Assembly (NCBI GenBank): GCA_029976025.1 | Contig: JARKNX010000059.1 | Coordinates: forward strand, 1 to 64,000 | Source of the DNA: Aggregatilineales bacterium | GTDB taxonomy: Bacteria > Chloroflexota > Anaerolineae > Aggregatilineales > Ch27 | DNA length: 64,000 bases | Reading direction: 5' to 3' | Shown: piece by piece, positions 1 to 64,000 of the stretch | Layout of the letters: every line of letters begins with the position of its first letter | Numbering within the stretch: position 1 is the first letter of the stretch | Program-made: the position numbers and the translations under genes | Notes under the pieces: model-generated | Seen by the model: the letters and a program-made list of their open reading frames with translations, nothing else | What the model was told of the DNA's origin: nothing | Databases searched by the model: none

Positions 1-631
1 AAGAGACGGGGATCACCCGGTCAACCGCCGTGCTGTACAGCTCTACGATAACCTGCTGGCAGGCCGGGGTCATGGCGCCCACGACTTTGGGGGTGTTGCG
101 TGTCCCATACTTTTCGTTACCGGGATCGACGCGCTCCGGCGAGAAGGCGATGAAGACGTCCTGGCCCACGGTGAGGCCGCGCTGTTCGGTCAGGCGGGGG
201 ACAATGACTTCCTCAGTCGTGCCAGGGTAGGTTGTGCTCTCCAGGACGACGATCATATCCCGGTGCATGAGCGGCGCGAGCGAATCCGCCGCGGCGTAAA
301 TGTAGGACATATCGGGGTCTTTGGTCTTGCGCAGCGGGGTGGGGACGCAGATCAGGACGGCATCCATCCGGGCCAGCTCGTCGTACTGCGTGCTGGCCCG
401 CAGCCGGTCCGCCGTCACCAGTTGGGCGACCCGTTCGGTGGCTACATCGGGGATGTAGCTCTTGCCCGCGTTCAGCGCCTCCACTTTGTTAGCCAGCGGG
501 TCTACGCCCAGCACGCGGAAGCCGGCCTCCGCGAATTCCACCGCCAGCGGCAGGCCAACATAGCCCATCCCGATAACGCCCACCTGCGCTGTCCGGTTCT
601 TTATCTTCTGAAGAAGAGTCTCCTGACTCAT
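1..631 (-). CDS. Nucleotide-sugar dehydrogenase, partial (3' end off window)
   Basis: The gene runs leftward off the window; about 210 N-terminal codons are visible. The family oxidises the C6 hydroxyl of an NDP-sugar to a carboxylate using NAD, feeding uronic acids to surface polysaccharides. Visible motifs are the Rossmann loop GMGYVGLP (residues 21-28), VPTPL (96-100), ESTTYPGTTE (131-140) and SPERVDPGN (164-172). The last is closest to the WbpA/TviB (UDP-HexNAc dehydrogenase) branch as I know it, but the exact substrate cannot be read here and the catalytic Cys lies outside the window. The ATG at 631 was chosen because AAAGGAG sits 12 nt upstream. It is divergent from the permease at 851 and fits the many glycosyltransferases in the window. 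Confidence 0.88.
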   Translation of the reverse strand, partial: MSQETLLQKIKNRTAQVGVIGMGYVGLPLAVEFAEAGFRVLGVDPLANKVEALNAGKSYIPDVATERVAQLVTADRLRASTQYDELARMDAVLICVPTPLRKTKDPDMSYIYAAADSLAPLMHRDMIVVLESTTYPGTTEEVIVPRLTEQRGLTVGQDVFIAFSPERVDPGNEKYGTRNTPKVVGAMTPACQQVIVELYSTAVDRVIPVS

Positions 632-775
632 ATGTTGGACTTGCTCCTTTAAGGATCGGCTTTATGCCGCTCTTACTGCCTCTGATTGAAACACGGGGCA
701 TAGTGTACTGCCAGCCCGCCATTCTGACTACTGTCGTCCCCTGCCTTTCGCCCTCCGCTGCCCGCCTGGAGACAG

Positions 776-803
776 TTGCATTTCGCCCCCGCTGCTGTAG
801 AAT
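776..803 (+). promoter_or_regulatory. Candidate sigma70 promoter for the AI-2E permease
   Basis: A TTGCAT -35 (776-781) and a TAGAAT -10 (798-803) lie 16 bp apart, about 48 bp before the ATG at 851. The match is moderate. Confidence 0.4.
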
Positions 804-850
804 GACAGATGCCCGACCGTCTTCATTGACAAGTTCCGCGATGGTGCTCT

Positions 851-2098
851 ATGAGCGACCAGCTTCCTCCCTCCGGGGCCTCCGGATCAGGCCCGCAGCC
901 GTACCAGCCCCAGTGGCAGCCCGCCACGCGCCTGATGGTGACGGTGTTCATGATCATCGCCGGGATCGCCGCGGTGGCTTTGCTCCGCCCGGTGCTGGAG
1001 ATGCTGGTCTTCGCCTTCCTGATCACTTTTCTGATGTACCCTCCCGTGGCGATTCTGCGTCGCCGGCTGCGGCTGCCCTGGACGCTGAGCGTGGTGCTGC
1101 TGTTCCTGATACTGGGGGTGGTGGTCATGGGCTTCGTGCTGATGGCCATCCCGGCCCTCATGAGCGGCATCAACGGCCTGATCAAGCTGGGCGAGGATGC
1201 CTACGCGCAGCTCCGTGTGACCCTGAGTGAATATACGCCGGAGCAGGGGGAGATCATGCTGGCCGGCCTTCGCGTGGACCTCAACCCGCTGCTGCTGCCG
1301 CTGCAATCCTTTGTGCTGGGGGGGCTGCAGTTTGGCGCCGGGGTGGCCGCCCCGCCTGACGATCTCTCCGCGCTGGCGTCGAACACGATCAGCCTGCAAG
1401 ACCTGTTCCAGGGCATCATGGGCGTCCTCGGTCCGGTCACCGGGACGGTGACCTCGGCTATCTCCACCGTGGCCGGGTTCGTCGCCAGCCTGTTTCTGGC
1501 GATCTTCGTGGCCTTCCTGGTGCTGCTGGACTGGCCCCGGACCCAGCGGAAGCTGCTCAACAGCGTGTCGCCGCCCTACCGCCGGGAAATCCGCCTGCTG
1601 GTGGAGCGCCTGCAGATGGTGTGGAACGGTTTCTTCCGCGGGCAGGTGACGCTGGGCTTTCTGATCGGGTTTATGACCTGGCTGCAGCTCACCCTGATGG
1701 GCATCCCGGAGCAGGTGCTGCTGGCCGCCCTGACCGGTCTGATCTCCCTCATACCCACTATCGGCGGCTTCGTTTCGCTGATACCGCTGGCGCTGGTGCC
1801 CCTGCTTCAGGGATCGACGGTCTTTGTCGAGATGCCGTACGGCACTCTGGCCTTGCTGGTGGTCGTGATTAACCTGGTTATCGCCCAGATTATCTGGAAT
1901 CTGGTGGCGCCCAAGATTCTGGGGGATGCGGTGGACCTGCCGCTGCCCGTGATCATTGTCGGGGTGCTGCTGGGCGCGGCCGTCGGGGGGGCGCTGGGGG
2001 CATTTCTGGTTACACCCATCGTCGGCACGGCCCGCGTCATCGTCATCTACCTGATGGCCAAAGTGCGCATGCAGAATCCGTTCCCCGACGAGGTATAG
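851..2098 (+). CDS. AI-2E family (DUF20/PerM-type) membrane permease
   Basis: A 415-residue polytopic membrane protein of the AI-2E transporter family, whose members move small molecules or ions; the real substrate is usually unknown. After a proline-rich cytoplasmic tail (residues 1-25) there are paired hydrophobic helices (about 30-100), a less hydrophobic extracytoplasmic stretch (about 110-190), and at least five further helices to about residue 400. The segments LVERLQMVWNGFFRGQ and PLPVIIVGVLLGAAVGGALG are typical of the family. The length is normal. The stop codon TAG (2096-2098) overlaps the first copy of the 17-bp repeat that bounds the downstream restriction island. Confidence 0.88.
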   Translation: MSDQLPPSGASGSGPQPYQPQWQPATRLMVTVFMIIAGIAAVALLRPVLEMLVFAFLITFLMYPPVAILRRRLRLPWTLSVVLLFLILGVVVMGFVLMAIPALMSGINGLIKLGEDAYAQLRVTLSEYTPEQGEIMLAGLRVDLNPLLLPLQSFVLGGLQFGAGVAAPPDDLSALASNTISLQDLFQGIMGVLGPVTGTVTSAISTVAGFVASLFLAIFVAFLVLLDWPRTQRKLLNSVSPPYRREIRLLVERLQMVWNGFFRGQVTLGFLIGFMTWLQLTLMGIPEQVLLAALTGLISLIPTIGGFVSLIPLALVPLLQGSTVFVEMPYGTLALLVVVINLVIAQIIWNLVAPKILGDAVDLPLPVIIVGVLLGAAVGGALGAFLVTPIVGTARVIVIYLMAKVRMQNPFPDEV

Positions 2099-2113
2099 GG
2101 CGCCTGGATGCCC
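2097..2113. repeat. 17-bp direct repeat, left copy, flanking the RM gene
   Basis: The sequence AGGGCGCCTGGATGCCC begins within the stop codon of the permease gene and is repeated identically at 6334-6350, just past the RM gene. The bases on either side differ between the copies. It may mark the left edge of an inserted island. Confidence 0.85.
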
Positions 2114-2212
2114 ACACCCCGCGGGCCTCGCCCCCTTTCGCCTCCCCACCACCGCCAAAATCGCCTATACTCTGTACGTAGATGATCGCGGCGTGAGATA
2201 GAGGATGCGGGC

Positions 2213-5200
2213 ATGAGGCTGACTGAAGAAGCGGCGAAACGCGCCCTTCAGGACTTGCTGAGGGATTACGACCAGCTTCAGCCGGAAGATCGCAGGCAGA
2301 TGAGCGAGGCTAGCGTCGTCCGGCAGTTCATCGATCGGCTGCTGCGCGATGTCCTCGGCTGGCCTATCGAGGACCCGGCCCGCTACAAATACGAGCTGGT
2401 GACGCAGGTCGGGCGGCCTGATATCACTCTGATCCCGGAAGCGGGCGGTATGATCTTCATTGAGGCCAAGCGCTTCGGCGCCCTCAAGGAGCTGGTAGAA
2501 GCCCGCCGGACTGTCCGCGGCGTGATCACGCCGGGGCAGTTGTCGCTGCCCGGCATGGCTGTTGATCGCACCCCCGAGGAGCAGCAGGCCATCAACTACG
2601 CCTTCGCCAACGGCGGCGAATGGGCTATCCTGACTAATTTCGAAAAGCTGCGTCTGTTTAACGCCCGACGCGACTGGCTGGTGCTCTCTTTTGAGCGTCC
2701 GGCGGCATACCTGGACGAATTCGATCTGCTGTGGGAGCTTGCCTATCCCAATATCGCTAGCGGCAGACTGAGCGTCCTCTCCAATCAGCGTGTCACTGCC
2801 GAGGTGGACACCGACTATCTGAAGTTCATCAATGAGTGGCGGGAGAGGCTGGCGCAGGACCTGGTGACGCACCGCGCTCAAAACCCCTGGGCCTTCCATG
2901 CCAACGGGGGCATCAACCTGCCAGAGCTGCGGGCCGTGGTGCAGCGCATCATCGATCGGCTGGTGATTATCCGCTTCGCCGAAGATCATCTGGTCGTGCC
3001 GCCGGGGACGCTGCGCGGCCTGTACGAGTTGCGCCAGCAAAATCAGTACAGCGATCTTGATCAGATGCTCGATACGCTGTTCCGTCGCTTTGACCAGGCG
3101 CACAACTCTGCCCTGTTCGCCTACGGGCTGGCCGATGACGCCGTCTTCAGCGATGATATCCTGATCGCCCTGCTGCGCCGGCTGTACGAAGCCCGCTACC
3201 GCTCCATGTCGCCCGATATCATGGGCAACACCTACGAGCAGTATCTGGGTAAGGCGCTGGCGCTGACCGACGGCGGCGTGACCACCCGCGATAACCTGGA
3301 GACGCGCAAGAAGCAGGGCAGTTACTACACGCCGCAGGTCATCGTCCGCCATCTGGTGGATACCACGCTGGGCCGGGTGCTTTACGGCACGGTGAATGGA
3401 AAGCCGGACGGCGAGCCTGTCCCCGGCGAGGCGCGCAAGACCAGCCGCGATATCCGCGACCTGCGCGTCCTGGACAGCGCGTGCGGCAGCGGCTCCTTTC
3501 TGATTTACGCCTACGAAGTGCTGGCCGACTTCTACCAGAGCGAGATCGCCCGCCTGCAGGCGGATATGCTGCGCCGCGCCGATGCGCTGGCCGCGGCGGG
3601 AGTCAGCCCCTTCGATCGCGAGCTGGCGCTGGCCGATGAGCGGGTGGAGCTGGAGCGTATCCGCGATTATCCGCGCCTGATCCTGGAGACGCACCTCTAC
3701 GGTGTGGACCTGGACCCGCAGGCTGCCGAGATCGCCGTCGTCAACCTGATGATGCGCGGCATGGAGCGCCGTCAGCAGGAGAAGCGGCTGCCGCTCCTGC
3801 TCAACCAGAATATCAAGGTCGGCAACGGTCTGGTTGGGCTGCGGCCCGATGACCCGCGCCTGGCGGAGCACGCCGCCGGGATCGCCGCCGTCCGCCGCCT
3901 GCGCGAGCGGCTGGTGCAGACCCCTAACGGCCCGGAGCATGACGCTATCATCGCCGATCTGGAAGCGGCGGGTGCGGCGCTGCGGGGGGCGCTGGACGCG
4001 CACACAGCCCCGCACTTCACCGATCTGGAGCATATCAGCCCCTTCCACTGGGGAATCGAGTTCCCGGAAGTGTTCTTCGACGCCGACGGCGCGCCGCTGG
4101 ACAACCCCGGCTTCACCATCATCATTGGTAACCCGCCGTGGGAGATTCTCAAGCCCGACCTGCGCGAGTTCTACGCCCAGTTCGACCCCGACATCGAGAG
4201 CAAGCTCAACCGGGCGCAGGTGGAGCGGCGCATCGCGCAGCTTCAGTTAGAGGACCCGCGCCGTGTGGAGTTGTGGGAGACGCAGAAGCGCACGATTGAG
4301 GAAACCGCCGCTTATATCCGCCGGTCGCCGGACTACACCCGGCAGGGCAAGGGCGACACGGCGACGCACAAGCTGTTCCTGGAGCGGATGTACGGCCTGC
4401 TGGCGGACCGAGGGCGGCTGGGTTATGTAGTCCCGTCGGGCATTTACACCGACCTGGGCACGAAGGGCCTGCGCGAGATGCTGCTGAATGAGGGCAACAT
4501 CCAGTACATCTACAGCTTCAGCAACGAGCGCTTCTTCTTCCCCGGCGTGCATCACTCCTTTAAGTTCGTGCTGCTGGGCGCACAAAAAGGGCCGCAGACG
4601 GACGGCTTCTGGTGCGCGTTCCGCTTCAACCCGCGCGTGGCCGTTGCGCCGGACGACCTGCCGGCGTTCCTGGCCGACCCGGCCAACCTGATCTACATGC
4701 GGCGCGACTCGTTGGAGCGGTTCAGCCCGGACAGCCTGAGCATGATGGAGTTCCAGACCCGGCGGGATTACGAGGTGGCGGAGAAGGTGTACGATGGCTG
4801 GCCGCTGCTTGGACCCCAACCTCACCCTAAATCCCTCTCCGTTGACGGAGAGGGACTTGAAGACGCTTCACCAATGTCCGTTGACGGAGAGGGACTTACC
4901 GCTCGCGGAGAGGGGCTTCAAGGTGCTACCCCTCTCTCCGTCAACGGAGAGGGGCCGGGGGTGAGGTTCCCAACGGAACGGGTGATAGGGAGCGAGGTTG
5001 GGGAGCGCTGGCTCGCTACGCCCGCCATGTGGGACTTGCTCAAGCCGCTGGCGCGGCAGATGCGCGCCGCCCCGACTTTGGCGGAGCGCCTGCTGTGGGA
5101 GCACCTGCGCGACCGTCAGGTGGGCGGGCTGAAGTTTCGGCGACAGCACGGCATCGAGCGCTTCATTGTCGATTTCTACTGCGCCGAGATGCGACTGGTG

Positions 5201-6283
5201 ATTGAGGTGGACGGCCCGATTCATGAGTACACACAGGAAGAAGACGCCGTCCGCCAGCAATTTCTGGAGAGTCAGGGCCTCCGTGTGCTTCGCTTCACCA
5301 ACGATGAGGTGTTGAATGACCTGCCGTCTGTGCTGGCGCGGATTGAACCTCACCCTAAATCCCTCTCCGTTGACGGAGAGGGACTTGAAGGCGCTTCGCC
5401 AATGTCTGTTGACGGAGAGGACCTTACCGTTCGCGGACAAGACTCCCCCTCTCCGTCAACGGAGAGGGGGCAGGGGGTGAGGTTCCCAGGCGTACCGCTG
5501 CCTTGGTCTATCAGGCTCAATCGCGAGTTTGACATGGCAAACGACCGCGCATTACTCAATACCGCAGGGCAAGGCGTGCCATTGTGTGAAGGCAAGATGA
5601 TCCATCAATATGATGCATTCTTTGAACTCCCTCAATACTGGATTGCCCCTGACAGGCTAGCTAATCTATCTGAAACAGTGCGAAAAGAGATTTCAACGTA
5701 TCGTGTAGTGCATCGCCGGATCGCTCGCTCAACAGATGAACGAACACTGATCGCTGCAATCGTTCCAATCAACACTGCCTGTGACACAAATGCAACAATG
5801 GTCTTGATTGAAGGCAGCGCTAACGAGAGCGTGAAATTCTACGTCTGTGCGTTGTTTAATACCTTTATGCTGGACTATGTCATCCGGTACAAAGTAAGCA
5901 CAACGCTGAACATGTTCTACCTCTACCAGCTCCCCCTCCCGCGCCTCACCGCCGGCAACCCGTACTTCGACGCCCTCGTGCCGCGCGCCGCCCGGCTGAC
6001 CTGCACCCGCCCGGAATTCGCCGATCTCTGGCAGGAGGTCATGGGCGCGCCGTGGGACGAGTCGTGTGGGGCGACCGACCCCGCCGAACGGGGGCGGCTC
6101 CGCGACGAGATCGACGCCCTCGTCGCCCACCTGTACGGCCTCTCCCGCGCCGACTTCAACCACATCCTGGGGACATTCCCGCTGGTCTTCCCGGAGACTG
6201 ACGCGGGCCGGGCAAAGCGCGAGTCCCTGCTGGCGGAGTACGACCGGATGGCCACGGTCACCGCGACCTGGCCCCGCCGGTGA
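2213..6283 (+). CDS. Type IIG-like restriction-modification protein (Eco57I-type N6-adenine methyltransferase) with in-frame DUF559 insertion
   Basis: A 1356-residue single-chain restriction-modification protein. The N-terminus has a PD-(D/E)xK nuclease signature, RPDITL followed by FIEAK (about 69-89). The methyltransferase core has the AdoMet motif DSACGSGSF (about 420) and the catalytic NPPW (N639). A target-recognition region begins around PLCEGKMIHQYD (about 1123). Between the last methyltransferase helices (VYDGWPLLG, about 865) and the target-recognition domain, residues about 869-1091 come from an inserted DNA element encoding LSVDGEG-type repeats around a second nuclease domain (DUF559, about 939-1044). 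The reading frame stays open through it. The target-recognition part (about 5500-5920) is visibly richer in A+T than the rest, suggesting a swapped domain. No partner subunit lies nearby. The start at 2213 has a GAGG-type site upstream; a TATACT at 2166-2171 may be its -10. Whether the protein is active with the insert is unknown. Confidence 0.85.
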   Translation: MRLTEEAAKRALQDLLRDYDQLQPEDRRQMSEASVVRQFIDRLLRDVLGWPIEDPARYKYELVTQVGRPDITLIPEAGGMIFIEAKRFGALKELVEARRTVRGVITPGQLSLPGMAVDRTPEEQQAINYAFANGGEWAILTNFEKLRLFNARRDWLVLSFERPAAYLDEFDLLWELAYPNIASGRLSVLSNQRVTAEVDTDYLKFINEWRERLAQDLVTHRAQNPWAFHANGGINLPELRAVVQRIIDRLVIIRFAEDHLVVPPGTLRGLYELRQQNQYSDLDQMLDTLFRRFDQAHNSALFAYGLADDAVFSDDILIALLRRLYEARYRSMSPDIMGNTYEQYLGKALALTDGGVTTRDNLETRKKQGSYYTPQVIVRHLVDTTLGRVLYGTVNGKPDGEPVPGEARKTSRDIRDLRVLDSACGSGSFLIYAYEVLADFYQSEIARLQADMLRRADALAAAGVSPFDRELALADERVELERIRDYPRLILETHLYGVDLDPQAAEIAVVNLMMRGMERRQQEKRLPLLLNQNIKVGNGLVGLRPDDPRLAEHAAGIAAVRRLRERLVQTPNGPEHDAIIADLEAAGAALRGALDAHTAPHFTDLEHISPFHWGIEFPEVFFDADGAPLDNPGFTIIIGNPPWEILKPDLREFYAQFDPDIESKLNRAQVERRIAQLQLEDPRRVELWETQKRTIEETAAYIRRSPDYTRQGKGDTATHKLFLERMYGLLADRGRLGYVVPSGIYTDLGTKGLREMLLNEGNIQYIYSFSNERFFFPGVHHSFKFVLLGAQKGPQTDGFWCAFRFNPRVAVAPDDLPAFLADPANLIYMRRDSLERFSPDSLSMMEFQTRRDYEVAEKVYDGWPLLGPQPHPKSLSVDGEGLEDASPMSVDGEGLTARGEGLQGATPLSVNGEGPGVRFPTERVIGSEVGERWLATPAMWDLLKPLARQMRAAPTLAERLLWEHLRDRQVGGLKFRRQHGIERFIVDFYCAEMRLVIEVDGPIHEYTQEEDAVRQQFLESQGLRVLRFTNDEVLNDLPSVLARIEPHPKSLSVDGEGLEGASPMSVDGEDLTVRGQDSPSPSTERGQGVRFPGVPLPWSIRLNREFDMANDRALLNTAGQGVPLCEGKMIHQYDAFFELPQYWIAPDRLANLSETVRKEISTYRVVHRRIARSTDERTLIAAIVPINTACDTNATMVLIEGSANESVKFYVCALFNTFMLDYVIRYKVSTTLNMFYLYQLPLPRLTAGNPYFDALVPRAARLTCTRPEFADLWQEVMGAPWDESCGATDPAERGRLRDEIDALVAHLYGLSRADFNHILGTFPLVFPETDAGRAKRESLLAEYDRMATVTATWPRR
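4818..4968. repeat. Terminal-inverted-repeat (MITE-like) element, copy 1
   Basis: This 151-bp unit starts with AACCTCACCC (4818-4827) and ends with its exact inverse GGGTGAGGTT (4959-4968). Inside are several copies of a small palindrome of the form CTCCGTTGACGGAG, at about 4836-4854, 4877-4893 and 4934-4954. It is translated in frame inside the RM gene as repeats of SVDGEG or SVNGEG. Confidence 0.85.
5346..5484. repeat. Terminal-inverted-repeat (MITE-like) element, copy 2
   Basis: This 139-bp unit has the same ends as copy 1, AACCTCACCC (5346-5355) and GGGTGAGGTT (5475-5484), and the same internal palindromes. Its first 50 bp are nearly identical to copy 1, so the two copies are recent duplicates or are kept alike. 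Confidence 0.85.
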
Positions 6284-6333
6284 AGCCCTTCACCGCGCCA
6301 GTGCCGGGAACGCGGTGGGACAAGAGAGCGTGC

Positions 6334-6350
6334 AGGGCGCCTGGATGCCC
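6334..6350. repeat. 17-bp direct repeat, right copy, flanking the RM gene
   Basis: This copy is identical to AGGGCGCCTGGATGCCC at 2097-2113 and lies 50 bp after the RM stop and 13 bp before the rho -35 box. The pair brackets exactly one gene. Confidence 0.85.
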
Positions 6351-6362
6351 CTAAAGTCTCAC

Positions 6363-6391
6363 TTGCACCCCTTACCAAGCTATGCTATAGT
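6363..6391 (+). promoter_or_regulatory. Sigma70 promoter for rho
   Basis: TTGCAC (6363-6368), a 17-bp spacer and TATAGT (6386-6391) form a good sigma70 promoter. Transcription should start near 6398, leaving a leader of about 215 nt before rho. Confidence 0.7.
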
Positions 6392-6397
6392 GACTTT

Positions 6398-6613
6398 AAC
6401 ACGGTCCCCCCTGTGTATTGCCGGTTTACTCCCATTGTGGACCTTCGCCTGGTGTTGATCATTCTCAGTCCTGCTTACGCTACCCAGAGGGTGCCATAGT
6501 CGCCTAATCCCGCCTGTTCGGGTTCGATTCCCCCAATACAAGTGGATCCGCCAGACCTTTCTGCGCCTTCTGCCGCCCTGGCCAGCCGCGCTTACCTTAT
6601 TTGGAGCTTATAG
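6398..6613 (+). promoter_or_regulatory. Long C-rich leader of rho
   Basis: The untranslated leader is long for a bacterial gene and is clearly richer in C than G, particularly over 6421-6600. Such stretches can serve as Rho-loading (rut) sites, and rho genes in other bacteria are known to control themselves in their leaders. It also contains GGGTTCGATTCCC (6520-6532), which resembles a tRNA T-arm, but no full tRNA can be folded around it. A ribosome site, TTGGAG, precedes the ATG. Confidence 0.4.
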
Positions 6614-7894
6614 ATGGATATCGCAGACCTTCAGAACAAGACGCTGTCCGATCTACGTCGCAAAGCCCAGGAAGCCGATATCACCAACTACAGCCGTCTC
6701 AAGAAGTGGGACCTCATCCTGCGCCTGCTGCGGGATAACGCCGAGAAAAAGGGCTATGAGCTGCGCGGCGGTGTCCTGGAAATTATTGACGACGGCATCG
6801 GCTTTCTGCGTTCCAACGACTATTTGCCCGGCCCCGAAGATATTTACGTTTCCCAGACCCAGATCAAGCGCTTTGGGCTGCGCACCGGCGATTTTGTCAT
6901 CGGTCAGGTCCGCCCGCCCAAGGACTCGGAGAAGTACTTCGGCCTGTTGCGGGTGGAGGCGATCAACGGCAAGTCGCCCGACCTGGCCAAAACCCGCCCC
7001 AACTTCGAAAACCTGACCGCCATCTTCCCCGAGGAGCGCTATAACCTGGAGACATCCCCGCGCATCCTGAGCACGCGCCTGCTCAACCTGATCGCGCCTA
7101 TTGGCAAGGGGCAGCGCGGCCTGATCGTCAGCCCGCCCAAAGCCGGCAAGACGACGGTGCTCAAGGATGTGGCGAACGCCATCAGCCAGAACTACCCGCA
7201 GGTGCACCTGATGGTCGTCCTGATTGGCGAGCGCCCGGAAGAAGTGACCGATATGGATCGTTCAGTAGAGGCGGAAGTGATCAGCTCCACCTTCGACGAG
7301 CCGGTGACTCATCACGTGCGCGTGGCCGAGATGGCTCTGGAGCGGGCCAAGCGGCTGGTGGAGGGCGGCTCTGACGTGGTGATCATGCTGGACAGCATCA
7401 CCCGGCTGGCCCGCGCCTACAACCTGGTCGTGCCGCCCAGCGGGCGCACCCTGACCGGCGGCATTGATCCCTCGGCCCTGTACCCGCCCAAGCGCTTCTT
7501 CGGCGCGGCCCGTAACGTGGAGGAAGGGGGCAGCCTGACTATCGTCGCCACCTGCCTGGTCGATACCGGCAGCCGCATGGACGACGTGATCTACGAGGAA
7601 GACACGGGCACCGGCAACAAGGAACTGCACCTCAATCGCACGAGGCAGGAGCGGCGTATCTGCCCGGCCTTCGATATTGAGCGCAGCAGCACCCGCCGCG
7701 AGGAACTCCTGCTCGGTCCGGATGTCTTGCAGCGCGTCTGGCTGATGCGGCGCATGCTCTCCCACCTGATGAACGAGGAAGGCAACGGCGGCGACAACGC
7801 GCTGGTTAACGCCACTGAGCGCCTGCTGGGCCAGCTCCGCCAGACGGACACCAACGAGGACTTCCTGACCGCGCTGGGCAAGCCCGGCAAGTGA
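6614..7894 (+). CDS. rho: Transcription termination factor Rho
   Basis: A 426-residue hexameric RNA-dependent ATPase that ends transcription at Rho-dependent sites. The N-terminal helical Rho_N domain starts with [19 protein letters not shown]; the cold-shock-like RNA-binding fold follows (about 48-120, with [14 protein letters not shown]); the RecA-type ATPase has Walker A PPKAGKTT (about 175), Walker [10 protein letters not shown], and the Q-loop/R-loop part [20 protein letters not shown]. The length is close to the E. coli protein, without the large insertions of actinobacterial Rho. It has its own promoter and leader, and is followed by a hairpin. Confidence 0.97.
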
Positions 7895-7926
7895 TCTCCG
7901 CCCCCACGATATGACGCTTCTTCAAG

Positions 7927-7951
7927 CGGGCCGGCGATCGTCGCCGGCCCG
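7927..7951 (+). terminator. Strong hairpin after rho
   Basis: An 11-bp perfect GC-rich stem (7927-7937 with 7941-7951) has a 3-nt loop. Only a weak T-run follows, so it may end or protect the rho transcript. Confidence 0.55.
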
Positions 7952-7979
7952 TTACGTGTGGGGAACTGCCGCCGGCGGG

Positions 7980-7985
7980 TATAAT
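7980..7985 (+). promoter_or_regulatory. Candidate -10 box for the GT39-like gene
   Basis: A perfect TATAAT lies 41 bp before the ATG at 8027. No convincing -35 box is visible at the right distance. Confidence 0.35.
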
Positions 7986-8026
7986 TCACGTGGTAACCTG
8001 ATCAGGCATCGCCCGCGAGATCCCCT

Positions 8027-9850
8027 ATGGCCGAGACAGCCCCGACCCCTCCTGCCTCCTGCCTGATGCTTCGGCGCGCCCTGCCGGCGGCGCTCCTGCT
8101 CCTCCTGATCGCGGCGGCGCGCATAATGCTGCTGGGTGGGCTGGAGATCGGCGTGGATGAAGCGTGGTCGATCTGGCAGGGGATGGGTTCCCCGGCGGAT
8201 ATCCTGCGCTGGACGCCGTATGACTGGCCGCCGCTGTACTACCTGAGCCTGGCTGGCTGGCGGGCTGCCATCGGGATGCACCCGATCCTGCTGCGGAGCC
8301 TGTCCGTCCTGATCTTCCTGCCGGGGGCGGCGGCGACGTATCGCATCGCACGCCGCTGGGGCGGCGAACGGGCCGGCCTGCTGGCGATGCTGGCTTACGG
8401 CGGGCCAGGGTACAGCCTGTTCCTGACGACGGAGCTGCGCGGCTATGCCCCGGCCATGGGTCTGCTGCCGGTGGCGTTCTGGCTGACACTCCGCTACTTT
8501 GACCGGCCATCCTTTCGGCGCGGTGTCCTGCTGGGCTTCGTCCTGGCAGCTATGTTCTACGTCACGTTCACCAGCGCCGTCGCTTTCGTGGTGCTCGGCC
8601 TGTTCACGGCAATCGTCTGCGGGCGGCGCATCTGGCGCTGGTGGCTGCCGGTCGTTGCCCTGCTTGCGCTGGCCGCGCCGCTAATCCTGGCCAAGCTGGC
8701 GCTGGTTGCCTCCCGCACGACGGCTACCCGCGAGCTTATCCTGGCTCCGTTTGCCGAGGCGCTGGGGCTGCTTTTCCGTTCCGTCGCCGGCCTGCACGCC
8801 GCTGGCTGGGCGGTACTGCTCCTCGTCGCCAGCGGCCTGCTGCTCCTGCGGTGGCGGACGATGCCCGCCCGGCTGCGCCGCCCGGCGCTGGGCCTGCTGC
8901 TGTGGTGGCTGGGCGGGGCGGCGACGATGTATGCCCTCAATAATCTGCTGGGATTCTTCGGCCCGCGCTATTCGTGGTGGCTGATGTTGGGGCTGGCCCT
9001 CTGGCTGGGCTGGGGCCTGGCTTATCTGCCGCGGGCCGGAGGCGCGCTGGCCGGCGCGGCCATGGCCGTCTTCATGCTGGCGCCGGGCGACCTGTACGCG
9101 GCTTACCAGATTCCGGGGGAGCCGCTGGCGGCCAATCTGGCCTGGCTGGCCGGACACAGCCAGCCGGGCGATGTCGTGGTGCTCGATCCGCACAATGACT
9201 GCGCTTCTCCGGAGGAGTGGGCGTACCTCAGCCAGGTGTTCCTGCCGCAGGGGCCGGCTTTTGTCGCCGCGCCGGGGGAGCACCGCCGCGTGTGGTATGT
9301 GACCTACGATCAGAGCGAAGACGCCGCGCTGCGCGACGCCGTGCGGGAAGGGCGCGTGCCGGGCGTCTATGTCGGCCCGCCGCGCTGCCTGATCCGACTG
9401 TACGAAGGCCCGCCCGACCCGCAGGGCATCCTCTTCGCCAACGGGATGCGCTTCCACGGCATGGACATACTGGAGGACAGCCGGGGGCCGTTCATCGTCC
9501 GCCACGAGGGCGAGCCGGTCCGCGTCCGGCTGTGGTGGTCCGCTGGCCGCCCGGTGGACGGCGATTACAGCATCGGCCTGCACCTGCTGGACGAGGACGG
9601 CGCGCTGCTCAGCCAGCACGACAGCGGGCCGCTGGCGCTCGACGCGCCGGGCGAGACGAGCACCTGGCTCCCCGGCCGCTTCTACGTCGAGGAGCGCGAA
9701 GTCGCCGTGCCGTACCCGCTGAACCGGATGAGCCGGCTGCTGCTGGAGCTGGTGGTGTACCGCTGGCAGGACGGGACGCGGATCGCGGCGCCCGGCGCCG
9801 GCGAGGACGGCGCGCTCCCCCTGGGCGAGGTATTCGTGGCGGCGTGGTGA
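8027..9850 (+). CDS. GT39-like membrane glycosyltransferase (GT-C fold)
   Basis: A 607-residue integral membrane protein of the dolichyl/polyprenyl-phosphate-sugar-dependent transferase type. The first transmembrane helix (about 20-38) is followed by the acidic GT-C signature VDEAW (D44, E45), which normally acts as catalytic base, and DWPPLYY (66-72), both typical of the PMT/ArnT group. Many hydrophobic helices continue to about residue 360. The last 240 residues are soluble and beta-rich (YEGPPDPQGILFANGMRFHG onward), probably an extracytoplasmic sugar- or lipid-facing domain. The acceptor is unknown. It lies alone on this strand, convergent with the DUF1232 gene 8 bp after its stop. Confidence 0.8.
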   Translation: MAETAPTPPASCLMLRRALPAALLLLLIAAARIMLLGGLEIGVDEAWSIWQGMGSPADILRWTPYDWPPLYYLSLAGWRAAIGMHPILLRSLSVLIFLPGAAATYRIARRWGGERAGLLAMLAYGGPGYSLFLTTELRGYAPAMGLLPVAFWLTLRYFDRPSFRRGVLLGFVLAAMFYVTFTSAVAFVVLGLFTAIVCGRRIWRWWLPVVALLALAAPLILAKLALVASRTTATRELILAPFAEALGLLFRSVAGLHAAGWAVLLLVASGLLLLRWRTMPARLRRPALGLLLWWLGGAATMYALNNLLGFFGPRYSWWLMLGLALWLGWGLAYLPRAGGALAGAAMAVFMLAPGDLYAAYQIPGEPLAANLAWLAGHSQPGDVVVLDPHNDCASPEEWAYLSQVFLPQGPAFVAAPGEHRRVWYVTYDQSEDAALRDAVREGRVPGVYVGPPRCLIRLYEGPPDPQGILFANGMRFHGMDILEDSRGPFIVRHEGEPVRVRLWWSAGRPVDGDYSIGLHLLDEDGALLSQHDSGPLALDAPGETSTWLPGRFYVEEREVAVPYPLNRMSRLLLELVVYRWQDGTRIAAPGAGEDGALPLGEVFVAAW

Positions 9851-9857
9851 TCCTCGC

Positions 9858-10241
9858 CTAGCCGCGCTTGGATTTGCCCGCCCCCGGCCCGAAGACAGCG
9901 GTGAACCAGTCCATATTGAAGCCGAAATAAGTCAGACCGCTGGTGAGCAGCAGGACGGCCCCAGCTTCATCCAGGTTGCCGATCAGCGGCAAGTTGTCGG
10001 GGATCAGCTCCAGGACGCCCAGCGTCGGGTTGATCAGGTACAGCGCCGCCACCGCCGTCACGAAGCCGACGACCAGCGACTTGAACACGCCGGGCGGCTC
10101 CGCCGGGCGAGTCCGCGGCGCAGGGGCGTCTTCAATCACGATGGTGAGATTTTCGCCCGGATATTCCGCCTGAAGCCGGCGCTCCAGCTCCAGCAGTTCT
10201 TCGTCACTGAGTTTGTGTCCAGGTTTGAGTCGCAGGGTCAT
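9858..10241 (-). CDS. DUF1232 (YkvA-like) membrane protein
   Basis: A 127-residue protein. A cytoplasmic N-terminal helix (KLSDEELLELERRLQAEYPG) and a proline-rich linker precede the DUF1232 core, YLINPTLGVLELIPDNLPLI (about 73-92), which holds the family's hallmark P-x4-D-x-IPD-like pattern in slightly varied form, followed by one membrane helix. The function of the family is unknown. Its start overlaps the end of the DUF4230 gene by 38 bp, so the two are almost certainly translated from one message. Confidence 0.7.
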   Translation of the reverse strand: MTLRLKPGHKLSDEELLELERRLQAEYPGENLTIVIEDAPAPRTRPAEPPGVFKSLVVGFVTAVAALYLINPTLGVLELIPDNLPLIGNLDEAGAVLLLTSGLTYFGFNMDWFTAVFGPGAGKSKRG

Positions 10242-11043
10242 AGGTCCAGTTCCCCGGTATAAGCGGCTGGCAAGAGTCGGGCAGCGACGGCTGCCCGGTC
10301 TGAAATTCGATGACGACGCTGGCTCCGGTCATCGCCTGTATCACGTTGCCGAAGACGAGCTGCGCCTGCTGTTCGGCCCGGTTGAGGATGCCTTCGGCCA
10401 GCGCGTCATCGCGGAATTCGGTCAGGGCGACGTACTGGGCCAGCAGGCGAGATTCGTCCCGATCTACCGGCAGCAGCGTGCCTTCGTAGGCGTACTGCCG
10501 GATATAGTCCACGCGGCAGCTTGTCAGCGCGGCGGCGGGCAGCCGGATTATGTAGGCGTTAGCCGGGGCGTCAAACTGTATATCTTCCGGCGTCAGCCGG
10601 GTCAGGTCGATCCCCGCCTCAATCGTGCCCTGGGCGACATGGCTGGTGGTGAAGCTCCTGCTCCCCAGGACGCCCTGCGCGATGCTGACATCAATATCGG
10701 CCTTGGCCATCCGCGTGCTGATGGTGACCAGCTGGCCCATCGGCTGGATGCTGTGCATAAGGCTCTGGGAAGTGATGATGCTGGCCGCCGGCGGCGGGTT
10801 GAGCAGGCGCTGGATGTTGGCGGTGAGGTTGTTGAGCGTGGCCCCCCCGGCCAGCAGCAGGAGCACAAGCCCCAGCGCAATCGCCACCAGGACGGTCGCG
10901 CAGCCGCCCAGCAGCCAGAAGCAGCCGCTCCGCCCGCCTGACGCAGAGGGCGGGCCTGGCGCCGGGTCCGGGCTGCGCTGGATGATCACGGTCCGGGTCG
11001 GGCGGGGCGCGTCGGGGTCGGGGATAACTGGTAACTGGCTCAT
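10204..11043 (-). CDS. DUF4230 membrane-anchored protein
   Basis: A 279-residue protein with a proline-rich cytoplasmic tail, one transmembrane helix (about 43-67) and an extracytoplasmic DUF4230 domain (about 85-255). The region LVTISTRMAKADIDVSIAQG is characteristic of that family, which has no established biochemical role. It is the first gene of a two-gene unit with the overlapping DUF1232 gene. The upstream neighbour on the same strand is the sugar transferase at 11161; 117 bp separate them. Confidence 0.7.
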   Translation of the reverse strand: MSQLPVIPDPDAPRPTRTVIIQRSPDPAPGPPSASGGRSGCFWLLGGCATVLVAIALGLVLLLLAGGATLNNLTANIQRLLNPPPAASIITSQSLMHSIQPMGQLVTISTRMAKADIDVSIAQGVLGSRSFTTSHVAQGTIEAGIDLTRLTPEDIQFDAPANAYIIRLPAAALTSCRVDYIRQYAYEGTLLPVDRDESRLLAQYVALTEFRDDALAEGILNRAEQQAQLVFGNVIQAMTGASVVIEFQTGQPSLPDSCQPLIPGNWTYDPATQTWTQTQ

Positions 11044-11160
11044 TGTGGCGGTCGGCTCCTTCGCAAGCAGTAAGACTCGTAAATGCTCTCAATTCCTGTA
11101 AAACCAGTACGTATTCGCGCGGGGTGCAGTTGCGGCGCTCCGGCCTGGCTCGCCGCGCTG

Positions 11161-12612
11161 TCAGTAAGCGCCGTCGCCCAGCAGCACCCGGGGGATCGTG
11201 CGCAGCATGATCTGTAAGTCCAGCATGAGCGACCAGTTCTCGATGTAGTAGAGGTCCAGCAGGACCATCTCTTCAAACGGCACGTCGCTCCGCCCGGAGA
11301 TCTGCCACAGGCCGGTCAGGCCGCCCCGAATTTGCAGGCGCTGCATATGCCACGGCTCGTACAGGGCCACTTCGTCCGGCGTGGGCGGGCGCGGCCCGAC
11401 AAGGCTCATATCGCCGACCAGCACGTTGATGATCTGCGGCAGCTCATCCAGGCTGAGGCGGCGGATGATCCGCCCGACGCGGGTGATGCGCGGGTCATGC
11501 TTGAGCTTGGGATGGCGCGGGTCCAGCCCCTGTTCTTCCACCAGGCGGGCCTTCATCTCCTCGGCGTTCTGCACCATGCTGCGGAACTTCCAGGCCATGA
11601 AGCGCCGCCCGTCCTGGCCGACGCGCGCCTGCCCGAAGAAGATCGGCCCCGGCCCTTCCAGCCGGATAGCCAGCGCCGTCAACCCGAAGAGCGGCAGCCA
11701 GATGATGCCGGTCGCCGCGATGACGAGAATGTCGATGAGGCGCTTGAACAGCAGCTCAATGCGCGGGCCGTGCGTTTCGTCGCGTACGCCGAGCAGGGGG
11801 ATGCCGGCCAGATTTTCGATCTGCACCCGGTTGAGCTTGAGCTGGAACAGGTCCGGCACGACGCGCACCTGAATGCGCCGGCCCTCGCATTCTTCAGCGA
11901 TGGCCTTGATCTGCTCCTGCTGTGTCCAGGGCAGTGTGATCGCGACCAGCGCGATTTGCTCGCGGTCCAGCACATCCGGCAGCGCGGTCAACGGCCCAAG
12001 CGCCCGCATCCGCCCCAGATCGGTGTTGCTGCGCGTGTCGTCATCATCGACAAAGCCGACGACCTGATACCCCAGATCGGGACGGGCCAGCATATTCTGC
12101 ATCACGGCGCGGCCTATCTCGCCCGCGCCAACCACGAGCACCCGCTCCACGCCGATGCCGCGCTGGCGCTGCCGGCTGCGCACTGTCCGATAACCCGCCC
12201 GCCCGGTGGCCAGCAGGATCACGGACAGAGCGGCGGCGTACAGCAGCAGCAGGCGGGAGAAGACCAGCGGCTGCAGGTAGAAGCTGACGGCGGTGACCAG
12301 CACCAGGGCGATCATGGCTGTGTTGATGATCGCCAGCAGCTCCTCGCTCCAGGTACGGCCGCGCACGTGACGGTACAGGCCGCGCTGCTGCATCGTGAGG
12401 AGCATGGAGAAGGCGTACAGCAGCGCGTAAGGGATGAACGGCTCAAAGGGGGCGCGGAAGGCTTCGTCCAGCGGGCGCAGGAGCTGCAGGCGGTAACGGG
12501 CCTGGTAAGCCAGCAGGAAAGCGGCCAGGATCAGGAGCAGGTCCAGCAGCGGGGGCAGCCACCCCGGCCAGTGGACGATCAGGCTCCGGTTGGCGCGTTC
12601 TTGTTCAGTCAT
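11161..12612 (-). CDS. Polyprenyl-phosphate sugar-1-phosphate transferase (WcaJ/WbaP type)
   Basis: A 483-residue initiating enzyme of surface polysaccharide synthesis: it moves a sugar-1-phosphate from an NDP-sugar to undecaprenyl phosphate at the membrane. Four or five N-terminal helices (about 14-135) are followed by a Rossmann-like domain (VLVVGAGEIGRAV, about 154) and a further helix, then the catalytic bacterial sugar transferase domain (about 285-483). That domain shows KRLIDI, GPIFFGQARVG, WKFRSM, SLDELPQIINVLVGDMSLVG and PRPPTPDE. The length and domain order match the WcaJ/ExoY long form. It is 26 bp downstream of the GT4 gene at 12639 and likely in one transcript with it. Confidence 0.92.
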   Translation of the reverse strand: MTEQERANRSLIVHWPGWLPPLLDLLLILAAFLLAYQARYRLQLLRPLDEAFRAPFEPFIPYALLYAFSMLLTMQQRGLYRHVRGRTWSEELLAIINTAMIALVLVTAVSFYLQPLVFSRLLLLYAAALSVILLATGRAGYRTVRSRQRQRGIGVERVLVVGAGEIGRAVMQNMLARPDLGYQVVGFVDDDDTRSNTDLGRMRALGPLTALPDVLDREQIALVAITLPWTQQEQIKAIAEECEGRRIQVRVVPDLFQLKLNRVQIENLAGIPLLGVRDETHGPRIELLFKRLIDILVIAATGIIWLPLFGLTALAIRLEGPGPIFFGQARVGQDGRRFMAWKFRSMVQNAEEMKARLVEEQGLDPRHPKLKHDPRITRVGRIIRRLSLDELPQIINVLVGDMSLVGPRPPTPDEVALYEPWHMQRLQIRGGLTGLWQISGRSDVPFEEMVLLDLYYIENWSLMLDLQIMLRTIPRVLLGDGAY

Positions 12613-12638
12613 CGTCAGTTGTCCCTCACCCCCCGGAA

Positions 12639-13769
12639 TCAGGCCAGCGCCTGGCGGTAGCAGCGGGTATGCTGGAGGGCCGTCTGTGCCCAGGAAAAGC
12701 GGGCCGCATGTTCCAGCCCGCGGCGCCTGGCTTCCTCCCGCCAGGCCGGGTCTTCCAGGGCGCGGCGCAGCCCTTCGGCCCAGGCGTCGATCTGGTCCGG
12801 CGGCAGCAGCAGCCCGGCGTCGCCCGCCGCCTCAGGCAGGCTGGAGGCGTTCGCGGCCAGCACCGGCGTCCCACAGGCCATCGCTTCCACGATCGGCATC
12901 CCCCAGCCTTCGTAGACGGAAGGATACACAAAGGTCGAGGCGGCCCCGTACCACAGCGGCAGCTCGTCGTCCGGCGCGTAGCCCTCCAGCCGGACGTAAC
13001 CCTCCAGCCCCAGCCGGGCGATCGTCTCCCTCAGGCGTTCTACACCCCAGCCCGCCCCCCCGACCAGGATCAGCGACGCCTCTTCCCGCAGCCGCCGGGG
13101 CAGCCGGGCGCAGGCTTCCAGCAGCACCGGCAGATTTTTGCGCGGCTCCAGCGTGCCCAGGTGCAGGATGAAGCGCTCCGGCAGCCCACGCCCGGCGCGG
13201 AAGGCCGCGACCGCCTCCGGCGAGGGTGGGGAGAAGTGCTCGCCGACGCCGGGCACAGCCACGTCAATCCGCTCGCCGGGGACGCCCAGCGCCGCCTGAA
13301 TATCGCGCGCCGTGCTCTGGCTGATGGCGATCACGCGGCGGGCGCGGCGGGCGGAGAGGCCGGTGAGCAGCCGGAGGTACAGCCGGCGCAGCGCCGGCAG
13401 CCGATCCGGGTAATACAGGAAGCTCAGATCGTAGATTGTCACAACCGTCGGGCAGCGCGACAGGGCCGGCGACACAAAAGCCATGCCGTGCAGCAGGTCC
13501 AGGCCGCCGGTCTGCCAGGGCTGTGCGGCCTGCTCCCACAGGATGCGGGTCACCGGGCGGGACGCAGGCAGGCGCGACCGGCGCACAGCCAGCCGGGGAT
13601 GGTCCGGCGGGTTGCCTTCGCCTGTGAAGACGGTGTAGCGCAGGCCGGGATCAGCATCCGGGAGGTGACGGAGTGTGTTGGCGATATAGCCATGAATGCC
13701 CGCCCGCCGGTAACCGGCCTGACCGCTCAGCAGGTGCGCGTTCAGCCCGACGTGGATCATCTTCGTCAT
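12639..13769 (-). CDS. GT4 family glycosyltransferase
   Basis: A 376-residue GT-B fold retaining glycosyltransferase. The N-terminal half begins MIHVGLNAHLLSG and contains a glycine-bearing acceptor loop; the C-terminal donor-binding half has LHLGTLEPRKNLPVLLEA (about 199) and the E-x7-E signature in YEGWGMPIVEAMACG (about 289), with ending typical of group 1. It probably extends the lipid-linked sugar made by the neighbouring sugar transferase. The ATG at 13769 coincides with the expected transcription start, so the gene may be translated without a leader. Confidence 0.88.
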   Translation of the reverse strand: MTKMIHVGLNAHLLSGQAGYRRAGIHGYIANTLRHLPDADPGLRYTVFTGEGNPPDHPRLAVRRSRLPASRPVTRILWEQAAQPWQTGGLDLLHGMAFVSPALSRCPTVVTIYDLSFLYYPDRLPALRRLYLRLLTGLSARRARRVIAISQSTARDIQAALGVPGERIDVAVPGVGEHFSPPSPEAVAAFRAGRGLPERFILHLGTLEPRKNLPVLLEACARLPRRLREEASLILVGGAGWGVERLRETIARLGLEGYVRLEGYAPDDELPLWYGAASTFVYPSVYEGWGMPIVEAMACGTPVLAANASSLPEAAGDAGLLLPPDQIDAWAEGLRRALEDPAWREEARRRGLEHAARFSWAQTALQHTRCYRQALA

Positions 13770-13775
13770 GCCAGC

Positions 13776-13805
13776 ATTATAACGTGAGTGACCGCCCCCT
13801 GATAA
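13776..13805 (-). promoter_or_regulatory. Promoter giving a probable leaderless GT4 transcript
   Basis: On the minus strand, TTATCA (13805-13800), an 18-bp spacer and a perfect TATAAT (13781-13776) lie so close to the ATG at 13769 that the expected start of transcription is the A of that codon. Confidence 0.6.
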
Positions 13806-13940
13806 GGCTTAAAGCGGGGGGCGTTCAGCGGGCGCTTAATCCCCCCGGGCGTCTGGCGCTCCCTTCGCTGTTGGCTGCTGACCTTTCTGAATTTTTTAGG
13901 AGATTTTTAGGAAAAGTTAATACCATTCTGATCCGCACTA

Positions 13941-14060
13941 TGTTATTCTGAGGGCGTAGGGGGTTTACTGGAAACAACGACGAAACGGGTAAGCGGCTTA
14001 CTGGAAGCTCTTTTATCGGAGTACGGGGCGACCTCTCAAGGGGGTCGCTCTGTTTGTTTT
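13941..14060 (+). ncRNA. Candidate small RNA with own promoter and terminator
   Basis: An extended -10 (TG at 13941-13942, TATTCT at 13944-13949) is followed by about 70 bp of non-coding sequence and then a 9-bp hairpin (14028-14036 with 14040-14048, including G-T pairs) and a T-rich tail to 14060. The body holds two copies of TTACTGGAA (13974-13982 and 13999-14006 region). I do not recognise a known riboswitch or RNA family. The RNA would run from about 13956 to 14060. Confidence 0.3.
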
Positions 14061-14095
14061 GGGGCACAGGCCGCGGCTGCCGCCTTGAACGGCGA

Positions 14096-14124
14096 TTGAC
14101 AACCGGTCCCGCGGGCGGTACACT
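14096..14124 (+). promoter_or_regulatory. Strong sigma70 promoter for SRP RNA
   Basis: A perfect TTGACA (14096-14101), a 17-bp spacer and TACACT (14119-14124) lie just before the SRP RNA gene, as expected for a highly transcribed stable RNA. Confidence 0.8.
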
Positions 14125-14156
14125 GAAAAGCCACTCCCAACATGCCGCCCGCTGTG

Positions 14157-14290
14157 ATTGCGGGCAGCAGGCTCGGGCCGGGTCCAGCGCGGCAGGACCT
14201 CCCAACCGTGTCAGGGCCGGAAGGTAGCAGCACTAAGGAGTCTCTCCTGGGTGCCGCAGGAGCGCCTGGCCTGAGCCTGCTGCCCGTAAT
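14157..14290 (+). ncRNA. ffs: Signal recognition particle RNA, small bacterial (4.5S) type
   Basis: The conserved SRP core TCAGGGCCGGAAGGTAGCAG (14211-14230), with the GGAA tetraloop and its symmetric loop, is followed by CACTAAGGAG and GGGTGCCGCAGG. The ends pair: the first 14 nt from 14161 are complementary to the last 14 nt ending at 14286, extended by ATTG/TAAT to 14157 and 14290. The fold is a single long hairpin of about 130 nt without an Alu domain. It scaffolds Ffh for co-translational membrane targeting. A longer open frame crosses it but is not coding here. Confidence 0.95.
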
Positions 14291-14333
14291 GTATCCTACG
14301 CCTGGCCTCTGGCCGGGCGCGAAAGGTGGCTTT

Positions 14334-15752
14334 GTGGTATCTGATTCACCCTCCGGCTCTCTGTACACCCCTCCGCTCCCCCCCCATCGCAGAACATCGC
14401 CAACCCTGGCCGGCCTGCTGCTGTTAGGCGTGGTGGGGGCGCTCTTTCTGGCTGCCGGACTCACCTTCCTGGCGACGCGAAAGCAGATCGTCCTCCAGAT
14501 TGACGGCCACCTCCAGACGGTCTACACCCGCCGGGCGACCGTGGGCGATGTCCTGGATGAGCTGGGCGTGCTGATCATGCCGCAGGATGCCGTCAACCCG
14601 GCCGAAGATACCGGCCTTTCCAACGGCGCTGTCATTCGCATCCAGCGGGCGCAGCCGGTGATTGTCGTGGCCGATGGGCGCGCGCTGCGCCTGATGACAC
14701 ACCAGGACGCGCCGCTCAACCTGCTGGCCGAGGCTGGAATTGCGCTCAACCCGGGGGATGAGGTGCTGGTTGATGGCGCGCCGTTGGTCAACGGCGTGCC
14801 GTTGACCGATCCCGCTCAGCCGCTGGCGGGGAGTATCCCGGCAGTGGTGGAGGTAGTGCGCTCGGTGCGGGTGATTGTGGAAGCCGACGGCCAGGAGATT
14901 GCCGTGCAGACGACCGAGCCGACGGTTGGCCGTGTCCTTGATTCGCTGGGGATGACGCTCTATCTGGCCGACTCGATTGAGCCTGATGTGCACACGCCGC
15001 CCGCCGAGGGGACGCGGGTGACGGTGCGCCGCGCTGTGCCGGTGATCGTCACCGTTGGCGGGGTGGAAGTGGCGACGCGCACCCGGGCGGACACGGTGGG
15101 CGCCACGCTGGCCGGGGTCGGGCTGGCCCTGGTGGGGGAGGACTACAGCGTTCCGCCGCCGGAAGATCCGCTGCCGTCCGACGGGCGAATCCGCGTCGTG
15201 CGCGTGGCTGAGGATGTTCAGGTTGAGCGGGTCGAAATCCCCTATGAGACGATTTTTCAGCCGGATGCTGCCCTGGAACTGGACGCCCGGCGCGTCGTTC
15301 AGCCCGGTGTGCCGGGCATCGCTGAGCGGTGCACGCGCATTCGCACCGAGGATGGCCGGGAGGTCAGCCGCGCCGAGGAAGCTGTCCGCGTGGAACAGCC
15401 GCCGGTTGATGAGATAGTCGCCTACGGAACGCGGGTTGCGATTCGCACGCTGCAAACGCCGGGCGGCCGGCGGGACTACTGGCGGGTGATTCGGATGCGG
15501 ATGGACGGATATACGCCTTCTTCATCGGGGCGAGCGGGGAGCGATACCGTAATCGTTGATCCGGCGCTGATCCCACCCGGCATCCGGATTTATGTGCCGG
15601 GCTACGGCGAGGCCGTGACCGCCAGCGCAGCCGCGGGACGCCGGCCTAGCCTGCTCGCCGATGCGGATGATCCGGCGGCGGGCGCCCGGGTTGATGTCTA
15701 CCTGCTGACGCCCGCCCCTGCGCCGGAAGATATCCCCTACCTGCTGCCCTGA
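14334..15752 (+). CDS. DUF348/G5-domain exported protein (YabE/Rpf-like) with degenerate 3D domain
   Basis: A 472-residue membrane-anchored or secreted protein related to YabE and resuscitation-promoting factors. One transmembrane helix (about 24-46) precedes three DUF348 repeats (each with a TVGDVLDELG, LLAEAGIAL or TVGRVLDSLG pattern), a G5 domain (VERVEIPYETIFQPD onward) and a C-terminal stretch resembling the 3D domain (VDPALIPPGIRIYVPGYG). The usual DTGG catalytic segment of 3D domains is absent, so lytic activity is doubtful. The GTG at 14334 was chosen because GAAAGGTGG precedes it by 4-5 nt. Upstream in-frame ATGs at 14142 and 14289 lie in or at the edge of the SRP RNA and have no ribosome site. 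Confidence 0.75.
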   Translation: MVSDSPSGSLYTPPLPPHRRTSPTLAGLLLLGVVGALFLAAGLTFLATRKQIVLQIDGHLQTVYTRRATVGDVLDELGVLIMPQDAVNPAEDTGLSNGAVIRIQRAQPVIVVADGRALRLMTHQDAPLNLLAEAGIALNPGDEVLVDGAPLVNGVPLTDPAQPLAGSIPAVVEVVRSVRVIVEADGQEIAVQTTEPTVGRVLDSLGMTLYLADSIEPDVHTPPAEGTRVTVRRAVPVIVTVGGVEVATRTRADTVGATLAGVGLALVGEDYSVPPPEDPLPSDGRIRVVRVAEDVQVERVEIPYETIFQPDAALELDARRVVQPGVPGIAERCTRIRTEDGREVSRAEEAVRVEQPPVDEIVAYGTRVAIRTLQTPGGRRDYWRVIRMRMDGYTPSSSGRAGSDTVIVDPALIPPGIRIYVPGYGEAVTASAAAGRRPSLLADADDPAAGARVDVYLLTPAPAPEDIPYLLP

Positions 15753-16026
15753 GCCAGCCGCCGCCCGATCTGCCAGCACAGTCACTTCTGTTACCCCCGG
15801 CCGGCCCGGACATGCTATAATCTCCCCTCCGGAGGCGGGCAGTTTCCCTCCCGACTGGAAGGATGCGGCCCGGGTTGCGGGTGCGCGGGCCGGTTTTGTT
15901 GAAAAGCTGGCGAAGGTTGGAAATACCCATAGACGGCGGCTGGTCTGTGAGAAGATTCTTCTTCGCCGGCTGCCGGATATTCCCCGCCAATAACCAGACC
16001 TCCGCAGAAGTGAATAAGGTTGGATA
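15753..16026 (+). promoter_or_regulatory. Promoter and long leader with terminator-like hairpin before gene at 16027
   Basis: An extended -10 (TGCTATAAT, 15813-15821) lies about 200 bp before the next start codon. The leader contains a hairpin CGGCCCG/CGGGCCG (15866-15872 with 15886-15892) followed by GTTTTGTT, which looks like a terminator or attenuator. It then continues with a second GC-rich inverted segment (about 15931-15973). No known riboswitch is recognised. Confidence 0.4.
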
Positions 16027-16575
16027 ATGAGCATCACGAAAGCATTTTTCGTGCGCGAAATTGTCCGGCTGCGCCATAACATTGCCACCCTGGGACTCAG
16101 TCTCGAAGACTACGCCCCCGATGATCCCAACGCCGCTGGACAGCGTCAGATTCTTCAGAATGAGCAAAAATGTCGCGAACTGCTGCTGGACCTGGCGGAA
16201 TACGCCGCCGATCCCGGCACACTGCTGGCCCGGTTGCGCATCGAGTACATGCTGGCCCAAAAGTCTCACGATCGCTATAGCCAGAGCCACCCCCTTAACG
16301 GCGCCAGCCCGGACGATGGCTGGTGGGATTCGCTGGGCCGGATGCAGTATCTTCGTTACCTGATCGTGACCTTCAACAGGATGCTTAAAGAGGCTTCTCG
16401 CGCTGACATTGAGGAGGAACTGCGCCGGGCGGTCGCTTACAAAGACCTGGGAGCCTCCCTCCAGCGGAATGAAATCCTGCGGGCGATAGCCCGCGCGGAG
16501 GACAGCGCGGCTTCTCGCGCCTCCCTGACGCGCGACGATGCCGAGCCGGGCGATCTAAACGGAGGGGGCCGGTAA
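16027..16575 (+). CDS. Hypothetical helical protein
   Basis: A 182-residue soluble protein that I do not recognise. It is predicted mostly helical, with a conserved-looking N-terminus (MSITKAFFVREIVRLRHNIA), a middle WWDSLGRMQYLRYLIVTFNRML, and a charged C-terminal tail. There are no signal peptide or membrane segments. AAGG lies 9 nt before the ATG. Its message appears to have a long leader with a possible attenuator, so it may be regulated. Confidence 0.6.
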   Translation: MSITKAFFVREIVRLRHNIATLGLSLEDYAPDDPNAAGQRQILQNEQKCRELLLDLAEYAADPGTLLARLRIEYMLAQKSHDRYSQSHPLNGASPDDGWWDSLGRMQYLRYLIVTFNRMLKEASRADIEEELRRAVAYKDLGASLQRNEILRAIARAEDSAASRASLTRDDAEPGDLNGGGR

Positions 16576-16613
16576 CGAGGGAGCGGCGGCGTCCGCCGGT
16601 TTGCGGGGATTGG

Positions 16614-16664
16614 CCGGCGGATGTATTCATCTGCCGGACGTGTTTATCCGCCGGGTGTATTTAT
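16614..16664. repeat. Three tandem 17-bp repeats
   Basis: Three imperfect 17-bp copies follow each other: CCGGCGGATGTATTCAT (16614-16630), CTGCCGGACGTGTTTAT (16631-16647) and CCGCCGGGTGTATTTAT (16648-16664). They sit between convergent genes and run into the stop of the DUF2007-like gene. Confidence 0.6.
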
Positions 16665-17017
16665 CCATCATCACCCCGGGGAGCTTCCTCATCCTCGAAG
16701 CTGCCCTCGTCAAAGTCTTCATCAGCGAAGTCGCTGTCAGCGTCGTATTCCGCCAGGCCGCTTTCATCTGCCCCCAGCAGCGCTATCGCCTCTTCAGCGC
16801 GATCTTCCGGCGTCAGGAGGTAAACGTTTCCCAGCTCACCCACGGTGAGGGCGATAGCCATCCCGGCTGATTCGCGGTATATCCACACCGGAATTCCGGC
16901 GCTTTCCAGCCGCCCGGCTTCGATGGCGGCCCCCGCCTCGCTCTGGGCGATGCTGACCACGCTCCATATCCGCCCGTCCAGCCCTTTGCGCTGTTTCATC
17001 ACGTGTCTCGATGGCAT
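16661..17017 (-). CDS. DUF2007-like (putative signal-transducing) protein with acidic tail
   Basis: A 118-residue protein. Residues about 18-80 resemble the DUF2007 fold: AAIEAGRLESAGIPVWIYRE is the usual 'switch between ligands' helix-strand unit, followed by VYLLTPEDRAEEAIALL. The last 40 residues are strongly acidic (DADSDFADEDFDEGSFEDEE). The family function is unproven. GAGGAGAG lies 5 nt before the ATG, supporting the start. Confidence 0.65.
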   Translation of the reverse strand: MPSRHVMKQRKGLDGRIWSVVSIAQSEAGAAIEAGRLESAGIPVWIYRESAGMAIALTVGELGNVYLLTPEDRAEEAIALLGADESGLAEYDADSDFADEDFDEGSFEDEEAPRGDDG

Positions 17018-17100
17018 CGTTCTCTCCTCAGCAATGTCCGTGACTCTGCGTAGTTTGCCTCTTCTAACAACTCTGAAATGCCCTTATCTTGTCTTGAGTA

Positions 17101-17106
17101 TATAAT
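17101..17106 (+). promoter_or_regulatory. Candidate -10 box before the PPC-repeat gene
   Basis: A perfect TATAAT lies 155 bp before the ATG at 17262. No good -35 box is seen, so the assignment is weak. Confidence 0.3.
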
Positions 17107-17261
17107 GAGTTCGGGAAACCGAGGATTGATCCGCCTCTCTGTTCGCCAGCGCGCATGTTACCAGATGGATCGGTTACTCTGGATTCTGCTCCGCGTTCGG
17201 GCATGTGTTAGTTACCTCTGACGAGAAGCAGGGCAGTGACCGTGAAACAGGGGAAAACAGG

Positions 17262-20200
17262 ATGAATAGAAATCGATATTTTTGGTCGGGCGCGTTAATT
17301 CTGATCATTGTGCTGAGCATCCTGGCGCCGGTCGCCGCCCAGGGAGGCGGCCCGCTCGACGGGAGCTTCAGCGGGATGCTGGCGCTGCGCCGCGTGCCGG
17401 TCAGCGATGTGTCTGGCCAGAGCGGGCAGATCGTCGTCCTGGCGCCGCAGGGAGAGACGGTTGTCGAGACGCCCATTGCGGTGAGCAATTCGGCTATCCA
17501 CGTGCTTGGCTGGCGGGGGACGGGTGATCTGCTCTACGTGCAGCAGGGCGAAGCGGGCGAGCTTGACGCCATGCTGTACAACCCGGCGGACGCCACGCAG
17601 CTAGTGCTGGCTTCTGGCCTCCCGGGCGACCAGCGTTACGCCATGCTGGATGATGGCCGGGTGATAGGCTGGACCGCCTCCGGCCTGCTGACTGACGTAT
17701 CTCTGTACGATCCGGCCACCATGAGCGCCGTCTCCTCGCATAATGTGGCGGCGGCCGGGCTGAGCGATGCTGAGCTGGCCGGCAGCAGCGGCTCTCTGGT
17801 GTATTTTTATACCACCCGTGGCGGGGACACCCTGCTGGCGGTGGACCCGCAGACGGGGATGCTCTACGGGCCAGTAGACGCGCTGGCCGCTGGGGATGGC
17901 GCTGAGACGGTGGCCTACGCCGCTATAGTATCGGGCGGCCCGCTGTGGCTGGCCGGCACGACGAGTCCCAAAGCGATGTCCGCCGTGGCGGAGATACCCC
18001 TGGCCGGGGACGGTTCCTTCCTGACGACGGACGCCCAGCCGCGCCCGCTGGCCGGGGCGGTCGCCCATCCGCTGGGCGTGAGCGCTGTGCAGCGCGTCAT
18101 GCCGTGGGCAGGCGGCGGAGTGGTGATCTCCGCGCTGCCCGGCGACTTCAGCGGCAGCGATGTCACCCTGGTGGACGCATCTTTCCAGAATATCGTTGGC
18201 GGGCCGGTGCGGACCGCTTTCAATTCCTGTGTCCTATTCACGCCTGACGCCCGGTGGATGCTGTTTCTCAGCCGCGACGGGGGCGCTCTTCAGGCGGTCC
18301 CGGTGGCTGATCCGGTCGCCGGGCCAGTCACCCTGTTGACTGGCGAGCCGCGTCTGGACCTGTGCGGGGCGTCCTGGCTCCCGGCGGAGCTGATGCCCAC
18401 CGCGGTTGCGACGGAGCAGTCGATTGAGATCGGCGTGCCGGGCCAGATCGCGGCCGGGCAGGCCGTGACCGGCGAGGTCACCGGCGAACAGCCTGCGGCC
18501 GAGTTTGCGCTGCCCCTGGCTGCCGGCGAACCGGTCACCATCACCATGGAACGGCTGGGCGGCAACCTGGATTCCTTCCTGATTCTGATCGGCCCGGATG
18601 GCCGTGAGCTGATGCGGAATGACGACGCCGCGATTCAGGTGGGCGACACGTTCATGAACGCCCAGATAGCCGGTTTCGTCCCCCCCGTGGCGGGGACGTA
18701 TACGGTGCGGGCCACGCGTTTTGGCGAACAGAACGGCATCAGCACCGGACCCTTCCGACTGACGGTGACGTCTGGCGGCGAGCCGCTCGCCATAGCCAGC
18801 CCGACGCCAGCAGCCATAACGGTAACAGCGACGCCCGTGCCGCCGACCACGGCGGGGTCGGTGCTGCGCGTGGGCGATGTAGTAGCTGGCGAGATCAACG
18901 ACAACCAGCCGCGCATCCCGTACACGATAACGCTGGAGGCCGGACAGGTTGTGACGTTCACGATGGAGCGTATGCCCGACAGCCAGCTCGACTCCTACCT
19001 CATTCTCCGCAACCCGAACGGGGATGAAGTGGCGCGGAATGACGACGCGGCGGCGACCGTGGGGAGCAGCAGCCTTAACGCTCAGATTGCCGATTATCGG
19101 GTTTCCACCAGCGGGACATTCACGCTGGAGGCGACGCGCTGGCAGCAGGAAACCGGCAGCAGCTCCGGTGAATACCAGCTCAGCGTGACGCCGGGGAGGA
19201 CGCTCACGGTTACTACGACGGGGACGGCGCTGCGCGTTGGCGATGTCGTGAGCGGTGAGATCAGCGATGCCCAACCGCGCATCCTGTACACGATAGCGCT
19301 GGAGGCCGGGCAGTCTGTGACATTCACGATGGAGCGCACGTCCGGCCAGCTTGATTCCTACCTCATCCTCCGCGATCCGAACGGAGATGAAGTGGCGCGG
19401 AATGACGACGCGGCGGCGACCGTGGGGAGCAGCGGTCTCAACGCCCAGATCGCCAATTACCGGGTCTTCATCGGCGGGACGTACACGCTGGAAGCGACGC
19501 GCTGGCAGCAGGAGAGCGGCAGCAGCAGCGGCCGGTTCTGGCTGACGGTGGAGCAGGGGGTGGCGCCGGCTGCCGGTCAGACGCTGGAAGTGGGCAGCGT
19601 GGTGACCGGCAGCATCGACGCCGAACAGTATGCGGTGGAATATCCGGTTGTCCTGACGGCCGGGCAGGCGGTGACCTTCACGATGGTACGGACGGACGGC
19701 GACCTGGATGCGCTGCTGATCCTGCTGGACAGCAGGGGCGTCGAGGTGGCGCGCAACGATGACGCCGACGTCATTGTGGGTGATACGTTCGTGAACGCGC
19801 AGATTGCCGGTTTCGTCAGTTCTGCTGGCGGCGCATACACCCTGCGGGCGACGCGCTACCGCGAAGCCTACGGTTCTTCCAGCGGGGCTTACGAGCTGCG
19901 GATGACGGCGGGCGGCGCGCCGCCTGCTATCAGTCCGACGCCCGCGGCGCCGGCTGTCGGTCAGACGCTGGAAGTGGGCAGCGTGGTGACCGGCAGCATC
20001 AACGCCGGGCAGTATGCGGTGGAATATCCGGTTGTCCTGACGGCCGGGCAGGCGGTGACCTTCACGATGGTACGGACGGACGGCGACCTGGATGCGCTGC
20101 TGATCTTGCTGGACAGCAGGGGCGTCGAGGCGGCGCGCAACGATGACGCCAGCACCCCTGTGGGCGACACGTGGCTGAATGCGCAGATAGTCGGTTTCGT

Positions 20201-21455
20201 CAGCCCTGCTGACGGCGCATACACCCTGCGGGCGACGCGCTATCGCGAAGCCAGCGGTTCTTCCAGCGGGGCTTACGAACTGCGGATGACGGCGGGCGGC
20301 GCGGCTGTTATACCGGGCGCAGCAGTTGTTTCCGGCGGCCCGATCGGCCTGAACCAGCCAACTACAGGCACGATCGACAACAGCCGGCCAATAATCGAGT
20401 ACGCGGTACTGCTGGAAGCCGGGCAACAGATCACAATCACGATGGAATGGACCAGCGGGAATCTGGATCCGTATCTCAACCTGCTGGATCCCGGCCGCAA
20501 TCTTATCGCCTACAATGATGACGCCGCCCAGCGCGTCGGCACCAGCGGCCTGAATGCCCAGATTACCGGGTTTACGGTCCCGGCTAATGGCATCTACATG
20601 GTGCAGGCCACCCGCTTCGGGCAGGAAAATGGCAGCAGCAGTGGCGGCTTCCAGTTGACGGTCAGCTCGTTCGCCGGCGCGCCAGCGACCCCCGTCCCTG
20701 GCGTGGTTGGGTCGGTGAATAACGGCGTGCAAACGGGTCAGGAAGTCAGGGTCGGGAGCGTGGTCGACGGCATGATCTCAGTGGAAGTCTACACCATAGA
20801 GTACCCGATTACCCTGAACGCAGGCGACACAATCAAGGTCAGCATGGAACGGACCAGCGGCAATCTCGACCCGCTTCTGGTCATCTTCGGGCTTGACGAT
20901 CAGGCCGCCGCCTTCAACGATGACGCGTCCGCGGTCGGCGGCTATAACGCCCAGATCGCCAGCTTCACCGCCCCCGGCACAGGCGTGTACTACATCTGGG
21001 CCACCCGGTATCGCCTCGAACAGGGCACCTCGACCGGCACGTTCACCATGCGCGTGGAACAGGGCGTGCCGGTGGAGGCGATTAGCGGCGGGCCTGTCCA
21101 GATCGGCGATGTCAAAGTGAACGCCCTGACCAACACCGTCTTCGCCGTGGATTACACCATCACTCTGCAAGCGGGACAGATAATTACGGTGACGATGGAA
21201 GCGCTGAATCCGGGGCTGGACTCGTCGCTGGTTATCCTCAGCCAGGCAGGTGAGGAGCTGGCCTATAACGATGACGCGGCTGCACAGGTCGGCGAGTCCG
21301 TGCTCAACGCCCAGATTGTGGGCTTCAGCGCGCCGGCGACGGGGACATACACCATCCGGGCGACCCGCTACTTCGCCGAAGGTGGCTCCTCCATCGGGCG
21401 CTTCCGCCTGACGATCGCTGCCGGCGGCGAGGCTTCCTCCGCCACTACGAAATAG
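17262..21455 (+). CDS. Exported protein with eight tandem PPC-like domains
   Basis: A 1397-residue secreted protein. A signal peptide (MNRNRYFWSG to APVAAQ, residues 1-27) precedes a beta-rich, propeller-like N-terminal region (about 30-385). Eight repeats of about 115-125 residues follow, each with the pattern EAGQxVTFTMERxxGxLDSYLILxxPxG-ARNDDAAxxVG-LNAQIAxF-GTYTLxATRxxxxxGxSSGxxxLTV. This is the bacterial pre-peptidase C-terminal (PPC) fold, normally an add-on of secreted enzymes and possibly involved in carbohydrate or surface binding; no enzyme domain is present here. Repeats 4 and 5 (19569-19910 and 19964-20302) are almost identical in DNA, and 2 and 3 are close. The ATG at 17262 was preferred to the one at 17205 because it starts the signal peptide. 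Confidence 0.85.
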   Translation: MNRNRYFWSGALILIIVLSILAPVAAQGGGPLDGSFSGMLALRRVPVSDVSGQSGQIVVLAPQGETVVETPIAVSNSAIHVLGWRGTGDLLYVQQGEAGELDAMLYNPADATQLVLASGLPGDQRYAMLDDGRVIGWTASGLLTDVSLYDPATMSAVSSHNVAAAGLSDAELAGSSGSLVYFYTTRGGDTLLAVDPQTGMLYGPVDALAAGDGAETVAYAAIVSGGPLWLAGTTSPKAMSAVAEIPLAGDGSFLTTDAQPRPLAGAVAHPLGVSAVQRVMPWAGGGVVISALPGDFSGSDVTLVDASFQNIVGGPVRTAFNSCVLFTPDARWMLFLSRDGGALQAVPVADPVAGPVTLLTGEPRLDLCGASWLPAELMPTAVATEQSIEIGVPGQIAAGQAVTGEVTGEQPAAEFALPLAAGEPVTITMERLGGNLDSFLILIGPDGRELMRNDDAAIQVGDTFMNAQIAGFVPPVAGTYTVRATRFGEQNGISTGPFRLTVTSGGEPLAIASPTPAAITVTATPVPPTTAGSVLRVGDVVAGEINDNQPRIPYTITLEAGQVVTFTMERMPDSQLDSYLILRNPNGDEVARNDDAAATVGSSSLNAQIADYRVSTSGTFTLEATRWQQETGSSSGEYQLSVTPGRTLTVTTTGTALRVGDVVSGEISDAQPRILYTIALEAGQSVTFTMERTSGQLDSYLILRDPNGDEVARNDDAAATVGSSGLNAQIANYRVFIGGTYTLEATRWQQESGSSSGRFWLTVEQGVAPAAGQTLEVGSVVTGSIDAEQYAVEYPVVLTAGQAVTFTMVRTDGDLDALLILLDSRGVEVARNDDADVIVGDTFVNAQIAGFVSSAGGAYTLRATRYREAYGSSSGAYELRMTAGGAPPAISPTPAAPAVGQTLEVGSVVTGSINAGQYAVEYPVVLTAGQAVTFTMVRTDGDLDALLILLDSRGVEAARNDDASTPVGDTWLNAQIVGFVSPADGAYTLRATRYREASGSSSGAYELRMTAGGAAVIPGAAVVSGGPIGLNQPTTGTIDNSRPIIEYAVLLEAGQQITITMEWTSGNLDPYLNLLDPGRNLIAYNDDAAQRVGTSGLNAQITGFTVPANGIYMVQATRFGQENGSSSGGFQLTVSSFAGAPATPVPGVVGSVNNGVQTGQEVRVGSVVDGMISVEVYTIEYPITLNAGDTIKVSMERTSGNLDPLLVIFGLDDQAAAFNDDASAVGGYNAQIASFTAPGTGVYYIWATRYRLEQGTSTGTFTMRVEQGVPVEAISGGPVQIGDVKVNALTNTVFAVDYTITLQAGQIITVTMEALNPGLDSSLVILSQAGEELAYNDDAAAQVGESVLNAQIVGFSAPATGTYTIRATRYFAEGGSSIGRFRLTIAAGGEASSATTK

Positions 21456-21505
21456 GCGGAGGGAGGGCGGCCCGTCCCGCCGTCAGGCGGGCGAACTGGT
21501 GATAG

Positions 21506-21545
21506 CAAGGGGGGCGCAGGGGGAGAGCCTGCGCCCCCGCTTGTT
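21506..21545 (+). terminator. Rho-independent terminator after PPC gene
   Basis: An 11-bp GC stem (21510-21520 with 21528-21538) with a 7-nt loop is followed by GCTTGTT. Confidence 0.7.
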
Positions 21546-21655
21546 AGATGGGACCGGCGCGGGATATCCATTATGGGAGGCCGGTGGCATAGTGATCTTC
21601 CTGCTGTTATAAACACGTTGTGAGGCAGGTCGTTTACAGAAAGAGAACAGTTCTT

Positions 21656-23263
21656 ATGCAGGCTGATTATGTGCTGGATTACGATGTGCTGTCCGCCGCC
21701 CGCGAGCATCGGCTGTATCTGCTGGCCCGCATCCGCGCCGGGCGACCGGAGAGCCGGCCGGACCGCGTGCCGCTCAACCTGAGCGTGGTGCTGGATCGCA
21801 GCAGCTCCATGATCGGGGAGAAGCTGGAATACGTGAAGCAGGCCGCGCAGTTTCTGGTACAGCGGCTGGCGGCGGACGACTGGCTGAGCATAGTCACCTA
21901 TAACGAGACGGTGCAGATCGTCCTGCCGCCTTCCCCCGTCATCCACAAAGACAGCATCAATCACACCATCGCCGCGGTGCGCGCCTCTGGCGCGACCAAT
22001 CTCAGCGGCGGATGGCTGCAGGGGTGTAGCCTGGTGGAGGAGCATATCACCCCGGACCGGATCAACCGGATTCTGCTGCTGACCGATGGCCTGGCTAACC
22101 GCGGCCTCACCGAGCCGGAGCGCCTGCAGGCGATGGTCCGCCAGAAGCGGGAGCAGACCGGCGTCACCACGACGACGATGGGCGTCGGGCTGAACTTCAA
22201 TGAAGACCTGCTGCGGGCCATGGCTGTGGAAGGCGGCGGGACGTTCTACTTCATCGACGATGCCGACCAGACGCCGGGCATCTTCGCCCAGGAGCTGGCC
22301 GATCTGCTCTCCGTCGTCGGGCAAAATCTGGCCATCACTCTGACGCTATCCCACGATGTGCAGATGGTTCGCCAGCTTAACGCCTACCCGGTCACCGGGC
22401 ACGAGGCGAACGTCACCTTCCAGCTTGGCGATCTGTACGCCGATGAAACGAAGATACTGGCGCTGGAGCTGTTCATCCCGGCCCTGCACACTCTGGGCGC
22501 GGTGGAGGTCGGGCAGCTCCGCTTCGAGTACGACGAGCTGGGGGAGACCTCCGTCGCTCACCGGGTCGTGCTCCTGCCTATCACGGTCAATACTGTCTCC
22601 GCCGGGGAGATTCAGGGAGATCGCCCGGCCAATCAGGAAGTGGTCAAACCCGTCTTGATGCTGCGGGCGGCCCGCGCCCGCGAACAGGCGGTGCAGAGCG
22701 CCGACGCCGGGGACTTTGACGGGGCTTCGCGCGTGCTGTCCGATATTGCCGACGCTATCCAGAAATCGGCCATCGCCGCCGATCCCGATCTCCAGGCCCA
22801 GCATGATATGCTGCGCGAGGAGGCGCTGGATATGGAGATGGGTGCGCAGCGCTACGATGCCTACACCCGCAAGGCCAACACCACCAAGTCGTACAGCGGC
22901 GACAGATTCTCCGGCATCGAGGAGACGGCGGCCCTGCACTCGCGGCTCAAGTCCTCGCGGGCTGCATTGGAACGCGCCGGCGAAGTCCCGACACTGCTGA
23001 CCTGGAAGCGCCAGCAACTGGCGCTGGACGGCGTGGACAGGCTGAGCATTGGCCGCGCCGAGACGAACGACATCGTCATCCCGGAAGATGAAGTCTCCGC
23101 CGAGCACTGCCGTCTGATCCGCATCGAAGGCGCCCTGTACCTGGAGGACCTGAGCAGCACCAACGGGACCTTCGCCAACGGCGGGCGCGTGGGAGGGCGC
23201 TTCCGCCTGAGCGTCGGGGATATCATGACCGTCGGCTCGTGGCTGTTCATGTTCCGCGCATGA
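21656..23263 (+). CDS. VWA and FHA domain protein
   Basis: A 536-residue soluble protein. The von Willebrand A domain (about 38-215) has the metal-ion site DxSxS (D47, S49, S51), the conserved GATNLSGG and the LLTDGLANRG segment. A beta-rich middle (about 225-330) and a helical segment (about 345-430) follow, then a C-terminal FHA domain (about 445-536) with LSIGRAETNDIVI, SAEHCRL and LEDLSSTNGTFANG, which binds phosphothreonine. This suggests a scaffold responding to Ser/Thr kinase signals, though no kinase is in the window. The ATG at 21656 was chosen over the GTG at 21620 for the AAAGAGAA site upstream. Confidence 0.85.
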   Translation: MQADYVLDYDVLSAAREHRLYLLARIRAGRPESRPDRVPLNLSVVLDRSSSMIGEKLEYVKQAAQFLVQRLAADDWLSIVTYNETVQIVLPPSPVIHKDSINHTIAAVRASGATNLSGGWLQGCSLVEEHITPDRINRILLLTDGLANRGLTEPERLQAMVRQKREQTGVTTTTMGVGLNFNEDLLRAMAVEGGGTFYFIDDADQTPGIFAQELADLLSVVGQNLAITLTLSHDVQMVRQLNAYPVTGHEANVTFQLGDLYADETKILALELFIPALHTLGAVEVGQLRFEYDELGETSVAHRVVLLPITVNTVSAGEIQGDRPANQEVVKPVLMLRAARAREQAVQSADAGDFDGASRVLSDIADAIQKSAIAADPDLQAQHDMLREEALDMEMGAQRYDAYTRKANTTKSYSGDRFSGIEETAALHSRLKSSRAALERAGEVPTLLTWKRQQLALDGVDRLSIGRAETNDIVIPEDEVSAEHCRLIRIEGALYLEDLSSTNGTFANGGRVGGRFRLSVGDIMTVGSWLFMFRA

Positions 23264-23279
23264 GGGTTCAAAGGCCTTC

Positions 23280-23456
23280 AACCGCAGAGCCACAGGGATC
23301 GCAGAGGTAAAACGGAGGAATGCCGCGCCGGGTATTTCCGCTTACTCTGGCGATGCACGTGTTGTTATCGCCTGTTCGTTCAGAGCGCCGGGATTCTGAG
23401 ACAGCCAGGCAAGAATCCTTTTTATCTTTCTCTGTGACCTCTGTGGCTCTGCGGTT
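23280..23456. repeat. 177-bp inverted-repeat element (CACAGAG type)
   Basis: AACCGCAGAGCCACAG (23280-23295) is exactly repeated in inverse at 23441-23456, with further loosely matching sequence inside (GCAGAGGTAAAA against TTTCTCTGTGACCT). The unit fills the space between the VWA-FHA gene and pcrA and has no coding content. Confidence 0.75.
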
Positions 23457-23561
23457 CCCGCCCCTCCCGATTGCTGACTGCCCCTACGCCGCCCGCCTAA
23501 AAGCGGCTACAATACCCCCCGACAGACGAACCAACGATCCACCCGGAGAAAGATCGCGATC

Positions 23562-25778
23562 ATGCCGGACTCACCTATCCTGGCCGGCCTCAACGCGGCC
23601 CAGCGCGAAGCTGTCGCCGCCGGGGGCGGCCCCCATCTCATCCTGGCCGGGCCGGGCAGCGGCAAGACCCGTGTCCTGACCCACCGCGTCGCTTTCCTCA
23701 TCCAGGAGATGCACGTTCACCCGGCCCACATCATGGCCGTGACCTTCACCAACAAGGCCGCTCGCGAGATGCGCGCCCGTATCGCGCATCTGCGCGGCGA
23801 TGACGATCTCGGCGGCCTGACTGTCGGGACCTTCCACGCCATTTGCGCCCGCCTGCTGCGCATTGAGGCCGAGCATACGCCCTTCACCAGGGAGTACGTG
23901 ATTTTCGACACCGCCGACCAGCTGGACGCGGTCAAGGCGGCGGCGCTCAGCCTGAACATCGACATCAAGCAGTACCGCCCGGCGGGCCTGCTCAACGCCA
24001 TTTCCGCCGCCAAGAATGAGCTGCTCCCCCCGGCCGCGTATGCCGAACGGATCAACACCTACTTCGAAGAAGTCGTCAGCCGGGTCTACCCTCGCTATCA
24101 GGAAGTACTGCGGGAAAGCAACGCCCTGGACTTTGACGACCTGCTGATGCAGACAGTTGCGCTGCTGCGCGACCATCCTGACGTGGCCGCGAAGTATCAG
24201 CTCCGCTACGAGCATGTGCTGGTAGACGAATTTCAGGATACGAACTTCGCCCAGTACATGCTGGTGCGGGCTTTCGCCGCGCCGCAGGAGAACCTCTTCG
24301 CCGTCGGCGACCCCGATCAGAGCATCTATGCCTTTCGCGGCGCGGATTACCGCAATGTCCTGCGCTTTGAGCAGGATTACCCGGAGCACCGCAAAATCCT
24401 GCTGGAGGAGAACTACCGCTCCACCCAGATCATCCTCGACGCGGCTATGGCTGTGATTGACCGCAACCCCAACCGCACTCCCAAGCGCCTGTTCACCGAC
24501 CGGGGACAGGGCACGCCGGTCACGCTTTATGAAGCCTACGACGAGGACGACGAAGGGCAGTTCATCGTCCGGACGATCGCCCGGCTGAACGACGATGCCC
24601 GCTTCAACCCGGGCGAATGTGCCATCATGTACCGCACTAACGCCCAGTCCCGCGCCCTGGAATCCGCCTTCAGCCGGGCCGGGGTGCCTTACCGGCTGAT
24701 CGGGGCCACGCGCTTCTATGACCGCCGCGAGATCCGCGATCTGATGGCTTACCTGCGCCTGGTCCATAACCCGGACGACGCTATCAGCCTGGAGCGCATC
24801 ATCAACGTGCCGCCGCGCGGGCTGGGCAACCGGACGGTGGAAATGCTGCGCGACTGGGCGCGGGAGACTGGCGTCACGCCGGGCCGGGCGCTGCTGAGCC
24901 TGCTGACGGGGGCGGAAGGGCCGTTCGCGCCGCGCGCCCGCCGCCCGCTGGAAGGGTTCGCCGCGCTGCTGGCCGGCTGGCACGAGATGGCCCGGGCCGG
25001 CGCGCCTCCGCTGCCCATTCTGGACCGCATCATCGAGGATATTCACTTCGGCGGTTATCTGCGCGACGGCACGCGTGACGGGGAAGACCGCTGGGAAAAC
25101 GTGCTGGAGCTGCGCGAAGCTGCCGCTGCGTATAGCGAGCAGAACCTGGTCGACTACCTGACTGACGCCGCCCTGATCAGCGACCTGGATACCCGCGACG
25201 ACGGCGAAGAGATCCGGGCGCCCTCGCTGATGACGCTGCACAGCGCCAAGGGTCTGGAATTCCCCGTGGTCTTCCTGTGCGGGCTGGAGGAGGGCACGCT
25301 GCCGCACATCCGCAGCCTGGAGGCCGACGCGACCGGCGACGCCGATGCGCTGGCTGAGGAGCGCCGCCTGATGTATGTCGGGCTGACGCGGGCCAAAGAT
25401 CGCCTGTACCTTTCCTACGCCTTCCGCCGCTCCCGCTTCGGCGACTTTGAGCCTAGCCTGCCCAGCCGCTTCCTCAACGATCTGCCGCCGGAGGTGCTCG
25501 AAAGTTCCGGGATGAGCAAGGCGTCGCGGGCGACGCAGGACAGCTACGCGCGCATGACGGCCTGGGCTGACCGCCTGCCGGCCAGCACCTCCGCCGCCCG
25601 CCGATCTGAGACGCCGGCGCCGCGCTTCCAGCCGGGGATGCGCGTGGTCAACACGCACTTCGGCGAAGGCGTCGTCATCTCCTCCCGGCGCTATTCCGAT
25701 ACCGAGGAAGTCGAGGTGCAGTTCACGACCAGCGGCCGCAAGCGCATCGACGGGGCTTATCTCCAGCCGTTAACCTGA
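23562..25778 (+). CDS. pcrA: UvrD/PcrA-type 3'-5' DNA helicase
   Basis: A 738-residue superfamily 1A helicase acting in repair and replication-fork clearance. Motif Q is in LNAAQREAV (about 10-18); Walker A is AGPGSGKT (29-36); motif Ia TFTNKAAREMRAR; motif II VDEFQDTN (about 222); motif III GDPDQSIYAFRGAD; motif IV NYRST; motif V SLMTLHSAKGLEFPVVF; motif VI EERRLMYVGLTRAKDRLYL. The C-terminal tail (about 680-738, FQPGMRVVNTHFGEGVV) is the Tudor-like fold that binds RNA polymerase in PcrA. The length is normal. The start has AAAGA upstream. Confidence 0.95.
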   Translation: MPDSPILAGLNAAQREAVAAGGGPHLILAGPGSGKTRVLTHRVAFLIQEMHVHPAHIMAVTFTNKAAREMRARIAHLRGDDDLGGLTVGTFHAICARLLRIEAEHTPFTREYVIFDTADQLDAVKAAALSLNIDIKQYRPAGLLNAISAAKNELLPPAAYAERINTYFEEVVSRVYPRYQEVLRESNALDFDDLLMQTVALLRDHPDVAAKYQLRYEHVLVDEFQDTNFAQYMLVRAFAAPQENLFAVGDPDQSIYAFRGADYRNVLRFEQDYPEHRKILLEENYRSTQIILDAAMAVIDRNPNRTPKRLFTDRGQGTPVTLYEAYDEDDEGQFIVRTIARLNDDARFNPGECAIMYRTNAQSRALESAFSRAGVPYRLIGATRFYDRREIRDLMAYLRLVHNPDDAISLERIINVPPRGLGNRTVEMLRDWARETGVTPGRALLSLLTGAEGPFAPRARRPLEGFAALLAGWHEMARAGAPPLPILDRIIEDIHFGGYLRDGTRDGEDRWENVLELREAAAAYSEQNLVDYLTDAALISDLDTRDDGEEIRAPSLMTLHSAKGLEFPVVFLCGLEEGTLPHIRSLEADATGDADALAEERRLMYVGLTRAKDRLYLSYAFRRSRFGDFEPSLPSRFLNDLPPEVLESSGMSKASRATQDSYARMTAWADRLPASTSAARRSETPAPRFQPGMRVVNTHFGEGVVISSRRYSDTEEVEVQFTTSGRKRIDGAYLQPLT

Positions 25779-25914
25779 TCCCGGGCGGGAGCCGGCAGTT
25801 GCGGTGCGCCTCCGGGGTGATCCGGGGCATACTATAACGGGAGGGGGGCGGCGCGACTAAATCCGGCCCGGTGCGTACTGGTTGATATAAAGCGGAGGGT
25901 AGGGAGAGAATGCC

Positions 25915-26394
25915 ATGCCACCCTGGTGGGGAACATCGACGAACGTATCCAAACGGCTGAGGATCGAAGTACAGGCGATGCGGGCGACCTTCGGCGACAC
26001 CTTCCGGCTGGTGGTCCCGCGCGATGCCAGCCCGCTGTACTGGGTCGGCGAGGTGGAGATCACCATGACCGGCGTGCCGCAGCGCTGGCACATGCTCAAG
26101 ATCATGTATCCTGCCGACTATCCGATTCGCCCGCCGGAGGCTTATGTCCTCAAGCCGTACATCTACAGCACCAAGCATCAGTTCGAGGACGGCCAGCTCT
26201 GCCTGTTCAACCCCAAAGACGGCACGACCTACGGCTGGAATCCGGCCCGCTCTACCGCTGTGACGGTGACCGGCTGGGCAATCGAATGGTTGTACGCCTA
26301 CTACACCTGGAGGCAGATCGGCATCTGGCCCGGCACCGAAGAGAATATCAAGCAGTCGCCGCTGTCCGGGCTGCGCTGGGGGGAGCGTAGATAA
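25915..26394 (+). CDS. Ubiquitin-conjugating E2-like (UBC-fold) protein
   Basis: A 159-residue protein with the E2 layout: an N-terminal helix (VSKRLRIEVQAMRA, 11-24), a beta meander (YWVGEVEIT), the hallmark MYPADYPIRPPEAYVL (64-79), a histidine segment KHQF (87-90), then GQLCLF with the only cysteine, C96, exactly where E2 enzymes place the thioester cysteine, and W108-N-P before the C-terminal helices (WAIEWLYAYYTW). The family takes a modifier from an E1 and passes it to a target. It is the first gene of a tight unit followed directly by JAB-like and E1-like genes. AGGGAGAG lies 6-7 nt before the ATG. The asparagine of the canonical HPN motif is not present, as in many bacterial E2s. Confidence 0.85.
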   Translation: MPPWWGTSTNVSKRLRIEVQAMRATFGDTFRLVVPRDASPLYWVGEVEITMTGVPQRWHMLKIMYPADYPIRPPEAYVLKPYIYSTKHQFEDGQLCLFNPKDGTTYGWNPARSTAVTVTGWAIEWLYAYYTWRQIGIWPGTEENIKQSPLSGLRWGERR

Positions 26395-27450
26395 ATGGTT
26401 GCCTTTGGCAGGAAACGCACAGCGCCGCGCGTCGTGCTGGCCGACCGCGTGCTCCGCAAGATGGCCCACGGCGCTTTGCTGTACCGGGACGAAGAGACCG
26501 CCGAGGCGCTGGTCGGCCTGGTGATCCCCGATGAGAACGGGGGCGAGCCGGCCTTCTACATCCTGGATACCATCGCCCCGGAGCATGATGCGATCGCCCG
26601 CGGCAGCTACAGCGTCGAGCAGGGGGACGACCTGCAGGACGAGACGATGTACTGGCTTTCCATTAACTGGAAGCGGTTCCGCGATCTGCGCAGCCAGAGT
26701 TACGGGAAGGCGCTGGCCGCCAAGTGGAATGTCCCCCTGCGCTATCTGGGCGACTGGCACAAACAGCCGGGGGAGATGTTCTGGCCCAGCCAGGGCGATC
26801 TGGAGACGGCGCGGGCTATCCTGAACGATCACGAGAACGATATGTCGCAGATTCTGGCCCCGATCGTGACCGTCGCGCCCCCCTGGGATGCGGATGCGAC
26901 CCCGCCCGGCGACGAATTCGATCTCTACGCCGTTCAGGAGGACGGGCCGCCGGTTCGTATCAATATCTGGTATCTGTCGCGGGATATTCGCCAGTTTATC
27001 GCCGCCCGCCCGGAGGTGGTGGCCGACGATATGCTGCCCAGCCTGCCGCCGCTGGCCTGGCACCTGACCGACCGCCGCCGCTTCCAGGAGGAGTATACGC
27101 TGCTGGCTGAGGATGCTCTGGCGGTCAGCATCGCCGAGTGGGACGCCGACGAGCGCCCGCCGCTGGAGGTGTGCTTCATGGTCGGGCGGATGGGGGGCAG
27201 CCATGTCCTGATCCTGATCACCGATAAGGCGTACCCGGCTGTGCCACCAACAGCGCGCATCGCGCCGATGATCCAGCTCGGGCAGGATGAGGATATGTTC
27301 GAGCGGTTGTGGGCGGAATCCATCCCGTTCCCGACGGAAGCGCTGCCGGGCTGGGCATGGACGCCCGACCGCCGCCTGATTGACCTGGTCAGGGCCGCCG
27401 AGGAGTATCTTTCTGATCGGGGCGAGCCGGGCGCAGTCGAAACGAGATGA
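26395..27450 (+). CDS. JAB/JAMM-like protease fused to a UBC/RWD-like domain; one metal ligand changed
   Basis: A 351-residue protein. The N-terminal part (about 10-150) is a JAB/MPN fold, the family that cleaves ubiquitin-like modifiers: E37 in ETAEALVGLV and then H122-K-Q124-P-G-x5-S132-x2-D135, matching the HxHx7SxxD pattern in spacing but with the second histidine replaced by Q124. The C-terminal part (about 210-345) looks like a second E2/RWD fold (RFQEEYTLLAED, then a strand pair and KAYPAVPPTARIAP) without a suitable catalytic cysteine. That assignment is inference from pattern only. The ATG directly abuts the E2 stop, with GGGGGAG upstream inside the E2 gene, and its own stop overlaps the next start by 4 bp. 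Confidence 0.72.
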   Translation: MVAFGRKRTAPRVVLADRVLRKMAHGALLYRDEETAEALVGLVIPDENGGEPAFYILDTIAPEHDAIARGSYSVEQGDDLQDETMYWLSINWKRFRDLRSQSYGKALAAKWNVPLRYLGDWHKQPGEMFWPSQGDLETARAILNDHENDMSQILAPIVTVAPPWDADATPPGDEFDLYAVQEDGPPVRINIWYLSRDIRQFIAARPEVVADDMLPSLPPLAWHLTDRRRFQEEYTLLAEDALAVSIAEWDADERPPLEVCFMVGRMGGSHVLILITDKAYPAVPPTARIAPMIQLGQDEDMFERLWAESIPFPTEALPGWAWTPDRRLIDLVRAAEEYLSDRGEPGAVETR

Positions 27451-27971
27451 CGAACGCGGCCGATTATGACGCGCTGCCGACGGCAGCCCTCCTGAGCGAG
27501 CTGCTTCACTTCGCCCCGGACGATCTGGCGGCTAACCGCGCCGGCCGTCTGAGCGACGCACAGCGCGCCCTGCTTCGTGCGCGCCAGCGGGACATTATCC
27601 GCCCGCCGCTGCTGACGCTGGGTATTTTCGCCGCGCTGCTGTTCGCCAGCCGGCTGCTGCCCACCACGAATGACGGCGGCTTCGCGCTGGTGCTCGCGCT
27701 GGGCGGTGTTGTGCTCGCTCTGTTCGTACCCCCGGCCATTCGCGACTGGCAGGACCTGCGGGCTGACCTGGAGGCCGGGGAAGTCCTGAGCGTGACCGGG
27801 TCGGCGGCGGCCAATGAGGATTCCGTCCTGCTGCTGGAAGTCGGCGGGCAGTCCTTTCGGGTCAGCCGGGAGGTGCTGCTGGCGCTGGACGCTGATCCGG
27901 TTTACGCCGTATACTACACCGCGCGCAGCCGTGTGGTGCTGGCGATTGAGGCGCTGGACGGGCGCGTCTGA
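27447..27971 (+). CDS. Small two-helix membrane protein within the E2/JAB/E1 unit
   Basis: A 174-residue protein that I do not recognise. An N-terminal helical region (about 1-50, with LLRARQRDI) precedes two transmembrane helices (about 53-68 and 75-93); the rest (about 97-174) is a soluble, beta-rich domain (EVLSVTGSAAANEDSVLLLE, ESVLLLEVGGQSFRVSREVL). It starts in an ATGA overlap with the JAB gene and ends 13 bp before the E1-like gene, so it belongs to the same transcript. It may anchor the pathway to the membrane; the soluble part does not end in a glycine and is not an obvious ubiquitin-like fold. Confidence 0.7.
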   Translation: MTNAADYDALPTAALLSELLHFAPDDLAANRAGRLSDAQRALLRARQRDIIRPPLLTLGIFAALLFASRLLPTTNDGGFALVLALGGVVLALFVPPAIRDWQDLRADLEAGEVLSVTGSAAANEDSVLLLEVGGQSFRVSREVLLALDADPVYAVYYTARSRVVLAIEALDGRV

Positions 27972-27984
27972 AAGCGGGGTAAGG

Positions 27985-28887
27985 ATGACATCCTGGGATC
28001 GCATTGAGAGACTGCTGGGCAAAGACGCTCTGGAATATCTGGCCGGGATGACGGTCGGCATCGCTGGACTTGGCTCCGGCGGCGGCTTCGTGGCTGAGAG
28101 CCTGGCTATGAGCGGCGTGGGCGGTTTTGTCCTGATCGACGATGATGTGCTGGAAGCGGCCAATGTGGTGCGCCATGTTGGCGATTTGCGCGACGTGGGC
28201 CGCCCCAAGGTGGAAGTTGCCGCCACCCTGATCCGCGCCCGCAACCCGGCGGCCCGCGTGACAGCGGTGCAGGGCCGGGTGGAGGACCATCTGGACCGGC
28301 TGTCCGGGGTGAATCTGGTTGTGGTGGGCGTGGATGGCGAGCGGGCCAAGTATGCCATCAACCGGACATGCCTGGCCCTGGGCGTGACTGCGGTCTATGC
28401 CGGCGTCTATGAGCGTGGCGAAGGGGGCGACGTCGTCGTGATCTCTCCGGCGGACCCGCAAGGCCCCTGTTACGCCTGCTGGGCGGACAGCCTGCGCGAA
28501 GGAATCGTGGATCCCGGCGGCGAGGACCTGGACTATGGTATGATTGGGCCAGACGGCACGCTGGAGGCTGAGCCGGGCCTGTGGCTACATGTGGTGCGCG
28601 TGGCGGCGGTCCAGGCCGACCTGGCCCTGAACGAGCTGCTGCGCGGGACTGACCAGTACCACGCCATGCCCGGCAATACCGTCATTCTGGCTAACCGTCC
28701 GCTGGAGATTTTCACCGGCCATATCACGCCGCCTTACGGGGCGGAGTGGCTTCAGATCGCTCGCGACCCGGGCTGTATGGAATGCGGTCAGCGCGACCGT
28801 TTGCAGGATCAGGAAATTGAGCCGGATGAGCAGATAAGCCTTGACCAGTTGATGAGCGATTCAGGTATTACGTATACAGAACAGTAA
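27985..28887 (+). CDS. E1-like (ThiF/MoeB/UBA superfamily) adenylating enzyme
   Basis: A 300-residue ThiF-fold protein. The ATP-binding loop is GLGSGGG (28-34); D52-D54 (IDDD), N60 and the arginine finger R63 (NVVRH), and K75 (GRPK) are where the superfamily has them; D117 lies in VVGVDG. A structural zinc site is formed by C162/C165 (CYAC) and C264/C267 (CMEC), as in MoeB and ThiF. No additional well-placed catalytic cysteine for thioester transfer is evident; C129 is the only other one. The family adenylates the C-terminus of a beta-grasp protein. The neighbours make it the activating enzyme of a conjugation pathway. The ATG at 27985 follows GGGGTAAGG. Confidence 0.88.
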   Translation: MTSWDRIERLLGKDALEYLAGMTVGIAGLGSGGGFVAESLAMSGVGGFVLIDDDVLEAANVVRHVGDLRDVGRPKVEVAATLIRARNPAARVTAVQGRVEDHLDRLSGVNLVVVGVDGERAKYAINRTCLALGVTAVYAGVYERGEGGDVVVISPADPQGPCYACWADSLREGIVDPGGEDLDYGMIGPDGTLEAEPGLWLHVVRVAAVQADLALNELLRGTDQYHAMPGNTVILANRPLEIFTGHITPPYGAEWLQIARDPGCMECGQRDRLQDQEIEPDEQISLDQLMSDSGITYTEQ

Positions 28888-28911
28888 ATGGCGTAAACGG
28901 AGACATAGCTC

Positions 28912-29235
28912 GTGACCGACCATCCCGACAACAGGAATCCGAACCTTCCTGAGGAAGACGACCGGCCCATCGATCAGCCCGCAGCGGGCGGGCCTGACCT
29001 GACCGTCGAATCGAACGCGGCCCCGCCGATAGAAGTCCCGGAGGAGGCCCGCATGGCCGACCGGCTGGAGCGGCTGGGCGGCGAGCCAGCCCCGGCCATC
29101 TCTCCGGAGGAGTTCGCCCGCTTGCAGCAGTCCGGGCAGATCCATATCGATTCGCGCGGGCGCGTCCAGACCAGCCGCCGCGAGGAGACCGACGCCGGTA
29201 TGAGCCTGCGCAAGCGCCGCGCCTGGTACGCCTGA
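28912..29235 (+). CDS. Small hydrophilic protein in the E2/JAB/E1 unit
   Basis: A 107-residue protein read from a GTG with GGAG 10 nt upstream. The N-terminal half is acidic and proline-rich, probably disordered (NRNPNLPEEDDRPIDQPAAG). The second half has a short helix-prone segment (SPEEFARLQQSGQIHIDSRG) and a basic end (MSLRKRRAWYA). It is not a beta-grasp fold and has no glycine-glycine end. It lies 24 bp after the E1-like gene and 15 bp before the PCMT-like gene. A role as a disordered modifier or adaptor is possible but unproven. Confidence 0.6.
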   Translation: MTDHPDNRNPNLPEEDDRPIDQPAAGGPDLTVESNAAPPIEVPEEARMADRLERLGGEPAPAISPEEFARLQQSGQIHIDSRGRVQTSRREETDAGMSLRKRRAWYA

Positions 29236-29250
29236 TCCGGCGCTGGCGCT

Positions 29251-30465
29251 ATGGTCAACGCACCTTTCCCCGATCTGGAGCAGCGCCGCGCGGCGCGGGG
29301 GGAGGCGCTGCGCCGCGACGGAGTCCCCCTCTCGGACGCGCTGGCCGCGGCATTCCTGAAAGTGCCGCGACATCTGTTCGTGCCCGGCGTCTATCTGGAT
29401 GCCGTGTATCGCGACCAGCCCATCGTCACCCGCCGCGATAAAGACGGCGTGCCACTGGGCGGGTCTACCCAGCCCTCCTGGATGGCTTTCACGCTTGACG
29501 CGCTGGAGCTTCAGCCGGGGCAGCGGGTGCTGGAGATCGGCACGGGCACGGGCTACAACGCCGCGCTGCTGGCCGAGCTTGTCGGCCCGGAAGGGAAAGT
29601 CACCAGCATCGAGACGGACGAGGAGACTGCTGAGGCGGCCCGGGCGCATCTGGACCGGGCCGGCTACAGCCGCGTGGAGATCGTGCTGGCCGACGGCGCC
29701 CTGGGCCACGCCGATGGCGCGCCTTACGACCGGATTATCTCGACCGTCAGCGTGTGGGACCTGCCCACCCCCTGGCCCGCCCAGCTCGCGGAGGACGGCA
29801 TCCTGGTCACGGCCCTGACTACCTTCGGCATTCAGTTCAGCGTTGCCCTGGGGAGGCGGCCCGGCGCGGCCCGGCGCGGCGATCTGGTCAGCCGCAGCCT
29901 GTTCCCGATCCGCGCCGTCTCAATCAAGGGGCAGGCGGCCGGCCCGGAACGTTATATCCGGATTCCCGCTTCGGCCATGCAGATAGACTTCATGAGCGAG
30001 GCGCGCATGGACGCCGCCGGGCTGCACACCCTCTTTTCCTCCGATTACGACCTGACTCAGTTTTCGGCTGATATAGGGCGGCACAACCTGGGGATGTTCA
30101 GCTACTACCTGCTGTTTTTCTGCCCGCCCGGCTACGAATTTGTGACCTATGCCGTGGAAGAAGGCCAGTTGGCCTACGGGATGCAGGGGATCGGCTGGGG
30201 GATTGTCAGCCCGACCAGCGCCGCCTTCGTCCCTTACGGAGACGAGCGGCTCATCCACCTGTTCGGGAGCGGCGAGGCGGGTTACCTGCTGGATACGCTG
30301 GCCCGGCAGTGGGATGCCGCCGGGCGGCCCGACCTCTCCCGCTGCCGGATGCACATCACGCCGGCGGGCGCCCGGCCGGCCCTGCCAGCGGAGCCGGAAG
30401 CTGTCGTGCGCGTCGTCGCCCAGCCCGCGCATACCTACACGCTGTGGATCGATCCGGCGCTGTAG
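29251..30465 (+). CDS. Protein-L-isoaspartate O-methyltransferase-like protein with extra C-terminal domain
   Basis: A 404-residue protein. The first 210 residues are a PCMT-type AdoMet methyltransferase: VPRHLFVPG, the GGSTQPS substrate loop, VLEIGTGTGYNAALLAEL (about 94-111), and VTSIETDEE. Such enzymes methylate isoaspartyl residues to start their repair, but PCMT-like proteins also act on peptides in several biosynthetic clusters. The remaining 190 residues (TLFSSDYDLTQFSADIGRHN onward) are not recognised. It closes the E2/JAB/E1 unit. Its end is convergent with the M50-like gene. Confidence 0.78.
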   Translation: MVNAPFPDLEQRRAARGEALRRDGVPLSDALAAAFLKVPRHLFVPGVYLDAVYRDQPIVTRRDKDGVPLGGSTQPSWMAFTLDALELQPGQRVLEIGTGTGYNAALLAELVGPEGKVTSIETDEETAEAARAHLDRAGYSRVEIVLADGALGHADGAPYDRIISTVSVWDLPTPWPAQLAEDGILVTALTTFGIQFSVALGRRPGAARRGDLVSRSLFPIRAVSIKGQAAGPERYIRIPASAMQIDFMSEARMDAAGLHTLFSSDYDLTQFSADIGRHNLGMFSYYLLFFCPPGYEFVTYAVEEGQLAYGMQGIGWGIVSPTSAAFVPYGDERLIHLFGSGEAGYLLDTLARQWDAAGRPDLSRCRMHITPAGARPALPAEPEAVVRVVAQPAHTYTLWIDPAL

Positions 30466-30555
30466 CGGCCCCCACGCCCCGCTGACAGACCGCGAAAATA
30501 CCCGCCGCCGGGGAGGGCTTTTCAGCTTTTCCCGGGCGGCCCTGCCGTTCTGCCA

Positions 30556-31308
30556 TCAGTCCTCGCGCAGGACGCCCAGCCCCAGCAGCAGCCCGATCGC
30601 GCCGAAGCCCAGCGCCAGCGCTCCGGCAAGCGGCCGCCGCTCCCGCAGCAAGCGCAGCCCGCCCACCGCCAGCACTCCACCCGCGGCCAGGTCCGCCTGC
30701 TGGACGATCGCGTCGGCTTCCTGCGGCGTCCGCCCGCGCAGGACCAGGCCCCACTTGAGCAGCGCGCCGCCGTCCAGGCCGGGGTAGGGGAGCAGGCCGA
30801 TCAGGTTGCTGGCGTTGACGGCGGCGGCGACTCCGGCCAACTCTCGCGCTGCCGAGCCGGGGCGCGCTTTGCTGCGCAGCCACAGACTGAAGATCAGCCC
30901 CTTCAGGTTCCAGACCGGCCCGCCCAGCGCCCGGAAGAAATGCTTCCACGGCAGCACGCGCAAATCGTTGGTGAAGTACACGATGCGCGGTATGCCGCCC
31001 AGCACGACCATCTCATCCATCGGCGCGCCGACCAGCCGGGCGCAGAATGCGTGGGCGAAGCTGTGCCCCCACGCGATGCCGGCGGCCACGACTGCGCCCG
31101 CGGCGCCGATGGCGACTCGCGCCGGCCAGGGATGGGCCGGCTGACGCTTCCCTACCAGCCAGGTGATCGCTGCCCACAGGCCCGGCACGATGACCGGCAG
31201 CGACCGCGCGCCGCACCAGTAGACCGGCGTGCCCAGGAAGGAGAACAGCGCCACGCGATGGGGGTTCCGCGTGGCCGGTTGGAGATCGGTTGGCAGCAGC
31301 GGAGACAT
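30556..31308 (-). CDS. M50 (site-2 protease)-like membrane protein lacking the catalytic glutamate
   Basis: A 250-residue polytopic membrane protein with the M50 layout. The zinc motif, normally HExxH, reads H82-S-F-A-H86 (WGHSFAHAFCARLVGAP), so the glutamate that activates water is a serine. The second motif is LPYPGLDGG with D179 kept. GGPVWN (about 129-134) matches the conserved GP segment. It is therefore probably an inactive or changed relative of intramembrane proteases. It stands alone between the E2/JAB/E1 unit, with which it converges, and the GT4 gene at 31384. Confidence 0.7.
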   Translation of the reverse strand: MSPLLPTDLQPATRNPHRVALFSFLGTPVYWCGARSLPVIVPGLWAAITWLVGKRQPAHPWPARVAIGAAGAVVAAGIAWGHSFAHAFCARLVGAPMDEMVVLGGIPRIVYFTNDLRVLPWKHFFRALGGPVWNLKGLIFSLWLRSKARPGSAARELAGVAAAVNASNLIGLLPYPGLDGGALLKWGLVLRGRTPQEADAIVQQADLAAGGVLAVGGLRLLRERRPLAGALALGFGAIGLLLGLGVLRED

Positions 31309-31383
31309 CGCTCGCCTCCTGTTGATCAGGCATCTTTATCTTCAGTGTATCACGACTTCCGGGGCGGGGCGGGGTGAGATGGC

Positions 31384-32505
31384 TCAGCGCGGCAGGCGCA
31401 TCATCTCTTCGTAGACGGCGACTGTCCGGGCCGCGATCTGGGCCTGGGTATAGTACGACTGGACTCTCTCGCGCCCTCTGCGGGCGAGGTCCAGCCGCAG
31501 CTCGTCATCCTGAATCAGGCGGCACAGGGCATATCCCAGCGCCGTGGCGTCCCCTTCTGGCACGACGAGGCCGGCGTCCCCGATCACTTCCGGGATGGCG
31601 CCGCAGTCAGACCCGATCGGGGTCACGCCGCAGGCCATCGCCTCCACCAGGACGCGGCCAAACTGCTCCTTCCAGTTGGGGCGGGTGAGCGACGGCACGA
31701 TCAGGATATCGAGCTGGCGGTAGAAGACGGGCATCTGCATACTGGGGATCTGGCCCATGAAGGTCACCCGCTCGCGCAGGTTCAGCTCATCCACGAGCGC
31801 CTCCAGCGCCGGCTGTTCTGGCCCGCTGCCGACGATATCCAGCCGCCAGTTACCCTGGCAGAAGCGCTCCTCCTGAATCAGGCTCAGCGCCTGCAGCAGC
31901 ACATCGACGCCCTTCTCCGGCACCAGCCGCCCGACAAAGCCCAGCGCTCGCGTCCGTCCGGTGACGGGCCGTGTGGGCGGGCGGAACAGGTCAATATCCA
32001 CGCCGAACTGCGGGATCACGGCCAGCGGGCCGGCGTAGCCTTTCTCCCGCCAGACCGCCGCCGCGCTTTCCGTGCCCATGAGGGCGTAATCCACGTGGCG
32101 CAGGGTCCACCATTCGCCTATGGCGAACGGCGGCGGGTAGCCCCGCCGGATATTCTGCCAGCTAAAGAACAGGCTGCGCGCGCCGGCTCGCCGCGCCTGG
32201 CGCAGGGCCAGCCAGGTCGCCAGGTTGTACGGCTCTTCATCAATATGGACGATATCGGGGGGCGGGTCGAACCAGCGGTCCAGGCCGGGGTAATGATGCA
32301 GGTGGTAGTGCCCGTTCAGGCGGATGGGGGTAACGGCCAGCCGGTAGCCGTCCGTGTAGGAGCGTTCCAGCGCCAGCTCACCGCGTTCATCCCGCCAGGT
32401 GGGCGGGACGACCACCGTCAGATCGACGCCCAGCCGGGCGATCTCCTCCAGTTTGCGCTGGTAGATGCCGACGATGCAGGCTTTGGAAAGCATCAAAACC
32501 CGCAT
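31384..32505 (-). CDS. GT4 family glycosyltransferase
   Basis: A 373-residue GT-B fold transferase. It starts MRVLMLSKACIVGIYQRKLE; donor-binding elements are GFVGRLVPEKGVDVLLQA (about 198), and the family's E-x7-E region appears as EQFGRVLVEAMACGV with the preceding SLTRPNWKEQFG. The ATG at 32505 follows GGGAGGA at 6 nt. The open frame continues upstream to 32742 only by reading through a palindromic repeat, which is not likely to be coding. A TATACT on this strand (32556-32551) may be the -10. Confidence 0.85.
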   Translation of the reverse strand: MRVLMLSKACIVGIYQRKLEEIARLGVDLTVVVPPTWRDERGELALERSYTDGYRLAVTPIRLNGHYHLHHYPGLDRWFDPPPDIVHIDEEPYNLATWLALRQARRAGARSLFFSWQNIRRGYPPPFAIGEWWTLRHVDYALMGTESAAAVWREKGYAGPLAVIPQFGVDIDLFRPPTRPVTGRTRALGFVGRLVPEKGVDVLLQALSLIQEERFCQGNWRLDIVGSGPEQPALEALVDELNLRERVTFMGQIPSMQMPVFYRQLDILIVPSLTRPNWKEQFGRVLVEAMACGVTPIGSDCGAIPEVIGDAGLVVPEGDATALGYALCRLIQDDELRLDLARRGRERVQSYYTQAQIAARTVAVYEEMMRLPR

Positions 32506-32762
32506 ACATCCTCCCACAGGTTCTTTCCGCGAATAGTACTGATGGCCTAGAGTATACCCGCCGTCGGGCGAAATTACCCTGATCCCGGCGAATGATAATG
32601 GATATCGGTTGAACTGGGCGCTGACGTCACCTTTATCCCCGGCCATGCGGCCCATATGACCCTGTGGCTGGCCCCTTTCTCCTCCGCCAGCGGCGTGTGC
32701 TTCCCTCTCCGCCAGCGGAGAGGGACCGAGGGTGAGGTTCAATGTTAGGCCGGAGAATCAAA
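32506..32762. repeat. Intergenic region with a truncated copy of the GGGTGAGGTT palindromic element
   Basis: This spacer contains a 22-bp palindrome (32703-32724, CCCTCTCCG and its inverse around CCAG) followed by GGGTGAGGTT (32730-32739). That is the same right end as the two elements inside the RM gene. The left terminal repeat is missing, so this is a partial copy. Nothing else is recognisable apart from a possible -10 box for the GT4 gene. Confidence 0.65.
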
Positions 32763-32793
32763 CCTGCCCCTCGCGAGGGGGGCGAGGGGCAGG
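32763..32793 (-). terminator. Rho-independent terminator after hsp20-like gene
   Basis: A 12-bp perfect stem (32763-32774 with 32782-32793) with a 7-nt loop; on the minus strand TTTGATTC follows. Confidence 0.7.
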
Positions 32794-32820
32794 CAGATCA
32801 GGGAAACAAGTCAGGACAGA

Positions 32821-33231
32821 TTATCCTTCGATCTTCTTGATCGGGATATTCAGCGGGCGCGCCTCCGGCGCCTTGGGCAGGGTCAGCGTCAGGATGCCGT
32901 TAGTGAAGACAGCTTCGACGTTGTCCGCCTCAATCGGGACGTTGAGGCGCAGGCGGCGCTGGAAGCGGCCTTCCGCTGCCCGCTCGTGAATGAGGTAATG
33001 CACGTTCTCAATGCGGTTCTTGAACTCACCCTGGATGGAGAGCACGTCGTCTTCCAGATTGATGGTGATGTCGTCCGGGTTCAGGCCGGGGACCGACGCC
33101 GTGATCACGAAGGCGTCATCAGTCTCGTAGGCATCGAGCGGCAGGCGATAGGTGCAGCACCCCCCGCTCAGGGCCGGGTCGTCGTTGTGCATAAGGGTGC
33201 GCCAGGGGCTGCGGCGGATCATCATAGTCAT
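32821..33231 (-). CDS. Hsp20 / alpha-crystallin family small heat-shock protein
   Basis: A 136-residue chaperone that holds unfolding proteins. The alpha-crystallin domain (about 28-122) has LPLDAYETDDAFVITASVPG, the FQRRLRLNVPIE strand and the closing NGILTLTLPK; the short C-terminal tail has the IPI anchor (LNIPIKK) that joins dimers into large assemblies. AGGAGG lies 8 nt before the ATG. Upstream (33344-33374) there is a 7-bp inverted repeat ACGCCGT/ACGGCGT that could be an operator. No CIRCE element is present. Confidence 0.93.
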   Translation of the reverse strand: MTMMIRRSPWRTLMHNDDPALSGGCCTYRLPLDAYETDDAFVITASVPGLNPDDITINLEDDVLSIQGEFKNRIENVHYLIHERAAEGRFQRRLRLNVPIEADNVEAVFTNGILTLTLPKAPEARPLNIPIKKIEG

Positions 33232-33405
33232 GGGTTATTCCTCCTGAAAGCAGGTCTCTTTAATTTGGCTCACGATACACCGTATGAGGGTGCAGTTTTT
33301 AATCCTGCCCACAGGATAACCGGGGTGTATTAGAAGTGTGTAGACGCCGTATAGGAGATGTGTAAAAACGGCGTAGATGTTTTATAAGAAGCCTCCGCCG
33401 GGCGG

Positions 33406-33687
33406 CTACTGAGCCGGGGGCGATTCCGGGTCATCGCCGGAGGGGTCGTTGGAGGGGTAGCCGAGGCTGGACAACAGATGGTCCGCGACCAGGCGCAGCC
33501 GGGCCGCGCTGGCAAGCTCAAATTCCGCCCGCATCCGATCGCCCGGGCCCAGGGCGCTCGCCTGTTCTTCCATCTCGCTGGCCCGGGTTTCTAGCTCCCG
33601 GATCAGCGCCGCGATACGCGTATCATTGGCGCCTTCATTTTCGGCCCAGTCAAAGCTGCTCGCCAGAAAGTCGCAGTTATAGTCCAT
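33406..33687 (-). CDS. Conserved-looking small hypothetical protein
   Basis: A 93-residue soluble protein beginning MDYNCDFLASSFDWAENEG, followed by a long predicted helix (TRIAALIRELETRASEMEEQ) and another (MRAEFELASAARLRLVADHL), then an acidic tail. I do not recognise it. The ATG at 33687 follows AGGTCAG; a longer frame reaches a GTG at 33747 without a ribosome site. Confidence 0.5.
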   Translation of the reverse strand: MDYNCDFLASSFDWAENEGANDTRIAALIRELETRASEMEEQASALGPGDRMRAEFELASAARLRLVADHLLSSLGYPSNDPSGDDPESPPAQ

Positions 33688-33816
33688 TTTCTGACCTGCG
33701 TGCGCGATGCACATAGTGTTGACAGGAGGTGGCGTAGCCGGAGACACTCAGCAGAGGCGACGTTACCATGAATTATAGCATGCCTTTTAAGCATATGTCA
33801 ATTATTTATATATCTT

Positions 33817-34479
33817 TTATAATATTGAAGAGAAGGCATGAGGGGCCGCCAGGACCCGCCGCAGCCGCGCCTCCAGCTCGGCCAGCATCAGAGCTGTCGC
33901 CCCCCACACGATCTGCCCCTCCACGTCGTAATAGGGCACCTCAAGATCGATGCCGCGCAGGTGCATCCGGGTCTCTTTCTTGCGGGCCGGGTCCAGCAGG
34001 GCGTCCAGCGGCATTTCCAGCAGCGCGGCGACCTCTTCCGGGCCGGGCGTGAAGGCCGGCCGCCAGGGGAGCGCGCCCACTACCGGCGTGACCAGGAAGT
34101 TGCTCGGCGGGATATACACCGGCGCAAGCTGCCCCAGGATGCTCACCGGCTCCTGACACACGCCGATTTCTTCGCACGCTTCGCGCAGGGCGGCGGCGAC
34201 GCTGTCGGCATCGCCCGGCTCGACCGCGCCACCGGGGAAGGCGATCTGGCCGGAATGGACGCCGGGATCGGGCGTGCGCTGGATCAGGACAGTTGTCAGT
34301 GACTCAGCCAGCGGGTAGAGCAGGATCAGCACAGCGGCCGGGCGGGCTGTGCGACCGGGTGGGGCCACGCGCGGAATCAGCGGGCGGACGTGCAGCGGCG
34401 CCCAGGCCGCCTCCACGTCGAAGGAGGGCAGCGCCAGCGCGGCCCGGACATGGGCGAGGGTGATGCCGGGCGAGATCAT
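33817..34479 (-). CDS. NUDIX hydrolase, CoA pyrophosphatase type
   Basis: A 220-residue enzyme. The NUDIX box runs from G84 to V107 with R99-E100-x2-E103-E104 as the metal-binding helix; D90 stands in the first acidic position, as in YeaB/NudL-type enzymes. The preceding VLIQRTPDPGVHSGQIAFPG matches the CoA-specific signature (LIxRxxxxxxHxGQxxFPGG). It would split CoA to phosphopantetheine and 3',5'-ADP. Its start overlaps the stop of the histidine kinase gene by 4 bp, so the two are co-translated. Confidence 0.88.
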   Translation of the reverse strand: MISPGITLAHVRAALALPSFDVEAAWAPLHVRPLIPRVAPPGRTARPAAVLILLYPLAESLTTVLIQRTPDPGVHSGQIAFPGGAVEPGDADSVAAALREACEEIGVCQEPVSILGQLAPVYIPPSNFLVTPVVGALPWRPAFTPGPEEVAALLEMPLDALLDPARKKETRMHLRGIDLEVPYYDVEGQIVWGATALMLAELEARLRRVLAAPHAFSSIL

Positions 34480-36884
34480 GATTCGTGCGATATGCCGCCG
34501 GGGAAGAGCCGCGCCTCTGGCTGTTCGCTTTCCACTACAACGCTATCTTCCGGGGCCGCCGGCAGCAGGACAGAGAATGTGCTGCCCAGGCCGAGCGCGC
34601 TCTCCACCCAGATGTTCCCCTTCATCAGCTCCACCAGCCGGCGGCAGATCGCCAGACCCAGGCCGGTCCCGTCGAACTGGCGCGTAGGAGAGCTGTCGGC
34701 CTGGCGGAATTCGTCGAAAATGGCGCCCTGATCCTTGGGCGCGATGCCGATCCCGGTGTCCTCCACCGCGATCAATACCCACGACTTCCCGCCCGGATCG
34801 AAGCCCGGCGGCAGGCTGTCATCGGCGATCTGATCGTCGTAGAGCCGGGTGCGCAGCGTGATTGTGCCCGACGGCGTGAACTTGATGGCGTTGCCCAGCA
34901 GGTTGGTGACGACCTGCCGCAGGCGATCCGGATCAGCGATGACCGGCGGTATATCCTCCAGGTCGCGCAGCAGGTCCAGCCCTTTGTGGGTCGCCAGCGC
35001 TTCCATCGCCGCCATGCTTTCCTCGATAATCAGCCGGGCGTTAGTCGGAACCGGGCGCAGGTCCATCCGTCCGGCGTCAATCTTGGAGATATCGAGGATG
35101 TCGTTGATCAACTGGAGCAGCATCCGCCCGTTGCGGGAGACTTTCTCCAGCCGGTCGGCCTGACGCTCATTGATTGTGCCGTAAGCGCCCTGCTGGATCA
35201 TCTCGGCGTAGCCCAGGATGCTGTTGAGCGGCGTGCGCAGCTCATGGCTCATATTGGCCAGGAAGTGAGACTTCAGCCGGTTGGCCTCGGCGAGCTGTTC
35301 GTTGGCCTGGCGCAGCTCATGCTGGACGCGCCGGCGCTCCACCAGTTCTTCGTGCAGGTTGTGATACAGCCGGGAGCGCTCCAGGGCCTGGCCGGCGATG
35401 GCGGCGGCGTTCTCCGCCAGCATAACCTCGGCAGTGGTGAACTCGCGCGGCGTGATGGAGTCCAGGCCAAGCGCCCCGAAGACGCGCTCGCCCACCCGCA
35501 ATGGGATCAGGAGCAGGGTGACCGTCCCCCGCCGGCGGGCTTCCACGTGCATTTCGTCATCCAGGCGGGGGTCAGTCTGCATGTCGGGGATGATCAGCGA
35601 CCGGCCCGTTTCGATCACCTGCCGGCTGGCCGTGTTGGCGCTCAGTGGGACGATGACTCCCCTGGCGGAAGGGCGCCCCGGCTCCAGATACTCGGCGACC
35701 AGGGTCAGGTGCAGCCCCCTGTCATCCAGCAGGCCGACGGATGTCTGGGGCAGGTTCAGGGCGCGGCCCAGCTCCTCGCAGATGGTGTCAAGGATCACGG
35801 TCGTGTCGTATGTCGTCGTCAGGGCGGCCATGATCTCATTCAGAATCTGCGTGTCGCGGAGCTGCTGCTGGAGCGCGGCCTCGGCCTGTTTGCGGTCGGT
35901 GATGTCGTACAGCACAACCAGCCAGCCGCCGGCCTGCCCGCCCCGTTTATGCAGCAGGGAAGTCTGCATGCTCAGGAAGCGCCCCCCGGCGCTAAGCTCC
36001 ACCCCGGCAGTCTGCCCGCCCCCCAGGTTATCGGCCACGGCGGGCAGCAGGCTGCCGACAGGCTGGCCCACACCGCCTTCCCTGCCGAGCGCCAGCAGTC
36101 TGCGCGCCGCCGGGTTGAGGTCCACCACCCGCAGCCGTGTATCGAGCACGATCACGGCGTCGGCCATATCCTCAAAGACGGCGTCGCGGGCGACCGGCAC
36201 GATATCCAGCAGGCGAAAGCGGAACAGCCCCCAGCTCAGGGCCAAACCAGCCACAGCAAACCCGACCGGCGTCAGATCGAATGATACGTAGCCCATCAGG
36301 TAGACCAGGTTGCCCACCCAGGGCATGATGGTCATCAGCAGCAGGACGATCGCCTGGCCGCGGTAGAGCTGCCGGGAACGCAGCAGGAACCGGCCCAGCA
36401 GCAGCGTCCCGATCAGCAGCAGCGCGTAGGAATAGGCCACATGGAGCCAGGCTAAAGGGCCATACTTCGCCGCCAGCGTAGAGAAGACGACGGTCCCCTC
36501 GATATGCTGGTCCATCCGGAACTGGCCGTGCAGCGGGTTAGTCCACAGCGCCAGAGTTGACAGGATCGGCACGATCAGCAGCAGCCCGATTGTGCGCCGG
36601 GTCAGCCAGTGGTCCTGACGGGTGTAGGACAGGGTGAAGGTCAGCCAGGCAGTGGGGATGGTTATGATGCCCAGATATTGCAGGGTGACCATGGCCTGCT
36701 TGGCCTGGAAGTCATAGATAGCCAGTTCCAGAATATAGAAGAAGGCCCAGAAAGAGACGGCGGCCAGCACAACTGCCAGCGGCAGCGCACCCCACGCCGG
36801 CCAGCGGCGCAGCACAAAAACCGCCAGTATCACTGTAATGACGGTGGTCAGACCCAGGATCAGATAGGGTATGGCGGTGTCCAT
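34476..36884 (-). CDS. Sensor histidine kinase (7TM-PAS-GAF-HisKA-HATPase)
   Basis: An 802-residue membrane sensor. Seven or so helices (about 5-225) form the N-terminal 7TM histidine-kinase input domain; a PAS domain (about 238-340, ending LVVLYDITDRKQAE), a GAF domain (about 350-500) and a coiled coil (505-540) follow. The phosphoacceptor H548 lies in NMSHELRTPLNSILGY; the ATPase has the N box (about 662, LLGNAIKF), G1 DTGIGI (709) and G2 GTGLGL (740). No response regulator is adjacent; the only partner in the transcript is the NUDIX gene that overlaps its stop. The signal is unknown. Confidence 0.92.
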   Translation of the reverse strand: MDTAIPYLILGLTTVITVILAVFVLRRWPAWGALPLAVVLAAVSFWAFFYILELAIYDFQAKQAMVTLQYLGIITIPTAWLTFTLSYTRQDHWLTRRTIGLLLIVPILSTLALWTNPLHGQFRMDQHIEGTVVFSTLAAKYGPLAWLHVAYSYALLLIGTLLLGRFLLRSRQLYRGQAIVLLLMTIMPWVGNLVYLMGYVSFDLTPVGFAVAGLALSWGLFRFRLLDIVPVARDAVFEDMADAVIVLDTRLRVVDLNPAARRLLALGREGGVGQPVGSLLPAVADNLGGGQTAGVELSAGGRFLSMQTSLLHKRGGQAGGWLVVLYDITDRKQAEAALQQQLRDTQILNEIMAALTTTYDTTVILDTICEELGRALNLPQTSVGLLDDRGLHLTLVAEYLEPGRPSARGVIVPLSANTASRQVIETGRSLIIPDMQTDPRLDDEMHVEARRRGTVTLLLIPLRVGERVFGALGLDSITPREFTTAEVMLAENAAAIAGQALERSRLYHNLHEELVERRRVQHELRQANEQLAEANRLKSHFLANMSHELRTPLNSILGYAEMIQQGAYGTINERQADRLEKVSRNGRMLLQLINDILDISKIDAGRMDLRPVPTNARLIIEESMAAMEALATHKGLDLLRDLEDIPPVIADPDRLRQVVTNLLGNAIKFTPSGTITLRTRLYDDQIADDSLPPGFDPGGKSWVLIAVEDTGIGIAPKDQGAIFDEFRQADSSPTRQFDGTGLGLAICRRLVELMKGNIWVESALGLGSTFSVLLPAAPEDSVVVESEQPEARLFPGGISHES

Positions 36885-37008
36885 AGCAGCAGCCGTCCGA
36901 AGATGCGAATAATAAGCCCGGAGGGAAGTTTAACGCAACGGGTGATGAGATACCAGGGCGGTTGAAAAGGTCCAGTTCCGGGGTATGCCCCTTCCGCCGC
37001 CCGATCTC

Positions 37009-37914
37009 TCACCGGCGGCGCGTCGTATGCTGGCGGTTGATCTGCTCGTTGCGGCGGGCGGCGGCCTCCGCTTCCGGATCGGATCGCACAACCGTCCCGT
37101 CCAGGTCCTCCAGCAAATCCTGCAGGGACAGGCGCTCCAGGCGGGTGCCGGAAAGTTCATCGATCAGTTTGTCGCTGATCTCGCCGTCGCCGGTCAGGTA
37201 GGTTCGGAATGCGCCGCCGCCGACATCCTGCCAGACGAAGACATGCTCCGCCAGCAGCACGTTCGCCGCGTAAATAGCCAGCGTCCAACTGCCTTCGAGC
37301 GACTCCAGATTGCGCACTGGCAGCCAGGTGTCGGGGTAGACGAATGTCTCCCCGGCGCTCAGATCGTAGATCTGCTCATCCACGAAGCGGCGCACGCCGT
37401 CCTCATCCAGCACCTCGAAGCGGATCTTGCCCCTGGCTCGCTGGGGCGAGCGCAGCAGGGTGAAGGGCCGGATATAAGCGGCGTCGCCCGGCAGGTTGGC
37501 CTCCCGGAACAGGGTGGGCGTGGAATCAGAACTCGGGTAGGCCAGCATGCCGATATCCGTCGGCACCACCGGGAGCGTCTGGGGGTCCTGCCCGGCATTG
37601 AGGATAGCTCTGGTTGCCGCCCGGTGCATTGTGCTGCGAGTCTGGGATGCTGCGGCGGAGCGCTGGCGCGTCTCTCGAACTGCAGCCGGACGTTCGGCAG
37701 CTTCGGGCGGCATGAAAGAGGCCGCAATACCTTTCCAGGCGGCGGACGCCTGATTCCAGCCGTTGTTCATCAGCAGGGCCAGGGCCACAACGCCGACCAG
37801 GAAAAGCAGGATGCCAAGCGCGCTGTTAGACACCAGCAGGTTGAAGCCGATGATGGCCAGGAACAGGCCGAGGAGCATGCGTCCTGTTCTGCGGGGCGAC
37901 TGCCTCCTGCGCAT
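37009..37914 (-). CDS. Membrane protein, paralogue of the next gene upstream
   Basis: A 301-residue protein with two N-terminal transmembrane helices (about 12-48), a charged linker and a soluble beta-rich domain (about 115-240: DIGMLAYPSS, then IRFEVLDEDGVRRFVDEQIY, LEGSWTLAIYAANVLLAEHVF). It ends in a charged helical tail (LERLSLQDLLEDLDGT). The same plan and matching segments occur in the protein at 37952, showing tandem duplication. Function unknown; 37 bp separate the two genes. Confidence 0.7.
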   Translation of the reverse strand: MRRRQSPRRTGRMLLGLFLAIIGFNLLVSNSALGILLFLVGVVALALLMNNGWNQASAAWKGIAASFMPPEAAERPAAVRETRQRSAAASQTRSTMHRAATRAILNAGQDPQTLPVVPTDIGMLAYPSSDSTPTLFREANLPGDAAYIRPFTLLRSPQRARGKIRFEVLDEDGVRRFVDEQIYDLSAGETFVYPDTWLPVRNLESLEGSWTLAIYAANVLLAEHVFVWQDVGGGAFRTYLTGDGEISDKLIDELSGTRLERLSLQDLLEDLDGTVVRSDPEAEAAARRNEQINRQHTTRRR

Positions 37915-37951
37915 CGCGTCACATTACTCCTGCTATACCCGGCGGGCGCGG

Positions 37952-38743
37952 CTACTGCCGCCCGCGCAGCAAATCTTCCAGCGAGACCGGCGAGTCGTCC
38001 TGCAGGGGCGCGGTCTCATCTTCCAGGCGCCCCCGCCGCCGTTCCAGATCGCCCTGTATCATGCGCCGGCGCCGTTCTATCGAAGGGGCGAGGTTGAACG
38101 TGTGCAGGCCGATCACGCCCCCGGCCAGCGAGACGCGCAGCTCCCACAGGCCCGGGTTGGCGTCAGCGGGGGCCTTGTCCGCCAGCGGCAGCCGGTAACT
38201 GGACAGGATATTGTTCTGCCCGGTCCGGAGGTAAACCGTTTCCTCGTGGACAAAACAGGCGCGGCCAGTTGAATCGAGAATCTCGAAACGGGCCGTGGCC
38301 GTCTCGTCAGCCCACGATGGATCGGCGTAAACCACGGCATAAGGCTGAATCCCCTGATCGTCGAGCGACATATTATTGCGCTTCAGGCGAAGCCCGTCCG
38401 ATCCCAGCTCGCTGGCGATCAGGCCAATATCGACCAGGGCGAACTGGTCCAGGTAGGTCGGCGCCTGGCGGGCGCGGGCCTGGGCCTGTTCGGCGGCGCT
38501 GCTGATCTTAAGCCGGGCCTTGCGTGGCGCTTTCGCCTCCTGCTTTTGCGGACGCTGCGGCAGCCGGCTGCGGAAGGCGTCGGACGTGAACGTGCCCATG
38601 GCGATCAGGGCCGTGAGCAGATACAGAGCCAGCAGGATGACCATCGCCTGGGGAGCCAGCGCCCCGGAGAAGAGCACAATGCCCAGGATCAGGCCGATCA
38701 TGACCAGCCATACAGTGGTGGCGCGACGACTCTTGGTCTGCAT
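37952..38743 (-). CDS. Membrane protein, paralogue of the protein at 37009
   Basis: A 263-residue protein with two transmembrane helices (about 10-47), a basic linker and a soluble domain (about 100-225: VDIGLIASELGSDGLRLKR, ARFEILDSTGRACFVHEETV, LWELRVSLAGGVIGLHTFNL), closing with a helix DSPVSLEDLLRG. It is the first of a two-gene unit with its paralogue. I cannot name the domain; the shared pattern 'DIG-A / RFEVLD-G-F-E / W-L-A-H-F' suggests a beta-sandwich. Confidence 0.7.
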   Translation of the reverse strand: MQTKSRRATTVWLVMIGLILGIVLFSGALAPQAMVILLALYLLTALIAMGTFTSDAFRSRLPQRPQKQEAKAPRKARLKISSAAEQAQARARQAPTYLDQFALVDIGLIASELGSDGLRLKRNNMSLDDQGIQPYAVVYADPSWADETATARFEILDSTGRACFVHEETVYLRTGQNNILSSYRLPLADKAPADANPGLWELRVSLAGGVIGLHTFNLAPSIERRRRMIQGDLERRRGRLEDETAPLQDDSPVSLEDLLRGRQ

Positions 38744-38971
38744 AACGTCTCAACCCTGCCGAAAGGTGGCGCCGACGCAGCGCGCCGGCTCGTGCCGATC
38801 GTTGTGAGAAGGCGGGGCGCTGGCACAGGTCCGGCTCCCTTCGCCTGATCAGATTGTACACCCGGATGGCTCCGGCGCGGCCATGCAGCGAAGAATCCCC
38901 CCATGGCGTCCCGGCCCGGGCGCTTATTCACCAGTACGTATGAAGAATGTGCCGGGTTGCGCGGCGCGACC

Positions 38972-39370
38972 TCATCCGTGCGCGTCGATACGCTCCGGCA
39001 GAATCTTGTATAGCCGGCGGACCTCGCCGGCCTGCCCGAAGCTGCCCGGCTGGTCAGTGTACTTGGGCGCCAGGGTGTGGTTGATATGCTCGACAGCGCC
39101 GGCTTCGACGATCTCCACCACGCGCCCTCGCACGGCCAGATAACGGTAGGGGTTGTCGGGGTCCATGATTTCGACTGCAACCCGGGGTCTGGCGGTCATG
39201 TTGCGGTCTTTGACGCGTCCTCTGGCGCTGTTGACCAGGATGTGCGTGCCGTCGAAATCCACCCACACGGGCGTGATCTGCGGCGACCCGTCCGGCATCA
39301 GCGTAGCCAGATGGGCGAAGGCTTTCTTCTGAAACAGGTCCAGATGGCTGGCGGGGATGTGGGCGGTCAT
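38972..39370 (-). CDS. PPOX-class (F420- or FMN-dependent) flavin-type oxidoreductase
   Basis: A 132-residue split-barrel protein. HLATLMPDGSPQITPVWVDFDG (about 20-41) and RPRVAVEIMDPDNPYRYLAVRG are typical of the pyridoxamine-phosphate-oxidase-like group that uses F420 (the 'PPOX class F420-dependent' type). The small size and missing PLP-binding residues argue against a real PdxH. It lies 31 bp downstream of ksgA on the same strand and may share its transcript. Confidence 0.82.
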   Translation of the reverse strand: MTAHIPASHLDLFQKKAFAHLATLMPDGSPQITPVWVDFDGTHILVNSARGRVKDRNMTARPRVAVEIMDPDNPYRYLAVRGRVVEIVEAGAVEHINHTLAPKYTDQPGSFGQAGEVRRLYKILPERIDAHG

Positions 39371-39401
39371 GATGTCCTCCTTGGGAACAGGTACTTCCGG
39401 T

Positions 39402-40238
39402 TTACAGACCTGCGGCCAGGACCGCCTCGGTGAGCGCGGCCCATTCCGGCAGGGTGAGTGTCTCAGCGCGGCGGTGCGGATCGATGCCGACCTCCGCCAG
39501 CACTTCGTCGGCCTGGCCTCCGGTGATGCTCAGGCCGCTCGACAGCGCGTTGCGAAGCTGCTTGCGCTTCTGGCTGAAGCCCGCCCGCGCCACGCGGAAG
39601 AAAGCCGCCTCGTTGCTGACGGTCACCGGCCGGTCAGCGCCATACGTGTCGATCCGGACCAGGGCGGAGACGACATCGGGCCGCGGCCAGAACACTGCCG
39701 GTGAGAGCCGCGCCACGATATGGGGCTGGCCGTAATACTGCACAGAGACGCTGAGCAGACTCATATCGCCCGGCCGGGCGACCAGGCGATCGGCCACTTC
39801 ATTCTGCACCATGACGACCAGCCGTGTGGGCGGATGCGGCTGCTCCAGCAGGTGGCGCAGGATGGCGCTGGTGATGTAGTAGGGCAGGTTAGCCACGACC
39901 AGATAGTCCTCATCCGGGCGGATGTGCAGAGCCAGATTGACATCGAGGATATCGGCGTGGACGAGGGTCACGTTTTGCACCGCCCCGAAGCGATACTGGA
40001 GCAGGGGAATCAGCCGGTCGTCCAGCTCAATCGCAATCACGCGCCGGGCGGTGTCGGCCAGCCATTCCGTCAGGGCGCCCGTGCCGGGGCCGATCTCCAG
40101 CACAACTTCGTCGCCGGTCAGGTCTGCGGCGCGCACGATCTTCTCCAGAGCGTTCGGATCGTGCATAAAATTCTGGCCCAGACTCTTCTTTGGCGTGACG
40201 CCGAAATTATCCAGGAGATGGCGGGGGTTGGTTGTCAT
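39402..40238 (-). CDS. ksgA: 16S rRNA (adenine1518/1519-N6) dimethyltransferase
   Basis: A 278-residue enzyme that dimethylates two adjacent adenines near the 3' end of 16S rRNA during small-subunit maturation. It has KKSLGQNFMHDPNALEKIV (about 17-35), AdoMet loop LEIGPGTGALTEWLA (about 46), catalytic NLPYYITSAIL (about 112-122), and the C-terminal helical RNA-binding part (FFRVARAGFSQKRKQLRNAL). The start at 40238 gives the normal family N-terminus; the longer frame to 40442 is low-complexity upstream DNA. A TATACT on this strand (40297-40292) is a possible -10. Confidence 0.95.
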   Translation of the reverse strand: MTTNPRHLLDNFGVTPKKSLGQNFMHDPNALEKIVRAADLTGDEVVLEIGPGTGALTEWLADTARRVIAIELDDRLIPLLQYRFGAVQNVTLVHADILDVNLALHIRPDEDYLVVANLPYYITSAILRHLLEQPHPPTRLVVMVQNEVADRLVARPGDMSLLSVSVQYYGQPHIVARLSPAVFWPRPDVVSALVRIDTYGADRPVTVSNEAAFFRVARAGFSQKRKQLRNALSSGLSITGGQADEVLAEVGIDPHRRAETLTLPEWAALTEAVLAAGL

Positions 40239-40512
40239 GGCGGCAGAGTGCTCCGTATGATATGGGGCGCGGTCTTCGCAGTCTGGCCGGTAGTATACCC
40301 ACCACAGGCGGCAGGGAACAGGGAATCGGGAACAGGCGGCAGGGCGGGCGGGGTGTCTGTGCGGTGGTTTAGCCGAATGCCCGGCCTTCCCGCCCATTCC
40401 ATTTGCGGCCCCGACTGCTTTTCTTCGCTGGCTGTTCTCCACTCCTTGCGGCCTTCATCGTGGTATACTCCCGGCGAATTATCTCTTGCCTGCGTTACAG
40501 GAAGGATACGCT

Positions 40513-41976
40513 ATGATCGATCTCACGCTCTCCGAGGTCCTGGATCGGCTCAACAACGGCGCGGTCACGTCCGTCGCCCTCACTCAGGCGTATCTGGATC
40601 GTATCAGACAGGCAGACCCCCGGGTGCGGGCTTTCCTCACCCTGACGGAGGAACTGGCTCTTGAGCAGGCGGCGGCGGCGGATACCCGCCGCGCGGCGGG
40701 CGGCTCAGCGCCGCTGCTGGGCGTGCCGCTGGCGCTCAAGGATGTACTGGCGACGCGGGGCATCCAGACGACGGCGGGCAGCCGCATCCTGCAGGGCTTC
40801 AAGCCCCCGTACAACGCGACTGCCGTTCAGAAGCTGCTGGATGCCGGGGCGGTTATACTCGGCAAGACCAATACGGATGAGTTCGCCATGGGGTCCAGCA
40901 CGGAGAATTCCGGCTACTTCACCACGCACAACCCCTGGGACCTGGAGCGCGTCCCCGGCGGCAGCAGCGGCGGCAGCGCGGCGGCAGTCGCGGCGGGGAT
41001 GGCTGCCGGCGCGCTGGGCACGGATACCGGCGGCAGCGTGCGCCAGCCGGCCTCGCTGTGTGGCGTGGTCGGCCTCAAGCCGGGCTACGGGCGTATCTCG
41101 CGCTACGGCGCGTTCGCTTATGCCTCCTCGCTGGATCAGATCGGGACGCTGAGCCGGACGGCGCGTGATGCTGCCCTCCTGCTAAACGTGATCGCCGGGC
41201 CGGACCCGCTCGATTCGACCAGTATGCCGATCCCCGTGCCGGATTACACCGCCGCGCTGGACGGAGATGTGCGCGGCCTGCGCGTCGGGTTGCCCCGCGA
41301 ATACTTCACCGCGGGCATCCAGCCGGAAGTTGAGGCGGCGGTGCGGGCGGCGGTGGAAAAGCTGGCCTCGCTGGGGGCGGAAGTGGTGGAAATCAGCCTG
41401 CCGCATATGTCCTACGGCCTGCCAGTGTACTACCTGATTGCGACGGCGGAGTGCTCGGCCAACATGGCTCGCTTCGATGGCGTGCGCTACGGCCAGCGTG
41501 AAGATGCCGGGGATATGTGGGAGGTCTACACCAACACGCGCGGGCACCTCCTCGGTCCGGAGGTCAAGCGGCGCATCATGCTCGGCACGTATGCGCTCTC
41601 GGCGGGCTACTACGACGCCTACTACCGCAAGGCGCAGGAGGTGCGCACACTGATCAGAGAGGACTTCGACCGGGCCTTTGAGCAGGTAGATGTGATCGCC
41701 ACGCCGGCCACGCCCACGACGGCCTTCAAGATTGGCGAGAAGATTGGCGATCCGCTGCAAATGTACCTGTCCGATGTCTATACGACCACGGTCAACCTGG
41801 CCGGCGCTGCGGCGCTGTCGCTGCCATGCGGGTTCGACGGGCGCGGCCTGCCCATCGGCCTGCAGCTCATCGGCCCGGCGTTTGAGGAGGGCCGCCTGCT
41901 GCGAGCCGGGGACGCCTATCAGCGCGTCACAGACTGGCACATCCACCGGCCCGTTGTAGAGGAGCCAACGGGGTGA
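40513..41976 (+). CDS. gatA: Aspartyl/glutamyl-tRNA amidotransferase subunit A
   Basis: A 487-residue amidase subunit that releases ammonia from glutamine for conversion of Glu-tRNA(Gln) to Gln-tRNA(Gln). The catalytic triad is K76 (PLALKD), the cis-serine S151 (GGSSGGS) and S175 (DTGGSVRQP), and the glycine-rich amidase signature is intact. AGGAAGG lies 8 nt before the ATG at 40513; TATACT (40464-40469) may be the -10. gatC lies 14 kb away on the other strand and gatB is not in the window, so the three subunits are not in one operon here. Confidence 0.95.
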
Positions 41977-42008
41977 TATGCTGTAGATATTCAGGTTGGG
42001 TCGGAGGT

Positions 42009-42030
42009 CGGGCGTTCAATTGAACGCCCG
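42009..42030. repeat. Perfect 22-bp palindrome after gatA
   Basis: The 22 bp are their own reverse complement, centred on CAATTG, with half-site CGGGCGTTC. A further half site CGAACGCCCG follows at 42036-42045. It could be a terminator stem or a dimeric operator in front of the GT-C gene. Confidence 0.7.
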
Positions 42031-42103
42031 TGCGCCGAACGCCCGATTCTTGGACACCCACGCAGACATCGAACGCACGCAAGACATTCCAATACCCTGA
42101 CCC

Positions 42104-44284
42104 ATGAACAGACCTCTCCTTCTTCTGCTCATCGTCTTCGTTGCTCTGGCCCTGATCTACGCCTGGGCCACACCGCCGCTGGAAGCCTCCGATGAGTTGT
42201 GGCATTTCGGCCTCGTCGATCATCTGGCGTCAGGCGGCGACCTGCCCACCCAGGACCCGGAGATCACGACTCCCTGGGAGCAAGAAGGCAGCCAGCCGCC
42301 GCTGTACTACTTTATTGCGGCGGCTTTGATCCGCCCGATCGACCGATCCGATCTGGACGCCATCCGCCAGCCCAACCCGCACGCAAAAGCCGGTGTCCCC
42401 CTCGATCGCGATAACAAGAATCTCGTCCTGCACGACGCGCCGCGCTCGCTGGAAAGCGGGAGCGCGCTGGCCGTCTACGCCGCCCGATTGTTCAGCATTG
42501 CGCTCGGCGCTGTGACCGTTATCGCGGTCTACCTGAGCGCCCGCCTGCTCGCCCCGGAGCGGATTGCCGTGCCCTTCCTGGCCGCCGGCCTGACGGCCTT
42601 CAACCCGATGTTCCTCTTCATCACAGCCTCGGTCAATAATGATAACCTCGTGATCGCGCTGGGGAGCCTGATCACGTGGCAGATGCTGCTCATGGTCCGT
42701 GATGGCTTTCGCCTCCGCCGCAGCGCGCTGCTGGCCGTCCTGCTGGCGCTGGCCGGGCTGACCAAGATCAGCGGGCTGGTGTTCGTGCCGGTGGTGGCGC
42801 TGGCCGGGCTGGAGAGCGCCGTCCGATCGCGCGACTGGCGCGGGCTGCTCACACTGGCCGCGCTCATGCTCGGGGCCTGGCTGCTGATTGACGGCTGGTG
42901 GTATGCCCGCAATCTCTGGCTCTATGGCGAGCTGCTCGGCACGGAGATGATGGTCGCCGTGGCCGGGCCGCGCCTGGAGCCGTTTACTATCAGCACGCTG
43001 CTGGCGGAATTCCAGGGCTTTCGCATCAGCTACTGGGGGCTATTCGGCGCGGTCAACGTGCTGACCGTCGAGCCGTTTTACATCATTATGGACTTCCTCA
43101 CGCTGGCGGCTGCCGGCGGGCTGGCCTGGTCCCTGTGGCGGGGCCGGCAGGATCGGGATTTTCTCTTCCGCGCCGGGCTGCTAATTCTACTCATCATCCT
43201 GGGCAATGTGGGCGTCATCCAGTGGACGGCGCAGACCTATGCCTCGCAGGGGCGGCTGCTCTTTCCATTCATCGCCGCCATCAGCAGCCTGATGGCGCTG
43301 GGTCTGGCGGCGCCCCTGGAAGCGATTCCCTTCGCCCGTCTGGAAGTCGTCCGCCGCGCCGGGATCGGGGCGGTGGCGGCGCTTGGCGCCTTCGCCCTGA
43401 TCATCCCCTTCGCCAGCATCGCGCCCGCTTACGCACCGCCGCCGGCGCTGGCCGCGCTGCCCGCTGACGCGCACCCGGTGTACGCCCGTTTTGGCGACGA
43501 TATCGCGCTGGTCGGCTACCGGGCGGAGGATCGGCGTTACGAGCCGGGCGATTTTGTGCCGGTCACGCTGTACTGGCAGGTGGACGGACCCGTTGAGCGT
43601 AATCTCAGCCTGTACGTCCACGCCGTGACCGATGACGGAACCGTGATCGGCAAGGTAGACAGCTATCCTGGCGGCGGGACGCAGTGCACTTCTGCCTGGG
43701 AGCCGGGCCTGTATGAGGATACCTACGCCGTGCCGATCGGCGAAGAAGCTCCCGGCCCGGCGCACAGCGGCCTGCGTATCAGCGTCGGCTGGTGGGACTA
43801 CTCGACCCGGACGGTGCTGACTCCGGTGGCGGAAGACAGCGCGCCGCTGGAAAGCGTGATGCTCGGCGCGGGCGGCTTTGTCAATCCGGCGGCTTTAGCA
43901 GCGGCTCCGGACGGCCTGACGCCGGTTTCCGGTGCTGAGTTTGGCGGTCTGATGCGGTTGCTCGGCTACCGGCTGGAAGAGGATACGCTGACGTTGTGGT
44001 GGGAGGCGACGGGCACGCCGCCGCTCAACTACACCGTCTTCGCCCAGGTTCTGGATGACGGGGACGCCATCGTCGGGCAGGGGGATGCCCCGCCGGCCCT
44101 GCCCACCGGCTACTGGCGCCCCGGCGAGCGTTACGCCACCACACACTCCCTGACCTATCTACAGGAGCCATCCTCTGGCTCGTACCGGATCGTGATCGGG
44201 TGGTACAATCCTGCTGACTTCAGCCGCCTGTCTACCGGCCAGCCGGACGCGGCCTATACGCTGACTACCCTGACCCGGCCATAA
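42104..44284 (+). CDS. GT-C / GT39-like membrane protein
   Basis: A 726-residue membrane glycosyltransferase-like protein. After the first helix (5-22) comes the acidic motif EASDELWHF (D30, E31) and then EGSQPPLYYF (61-70), the pattern of PMT/ArnT and DUF2142 proteins; ten or more helices extend to about residue 440. The C-terminal 280 residues are beta-rich and soluble, with two related halves (both carrying 'LVGYR/LLGYRLEED... VTLYW/TLWWEATG' and 'YPGGGTQCTSAWEPG/PTGYWRPGE'), likely two beta-sandwich domains. The acceptor is unknown. It follows gatA by 127 bp. Confidence 0.75.
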   Translation: MNRPLLLLLIVFVALALIYAWATPPLEASDELWHFGLVDHLASGGDLPTQDPEITTPWEQEGSQPPLYYFIAAALIRPIDRSDLDAIRQPNPHAKAGVPLDRDNKNLVLHDAPRSLESGSALAVYAARLFSIALGAVTVIAVYLSARLLAPERIAVPFLAAGLTAFNPMFLFITASVNNDNLVIALGSLITWQMLLMVRDGFRLRRSALLAVLLALAGLTKISGLVFVPVVALAGLESAVRSRDWRGLLTLAALMLGAWLLIDGWWYARNLWLYGELLGTEMMVAVAGPRLEPFTISTLLAEFQGFRISYWGLFGAVNVLTVEPFYIIMDFLTLAAAGGLAWSLWRGRQDRDFLFRAGLLILLIILGNVGVIQWTAQTYASQGRLLFPFIAAISSLMALGLAAPLEAIPFARLEVVRRAGIGAVAALGAFALIIPFASIAPAYAPPPALAALPADAHPVYARFGDDIALVGYRAEDRRYEPGDFVPVTLYWQVDGPVERNLSLYVHAVTDDGTVIGKVDSYPGGGTQCTSAWEPGLYEDTYAVPIGEEAPGPAHSGLRISVGWWDYSTRTVLTPVAEDSAPLESVMLGAGGFVNPAALAAAPDGLTPVSGAEFGGLMRLLGYRLEEDTLTLWWEATGTPPLNYTVFAQVLDDGDAIVGQGDAPPALPTGYWRPGERYATTHSLTYLQEPSSGSYRIVIGWYNPADFSRLSTGQPDAAYTLTTLTRP

Positions 44285-44381
44285 AATAGGAGGGCGGGCT
44301 GCCTGCTACGCCTTCTGCGGTGAGCCTGTGTAGAATGTTACGGATTGTTGTTTTGTTGTAGAGGTGAAAGGACCCCATTCC

Positions 44382-45371
44382 ATGAAGGTTGTGATCCCCC
44401 TGGCCGGATTCGGCACCCGGCTCCGACCGCTGACGTACAGCCGCCCCAAGCCGCTGGTGAATGTCGCCGGCAAGCCTATCCTGGGGCACCTGCTGGATAA
44501 GCTGCGGGTGCTGCCGGTTGACGAATATATCTTCATCACCGGCTATCTGGGCGACCAGATCGAGGCTTATGTCAGGCAGAACTATGGCGACAAACCCAGC
44601 CGCTATTTTGTGCAGGAAGAGCTTAACGGGCAGTCGCCGGCTATCTACCTGGCCCGGGAAGCGCTGGAAGGGCCGACCATCATCCTGTTTGTAGATACCA
44701 TCTTCGAGGGCGATATCAGCTTCCTGGCCGATACTGATGCCGATGCCGTCGCCTTTGTCAAAGAGGTCGAGGATCCGCGCCGGTTCGGCGTCGTCGCCGT
44801 CGATGGGGATGGCATTGTCCGGCATTTTTACGAGAAGCCGGATAGTGTGGAGAACCGGCTGGCCGTGATTGGCATGTACTACTTCCGCGACGCTGCCTCC
44901 CTCCTGAGCGCCATCCAGACTCAGATCGACGAGCAGCGCAAGACCAGGGGCGAGTATTTCCTCACCGATGCCTTCCAGATCATGGTTGATCGGGGCACGA
45001 AGTTCCGGATCGCCGAAGTGGGGGAGTGGCTGGATGCGGGGACGTCGGAAGCCGTGCTGGATACGAACCGGCTGCTGCTGGAGCGCGGGCGGGATAACAG
45101 CGCCGGAGGCACGATGGAAGAGTTCGTGATCATCCCGCCGGTGTATATCCACCCGACGGCGCGCATCACCAACTCCGTGATCGGGCCGTATGTCTCGCTG
45201 GGAGCCAACTGCCAGATCGAAAACTGCATCATCCGCGACTCTATCGTTGACGCCGACACCCAGATCGCCAATATCCTGCTGTCGCACAGCCTGATCGGGC
45301 AGGACGTCACCATCGAAGGCGCGTTCCGGTCGGTCAACGTCGGGGATACCACCAGTATTCACTACGAATAG
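44382..45371 (+). CDS. NDP-sugar pyrophosphorylase (sugar-1-phosphate nucleotidyltransferase)
   Basis: A 329-residue enzyme that joins an NTP and a sugar-1-phosphate. The N-terminal Rossmann-like domain has the signature PLAGFGTRLRPLTYSRPKPL (6-25), and the C-terminal part has hexapeptide left-handed helix turns (HPTARITNSVIGPYVSLG, about 258 onward). It resembles RmlA-long/GlgC-related GDP- or dTDP-sugar enzymes; the nucleotide cannot be decided. The ATG at 44382 begins the conserved N-terminus; GGTGAAAGGA precedes it. It supplies donors for the glycosyltransferases and ends with a clear terminator. Confidence 0.88.
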   Translation: MKVVIPLAGFGTRLRPLTYSRPKPLVNVAGKPILGHLLDKLRVLPVDEYIFITGYLGDQIEAYVRQNYGDKPSRYFVQEELNGQSPAIYLAREALEGPTIILFVDTIFEGDISFLADTDADAVAFVKEVEDPRRFGVVAVDGDGIVRHFYEKPDSVENRLAVIGMYYFRDAASLLSAIQTQIDEQRKTRGEYFLTDAFQIMVDRGTKFRIAEVGEWLDAGTSEAVLDTNRLLLERGRDNSAGGTMEEFVIIPPVYIHPTARITNSVIGPYVSLGANCQIENCIIRDSIVDADTQIANILLSHSLIGQDVTIEGAFRSVNVGDTTSIHYE

Positions 45372-45397
45372 GACATCCCCTCATCCGCTGAATACAG

Positions 45398-45424
45398 CCC
45401 GCAGCCACCCGCTGCGGGTTTTTT
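45398..45424 (+). terminator. Rho-independent terminator
   Basis: An 8-bp stem CCCGCAGC/GCTGCGGG with a 5-nt loop is followed directly by six T residues (45419-45424). Confidence 0.92.
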
Positions 45425-45511
45425 ATATCTTCTCGGCCAACTCCCTGTGATATGGATTTTTCTGTATAGATAAATATTTTTACTTTGATGTGATGAATTT
45501 TTATAAACGAC

Positions 45512-45540
45512 TTGACATTCTTACATAATGGCGCTATTCT
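45512..45540 (+). promoter_or_regulatory. Sigma70 promoter for the DUF2089 cluster
   Basis: A perfect TTGACA (45512-45517), a 17-bp spacer and TATTCT (45535-45540) lie in an A+T-rich stretch; the expected start is near 45547, about 50 bp before the first ATG. Confidence 0.82.
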
Positions 45541-45595
45541 GATTGCAGAACCTGAAAATCGTGAGGTTGTTCGGAAGAATGGAGGGGTTTCTCGC

Positions 45596-45967
45596 ATGTA
45601 CTCTGCACCCCGTAACTGCCCGATCTGCGGCGGTGAGATGTTCGTCACCCGGCTGTACTGCCCGGAATGCGATGTCAGGATTGAGGGGCACTTCAATTTC
45701 GGCGGGCTGGGCAGTCTGAGCCAGCAGCAGCTTGCCTTTGTGGAAACCTTCGTCGCCTGTGAAGGCAAGATTGGCCGCGTACAAAAAGTGCTGGGCATTT
45801 CTTACCCCACCGTGCGCAGCCGGCTGGAAGAGGTGATCACGGCTATGGGGTATCCGATCGGCGCGGAAGATGCTGAGGCGGAGGACGACCTGCGCAAACA
45901 GGTGTTGGATGACCTCGCCGCCGGCCGCATCTCTTCCGCGGACGCGGTGCGGCTGCTTCAGCGCTGA
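45596..45967 (+). CDS. DUF2089 protein: zinc ribbon, helix-turn-helix and SHOCT-like tail
   Basis: A 123-residue probable regulator. A zinc ribbon (CPICGG at 8-13 and CPECD at 23-27) is followed by a helix-turn-helix-like part (LSQQQLAFVETFVACEGKIG, then VLGISYPTVRSRLEEVI), and a short helical hairpin (VLDDLAAGRISSADAVRLLQ) that recurs in three later proteins of the cluster. GGAGGGG lies 8 nt before the ATG. It heads the cluster directly after a strong promoter and may control it. Confidence 0.85.
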   Translation: MYSAPRNCPICGGEMFVTRLYCPECDVRIEGHFNFGGLGSLSQQQLAFVETFVACEGKIGRVQKVLGISYPTVRSRLEEVITAMGYPIGAEDAEAEDDLRKQVLDDLAAGRISSADAVRLLQR

Positions 45968-46113
45968 GGGGGTGCTGATGCAGCTAGAGAGGGGGAGGCA
46001 GGGCTGCCGGCGAAGAGGGGCGGGAAGCCCTGCCTGACGGCGGAAGTTCGGCAGTAGCAGGAGTAGTGCAGTAAAGATCGTATGCTGGACCGTTCACTTG
46101 AGGGGAAACGGCT

Positions 46114-46356
46114 ATGTTCCAGACAAATCAAGCCTATGTAGAGGAGAAGCTCCGCGAGCTGCGTCTTGAAGCGCAGCACACCCACGAACTGGCTTTGTTG
46201 CGCGCTGCTCAGGTGGACAGGGCGGCCCCCCGGCGGGCGCCGGCCCGCGCCGTGCTGCACGGGCTGGGCAGCGCCCTGGTCGCGATCGGTGGCAGGCTGC
46301 TGTGCGCCGCTGAGTCGTCAGAACGGCCCGCGCAGTCGCATTCCCAGATATCCTGA
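46114..46356 (+). CDS. Small hypothetical protein in the DUF2089 cluster
   Basis: An 80-residue protein with an N-terminal helix rich in charged residues (AYVEEKLRELRLEAQHTHEL), a basic linker and a short hydrophobic stretch (AVLHGLGSALVAIGGRLLCA) that could touch the membrane. Not recognised. GAGGGGAA lies 8 nt before the ATG, supporting translation. Confidence 0.5.
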   Translation: MFQTNQAYVEEKLRELRLEAQHTHELALLRAAQVDRAAPRRAPARAVLHGLGSALVAIGGRLLCAAESSERPAQSHSQIS

Positions 46357-46391
46357 TCGCCGTGCTGATTTCCTTACTGGAGGATTGGACT

Positions 46392-47585
46392 ATGACTGAT
46401 CAATGGCCTGATTCTGAAGTGCCAGAAATGCCCGAAGAAGGGGCGCCGATCCGCCTGCAGATTGCCAATATCGGCGGCGATCTGCGCCTGCGCGGCTGGG
46501 ACGAAGACCGTGTTGCAGCGGACGGCGTCGCCGCTGCTTTTGAGCCGGACGAGGAGGGCGTGATCGCCATCCAGGTCCCCGGCGATCTCAGCCTGCGCGT
46601 GCCGCCGGGCGTCGAGATCGTCTGTCACAACGTCGGCGGGGACGCCCGGCTGTCCGGCCTCTCCGGCCCGGCGAGGATCGACAATGTCGGCGGCGATCTG
46701 GTCGCGCGCGGCATTGGCTCGCTGCAGGCGCGCCATATCGGCGGCGATCTGCGCGCCAAAGCGGTGTTCGGCGATATCGCCATCGGGCAGATCGGCGGCG
46801 ACGCCACCCTGCGCGAAATCGAAGGCGAAGTGAAGATCGAGGCCATCGGCGCTGACCTCTATGTGCGCGAGCTGAAAGGGGTATGCGCGGTGGGCCGTGT
46901 GGGATCGGACCTGGTCCTGAGCACCGAATTTATGGCGGGCGGCGTCTACCGCTTCACTGTCGGCTCTGATATCGTGTGTCGTGTCCCTCCGCAGGCCAGC
47001 GTGCGCTTCCGTATCGCGGACTGCGGCGATCTGGTCATTGACGCGCCCGACGCCGAGCTGAGCGAAGGGCGCGAGTACGACGAGGTCGTTTTCGGGGATG
47101 GAGCGGCGCTGGTAGAGCTTTCCGCCGGGAGCGATATCCGCCTGGTCGAGAAGGACGAAGATTACATGATGGCCATCAACTTCCAACTGGAGGGCGAGCT
47201 GGCCTCCCGCCTCGACGGGATCGAGGAGAAGCTGGCCGAGCAGCTTTCCGGGTTGGATGAGCTGCTTTCCGAGAAGGCGGCGCACCTGCGTATGAAGGCC
47301 GATCGCGCCGCGGAGCGGGCTATGCAAGAGGCCGAGCGGGCCATGCGTAAGGCTGAGAAGAAGGTCTCCGGCAAGCATAAGCGCGGCTTTTCCTTCAGCT
47401 TCGGCGGGGACTGGCCGCCGCCGCGCGGGCCGCATGGGCCGGGTAAGCCGCATGTCCCCCGCCCGCCGGAGCCGCACAGCGGCGTGACCGACGAAGAACG
47501 CCTGATGATCCTGCGCATGGTTGAGGCGCGGCAGATCTCGGTGGAAGAGGCGGAAAAACTGCTGGCGGCGCTGGAGGGGCGGTAG
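46392..47585 (+). CDS. DUF4097-like beta-solenoid protein with SHOCT-like tail
   Basis: A 397-residue protein. The first 230 residues form about eight short repeats with the motif (I/V)GGDL or (I/V)GSDL (ANIGGDLRLRG, HNVGGDARLSG, DNVGGDLVARG, RHIGGDLRAKA, GQIGGDATLRE and so on), a plan of right-handed beta-helices like DUF4097 or bactofilin-type folds. A long charged coiled coil (about 270-335) and a proline-rich linker follow, then the SHOCT-like hairpin EERLMILRMVEARQISVEEA at the end. There is no signal peptide. GGAGGA lies 8 nt before the ATG. Confidence 0.75.
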   Translation: MTDQWPDSEVPEMPEEGAPIRLQIANIGGDLRLRGWDEDRVAADGVAAAFEPDEEGVIAIQVPGDLSLRVPPGVEIVCHNVGGDARLSGLSGPARIDNVGGDLVARGIGSLQARHIGGDLRAKAVFGDIAIGQIGGDATLREIEGEVKIEAIGADLYVRELKGVCAVGRVGSDLVLSTEFMAGGVYRFTVGSDIVCRVPPQASVRFRIADCGDLVIDAPDAELSEGREYDEVVFGDGAALVELSAGSDIRLVEKDEDYMMAINFQLEGELASRLDGIEEKLAEQLSGLDELLSEKAAHLRMKADRAAERAMQEAERAMRKAEKKVSGKHKRGFSFSFGGDWPPPRGPHGPGKPHVPRPPEPHSGVTDEERLMILRMVEARQISVEEAEKLLAALEGR

Positions 47586-47649
47586 AATAAGGGCAGACAC
47601 CTGACCGGGTGGGCGGCGCGCCCGTCCACAACGAAAGCGATCGCGCTTT

Positions 47650-48660
47650 ATGATGACTACCGTTCCCGTTCGACGAGATCGCGCTCCGGCCCGATCGGGC
47701 GGCCTGCGCCGGGCCGAGCTGCAGCGCGATCTGCGCCCGATTGCCGACCTGATCGAGGTCTGCTTCGCCCCCCGCCTGGATGGAGGTGGGCAGGCCGTCA
47801 TCGGCGAGATGCGCGCGCTCAGCCGGCTGGGGCCAGCCCTGCCGCTGCTGGCGCGGGTTGACGAGATGCTCGGCGGGATTGCTGACGGCCTGGTATGGGA
47901 GGAAGAGGGCCGGATTATCGGCAATGTCACCCTGATCCCGGCCCGTATCCCCGCCGAGCTGGGACCGGTGACCATCATCGCTAACGTGGCCGTGGACCCG
48001 GCTTACCGCCGGCGCGGCATCGCCCGACGGCTGATCGAAGCGGCGTTGGAAGCGATCCGGGCCAGGGGAGCCAGGGCGGCTATCCTGCAAGTGGAGGCGG
48101 AAAACGAAGGGGCGCGGCAGTTGTATGAAGCGGCCGGCTTCGCTACCGAGCGGCGGTGGCACGAATGGCGGCGGGGCCTGCACGCCTTCCTGCCGGACCC
48201 TCCCGCCTTCGTGCCGCCCGTGGAGGTCCGCCTGCCCGGGGAGTGGGAGGCGGAGTACGCGCTGGCGGCGGCGGTCTTTCCGCCGGAGAGGGGCGGGCTG
48301 GGCTGGCAGCGGCCGCTACACCCGCGCGAGTTCCGGCGTTCGTTCTTCCAGCAGGCGGCCGACTTCGTGACCGGGGGCGGCCAGGAGCGCTGGATCGTGC
48401 GCGATGGAGGCCGGATCGGCGGTGCGTTGTGGGTCAGGAGCCGTTTTGGCAGCCCGGTGCGGATCACCCTGATCATCTCCGAGGCGCAGCGGGGGCGCCT
48501 GGAAGAACCGCTGCTTTACCACGCACTGCAGCGGCTGGAGCCGGGATACGTGCCGGCGCTGTGCGAGCACCCGGCCGATCATGAGGCGGCCACCGCCGCT
48601 CTGGAGCGCGGTGGCTTCACCATCCGCCGCACGCTGGATCATATGCGGCTGGACCTGTGA
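47650..48660 (+). CDS. Tandem GNAT-type acetyltransferase
   Basis: A 336-residue protein. The first GNAT domain (about 20-180) has a clear acetyl-CoA loop, VDPAYRRRGIARRLIEAALE (about 116-135), and the ENEGARQLYEAAGF end. The second half (about 195-336) keeps a GNAT-like outline but lacks a good Q/RxxGxG/A loop, so it is probably inactive. The substrate is unknown. It sits within the DUF2089 cluster. Confidence 0.8.
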   Translation: MMTTVPVRRDRAPARSGGLRRAELQRDLRPIADLIEVCFAPRLDGGGQAVIGEMRALSRLGPALPLLARVDEMLGGIADGLVWEEEGRIIGNVTLIPARIPAELGPVTIIANVAVDPAYRRRGIARRLIEAALEAIRARGARAAILQVEAENEGARQLYEAAGFATERRWHEWRRGLHAFLPDPPAFVPPVEVRLPGEWEAEYALAAAVFPPERGGLGWQRPLHPREFRRSFFQQAADFVTGGGQERWIVRDGGRIGGALWVRSRFGSPVRITLIISEAQRGRLEEPLLYHALQRLEPGYVPALCEHPADHEAATAALERGGFTIRRTLDHMRLDL

Positions 48661-48700
48661 TGACAGCCTGGTTGTTGAAACAGGCAGGAGCGCAGCAGAG

Positions 48701-49288
48701 ATGAACGAATCGCAGGAACATATTTTGAAGATGGTCAGCAGCGGCGCGATCACGGCTGAGGAAGCTGATCGGCTGCTGAATGCGATGGGGGACACGGCGG
48801 AAGACGCCCTGCCGGAAGCCGGGCCGGTCAGCCTGGACGGGCTGCCTGACGCGGCCAGCCTGGGCGAACGCTGGCAGTTCCTGTTTATCATGTCGCTGGG
48901 CGTCATGGCGCTCAGCGGGCGGCGTATTCTGAGGCGGCGGCGCGGCTTCTTCGGCAAGCTGCTGCTGCCGCTGGACTGGGCGGCCTTCCTGCTGGGGGTG
49001 GTCGGCATGCTGCTTTCCCTGTGGAGCCGCAGCGCCCGCTGGCTGTATGTCCACATTGTTCAGCGCGACGGCCGTGAGATCAGGCTGACCCTGCCCGTGC
49101 CCGCCCGGGCGCTTGGCAGCCTGCTGCGGCGCGCCAGCCAGATCGGTGATCCGCAGTCGCGCGAGCAGATGCTGGCGGCGGCGGATTTTCTGGAAGCGGT
49201 CCACGAAGAGATGGATCGTCCGGACAGCGTGCCGCTGGTCATTGATATCAACGACGAAGGCCAGCAGGTGCAGGTGTATCTGCTTTGA
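48701..49288 (+). CDS. Membrane protein with N-terminal SHOCT-like domain
   Basis: A 195-residue protein. The N-terminus EHILKMVSSGAITAEEADRL is the same short helical hairpin seen in its neighbours. Two transmembrane helices follow (about 48-62 and 82-103), then a soluble C-terminal domain with a helix-rich region and strands (VPLVIDINDEGQQVQVYLL). AGGAG lies upstream of the ATG; the next gene follows after 20 bp. Confidence 0.7.
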   Translation: MNESQEHILKMVSSGAITAEEADRLLNAMGDTAEDALPEAGPVSLDGLPDAASLGERWQFLFIMSLGVMALSGRRILRRRRGFFGKLLLPLDWAAFLLGVVGMLLSLWSRSARWLYVHIVQRDGREIRLTLPVPARALGSLLRRASQIGDPQSREQMLAAADFLEAVHEEMDRPDSVPLVIDINDEGQQVQVYLL

Positions 49289-49308
49289 TCGCGAGGAATG
49301 AGGCCGTT

Positions 49309-49683
49309 ATGGGAACTCCTGAAGAACGCTTGCGCATTCTGAAGATGCTGGAAGAAGGCACGATCACGGCGGATGAAGCGACCCGCCTGCTGCAGGCGCT
49401 TGGCGCCGGTCGCAGCCCCGCCGCGCGCGCGACTGCCGGGCGGGAGCCGCGCTGGCTGCGCGTCCGCATCACCGACATCAACACCCAGGAGAACAAGGTC
49501 AGCATCAATATCCCGATGGGGCTGGTGCGTACCGGCATTCGCATGGGGATGCGCTTTGTGCCCAGCGATTCCGAGATTGACTATCAGGAGCTGATGGACG
49601 CCATCCAGAACGGCGAGACCGGCAAGCTGCTGGAGATTGTCGATCAGGAGCAGGGCGAGCACGTCGAAATCTGGGCGGAGTAA
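49309..49683 (+). CDS. Small protein with N-terminal SHOCT-like domain
   Basis: A 124-residue soluble protein. EERLRILKMLEEGTITADEA (residues 5-24) is the cluster's shared hairpin; the rest (WLRVRITDINTQENKVSINI, then EIDYQELMDAIQNGETGKLL) forms a small beta-alpha domain also seen at the end of the preceding protein. It is the last gene of the cluster. Its stop codon overlaps a palindromic element shared with the convergent GT4 gene. Confidence 0.72.
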   Translation: MGTPEERLRILKMLEEGTITADEATRLLQALGAGRSPAARATAGREPRWLRVRITDINTQENKVSINIPMGLVRTGIRMGMRFVPSDSEIDYQELMDAIQNGETGKLLEIVDQEQGEHVEIWAE

Positions 49684-49748
49684 CCTCATCCCTGGCCCCT
49701 CTCCGTTGACGGAGAAGAGAAAAGGGGCCGGGAGTTAAAGGGTGAGGT
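49682..49748. repeat. Small GGGTGAGG-ended palindromic element between convergent genes
   Basis: AACCTCATCCC (49682-49692) and GGGTGAGG (49740-49747) are near-inverse ends, with CTCCGTTGACGGAG (49700-49713) inside, as in the elements of the RM gene. It overlaps the stop codons of both neighbouring genes and can fold as a hairpin in either transcript. Confidence 0.7.
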
Positions 49749-50901
49749 GGGTGAGGCTGCGATACAGCGTATCCATGTCGCGGATCAGCCGGTCTGCGCT
49801 GTAGCGGTCCAGCATGGCTGCCTGCGCCGCGCTGACATCCGGCGGCTCCTGCAGGGCGGCGATCATGGCCCCGGCCAGCGCCGCTTCGTCCCCCGGCGGG
49901 ACGAGCGCGCCCAGCGCCCCTCCCTCCAGCAGATCGGGGATGCCGCCGACCGCCGTGCACACCACCGGGCAGCCGCCGGCCAGCGCCTGAATGACGGCGG
50001 TAGGGGTCCCCTCGTTGTCGCTGCTGATCACCAGCACGTCCATGTCGGCGTAAGCTGGAGCCACGTCGCGCTGCCAGCCGGTGAAAGTCACCGCCCCGCG
50101 CAGACCCAGCGCTTCCACCTGCGCCTCCGCCGCCGCCCGCGTCTCGCCGTCGCCGATGATGACGAAGTGCGCCTCCGGGAGCGCCCGCTTCACTGCCGCT
50201 GCCGCCCGCAGGAACAGATCGTGATTCTTGATCGGGACCATCCGCCCGACGATGCCGGCCAGCGGCGCCGCGGGCGGGATGCCCCAGGCGCGGCGGAAGT
50301 CGCCAGTCCGGCGCGGCGTGCGGGCGTATGGCTCCAGGTCCAGCCCCAGCGGCAGGATGCGGATCTTCTCTTTTGGCGCGATGCGGTAAACATCGGCCAG
50401 CTCGTCGCGCAGATCGCCGGTCAGGGTGAGGATGACGTCGGTCATGCGCCCGATCAGCCGCTCCAGCCACAGGAAGAGCTGCGTCTGGCGCTTCCCGAAG
50501 TATCCCTGAAAGACATGGCCGTGGAAGGTGTGGACGATGATGGGCACGCCGGCCAGCCGCGCTGCCAGCCGACCTACGAAGCCCGCTTTGGCTGTGTGCG
50601 TGTGGACTACGTCGGGCCGCAGGCGGCGGATCAGGCGGTAGACCTTCCACAGCGTGACCAGATCGCGCGCCGGGTGCAGCGCCCGGCCCAGCTCCGGAAT
50701 GATGATCGGCTCCACGCCGAGCGATTCGGCGTAGTAGCGCATATCGCCTTCTTCCGCGCCGACGCTCCCACAGACCAGGATGCTCTCGTACTCCGGCGGG
50801 CCGAGCCGCGCCGTCAGCAGGGCGACGTGGAGGGCCGGGCCGCCGACGTTCAGCCGGGCGATCAGGCGCAGGACGCGGATGGGGCGTTCAGGAGCGGGCA
50901 T
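49735..50901 (-). CDS. GT4 family glycosyltransferase
   Basis: A 388-residue GT-B transferase. It starts PIRVLRLIARLNVGGPALHV with the glycine-rich acceptor loop, has HTHTAKAGFVGRLAARLAGV (about 96), the donor-site GIVGRMVPIKNHDLFLRA (about 216) and DNEGTPTAVIQALAGGCPVV (about 297) in place of the classic E-x7-E. The ATG at 50901 gives the family's usual N-terminus; the frame is open further to 50970. The last codons and stop lie in the palindromic element. Confidence 0.85.
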   Translation of the reverse strand: MPAPERPIRVLRLIARLNVGGPALHVALLTARLGPPEYESILVCGSVGAEEGDMRYYAESLGVEPIIIPELGRALHPARDLVTLWKVYRLIRRLRPDVVHTHTAKAGFVGRLAARLAGVPIIVHTFHGHVFQGYFGKRQTQLFLWLERLIGRMTDVILTLTGDLRDELADVYRIAPKEKIRILPLGLDLEPYARTPRRTGDFRRAWGIPPAAPLAGIVGRMVPIKNHDLFLRAAAAVKRALPEAHFVIIGDGETRAAAEAQVEALGLRGAVTFTGWQRDVAPAYADMDVLVISSDNEGTPTAVIQALAGGCPVVCTAVGGIPDLLEGGALGALVPPGDEAALAGAMIAALQEPPDVSAAQAAMLDRYSADRLIRDMDTLYRSLTHLTL

Positions 50902-51053
50902 AGGGGCATCCCTACGGGGATCACAGGCGCTTTGGCCGGCAACGATACCGCCCTTTGCCGGCGGGATCAAGCGGGAACAGCGGGGGAGAACAGGGAGCGG
51001 GGAAAGAGCCGGGCGCCCGTCGCCGATTCCCTGGCGCGAAGCCGCGTCCCCGA

Positions 51054-52190
51054 TCAGCCGTGCGGCAGCCAGCGGCGGTACAGCGCGACGGTCTCCTCGA
51101 TCATCCGCGCGGCGCTGAAGTGCGCCTCCAGCCGGGCGCGGCCCGCTTCCCCCATGCGTGTCCGGCGCTCTGAATCGGCGAGCAGGGCGGTCAGCGCCGC
51201 GGCCAGCGCTTCGGAATCCCGCACCGGGCAGAGCAGGCCGGTCTCGCCCGCGACGACGATCTCGGGGATGGCGCTGACGGCGCTGCCGATGACCGGCACG
51301 GCCTGGGCCATCGCCTCCAGCAGCACCAGGCCGAACCCTTCCCGCAGGCTGGGCATCAGGAAGCAGTCCAGCGCGGCGAAGATCGGCGTCGGGTCAGGCC
51401 GCCAGCCCAGGAAGTGGACGCGCCCCTCCAGGCCGAGCGACGCGGTCTGTGCCTCCAGATCAGGCCGCAGCGGGCCATCCCCGGCGATAACGAGATGCGC
51501 CGTCGGGAAGTGCCCGGCAACCCCGGCGAAAGCGTCCAGCGCGTAGGGGATGCCCTTCGGTTCGATCAGCCGGCAGACCATGCCGATCAGGAGCGTCTCC
51601 GGTGCGAGGTTTAGCTCGCTCTGCAGAGCGCGGCGGGAGTCCGCTCTGTCCAGCAACGGGGTCGGTGACAGTCCGTAATGAATTGTCTGTACGCGGTCAG
51701 GCGGCGCGCCTTCCACCGCGATGGAGAAGCGGCGAATCGCTTCTGAGATGGCGATCCCGCCCTGCGCCATGTGCCATAGCGCGCGGTTGATCTGGCGGTA
51801 CGGGGTCTTGCGGCGGAAGGTATCATCGTTGTGGCGCGAGGTCAGCACGACCGGGACCCCGGCCAGCCGCGCCGCCGATATACCGTGCAGGTCAGCGTGT
51901 ATCAGGTGGGTGTGGACGATAGCGGGGCGGGAGGCGCGAAAATGGCGCCTGAGACTCAGGAGCAGGATCGGATCGGCGTCGGCCCGGATAGGCAGGCGCT
52001 CCACTGGAATATGGCGCGTGGCGGCGGCGTCCATGAAGTCATCCACTACGGCGCCTGGCTTTACCAGCGCCAGAAAGCGGGCGTCGAAGCCATTCTCGCG
52101 CAGGCCGGGCAGCAGGGTGAGCAGATGATTCTCAGCCCCGGCGATGCCGGCGATTTTGATGACGTGGAAGACCAGCGGTGAGTTGGTCAT
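51054..52190 (-). CDS. GT4 family glycosyltransferase
   Basis: A 378-residue GT-B transferase. Landmarks are IKIAGIAGAENHLLTLLPGL (11-30), HTHLIHADLHGISAARLAGV, GMVCRLIEPKGIPYALDAFA (about 203) and the E-x7-E signature in REGFGLVLLEAMAQAVPVIG (about 285). It lies 152 bp upstream of the other GT4 gene and probably works on the same glycan. Confidence 0.87.
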   Translation of the reverse strand: MTNSPLVFHVIKIAGIAGAENHLLTLLPGLRENGFDARFLALVKPGAVVDDFMDAAATRHIPVERLPIRADADPILLLSLRRHFRASRPAIVHTHLIHADLHGISAARLAGVPVVLTSRHNDDTFRRKTPYRQINRALWHMAQGGIAISEAIRRFSIAVEGAPPDRVQTIHYGLSPTPLLDRADSRRALQSELNLAPETLLIGMVCRLIEPKGIPYALDAFAGVAGHFPTAHLVIAGDGPLRPDLEAQTASLGLEGRVHFLGWRPDPTPIFAALDCFLMPSLREGFGLVLLEAMAQAVPVIGSAVSAIPEIVVAGETGLLCPVRDSEALAAALTALLADSERRTRMGEAGRARLEAHFSAARMIEETVALYRRWLPHG

Positions 52191-52344
52191 CTGGGCAATA
52201 CCTCATATTCGTCACTGGCGCTGTACAACAGGGAGCCGATTCGGGATGAGCGAACAGGCAGGGCTGACTTCCTGCGCCCGCTGCTCGCTTTTCCTCACTG
52301 TGTTGCGAGTCTACCAGAGAAGCGCCGCCGCGTCAGGCACCCCC

Positions 52345-53835
52345 TCAGGAGGCGGGATTCAGCGCATAGATGATGTAGGCGTCGCCCCGCGCCATGACCG
52401 GATAAGTCGCGTCGAGATAGTCCATCAGGTCGGGCTGCAAATCTGCTTCGGGAAGAGACGAGATGACGAAGTAGCGATAGTCGTTCTCAGCCAGCATGGC
52501 CTCCAAGCGCTCTTGTGCCGGGGGACGCGCCACCCCCATGATCTTTGCCGCGTAGAGATCACTATAGCCTGGCCAGCTTGTCCCGGCGATCTCGCCGTAA
52601 TAGCGCAGGAAGGTACCGTAATCACCGGTTAGAAAGATCGCGTCCGGGCTGTGCTCGATCTCTTCTCCGATGATGCGGGCGGAATCGATCGCCGCCTGCT
52701 GCTCTTCGGTCACGACCGTCGTCGGCAAATACCGGATCAGCCCGGCGATCACGATCGCGAGTACCGCGCCGCTCGCGAGCAGATGGGCCGTCCGGGCGGC
52801 CTTCGGCCTCACCCGTGCCAGCAGGCCGTCCACCACACCGCTGATGGACAGCGCGGCGATGGGGATCAGCGGCAAGCTGTAGTAGTTGTGGGTGAAGATA
52901 GGGTAGTTCGCCAGCAGGCCGAAGATGAGATAGGCCAGCCACAGGCTGCGGAGTACCGCCGCCTGGCGCGGCTGGCGCGTCGTCAGCAGCGCCTGAATGG
53001 ACAGGATGAAGGGGATGAGGCCGATCACCTCGAGCATCCTGAACGGCCAGTTGATCCAGTACTGCGGGTTTGTCCACAGGCCCGGCATGAAGAGATTGCC
53101 GGTCTGTCCCCGCAGGAATCCGGCGACAAACAACCCGTAAGCATAATAAAGTGCGGTGGGCAGCAGGCTCACCAGGCCGAACGCGATCGTGTGCGGGTTG
53201 CGGATCGCCCGCCGCCAGCCGAAGGTGACCACGGCCAGCCAGGCGTACAGCGGGAAGAGGAAGAACGCCGCCAGCGGCAGCACGAAGATAGCCAGGGCGG
53301 AGGTCACCGCCGCGGCCATCAGGGCCGGCCAGGTCGGGCGGTCGAAATAGCGGAGCAGGGCGTACATGCCGGCCACCATCAGCGCGACCATCAGCGGGTT
53401 GGGCTGAAAGCTCCGCGAAGCCGCGATGCCGTAGGGCGCGAAGAGGTAGAAGGCCGTGGCTACCAGAGCGGCTTCCGCCCGGAAGAGCCGCCGGCCCAGC
53501 AGGTAGAGGAAGAAGCCGCCGACTACCCAGGATAGCGCGGCGATGGTGCGCGGTATCCACAGCGCCTCCTGACCCGCAATCAGATAACCGGCCAGCGCCG
53601 CCGCCTGAAGCACCGGCGGCTCCAGGGGGGCTGGCTGGTTCTGGCGGGCGATATCCAGCCGCCAGGCGGGGGTATCCGGTTGTGCCTCCAGGAAAAGCGG
53701 GCGCACCATGAAGGCGGAATAATACTGGCGGGTGGTATGGAAGTCGTTGGAAGGGCTGCCTATGGCGTACAGCCGGACGGCCAGCGCCAGCGCGAACAGA
53801 ATTACAAGCAGGACTCTTGAGAGTCGTCCGGACAT
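52345..53835 (-). CDS. GT39-like membrane glycosyltransferase
   Basis: A 496-residue membrane protein with about ten helices. After the first (8-24), the loop carries SNDFHTTRQYYSA (29-41), where GT39-type proteins have their catalytic acidic residue; D31 could serve. The C-terminal 100 residues are soluble (EEQQAAIDSARIIGEEIEHS, then GTFLRYYGEIAGTSWPGYSD). It is 12 bp downstream of the pectinacetylesterase-like gene and in the same minus-strand unit. Confidence 0.78.
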   Translation of the reverse strand: MSGRLSRVLLVILFALALAVRLYAIGSPSNDFHTTRQYYSAFMVRPLFLEAQPDTPAWRLDIARQNQPAPLEPPVLQAAALAGYLIAGQEALWIPRTIAALSWVVGGFFLYLLGRRLFRAEAALVATAFYLFAPYGIAASRSFQPNPLMVALMVAGMYALLRYFDRPTWPALMAAAVTSALAIFVLPLAAFFLFPLYAWLAVVTFGWRRAIRNPHTIAFGLVSLLPTALYYAYGLFVAGFLRGQTGNLFMPGLWTNPQYWINWPFRMLEVIGLIPFILSIQALLTTRQPRQAAVLRSLWLAYLIFGLLANYPIFTHNYYSLPLIPIAALSISGVVDGLLARVRPKAARTAHLLASGAVLAIVIAGLIRYLPTTVVTEEQQAAIDSARIIGEEIEHSPDAIFLTGDYGTFLRYYGEIAGTSWPGYSDLYAAKIMGVARPPAQERLEAMLAENDYRYFVISSLPEADLQPDLMDYLDATYPVMARGDAYIIYALNPAS

Positions 53836-53847
53836 CGTCTCCTCCGA

Positions 53848-54927
53848 CTAACCGGGGGCGGGCGACTCAAACCACAGCGGGAAGTCCGGCGGGTACACAT
53901 TCCACACTTCGTCGCCGCTGGCCAGCGCCGCCACCCAGTCGCGGACGCCCGCGCCGTCCAGCCCCATCGTGTAGAAGTCCTGGCGCGGAGTGATGCAGTG
54001 GGTGTCGCCGCGAACCGTGTAGGAGCGGAAGTTGGGGATCGTCGTGTGGATATTGAGCAGGTTGCCGAGCAGCGTGCCCTCGTACTGCGCCGCGTCGGTG
54101 CCCATCAGGGAGAGATAAAACGCCTGGATCTGGTCGGCGGTGGCGTTGAACTCGGCGAAGCGCGCGCCGGGCAGGGCGGCTCCGGCGGCGTCAGTCAGTG
54201 CCTCAAAGGACAGGGTATCCGCCGTCAGACCGGCGAAAGCGCGGCTCTGCGCCGCCGTATTCGCCGTCCCCCAGGCGCTGAACAGGGTCGGCAGATCCCC
54301 CCGGTAGCCGCCTGCCGAATCATTGAAGACGACCAGCGGCGCGCGCGGGTAGCGGGCGGCCACAAATGGCGCGTGGAAGACCGCCGCCGGCCCGCCGGCG
54401 CTGCATCCGGCCATGAAGATCGAAGTCGGCGCGGCCAGATTGCGGTAAATCCAGTTGAGCGCCGCCCCGGCGTTCACCGCGCCGCGGTGCTCAATCCGGA
54501 CCGTATTGCCCGGCGTGGTCGGGTAGTCCACCGCCCGGTTGCCGGTGTGAAAGTCGGCGCTGCAGTAGGGGACATAGACGATGGTGTAATCGGTGAAGGG
54601 GTTGCGCGGGTCGGCCAGGTTGAAGATGCCATTGCCGTGTTCCGGCACAGGCGGGGGGACCGACCCCGTCTCCTCGCCGACGTTCGAATCGAAAACTTGC
54701 AGGTTGATACAGGTATTGGTATCCCAGCAGGCTCCGCCGCCCTGGAAGTAGATCAGCAGACGGTTGGTCGCGCCGTAGTGGACCAGGAAGCGGTACGGCG
54801 AGCCATCGGCGCAGCGAGTCGCGCCGCCGGGCGTGATGATATTCCAGCTCCCGTCCGCCTGTGCGGACGAAGCGAGAATCAGGACGGTGAGGCAGACTGC
54901 CAGCAATAATGCCGCTTTCTTGATCAT
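53848..54927 (-). CDS. Secreted pectinacetylesterase-family (Notum-like) hydrolase
   Basis: A 359-residue exported alpha/beta hydrolase. A signal peptide (MIKKAALLLAVCLTVLILAS, cut near AQA-24) precedes the family core: YFQGGGACWD (about 79-88), YVPYCSADFHTG (about 138-149), the nucleophile elbow GCSAGGPAA (about 188, S within GCSAGG), and a late D and H (GLDGAGVRD and DTHCITPRQD). Members remove acetyl or acyl groups from glycans or, in animals, from Wnt. Here deacetylation of a surface or environmental polysaccharide is plausible. Confidence 0.85.
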   Translation of the reverse strand: MIKKAALLLAVCLTVLILASSAQADGSWNIITPGGATRCADGSPYRFLVHYGATNRLLIYFQGGGACWDTNTCINLQVFDSNVGEETGSVPPPVPEHGNGIFNLADPRNPFTDYTIVYVPYCSADFHTGNRAVDYPTTPGNTVRIEHRGAVNAGAALNWIYRNLAAPTSIFMAGCSAGGPAAVFHAPFVAARYPRAPLVVFNDSAGGYRGDLPTLFSAWGTANTAAQSRAFAGLTADTLSFEALTDAAGAALPGARFAEFNATADQIQAFYLSLMGTDAAQYEGTLLGNLLNIHTTIPNFRSYTVRGDTHCITPRQDFYTMGLDGAGVRDWVAALASGDEVWNVYPPDFPLWFESPAPG

Positions 54928-54947
54928 AGGGGCCTCTGGGAATTGGA

Positions 54948-55787
54948 CTAGGCGCGCTCGACGCGCTCGATCTGGACGCGCAGCAGCGGGCGCTCTTCCA
55001 GGCCGCCCTGGCCGTCCTCAAGCTGGACAAAGCCCTGTTCGCGCTCCATGAAGGTGTAGAACTGAAGCAATCCCTCGCCGACCTGGGCCTGAATCGCCCG
55101 GGTGACAGCCTCCACCCGGCCAGCCGACACGAAGAGGGTGTAGTGCGTCTCACCGGAATAGCCGACGAAGCCTTCCGCACCCTCGACTTCCGTCACGATC
55201 CGGGACAATTCGTTGGCGGCGTACCGCAGCACTTCGTTGCCGGTGATGAAATCATACCGGGCGCGGAAGGAGTCGAAGTGCAGCAGGGTGACCGTCAGCT
55301 CGACCCAGCCGGCCTGCTGGCCCAGCTCGCGCCGTTTCTCCTCGATCAGGGCGGCAGCGGGCAGGCCGGTGACGGCGTCGATCAGCCCCTCGCGGCGGGA
55401 GCGCTGCATAGCGTTGCGCATGCGCAGCGCCAGAATCTCCACGTCAAACGGGCGGGCGATCACGTCGTCGGCGCCTTCAGCCAGCAGTTGATTCTGGCGG
55501 CGGGTATCCTGAAAGTCAGCGATAAACATGACCGGGATGTGCGCCGTGAGGGGGGCGCGGCGCAGGCGGCGGAAGACTTCCAGCCCATCGACGCCGCCCA
55601 GGGTGGCCGCCAGCAGCACAATATCCGGGCGCTGCCGCAGCGCCAGCTCCAGCCCGGCGTCCATGGTGCTGGCAATCAACACCGTTACGCCCCGCTGTCG
55701 AAAGTGAGATTCCAGCGGCACGGTGACGTCTTCGCCGGAGTCGATGATCAGGATTCGACTCTGCGAGCCCTCCTGTTGCTCTGTCAT
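54948..55787 (-). CDS. Degenerate receiver plus degenerate GGDEF-like protein
   Basis: A 279-residue protein. The first 120 residues have a CheY-like receiver fold (ILIIDSGEDV, then RPDIVLLAATLGGVDGLEVF, and ARPFD), but the phosphoacceptor Asp is A60, the conserved Thr is A90 and the Lys is R112. The C-terminal part (about 138-265) resembles GGDEF (VTGLPAAALIEEKRRELGQQ, LLHFDSFRARYDFITGNEVL), with the active-site loop reading YSGETH. It is therefore unlikely to be phosphorylated or to make cyclic-di-GMP, and may be a protein-protein or ligand sensor. It is 12 bp downstream of gatC. Confidence 0.8.
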   Translation of the reverse strand: MTEQQEGSQSRILIIDSGEDVTVPLESHFRQRGVTVLIASTMDAGLELALRQRPDIVLLAATLGGVDGLEVFRRLRRAPLTAHIPVMFIADFQDTRRQNQLLAEGADDVIARPFDVEILALRMRNAMQRSRREGLIDAVTGLPAAALIEEKRRELGQQAGWVELTVTLLHFDSFRARYDFITGNEVLRYAANELSRIVTEVEGAEGFVGYSGETHYTLFVSAGRVEAVTRAIQAQVGEGLLQFYTFMEREQGFVQLEDGQGGLEERPLLRVQIERVERA

Positions 55788-55799
55788 AAGTGTCGCTCC

Positions 55800-56096
55800 C
55801 TAGGGGCTTTCGTCCAGTATGGCGGGGACGCGGAACTGGTCAGCCGCGGCGTCTGGCGCGTTAGCCAGGGCTTCCGCCGTCGGCAGCGAGGCGACGACCT
55901 GATCGGGCCGAAGCACGTTGCTGAGCGGGAGGACGGACGCCGTCGGCGGGACGGCGGAGGTATCTACCTCGCGGAGTTGTTCCACAGAAGCCAGGATAGC
56001 GGAGAGCTGGTCGGCGAAGGTGGCGATCTCCTCCTCCGTCAGATCGAGCTTGGCCAGATCGGCGATATGCTCGACCTGCTCGTGGCTGATGGTCAT
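55800..56096 (-). CDS. gatC: Aspartyl/glutamyl-tRNA amidotransferase subunit C
   Basis: A 98-residue subunit that holds GatA and GatB together. It begins MTISHEQVEHIADLAKLDLT and ends with the typical LRPDQV and FRVPAIL segments. It heads a minus-strand unit with the receiver-like gene rather than with gatA. Confidence 0.92.
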   Translation of the reverse strand: MTISHEQVEHIADLAKLDLTEEEIATFADQLSAILASVEQLREVDTSAVPPTASVLPLSNVLRPDQVVASLPTAEALANAPDAAADQFRVPAILDESP

Positions 56097-56373
56097 GGGC
56101 TGGCATTCCTTTCACGGCCGGCGGATGCCCGGTATTTTGTGCGTGGGATAAGTATAGCCAGAATCGCTCTGTGGAAAAGCCGGGAAAGACAGGGGGTCAG
56201 AGCGCGCGCAGCGGGCAACCGGAGAGGGATCGCTGTCCCGTACCCCTGCGGCCTGTATCCGCCGGATGGCTGGCGCGAAGCGGAAATCGCCCTTACAATG
56301 GCGGTGTAAACCCGATTTCATCAGGTGGAGCGGACCAAACGCCCCTGCCCGTAGCCTGCGACGCGCTGTGATC

Positions 56374-57228
56374 ATGACCCTGAAACCACCGTCATTCGAA
56401 GAAATCATCGCCCACAAGAAGCGCCGGATTGCCCAGAGTCAGGTCGTCACGCCGCTGGACAGCCTCCGCGCGCTGGCCCGGATGCAGGGCAGGCCGCAGG
56501 ATGTCGGCAGCTATATCCGCGATAACCGTATCGCGCTGCTGGCCCGCGTGATGAATCCGGCGGCGCGCAAGTTCGCCGATCCTGAGGCGCAGGAAAACCC
56601 GTATGACCCGGTGATGATCGCCCGCCGGCTGGTCCGGCAGGGGGCGCAGGCGCTGATGGTCTCCACCGATGAGCTGTATCATGGCGGCAGCGTCTCTCAC
56701 CTGACGCTGGTGGCGAACGCCGTCGATGTGCCTGTGATTCGGTCCGACTATATCCTGGACGAATATCAGATTGTCGAGACGCGGGCGGCGGGCGCCGACG
56801 GCCTGATCATCGTCCCGGCCCTGCTGGATGCCGACCGGCTGCGCAGCCTGATCTCGATCGCCCAGCGCAACCTGATGACGGCGATCGCCAAGGTACATAA
56901 CGAGGAGGAGCTGGCCAGGGTGCTGCCGTTCGAGCCGGGCCTGATCGCCCTCGACAACCGCGATCAGATTACCGGTGTGCTGGACTTCGATACGTCCAGC
57001 CGCCTGCTGGAGATGGTGCCGGGGCATATTTCTATCCTGGTGATGGGCGGGCTGCGCTCTCCACACGATGTTTCGCGGGTGATGACCGGCGCGGACGGCG
57101 TGCTGGTCAACCAGGACCTGCTGCTGGCGCCCGATTCGGCGGCGGCTATTCGCAGCTTGCTCGGCATCAAAGACCGGTCCGGACGTCGAAAACCGGACCT
57201 GCCTCCTTCCTCTCCGCCCGGTCTGTAG
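56374..57228 (+). CDS. Indole-3-glycerol-phosphate synthase (TrpC)-like protein with lost active site
   Basis: A 284-residue TIM-barrel protein clearly related to TrpC over its length: SFEEIIAHKKRRIAQS, MVSTDELYHGGSVSHL, VIRSDYILDEYQIVETRAAG and GADGLIIVPALLDADRLRSL. The catalytic set is gone: the EVK of the first loop reads ARVM (57-60), the Lys of LRKDF is S124, the Glu of VEVH is K173, the first Asn of NNR is D194, and the ESG loop reads MGG. It cannot be a normal TrpC. No other trp gene is near. The ATG at 56374 gives the conserved start. Confidence 0.82.
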   Translation: MTLKPPSFEEIIAHKKRRIAQSQVVTPLDSLRALARMQGRPQDVGSYIRDNRIALLARVMNPAARKFADPEAQENPYDPVMIARRLVRQGAQALMVSTDELYHGGSVSHLTLVANAVDVPVIRSDYILDEYQIVETRAAGADGLIIVPALLDADRLRSLISIAQRNLMTAIAKVHNEEELARVLPFEPGLIALDNRDQITGVLDFDTSSRLLEMVPGHISILVMGGLRSPHDVSRVMTGADGVLVNQDLLLAPDSAAAIRSLLGIKDRSGRRKPDLPPSSPPGL

Positions 57229-57260
57229 GGCGGCCCGCGGGCAGGGGGGTGTTCTCGCCC

Positions 57261-57289
57261 TGCACAGGATAGAACCTTTGTGCTATAAT
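57261..57289 (+). promoter_or_regulatory. Promoter for ssb
   Basis: An extended -10 (TGCTATAAT, 57281-57289) has TGCACA (57261-57266) 17 bp before the hexamer. The transcript would have about 78 nt of leader. Confidence 0.7.
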
Positions 57290-57373
57290 AATAGCAGAGG
57301 AAGATCCGCCGTTTTTGACTTTTGAAGCTGTAGAGCCGCAACGCACCTGTTCAGGCTCAAGGAGAAGGTTTTT

Positions 57374-57787
57374 ATGTATCAGTACACGGTGATTGTAGGG
57401 AATGTAGGCCGCGACCCGGAGATGCGCTATACAACCGGCGGGCGCGCTGTCTGTGACTTTTCGGTAGCTGTCAGCCGCCGCTGGACCGATCGCAATAGCA
57501 GCGAGCAGAAGGAAAAGACGACCTGGTTCCGCGTCACCTGCTGGGACAAGCTGGCCGAGACAGTCAACCAGTACGTCACCAAAGGGCGGCAGGTGCTGGT
57601 CACCGGCGAGGTGGACGCTTCGGCCTGGGTCGGGCAGGACGGCGAAGCGCGGGCCACGTTGGAGTTGACCGCGCGCGATGTCAAGTTCCTGGGCCGGCGC
57701 GAGGGCGGCGACGAGTACGGCTATAGCGGCCAGGATTCGTCCGGTCACGGCCCCTCCACCGCCGACCTGCAGGATATCCCGTTTTAG
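57374..57787 (+). CDS. ssb: Single-stranded DNA-binding protein
   Basis: A 137-residue OB-fold protein that coats single-stranded DNA. Residues 1-108 hold the fold (YTVIVGNVGRDPEMRYTTGG, TTWFRVTCWDKLAETVNQYV, LELTARDVKFLGRR). A short glycine/serine linker leads to the conserved C-terminal tail ADLQDIPF, which recruits repair and replication partners. The sequence GGAGAAGG lies 5 nt before the ATG. It has its own promoter and terminator. Confidence 0.95.
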   Translation: MYQYTVIVGNVGRDPEMRYTTGGRAVCDFSVAVSRRWTDRNSSEQKEKTTWFRVTCWDKLAETVNQYVTKGRQVLVTGEVDASAWVGQDGEARATLELTARDVKFLGRREGGDEYGYSGQDSSGHGPSTADLQDIPF

Positions 57788-57812
57788 CGGCCTGCCGCCG
57801 CCCGGCAGGCTC

Positions 57813-57845
57813 CGTCCGCCCCGACTGTGCGGCGGACGCCTTTTT
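57813..57845 (+). terminator. Rho-independent terminator of ssb
   Basis: CGTCCGCC/GGCGGACG (57813-57820 with 57831-57838) with a 10-nt loop is followed by CC and five T residues. Another hairpin (57790-57797 with 57803-57810) precedes it. Confidence 0.85.
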
Positions 57846-57854
57846 GAAGCCCCA

Positions 57855-57885
57855 CGATTCGCGGCGCGACCCGCGCCGCGAATCG
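57855..57885. repeat. 14-bp perfect inverted repeat
   Basis: A 14-bp arm (57855-57868) and its exact inverse (57872-57885) flank a 3-nt loop, 20 bp before the DUF3467 start. With no T-run it may be an operator or a leader hairpin. Confidence 0.6.
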
Positions 57886-57905
57886 CGGTGATTGTGAGTG
57901 ACGGT

Positions 57906-58313
57906 ATGACGACTGGACCCGCCAAACATCCCCCCAAGCCTCAGGCTCAGGTGCAACTGGAGATTCCGGCCATGCTGGGGGCGCAGTATGTGAACTTCGC
58001 TATGCTCACCCATTCGCTGTCGGAGATTGTCTTCGACTTCGCCCAGATTCTGCCTAACACGCCCAAGGCGCGGGTGACTGTCCGCGTGATCATGACGCCG
58101 ACGAATGCCCGGCTGCTGCACAAGGCGCTTGGCGAGAGCCTGGCCAAATACGAAGCCGCCCACGGCGAGATCAAAGTGCCGCCTTCCCTGGCCGATCAGC
58201 TCTTCATGCGGCTGGGAGGGATCACTACCGCCGAGACGGATGCGGAGCCACCTGAGACGCCGCCGGACAGCCCGCCGCCCGCCGACCCGGCCAGCGGGGA
58301 AGGGCAGTCATGA
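57906..58313 (+). CDS. DUF3467 protein
   Basis: A 135-residue protein with the DUF3467 core (VQLEIPAMLGAQYVNFAMLT, SEIVFDFAQILPNTPKARVT, RVIMTPTNARLLHKALGESL). A proline-rich acidic tail follows. The family is small, widespread and of unknown function. Its stop overlaps the start of the translin-like gene by 4 bp (ATGA), linking the two in translation. A GTG 12 bp upstream is an alternative start. Confidence 0.8.
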   Translation: MTTGPAKHPPKPQAQVQLEIPAMLGAQYVNFAMLTHSLSEIVFDFAQILPNTPKARVTVRVIMTPTNARLLHKALGESLAKYEAAHGEIKVPPSLADQLFMRLGGITTAETDAEPPETPPDSPPPADPASGEGQS

Positions 58314-58957
58314 AGAACCTCGACACTATTGCCGCCGCCATCCACACCGAATTTGAGATCGTCAACGCCCGGCGTGACGCGGCGCTGGGCCAGTCGCGCG
58401 AGCTGATCCGCCACTGTGCTGAGCTGATCCGCGCCGTGCATCACCACCGCTGGCCGGATGTGGAGACGCAGCTTGTGTCGCTCCACGCGGCGGCGGACAG
58501 GCTGCGCGAGTCGGTGGCCGGGTATCCTGCCCTGGAGTACACCGGGTATACCCAGGACGCCTTCAAGGAGTATGCCGAAGCGATTCTGACTTATGCCCTG
58601 GTGCGCGGCGACGGCGAACTGCCGACACCCGGATCGCTGCGGGTGCTGCCGGAGACTTACCTCAACGGCCTGTGCGAGGCGGCTTCGGAGCTGCGTCGGC
58701 ATATCCTGGATTTGCTCGGCGCGGGCCAGATGGACGAAGCGGCCCGGCTGCTGGAAGCGATGGACACGATCTACACGCTCCTGTTCAGCTTCGGCTATCC
58801 GGATGCTATTACGGGCGGGCTGCGTCACCGGGTGGATCAGTTGCGCGGCGTCCTGGAGCGCACGCGCGGCGATGTCTCGGCCAGCCTGCGCCAGGAACGC
58901 CTGCTGGCCGCCATGCGCGGTTTCGAGTCGCGGCTGGGCCTGGAAGGCGAACAGTAG
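58310..58957 (+). CDS. Translin-family protein
   Basis: A 215-residue all-helical protein of the translin family: FEIVNARRDAALGQSRELIR (about 15-34), IRHCAELIRAVHHHRW, the conserved YTQDAFKEYAEAILTYALV, and LPETYLNGLCEAASELRRHI. Eukaryotic relatives bind RNA and DNA, and TRAX has RNase activity. The acidic residues that make up the TRAX-type active site cannot be confirmed here. It is coupled to the DUF3467 gene. Confidence 0.82.
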   Translation: MKNLDTIAAAIHTEFEIVNARRDAALGQSRELIRHCAELIRAVHHHRWPDVETQLVSLHAAADRLRESVAGYPALEYTGYTQDAFKEYAEAILTYALVRGDGELPTPGSLRVLPETYLNGLCEAASELRRHILDLLGAGQMDEAARLLEAMDTIYTLLFSFGYPDAITGGLRHRVDQLRGVLERTRGDVSASLRQERLLAAMRGFESRLGLEGEQ

Positions 58958-59059
58958 GGCGCTCACCAGTACCAGAAGGCCTTTGCCCGGCTGTTGAGGA
59001 GTGGCGTATACTCATTTCATAATAACAACACCGGCCTGTAGGCGGCAGCCAGAGCGATC

Positions 59060-59722
59060 ATGACGATATCCGAACGTTCTCACTCTTCTGAGCCGTACCT
59101 GACTGTGGTGGAGGGCGGCAATTCCCGCCGCCGCCTGGCGCTCACCAACTTCCCCTATACCCTGGGGCGGGCGCGCGACTGCGGCCTGGTGCTGGACCAG
59201 AACGGCGTCTCGCGCCTCCACGCGCGGCTGGACTTTGAGCACGAGCAGGTGACCGTGACTGATCTGGGCAGCACCAACGGCACGTATGTTAATAACCAGC
59301 GCATTGAAGCGCATAAGCCGCGCCGCCTTAAATCCGGCGACGTGATCAATCTGGGCGGCGAATGCCGGCTGGAGTTCGATGATCCGGCGGCTACGGCGAC
59401 TATCCCGCTGGTGAATCTGGCTATCCCCGGCCTGGTCCTGGAGGAAGGATCGGCGGCAGTCAGCATTGACGGCGTCTACCTGGATCCGCCGCTCAGCCCC
59501 GGCCAGTTTGTGCTGCTGCATTTGCTGGTCGAGCGCGCCGGGACGGTGGTCACGCGGGAGGAAATCCGTCAGACCGTGTGGGCTGAGGGCGAGATCGTCT
59601 CCGATCAGACTCTGGACGCCCTGGTCAGCCGGCTGCGCAGGCGGCTGGAGATGGCCGACCCGACGCACGAATACATCACCACGCGGCGCGGATTTGGCCT
59701 GATCTTCATGAACAAGGTCTGA
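59060..59722 (+). CDS. FHA domain fused to OmpR-type winged helix
   Basis: A 220-residue regulator. The FHA domain (about 15-108) has FPYTLGRARDCGLVLDQNGV, SRLHARL and DLGSTNGTYVNNQRI, all phosphothreonine contacts. The C-terminal winged helix (about 130-220) has LSPGQFVLLHLLVERAGTVV, then REEIRQTVW, SDQTLDALVSRLRRRLE and the TRRGFGLIF wing. This fusion should bind DNA in response to Ser/Thr phosphorylation. It is monocistronic, as a terminator-like region follows. Confidence 0.88.
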   Translation: MTISERSHSSEPYLTVVEGGNSRRRLALTNFPYTLGRARDCGLVLDQNGVSRLHARLDFEHEQVTVTDLGSTNGTYVNNQRIEAHKPRRLKSGDVINLGGECRLEFDDPAATATIPLVNLAIPGLVLEEGSAAVSIDGVYLDPPLSPGQFVLLHLLVERAGTVVTREEIRQTVWAEGEIVSDQTLDALVSRLRRRLEMADPTHEYITTRRGFGLIFMNKV

Positions 59723-60057
59723 GCAGCCCCGCGTCGTCAGGTGCGCGTCAGGTCAGGATAGCTCTGGCGTAGAGGGAGCGGACAGTAGCCGTCAAGTTTC
59801 CCGGAATGGAGTTGTTGTATCGTATAAATGTGGTGCGGGGTTGATGGCCCCCCACAACCCCGGCACACCACACCCCCAAATTCCCCGAATGCCCGGCGCT
59901 CCTCAATTACGAGGAGCGCTCGGGCTTTATATACCTGACAGCGGGGGGAGCAGGGCGGCTGTTCCCGTCCGGCCCGGCTGAATATCGCCCTGTCTGCCAG
60001 AACATATGTACGATATAATGGTGGCGGCCGGGAGGGGGAAATACACCCCGCGGGCGT
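59723..60057 (+). ncRNA. Intergenic structured region: two hairpins, possible small RNA
   Basis: This gap has no gene. A TATAAA (59823-59828) is followed by a 14-bp hairpin (59830-59843 with 59855-59871, bulge GCA) and then a second, stable hairpin (59891-59904 with 59911-59925, one bulged T) ending in TTTATAT. The second looks like a terminator for the FHA regulator or for a small RNA of about 100 nt (about 59830-59930). A TATAAT at 60014-60019 may start nadK transcripts as well. Confidence 0.4.
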
Positions 60058-60086
60058 TTGTTGACCTCCTGCCGGGCGGCTATAAT
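60058..60086 (+). promoter_or_regulatory. Candidate promoter for NAD kinase
   Basis: TTGTTG (60058-60063), a 17-bp spacer and TATAAT (60081-60086) lie 44 bp before the GTG start. The -10 is perfect and the -35 weak. Confidence 0.55.
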
Positions 60087-60130
60087 CGGCAGGAGCAGGT
60101 GGGGCCGGAAGCCGGCCAGAGGATAGCTAC

Positions 60131-61060
60131 GTGGATGAACTGCGAACTGTTGGCGTGCTGGGGCACCCCCTGCGCCCGGAGTCTACCCCGCTGGCGCAGG
60201 AGATTGCCGCCAGCCTGGAGGAGCGCGGCCTGACCACCTGGGTGCGCACCGGTGACGCAGTCGAGCAGGTATCCGACCTCCCTGCGGGGACCGACCTGGT
60301 CGTGGCTATCGGCGGCGATGGGGCGATGCTGCGCGCCGCCCGCGTATGCGCGCCGCTGAATGTGCCGGTGCTGGGCGTCAATGCCGGCCGGCTGGGCTTC
60401 CTGACCGAGGTGGCCGGCTCGCGGAAGTGGCCGCGGGCGCTGGATGCGCTCTTGCAGGGCCGCTACTGGATCGAGGAGCGCCGGATGCTGGGCTACGAAC
60501 TCCGGCGCGGGGCGGAGGTGCTGCGGGCTGGCGATGCGCTGAACGACGTGGTTCTGGGGCGCGGCGAAGCGACGACCACCGTCTGGCTGGAGACGTACAT
60601 CGATCGCGGCTGGACGACGACCTACGTCGCCGACGCCCTGATTATCGCGACTGCGACCGGCTCTACGGCTTACGCACTGGCTGTCGGCGGCCCGATTCTG
60701 CCGCCGGAGTTGCGCAATATCCTGGTGATCCCGGTGGCGCCGCATCTGAGCATGGACCGCCCTATCGTTGTCTCAGAAGGCGCGGTGATTGATGTCGTGA
60801 TCCTGCCGGAAAATCGGACGGACCTGTCGCTCTCAGCGGACGGGGTGCGGGTGGCGGCGCTGCAGGTGGGCGATCGGCTGACTGCACAGGCCAGCCTCCA
60901 CGCCAGCCGTTTTGTGCGCCTGCGCGAGCGCGGTTACTTTTACCGCTCGCTGCTGGACCGGCTGGAACCGCGCCATCCTTCCCGGCAGCGGCCCCGGCGG
61001 AGTCTGGAGCCGGAGGATCATCACCCCCCGGCGGCGAAATCGGGCCTGCCCTCAGGTTAG
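60131..61060 (+). CDS. nadK: NAD kinase
   Basis: A 309-residue enzyme that makes NADP from NAD and ATP. It has the ATP site GGDGAML (61-67, D63), the NADP-site segment LNDVVLGRG and the TATGSTAYALAVGGPI block (about 176-191). The extra C-terminal tail (RQRPRRSLEPEDHHPPAAKS) is not part of the domain. It starts at a GTG; an ATG 3 bp on is out of frame. Confidence 0.93.
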   Translation: MDELRTVGVLGHPLRPESTPLAQEIAASLEERGLTTWVRTGDAVEQVSDLPAGTDLVVAIGGDGAMLRAARVCAPLNVPVLGVNAGRLGFLTEVAGSRKWPRALDALLQGRYWIEERRMLGYELRRGAEVLRAGDALNDVVLGRGEATTTVWLETYIDRGWTTTYVADALIIATATGSTAYALAVGGPILPPELRNILVIPVAPHLSMDRPIVVSEGAVIDVVILPENRTDLSLSADGVRVAALQVGDRLTAQASLHASRFVRLRERGYFYRSLLDRLEPRHPSRQRPRRSLEPEDHHPPAAKSGLPSG

Positions 61061-61116
61061 ACAGTTAGCACTGAAATTTACCCGGCGGATACTATAAAGG
61101 ATCGTTCTCCTCTATC

Positions 61117-61662
61117 ATGGCGCAGGAACAGACTCCCGATGACGGCCCGCTCTTCTGCACGGTCCACCCCGACCGCGAGACGCATCTCCGCTGCAACCGG
61201 TGCGGGCGCCCGATGTGTTCCCAGTGCGCGGTGCGGATGCCGGTCGGCTACCGCTGCCGGGAATGTATGCGGGAGCAGCAGGCCGTGTTCTACACCGCGA
61301 CGCGCATCGATTACGTTATCGCGGCGGTGGCGGCGTTTTTCGGCAGCCTGGCCGCCAGCTACCTGGTGATGCTCATCCCGTGGCTGTTGTTCCAACTGCT
61401 GCTGGCGCCGGTGGCCGGCGCCCTGATCCCCCAGATTGTGCTGACGGTGATTCGGCGGCGGCGCGGGCGCTACATGGGCGAGGTCGTCGTGGCCGCCATC
61501 ATTGCCGGGGGCGTTGTGTCCCAGTGGCCGACTCTCCAGTGGCTGTTTATGGGCGCTCCGCCGGGGGGCATCCTGACTTCTCTGATCTGGCCGGCGTTAT
61601 TCTCCGGGATTGTAGCGGTAGTCGCTTATGGCTGGTTTCGCTTCGGCGGCAAGCGTTACTAG
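61117..61662 (+). CDS. B-box-like zinc finger membrane protein
   Basis: A 181-residue protein. An N-terminal zinc finger with C-x-H and paired cysteines (CTVHPDRETHLRCNRCGRPM, then CSQC and CRECM, residues 14-60) resembles B-box or rhomboid-associated zinc ribbons. Four transmembrane helices follow (about 68-90, 92-107, 125-140 and 150-172). The function is unknown. It lies 56 bp after nadK. Confidence 0.7.
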   Translation: MAQEQTPDDGPLFCTVHPDRETHLRCNRCGRPMCSQCAVRMPVGYRCRECMREQQAVFYTATRIDYVIAAVAAFFGSLAASYLVMLIPWLLFQLLLAPVAGALIPQIVLTVIRRRRGRYMGEVVVAAIIAGGVVSQWPTLQWLFMGAPPGGILTSLIWPALFSGIVAVVAYGWFRFGGKRY

Positions 61663-61739
61663 CCGCCGCCGCGCTCCAGCCGTGCAGTATTGTGAAGTGT
61701 CAATTCGAGTCAGGGGCCGGAACCTGCCAGTAGACAACC

Positions 61740-63488
61740 ATGCTTGAAGAACTGCACATCCAGAACTTTGCCATTATCGAGGACCTCACCCTCCGCTTCA
61801 GCGGCGACTTCAACGTCATCACCGGCGAGACCGGCGCGGGCAAGTCGATCATCATCGACGCGATGGGCCTGCTGCTGGGCGATCGGGCCGACCCGGGGGC
61901 CGTCCGCGCCGAGGCGGAGCGCGCCCTGATCGAAGGCGTGTTCACCGTGCCGCCGGCGGCGCAGGATCAGCTCCTCCCGCTGCTAATTGAGAACGATCTG
62001 CTGGGCGACGATCCCGGCCTGCTGACGCTGGCCCGTGAGGTGCGTTCCAACGGGCGCAGCACGGCCCGCGTCAACGGGGTGGGCGTGCGCCTGGACCTGC
62101 TGGGACAGGTGGGCGACCTGCTGGTGGACATTCACGGTCAGAGCGAACATCTCTCCCTGCTGCGGCCCGCTCGCCATATCTACCTGCTGGATCGTTACGC
62201 CGGGCTGGAGGAGCCGCGCCTGGCTCTGGCCGGGCTGGTCGGCCGCCTGCGCGGCATCCGGGAGGAGATCGGCAGCCTCCTCCGCGACGAAGCTGAGCTG
62301 GCCCGCCGGGCGGATATGCTGCGCTACCAGATCGAGGAGATTCAGGCCGTCAACCCGCGCCCTGAAGAGGAAGAAGAACTCCGCACCGAGCGCACCCGCC
62401 TCGCCAATAGCGAGAAGCTGGCCGAATTCTCCGACCGCGCTTACCGGCTGCTGCTGGCCGGGGAGGAGGACTTCCCGGCGGCGACTGACCTGCTGCAGCA
62501 GGCCGCGGCGGCGCTGGCCAGGCTGGCCGAAATCGACGCCACGCAGGGGGAACAGGCCGAATGGGCCGCCCGCCTGAGCGCCGAGGCGGAGACAATTGGC
62601 GAGGCCGTGCGCCACTACCACGAGCATCTGGAATACAGCCCGGCCCGCATTGACGAGCTGGAGGAGCGGCTGGAGGCGATCAACCGCCTTAAGCGCAAAT
62701 ACGGCGGCACGGTTGTGGCCGCGCTGGATTACGCCGCCCGCGCCGAGGCCGAGCTGAACAGCATCGAGCACAGCGAAGAACGACTGGAGGAGCTGCGCGG
62801 CCAGGAGACTGACCTCCTGCGCAGCATTGGCGATATGGCCGGGCGGCTCTCCGAAGGGCGAAAGAAGGCGGCGGTGGCGCTGGCCCGGAGCATCGAAACC
62901 GAGCTGACTGATCTGCGTATGAGCGGCGCGCGCTTCGAGGTAGGCATCCAGCGCCAGCCAGACCCCGAGCACGGCGCTTATGTCGGGCATGAGCGGCTGG
63001 CTTTTGACGCGACCGGCGTGGACCAGGTGGAGTTTCTGCTTTCGGCCAACCCCGGCGAGCCGCTCCGCCCGCTGGCCCGGGTCGCCAGCGGGGGCGAGAC
63101 CGCGCGTATCATGCTGGCGCTCAAGGGGGTGCTTGGCCGGGTGGACCACACGCCAACGCTGATCTTCGACGAGATCGATCAGGGCATCGGCGGCCGGGTG
63201 GGCACGGTCGTCGGGCAGAAGCTGTGGCGCCTGGCCGAATCGCACCAGGTGCTGGTGGTCACCCATCTGGCCCAGCTTGCCGGCTTCGCCGATGTGCACT
63301 TCCGCGTGAGCAAGCGCGAAGTCGCCGGGCGCACGGTCACCCGGACCGACATCCTGGACGACAAAGCCCGCGTGGAAGAACTGGCCGAGATGCTCGGCGC
63401 GCAGACAGACTCCGCCCGCCAGAGCGCCCACGATATTCTGATGCTGGCCCGCCGGATCAAGGACGGCGAGGGCGCGGAGAAAGCCTAG
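61740..63488 (+). CDS. recN: DNA repair protein RecN
   Basis: A 582-residue SMC-like protein acting on double-strand breaks. It has FAIIEDLTLRF and Walker A GETGAGKS (29-36), a long coiled-coil centre (about 155-370), and the C-terminal ATPase half with the signature VASGGETARIMLAL and Walker B TLIFDEIDQGIGG. The length is normal for RecN. Confidence 0.96.
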   Translation: MLEELHIQNFAIIEDLTLRFSGDFNVITGETGAGKSIIIDAMGLLLGDRADPGAVRAEAERALIEGVFTVPPAAQDQLLPLLIENDLLGDDPGLLTLAREVRSNGRSTARVNGVGVRLDLLGQVGDLLVDIHGQSEHLSLLRPARHIYLLDRYAGLEEPRLALAGLVGRLRGIREEIGSLLRDEAELARRADMLRYQIEEIQAVNPRPEEEEELRTERTRLANSEKLAEFSDRAYRLLLAGEEDFPAATDLLQQAAAALARLAEIDATQGEQAEWAARLSAEAETIGEAVRHYHEHLEYSPARIDELEERLEAINRLKRKYGGTVVAALDYAARAEAELNSIEHSEERLEELRGQETDLLRSIGDMAGRLSEGRKKAAVALARSIETELTDLRMSGARFEVGIQRQPDPEHGAYVGHERLAFDATGVDQVEFLLSANPGEPLRPLARVASGGETARIMLALKGVLGRVDHTPTLIFDEIDQGIGGRVGTVVGQKLWRLAESHQVLVVTHLAQLAGFADVHFRVSKREVAGRTVTRTDILDDKARVEELAEMLGAQTDSARQSAHDILMLARRIKDGEGAEKA

Positions 63489-63507
63489 CGCGATCGGCAA
63501 AGCGGCG

Positions 63508-63628
63508 CATCTGGCAAGGGGCTTAAGCCCTTGCCTCTCGGACTCTGCCTGATCCGCGGGGGCTTAAACCCCTTGTCCCTCAAATTCCACCTGATTCGGG
63601 GGGCTTAAGCCTTCCGCCTTTCGGCATG
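63508..63628. repeat. Three tandem palindromic 42-bp repeats after recN
   Basis: Copies at 63508-63549, 63550-63591 and 63592-63628 each centre on GGGGCTTAAGCCC or GGGGCTTAAACCCC, a palindrome. The spacing is 42 bp. They can form hairpins on either strand and may end the recN transcript. Confidence 0.75.
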
Positions 63629-63745
63629 GGGCTATGTTTGTGCAACCCGTCCGGAGAACTCTGGCACACTCTGCGCTACACTGGTTATAGGCCTGAGCGC
63701 CAGACCTGTTCTCTTCCTCATGCTTTATGCGAGGAGCTGGTTCCC

Positions 63746-64000
63746 ATGACAGATGACGTGACACGCCTGATTGAGCAAATCTACGCCACAGATCGCCACG
63801 ATAGCATCCGCCCGCTCCCGACCAACCCGCTGCAGAAGGTCCCGGCGGGCGTCCGGCCCAGCAGCATCGCCATCGAAGGTGGCGCCTTTGGCGATGAGGG
63901 CAAGGGCCGGATTGTCGATGAAGTGTGCGCCATGCTGATCAGCCAGCAGCGGCGCGGCGTGGTTTATCGCTGGAACGGCGGGGCGAACGCCGGCCATACC
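63746..64000 (+). CDS. purA: Adenylosuccinate synthetase (PurA)-like, partial (3' end off window)
   Basis: The first 85 codons are present. Residues about 42-85 match PurA: IEGGAFGDEGKGRIVDEV with the catalytic Asp and P-loop (GDEGKGR), and RWNGGANAGHT with the catalytic His. PurA joins IMP and aspartate using GTP in adenylate synthesis. An extra N-terminal segment of about 40 residues (LIEQIYATDRHDSIRPLPTN) precedes the usual start, so this may be a PurA paralogue rather than the housekeeping enzyme. GAGGAG lies 9 nt before the ATG. Confidence 0.8.
   Translation, partial: MTDDVTRLIEQIYATDRHDSIRPLPTNPLQKVPAGVRPSSIAIEGGAFGDEGKGRIVDEVCAMLISQQRRGVVYRWNGGANAGHT

What the first reader, a model, noticed from the sequence alone, without database searches (positions are those of the whole stretch)
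2097..6350. Restriction-modification gene bracketed by a perfect 17-bp direct repeat
AGGGCGCCTGGATGCCC occurs at 2097-2113, inside the stop codon of the upstream gene, and at 6334-6350, just before the rho promoter. Only the RM gene lies between. This looks like an island inserted or deletable by recombination at the repeat, with the repeat rebuilding the end of the permease gene.
Basis: seen in the sequence. Interest (0 to 1): 0.7.

Follow-up and report, generated by a model that had tools for sequence, protein, structure and literature searches.

The report
Nuclease cassette nested in restriction gene

Summary
The 17-bp direct repeat is real and exact. It is the only such pair in the 4.0-Mb genome and is longer than chance usually gives around one gene. 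No held relative keeps the permease-RM-rho order, so no empty site exists to test the island reading: undecided.

The stronger finding lies inside the RM gene. Its 1356-aa frame contains a 226-aa in-frame insert (4814-5491) that five homologous RM proteins lack. The insert is a Vsr/homing-endonuclease-fold nuclease (DUF559) bracketed by two direct copies of a ~140-150-bp palindromic repeat. The genome's other DUF559 copy sits the same way in an unrelated MmeI-like RM gene.

Across 154 genomes of the order I read 42 such in-frame insertions, mostly in RM genes but also in PriA, PurL-PurQ and HdrA. In Bacteroidota the cassette sits in the only leucyl-tRNA synthetase of eight genomes, and also in methionine synthase. 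The nuclease residues are kept (40 of 42 copies; dN/dS 0.03-0.19). Left and right ends carry inverted repeats; RAYT transposase genes do not.

Best reading: a splicing-independent, homing-like nuclease element that survives in genes because its ends are readable linkers. The anatomy is shown; the movement mechanism is inferred. No paper describing this was found.

The parts
2097..2113 (+). first copy of the 17-bp direct repeat, overlapping the permease stop codon
6334..6350 (+). second copy of the 17-bp direct repeat, upstream of rho
2213..6283 (+). Eco57I-like type IIG-type restriction-modification gene (1356 aa), host of the cassette
   Evidence: Pfam Eco57I 6e-19, N6_Mtase 2e-10, MmeI_Mtase 3e-8
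4814..5491 (+). in-frame insert of 226 codons (residues 868-1093), absent from five homologues
   Evidence: tblastn and alignment
4818..4968 (+). left palindromic repeat: inverted ends AACCTCACCC/GGGTGAGGTT, inner hairpins CCCTCTCCGTTGACGGAGAGGG
   Evidence: the repeat finder I1, I2, D2
5042..5344 (+). DUF559 (Vsr-fold nuclease) domain, no own start or stop codon, active-site residues intact
   Evidence: Pfam PF04480 6e-35; alignment; fold match to 3HRL, I-Bth0305I and Vsr
5346..5484 (+). right palindromic repeat, direct copy of the left one (93% over 92 bp, spacing 528 bp = 176 codons)
851..2098 (+). AI-2E-family transporter (permease), upstream neighbour
   Evidence: PF01594 6e-36
6614..7894 (+). 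rho, downstream neighbour
   Evidence: PF07497 3e-33

Best explanation
The RM gene hosts a nested element of a widespread family: a Vsr-fold (DUF559) nuclease reading frame with no own start or stop, bracketed by palindromic repeats with conserved inverted ends (CCTCACCC...GGGTGAGG). Shown: it is inserted in frame at a tolerated loop, homologues lack it, the nuclease is under purifying selection, and related cassettes sit in many unrelated genes, some single-copy and essential. Inferred: it spreads like a homing element, the nuclease cutting cassette-free alleles or related repeats so that repair copies the cassette in. It persists because its repeats encode stop-free Pro/Ser/Gly-rich linkers, so the host protein works with the nuclease as an extra loop domain and no splicing is needed. 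Recombination between the two direct repeats could remove it without shifting the frame.
For: Five homologues align through the insertion point without the insert. Both DUF559 copies of this genome lie in this way inside two unrelated RM genes. 42 in-frame insertions read in the order, in RM genes, PriA, PurL-PurQ, HdrA and FGE proteins. The only leuS of eight Bacteroidota genomes and the only priA of three Chloroflexota genomes carry it in an open frame. Within-locus inverted repeats of 40 bits or more in 32 of 58 loci against 6.8% of cross-locus pairs. Terminal motif beside DUF559 in 28 of 62 loci, oriented > left and < right, and the same ends in Bacteroidota. Active site intact in 40 of 42 inserted copies, dN/dS 0.03-0.19. 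Fold match to homing endonuclease I-Bth0305I and Vsr. The tree needs 23 host changes for 42 inserted copies, and some host sites were filled by more than one lineage.
Against: No movement or cleavage was observed. No cassette-free allele of the same species was available, and the nearest cassette-free homologue is only 77% identical. Repeat copy number also correlates with RAYT transposases, and G051 has 658 motif copies without a detected DUF559. No consistent target-site duplication. Recurrent insertion at one site may partly reflect vertical inheritance or simply a tolerant loop. I selected long frames for reading, so the count says nothing on how often insertions destroy genes.
Confidence: 0.6

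Rival explanations
1. Passenger model: the repeats are REP/MITE elements moved by another enzyme (for example a RAYT/Y1 transposase), and DUF559 is cargo that came to lie between two repeats by recombination.
For: Motif copy number is higher in genomes with a RAYT (median 54 against 4). Solitary hairpin copies resemble REPs. G051 has 658 motif copies and a RAYT but no detected DUF559.
Against: 19 of 20 RAYT loci have no motif in the stretch read and the remaining one has it some 900 bp away, whereas DUF559 is bracketed by it. This genome has no canonical RAYT, only one weak hit in a 674-aa frame. The nuclease is under purifying selection wherever it lands.
Confidence: 0.2
2. Domain recruitment: DUF559 is a functional accessory nuclease of the RM enzyme, selected for restriction, and its spread through RM genes reflects a useful fusion.
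For: At least 26 of 42 inserted hosts in the order are DNA-methylase/RM genes, and in the window the insert lies between methylase and putative target-recognition regions.
Against: The same cassette lies in LeuRS, PriA, methionine synthase, PurL-PurQ, HdrA and methylmalonyl-CoA mutase, where a nuclease has no evident use. It is always bracketed by repeat-coded peptides, and the insertion points within RM genes differ.
Confidence: 0.1
3. An intein-like or intron-like element: the cassette is removed at the protein or RNA level.
For: It lies in conserved single-copy genes, as inteins do.
Against: No intein (Hint) domain in any scanned host protein; no group I or II intron or other ribozyme family in the element; the ends vary and keep the frame open throughout.
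Confidence: 0.05
4. One reading: the whole RM gene is an island inserted, or deletable, at the 17-bp repeat. It can be true together with the best explanation.
For: The repeat is exact, unique in the genome and the longest of 77 gene-flanking matches; the RM family is found in differing contexts.
Against: No empty site can be found, family members lack flanking repeats, and no recombinase is present.
Confidence: 0.35

Closest known systems
EDxHD (Vsr-like) homing endonucleases, type I-Bth0305I
   Same: Fold of the catalytic domain (3R3P, E 4e-5); lies inside conserved genes; recurrent insertion sites.
   Different: Here no intron or intein carries it; it is translated in frame with the host and bracketed by palindromic repeats. 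Homing endonucleases are held to enter coding sequence thanks to splicing (PMC3943268).
Rickettsia palindromic elements (RPE)
   Same: Palindromic repeats inserted in frame in unrelated protein-coding genes (PMC10969869).
   Different: RPEs are about 150 bp and are not described there as coding a nuclease; here the repeats bracket a conserved nuclease domain and the family spans phyla.
REP/REPIN elements with RAYT transposases
   Same: High-copy short hairpins, solitary and paired, with a dedicated single gene beside some copies.
   Different: The gene bracketed here is a Vsr-fold nuclease, not a Y1 transposase; RAYT genes of the same order do not carry this motif beside them.
Caulobacter VsrA (DUF559, free-standing)
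   Same: Same domain family; linked to DNA damage in cells lacking a cytosine methyltransferase (PMC12907096).
   Different: A free-standing gene; the authors read it as a mismatch-repair endonuclease.
RM insertion with long target duplication (Nobusato et al. 2000)
   Same: An RM gene flanked by a direct repeat.
   Different: No related genome with the empty site is available here.

Membership tests
DUF559 / Vsr-fold nuclease | sequence profile and fold | tested here: met
   PF04480 6e-35; AF2 pLDDT 85; 3HRL 6e-9, 3R3P 4e-5, 1VSR 9e-3
DUF559 / Vsr-fold nuclease | conserved acidic and His active-site residues | tested here: met
   E, D-F, E-x-D-G-x-x-H kept in the window copy and in 40 of 42 inserted copies
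homing element (EDxHD type) | site-specific cleavage of the cassette-free allele | not testable with these tools
   needs biochemistry
homing element (EDxHD type) | recurrent insertion at the same site by horizontal transfer | tested here: inconclusive
   FGE and type ISP sites filled by more than one DUF559 lineage, but tolerant loops could explain it
intein | Hint splicing domain and splice-junction residues | tested here: not met
   no such domain in scanned host proteins; junctions variable
group I or group II intron | intron RNA core | tested here: not met
   no Rfam match in the element or in 8 host loci
RPE / intragenic MITE | palindromic repeat inserted in frame in coding genes | tested here: met
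RPE / intragenic MITE | short and without an enzyme gene | tested here: not met
   a conserved nuclease domain lies between the repeats
REP/RAYT system | Y1 transposase gene flanked by the repeats | tested here: not met
   no motif adjacent to any of 20 RAYT loci; no canonical RAYT in this genome
Eco57I-like type IIG RM enzyme (host) | N6-methylase domain | tested here: met
   Eco57I 6e-19, N6_Mtase 2e-10
Eco57I-like type IIG RM enzyme (host) | N-terminal nuclease domain | tested here: inconclusive
   HSDR_N E 0.0019, below the curated cut-off
RM insertion with target duplication | empty site with one repeat copy in a relative | tested here: inconclusive
   no held relative keeps the permease-rho junction

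The most novel reading that the evidence does not exclude
A class of selfish element that invades protein-coding genes of many bacterial phyla without any splicing: a Vsr-fold nuclease frame between palindromic terminal repeats that are readable as flexible protein linkers, so that essential enzymes such as leucyl-tRNA synthetase and PriA work with a homing-type nuclease lodged in a loop, with solitary repeats acting as its non-autonomous derivatives.
Probability: 0.5. Interest if true: 0.9.

Novelty: new variant of a known kind. Interest (0 to 1): 0.75.

Why it matters
Homing endonuclease genes are thought to enter conserved coding sequence because introns and inteins splice them out. An element that does so simply by being translatable and tolerated would add a third route. 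It would explain why DUF559 is fused to so many unrelated proteins and flanked by repeat-coded peptides, and would give DUF559, a family of unknown function in Pfam, a testable role as the motor of a common repeat family. It also means that such fusions should not be read as real multidomain enzymes in annotation.

Tried and rejected
1) Empty site for the 17-bp repeat: permease and rho located in relatives, no shared junction. 2) Flanking repeats around other members of the RM family: none. 3) Group I/II intron or other RNA family: none; Flavo-1 hits in L266 lie far from DUF559 and look unrelated. 4) RAYT as owner of the repeats: copy numbers correlate, but the motif is not beside RAYT genes. 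5) Target-site duplication: weak and not consistent. A 2-3-bp complementarity outside the repeats was found instead; whether it is an extended terminal repeat or a palindromic target could not be decided, because the motif copies looked at in three other genomes were mostly one-ended (the script found no two-ended copy). 6) Multiple-of-3 spacing as proof of an excision mechanism: weakened, since some repeats have only one open frame. 7) AlphaFold of the LeuRS-DUF559 fusion: pLDDT 37, not used. 8) Assembly artefact: rejected, since the insertion is seen in isolates (Cellulophaga baltica, Hyunsoonleella ulvae, Aequorivita todarodis) and in many independent assemblies.
Full report
Observation. 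The 17-mer AGGGCGCCTGGATGCCC lies at 2097-2113 and 6334-6350 and nowhere else in the window at up to three mismatches; it occurs exactly twice in the 4.0-Mb assembly. The upstream copy starts on the last two bases of the stop codon of an AI-2E-type permease gene (851-2098), the downstream copy lies upstream of rho (6614-7894), and only the RM frame 2213-6283 lies between. Exact pairs of this length are not rare over 64 kb (simulation mean 1.6), but as a match between the two 150-bp flanks of one gene it ranks first of 77 frames, the next being 14 bp of low complexity. The repeat is therefore real and locally unusual.

The island reading could not be decided. Rho in the nearest genomes (87-88% identical) and the permease (55-57%) sit in unrelated surroundings, so there is no junction to compare. 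Homologues of the RM gene occur in other contexts and carry no comparable flanking repeat. Insertion of RM genes with target duplication is a published mechanism (Nobusato et al. 2000, cited in PMC3031569 and PMC4978471), so the idea is reasonable but unproven.

What lies inside the RM gene. The frame encodes 1356 aa with Eco57I/N6-methylase domains and, at residues 944-1044, a DUF559 domain. Five homologues (L088, L089, L091, L092, L093) align straight through the place with no such domain: residues 868-1093 of the window protein are extra, exactly 226 codons, with no loss of host sequence beyond one or two residues. Without them the protein would be about 1130 aa, as in the complete relatives (1133-1181 aa). 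The insert begins and ends with direct copies of a 140-150-bp repeat (4818-4968 and 5346-5484; 93% over 92 bp, 528 bp apart), each with inverted ends AACCTCACCC/GGGTGAGGTT and an inner hairpin of the type CCCTCTCCGTTGACGGAGAGGG. Solitary members of the repeat family occur elsewhere in the genome; the places looked at lie between genes or at gene ends.

The pattern repeats. The only other DUF559 in this genome (contig C12) sits in the same way, between repeats of different sequence, in the C-terminal part of an MmeI-like RM gene. In 154 genomes of the order, 90 have DUF559, and the enclosing frames fall mainly into two classes, about 125-240 aa and about 900-1800 aa. I read 42 copies inside longer frames: at least 26 in DNA-methylase/RM genes (type ISP, MmeI-like, Eco57I-like, DUF1156), three more in a putative methylase family without a Pfam match, six in FGE-domain proteins (the one scanned is a TIR-NACHT-FGE fusion), four in PriA, and single cases in PurL-PurQ, HdrA and one other. 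Twelve of these frames were scanned with profile HMMs; the rest were named by sequence likeness. The repeats are translated on both sides as peptides of the type PSPSPxGEG. The free-standing copies examined lie between genes.

Beyond the phylum. A scan of GTDB genomes returned 80 DUF559 loci. In Bacteroidota the cassette lies in the editing-domain region of leucyl-tRNA synthetase, in methionine synthase, in methylmalonyl-CoA mutase and in a type I restriction subunit, with the same CCTCACCCC...GGGGTGAGG ends in several cases. In all eight genomes tested the interrupted leuS is the only leuS over the family cut-off and its frame has no stop, in isolates as well as in metagenome assemblies; in one of them (L263) the gene runs off a contig end. 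The same single-copy state holds for priA in three Chloroflexota genomes, one of which (L164) has a decayed DUF559. An essential, single-copy enzyme must therefore work with the insert, or the insert must be spliced out; no intein or intron signal was found.

Is the nuclease functional? Active-site residues are intact in 40 of 42 inserted copies, and dN/dS between pairs of domains, where it could be computed, is 0.03-0.19, also between copies in different host genes. AlphaFold2 gives a confident model of the window domain (pLDDT 85) whose best matches are a DUF559 protein (3HRL), the homing endonuclease I-Bth0305I (3R3P, E 4e-5) and Vsr (1VSR, E 9e-3).

Is it mobile? A tree of 62 domains needs 23 changes of host among the 42 inserted copies; close relatives sit in different host families, and some host sites have been filled by different lineages (FGE at least two origins; type ISP several, though one of those five copies, L170, lies at a different point). 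The tree rests on 117 columns and many forks are unresolved. The two copies in this genome belong to different clades. Flanks share inverted repeats of at least 40 bits within a locus in 32 of 58 cases, against 6.8% of mismatched pairs. The terminal motif CCTCACCCN{5,7}CCCTCTCC occurs up to 658 times per genome, with one hit in all for the reversed control, and is commoner in genomes with DUF559 (median 20 against 3, p = 1e-5; family-stratified permutation p = 2e-4, genus-stratified 0.045). It is also commoner in genomes with RAYT transposases, but RAYT genes do not have it beside them, whereas DUF559 does in 28 of 62 loci, in the orientation of terminal inverted repeats. Spacing between the bracketing direct repeats is a multiple of three in 15 of 17 inserted cases against 9 of 22 others; this is partly forced by the need for an open frame, but it means that loss by recombination would be frame-neutral.

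Mechanism. Shown: an in-frame cassette, repeat-bracketed, with a conserved nuclease, in many unrelated genes, absent from homologues. Inferred: spread by nuclease-provoked break repair (homing) into cassette-free alleles or repeat sites, persistence through tolerance as a loop domain, and solitary repeats as non-autonomous derivatives. The chief rival is that the repeats are moved by something else and DUF559 is cargo. Direct biochemical and transfer tests are listed under next steps.

Relation to known systems. It works like a homing element but lacks the intron or intein that is held to make entry into coding sequence possible (PMC3943268). It resembles Rickettsia palindromic elements in its in-frame insertion (PMC10969869) but encodes a nuclease. 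Full-text searches found 14 open papers that mention DUF559, and no report of such cassettes was met with (only some of these papers were opened). Subscription papers were not searchable, so prior description cannot be excluded.

Noticed in passing
L099 (own contig C12), about 4674-8336 on the minus strand: The second RM gene (MmeI-like) that carries a DUF559 cassette has a stop codon in mid-frame (KLRMG*WLHEAERPGM), so that copy may be a pseudogene or hold an assembly error.
   Followed up: no
window 49684-49756: A solitary palindromic element of the same family follows directly on the gene at 49285-49683 and seems to supply or overlap its stop codon.
   Followed up: partly
window 32693-32737: A half element (GGAGAGGGACCGAGGGTGAGGTT end) of the same repeat family upstream of a small heat-shock-like gene on the minus strand (gene name from the sequence only).
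   Followed up: no
window 18600-20300: Long direct repeats (96, 48, 43 bp exact; spacing 363 and 384 bp) within what looks like a protein with repeated domains.
   Followed up: no
window 14176-14274: Bacterial small signal recognition particle RNA (Rfam RF00169, 62.1 bits).
   Followed up: no
42 cassettes with both terminal motifs (list): The 1-3 bases just outside the terminal motif are complementary between left and right far more often than in shuffled pairs (93, 67, 52% against 47, 34, 27%), up to 6-8 bp in L275 and L291: longer terminal repeats or palindromic targets.
   Followed up: partly
L164 (G110, PriA): The DUF559 domain in this PriA is decayed and has no flanking motif, an apparent relic of an insertion in a gene whose frame stayed open.
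   Followed up: no
G051 (whole genome): 658 copies of the terminal motif with no DUF559 detected but a RAYT present, the main case against DUF559 being the only driver.
   Followed up: no
L250 (cyanobacterium): A DUF559 cassette lies near the C-terminal end of what looks like a relative of the window's RM family, at a different site.
   Followed up: no
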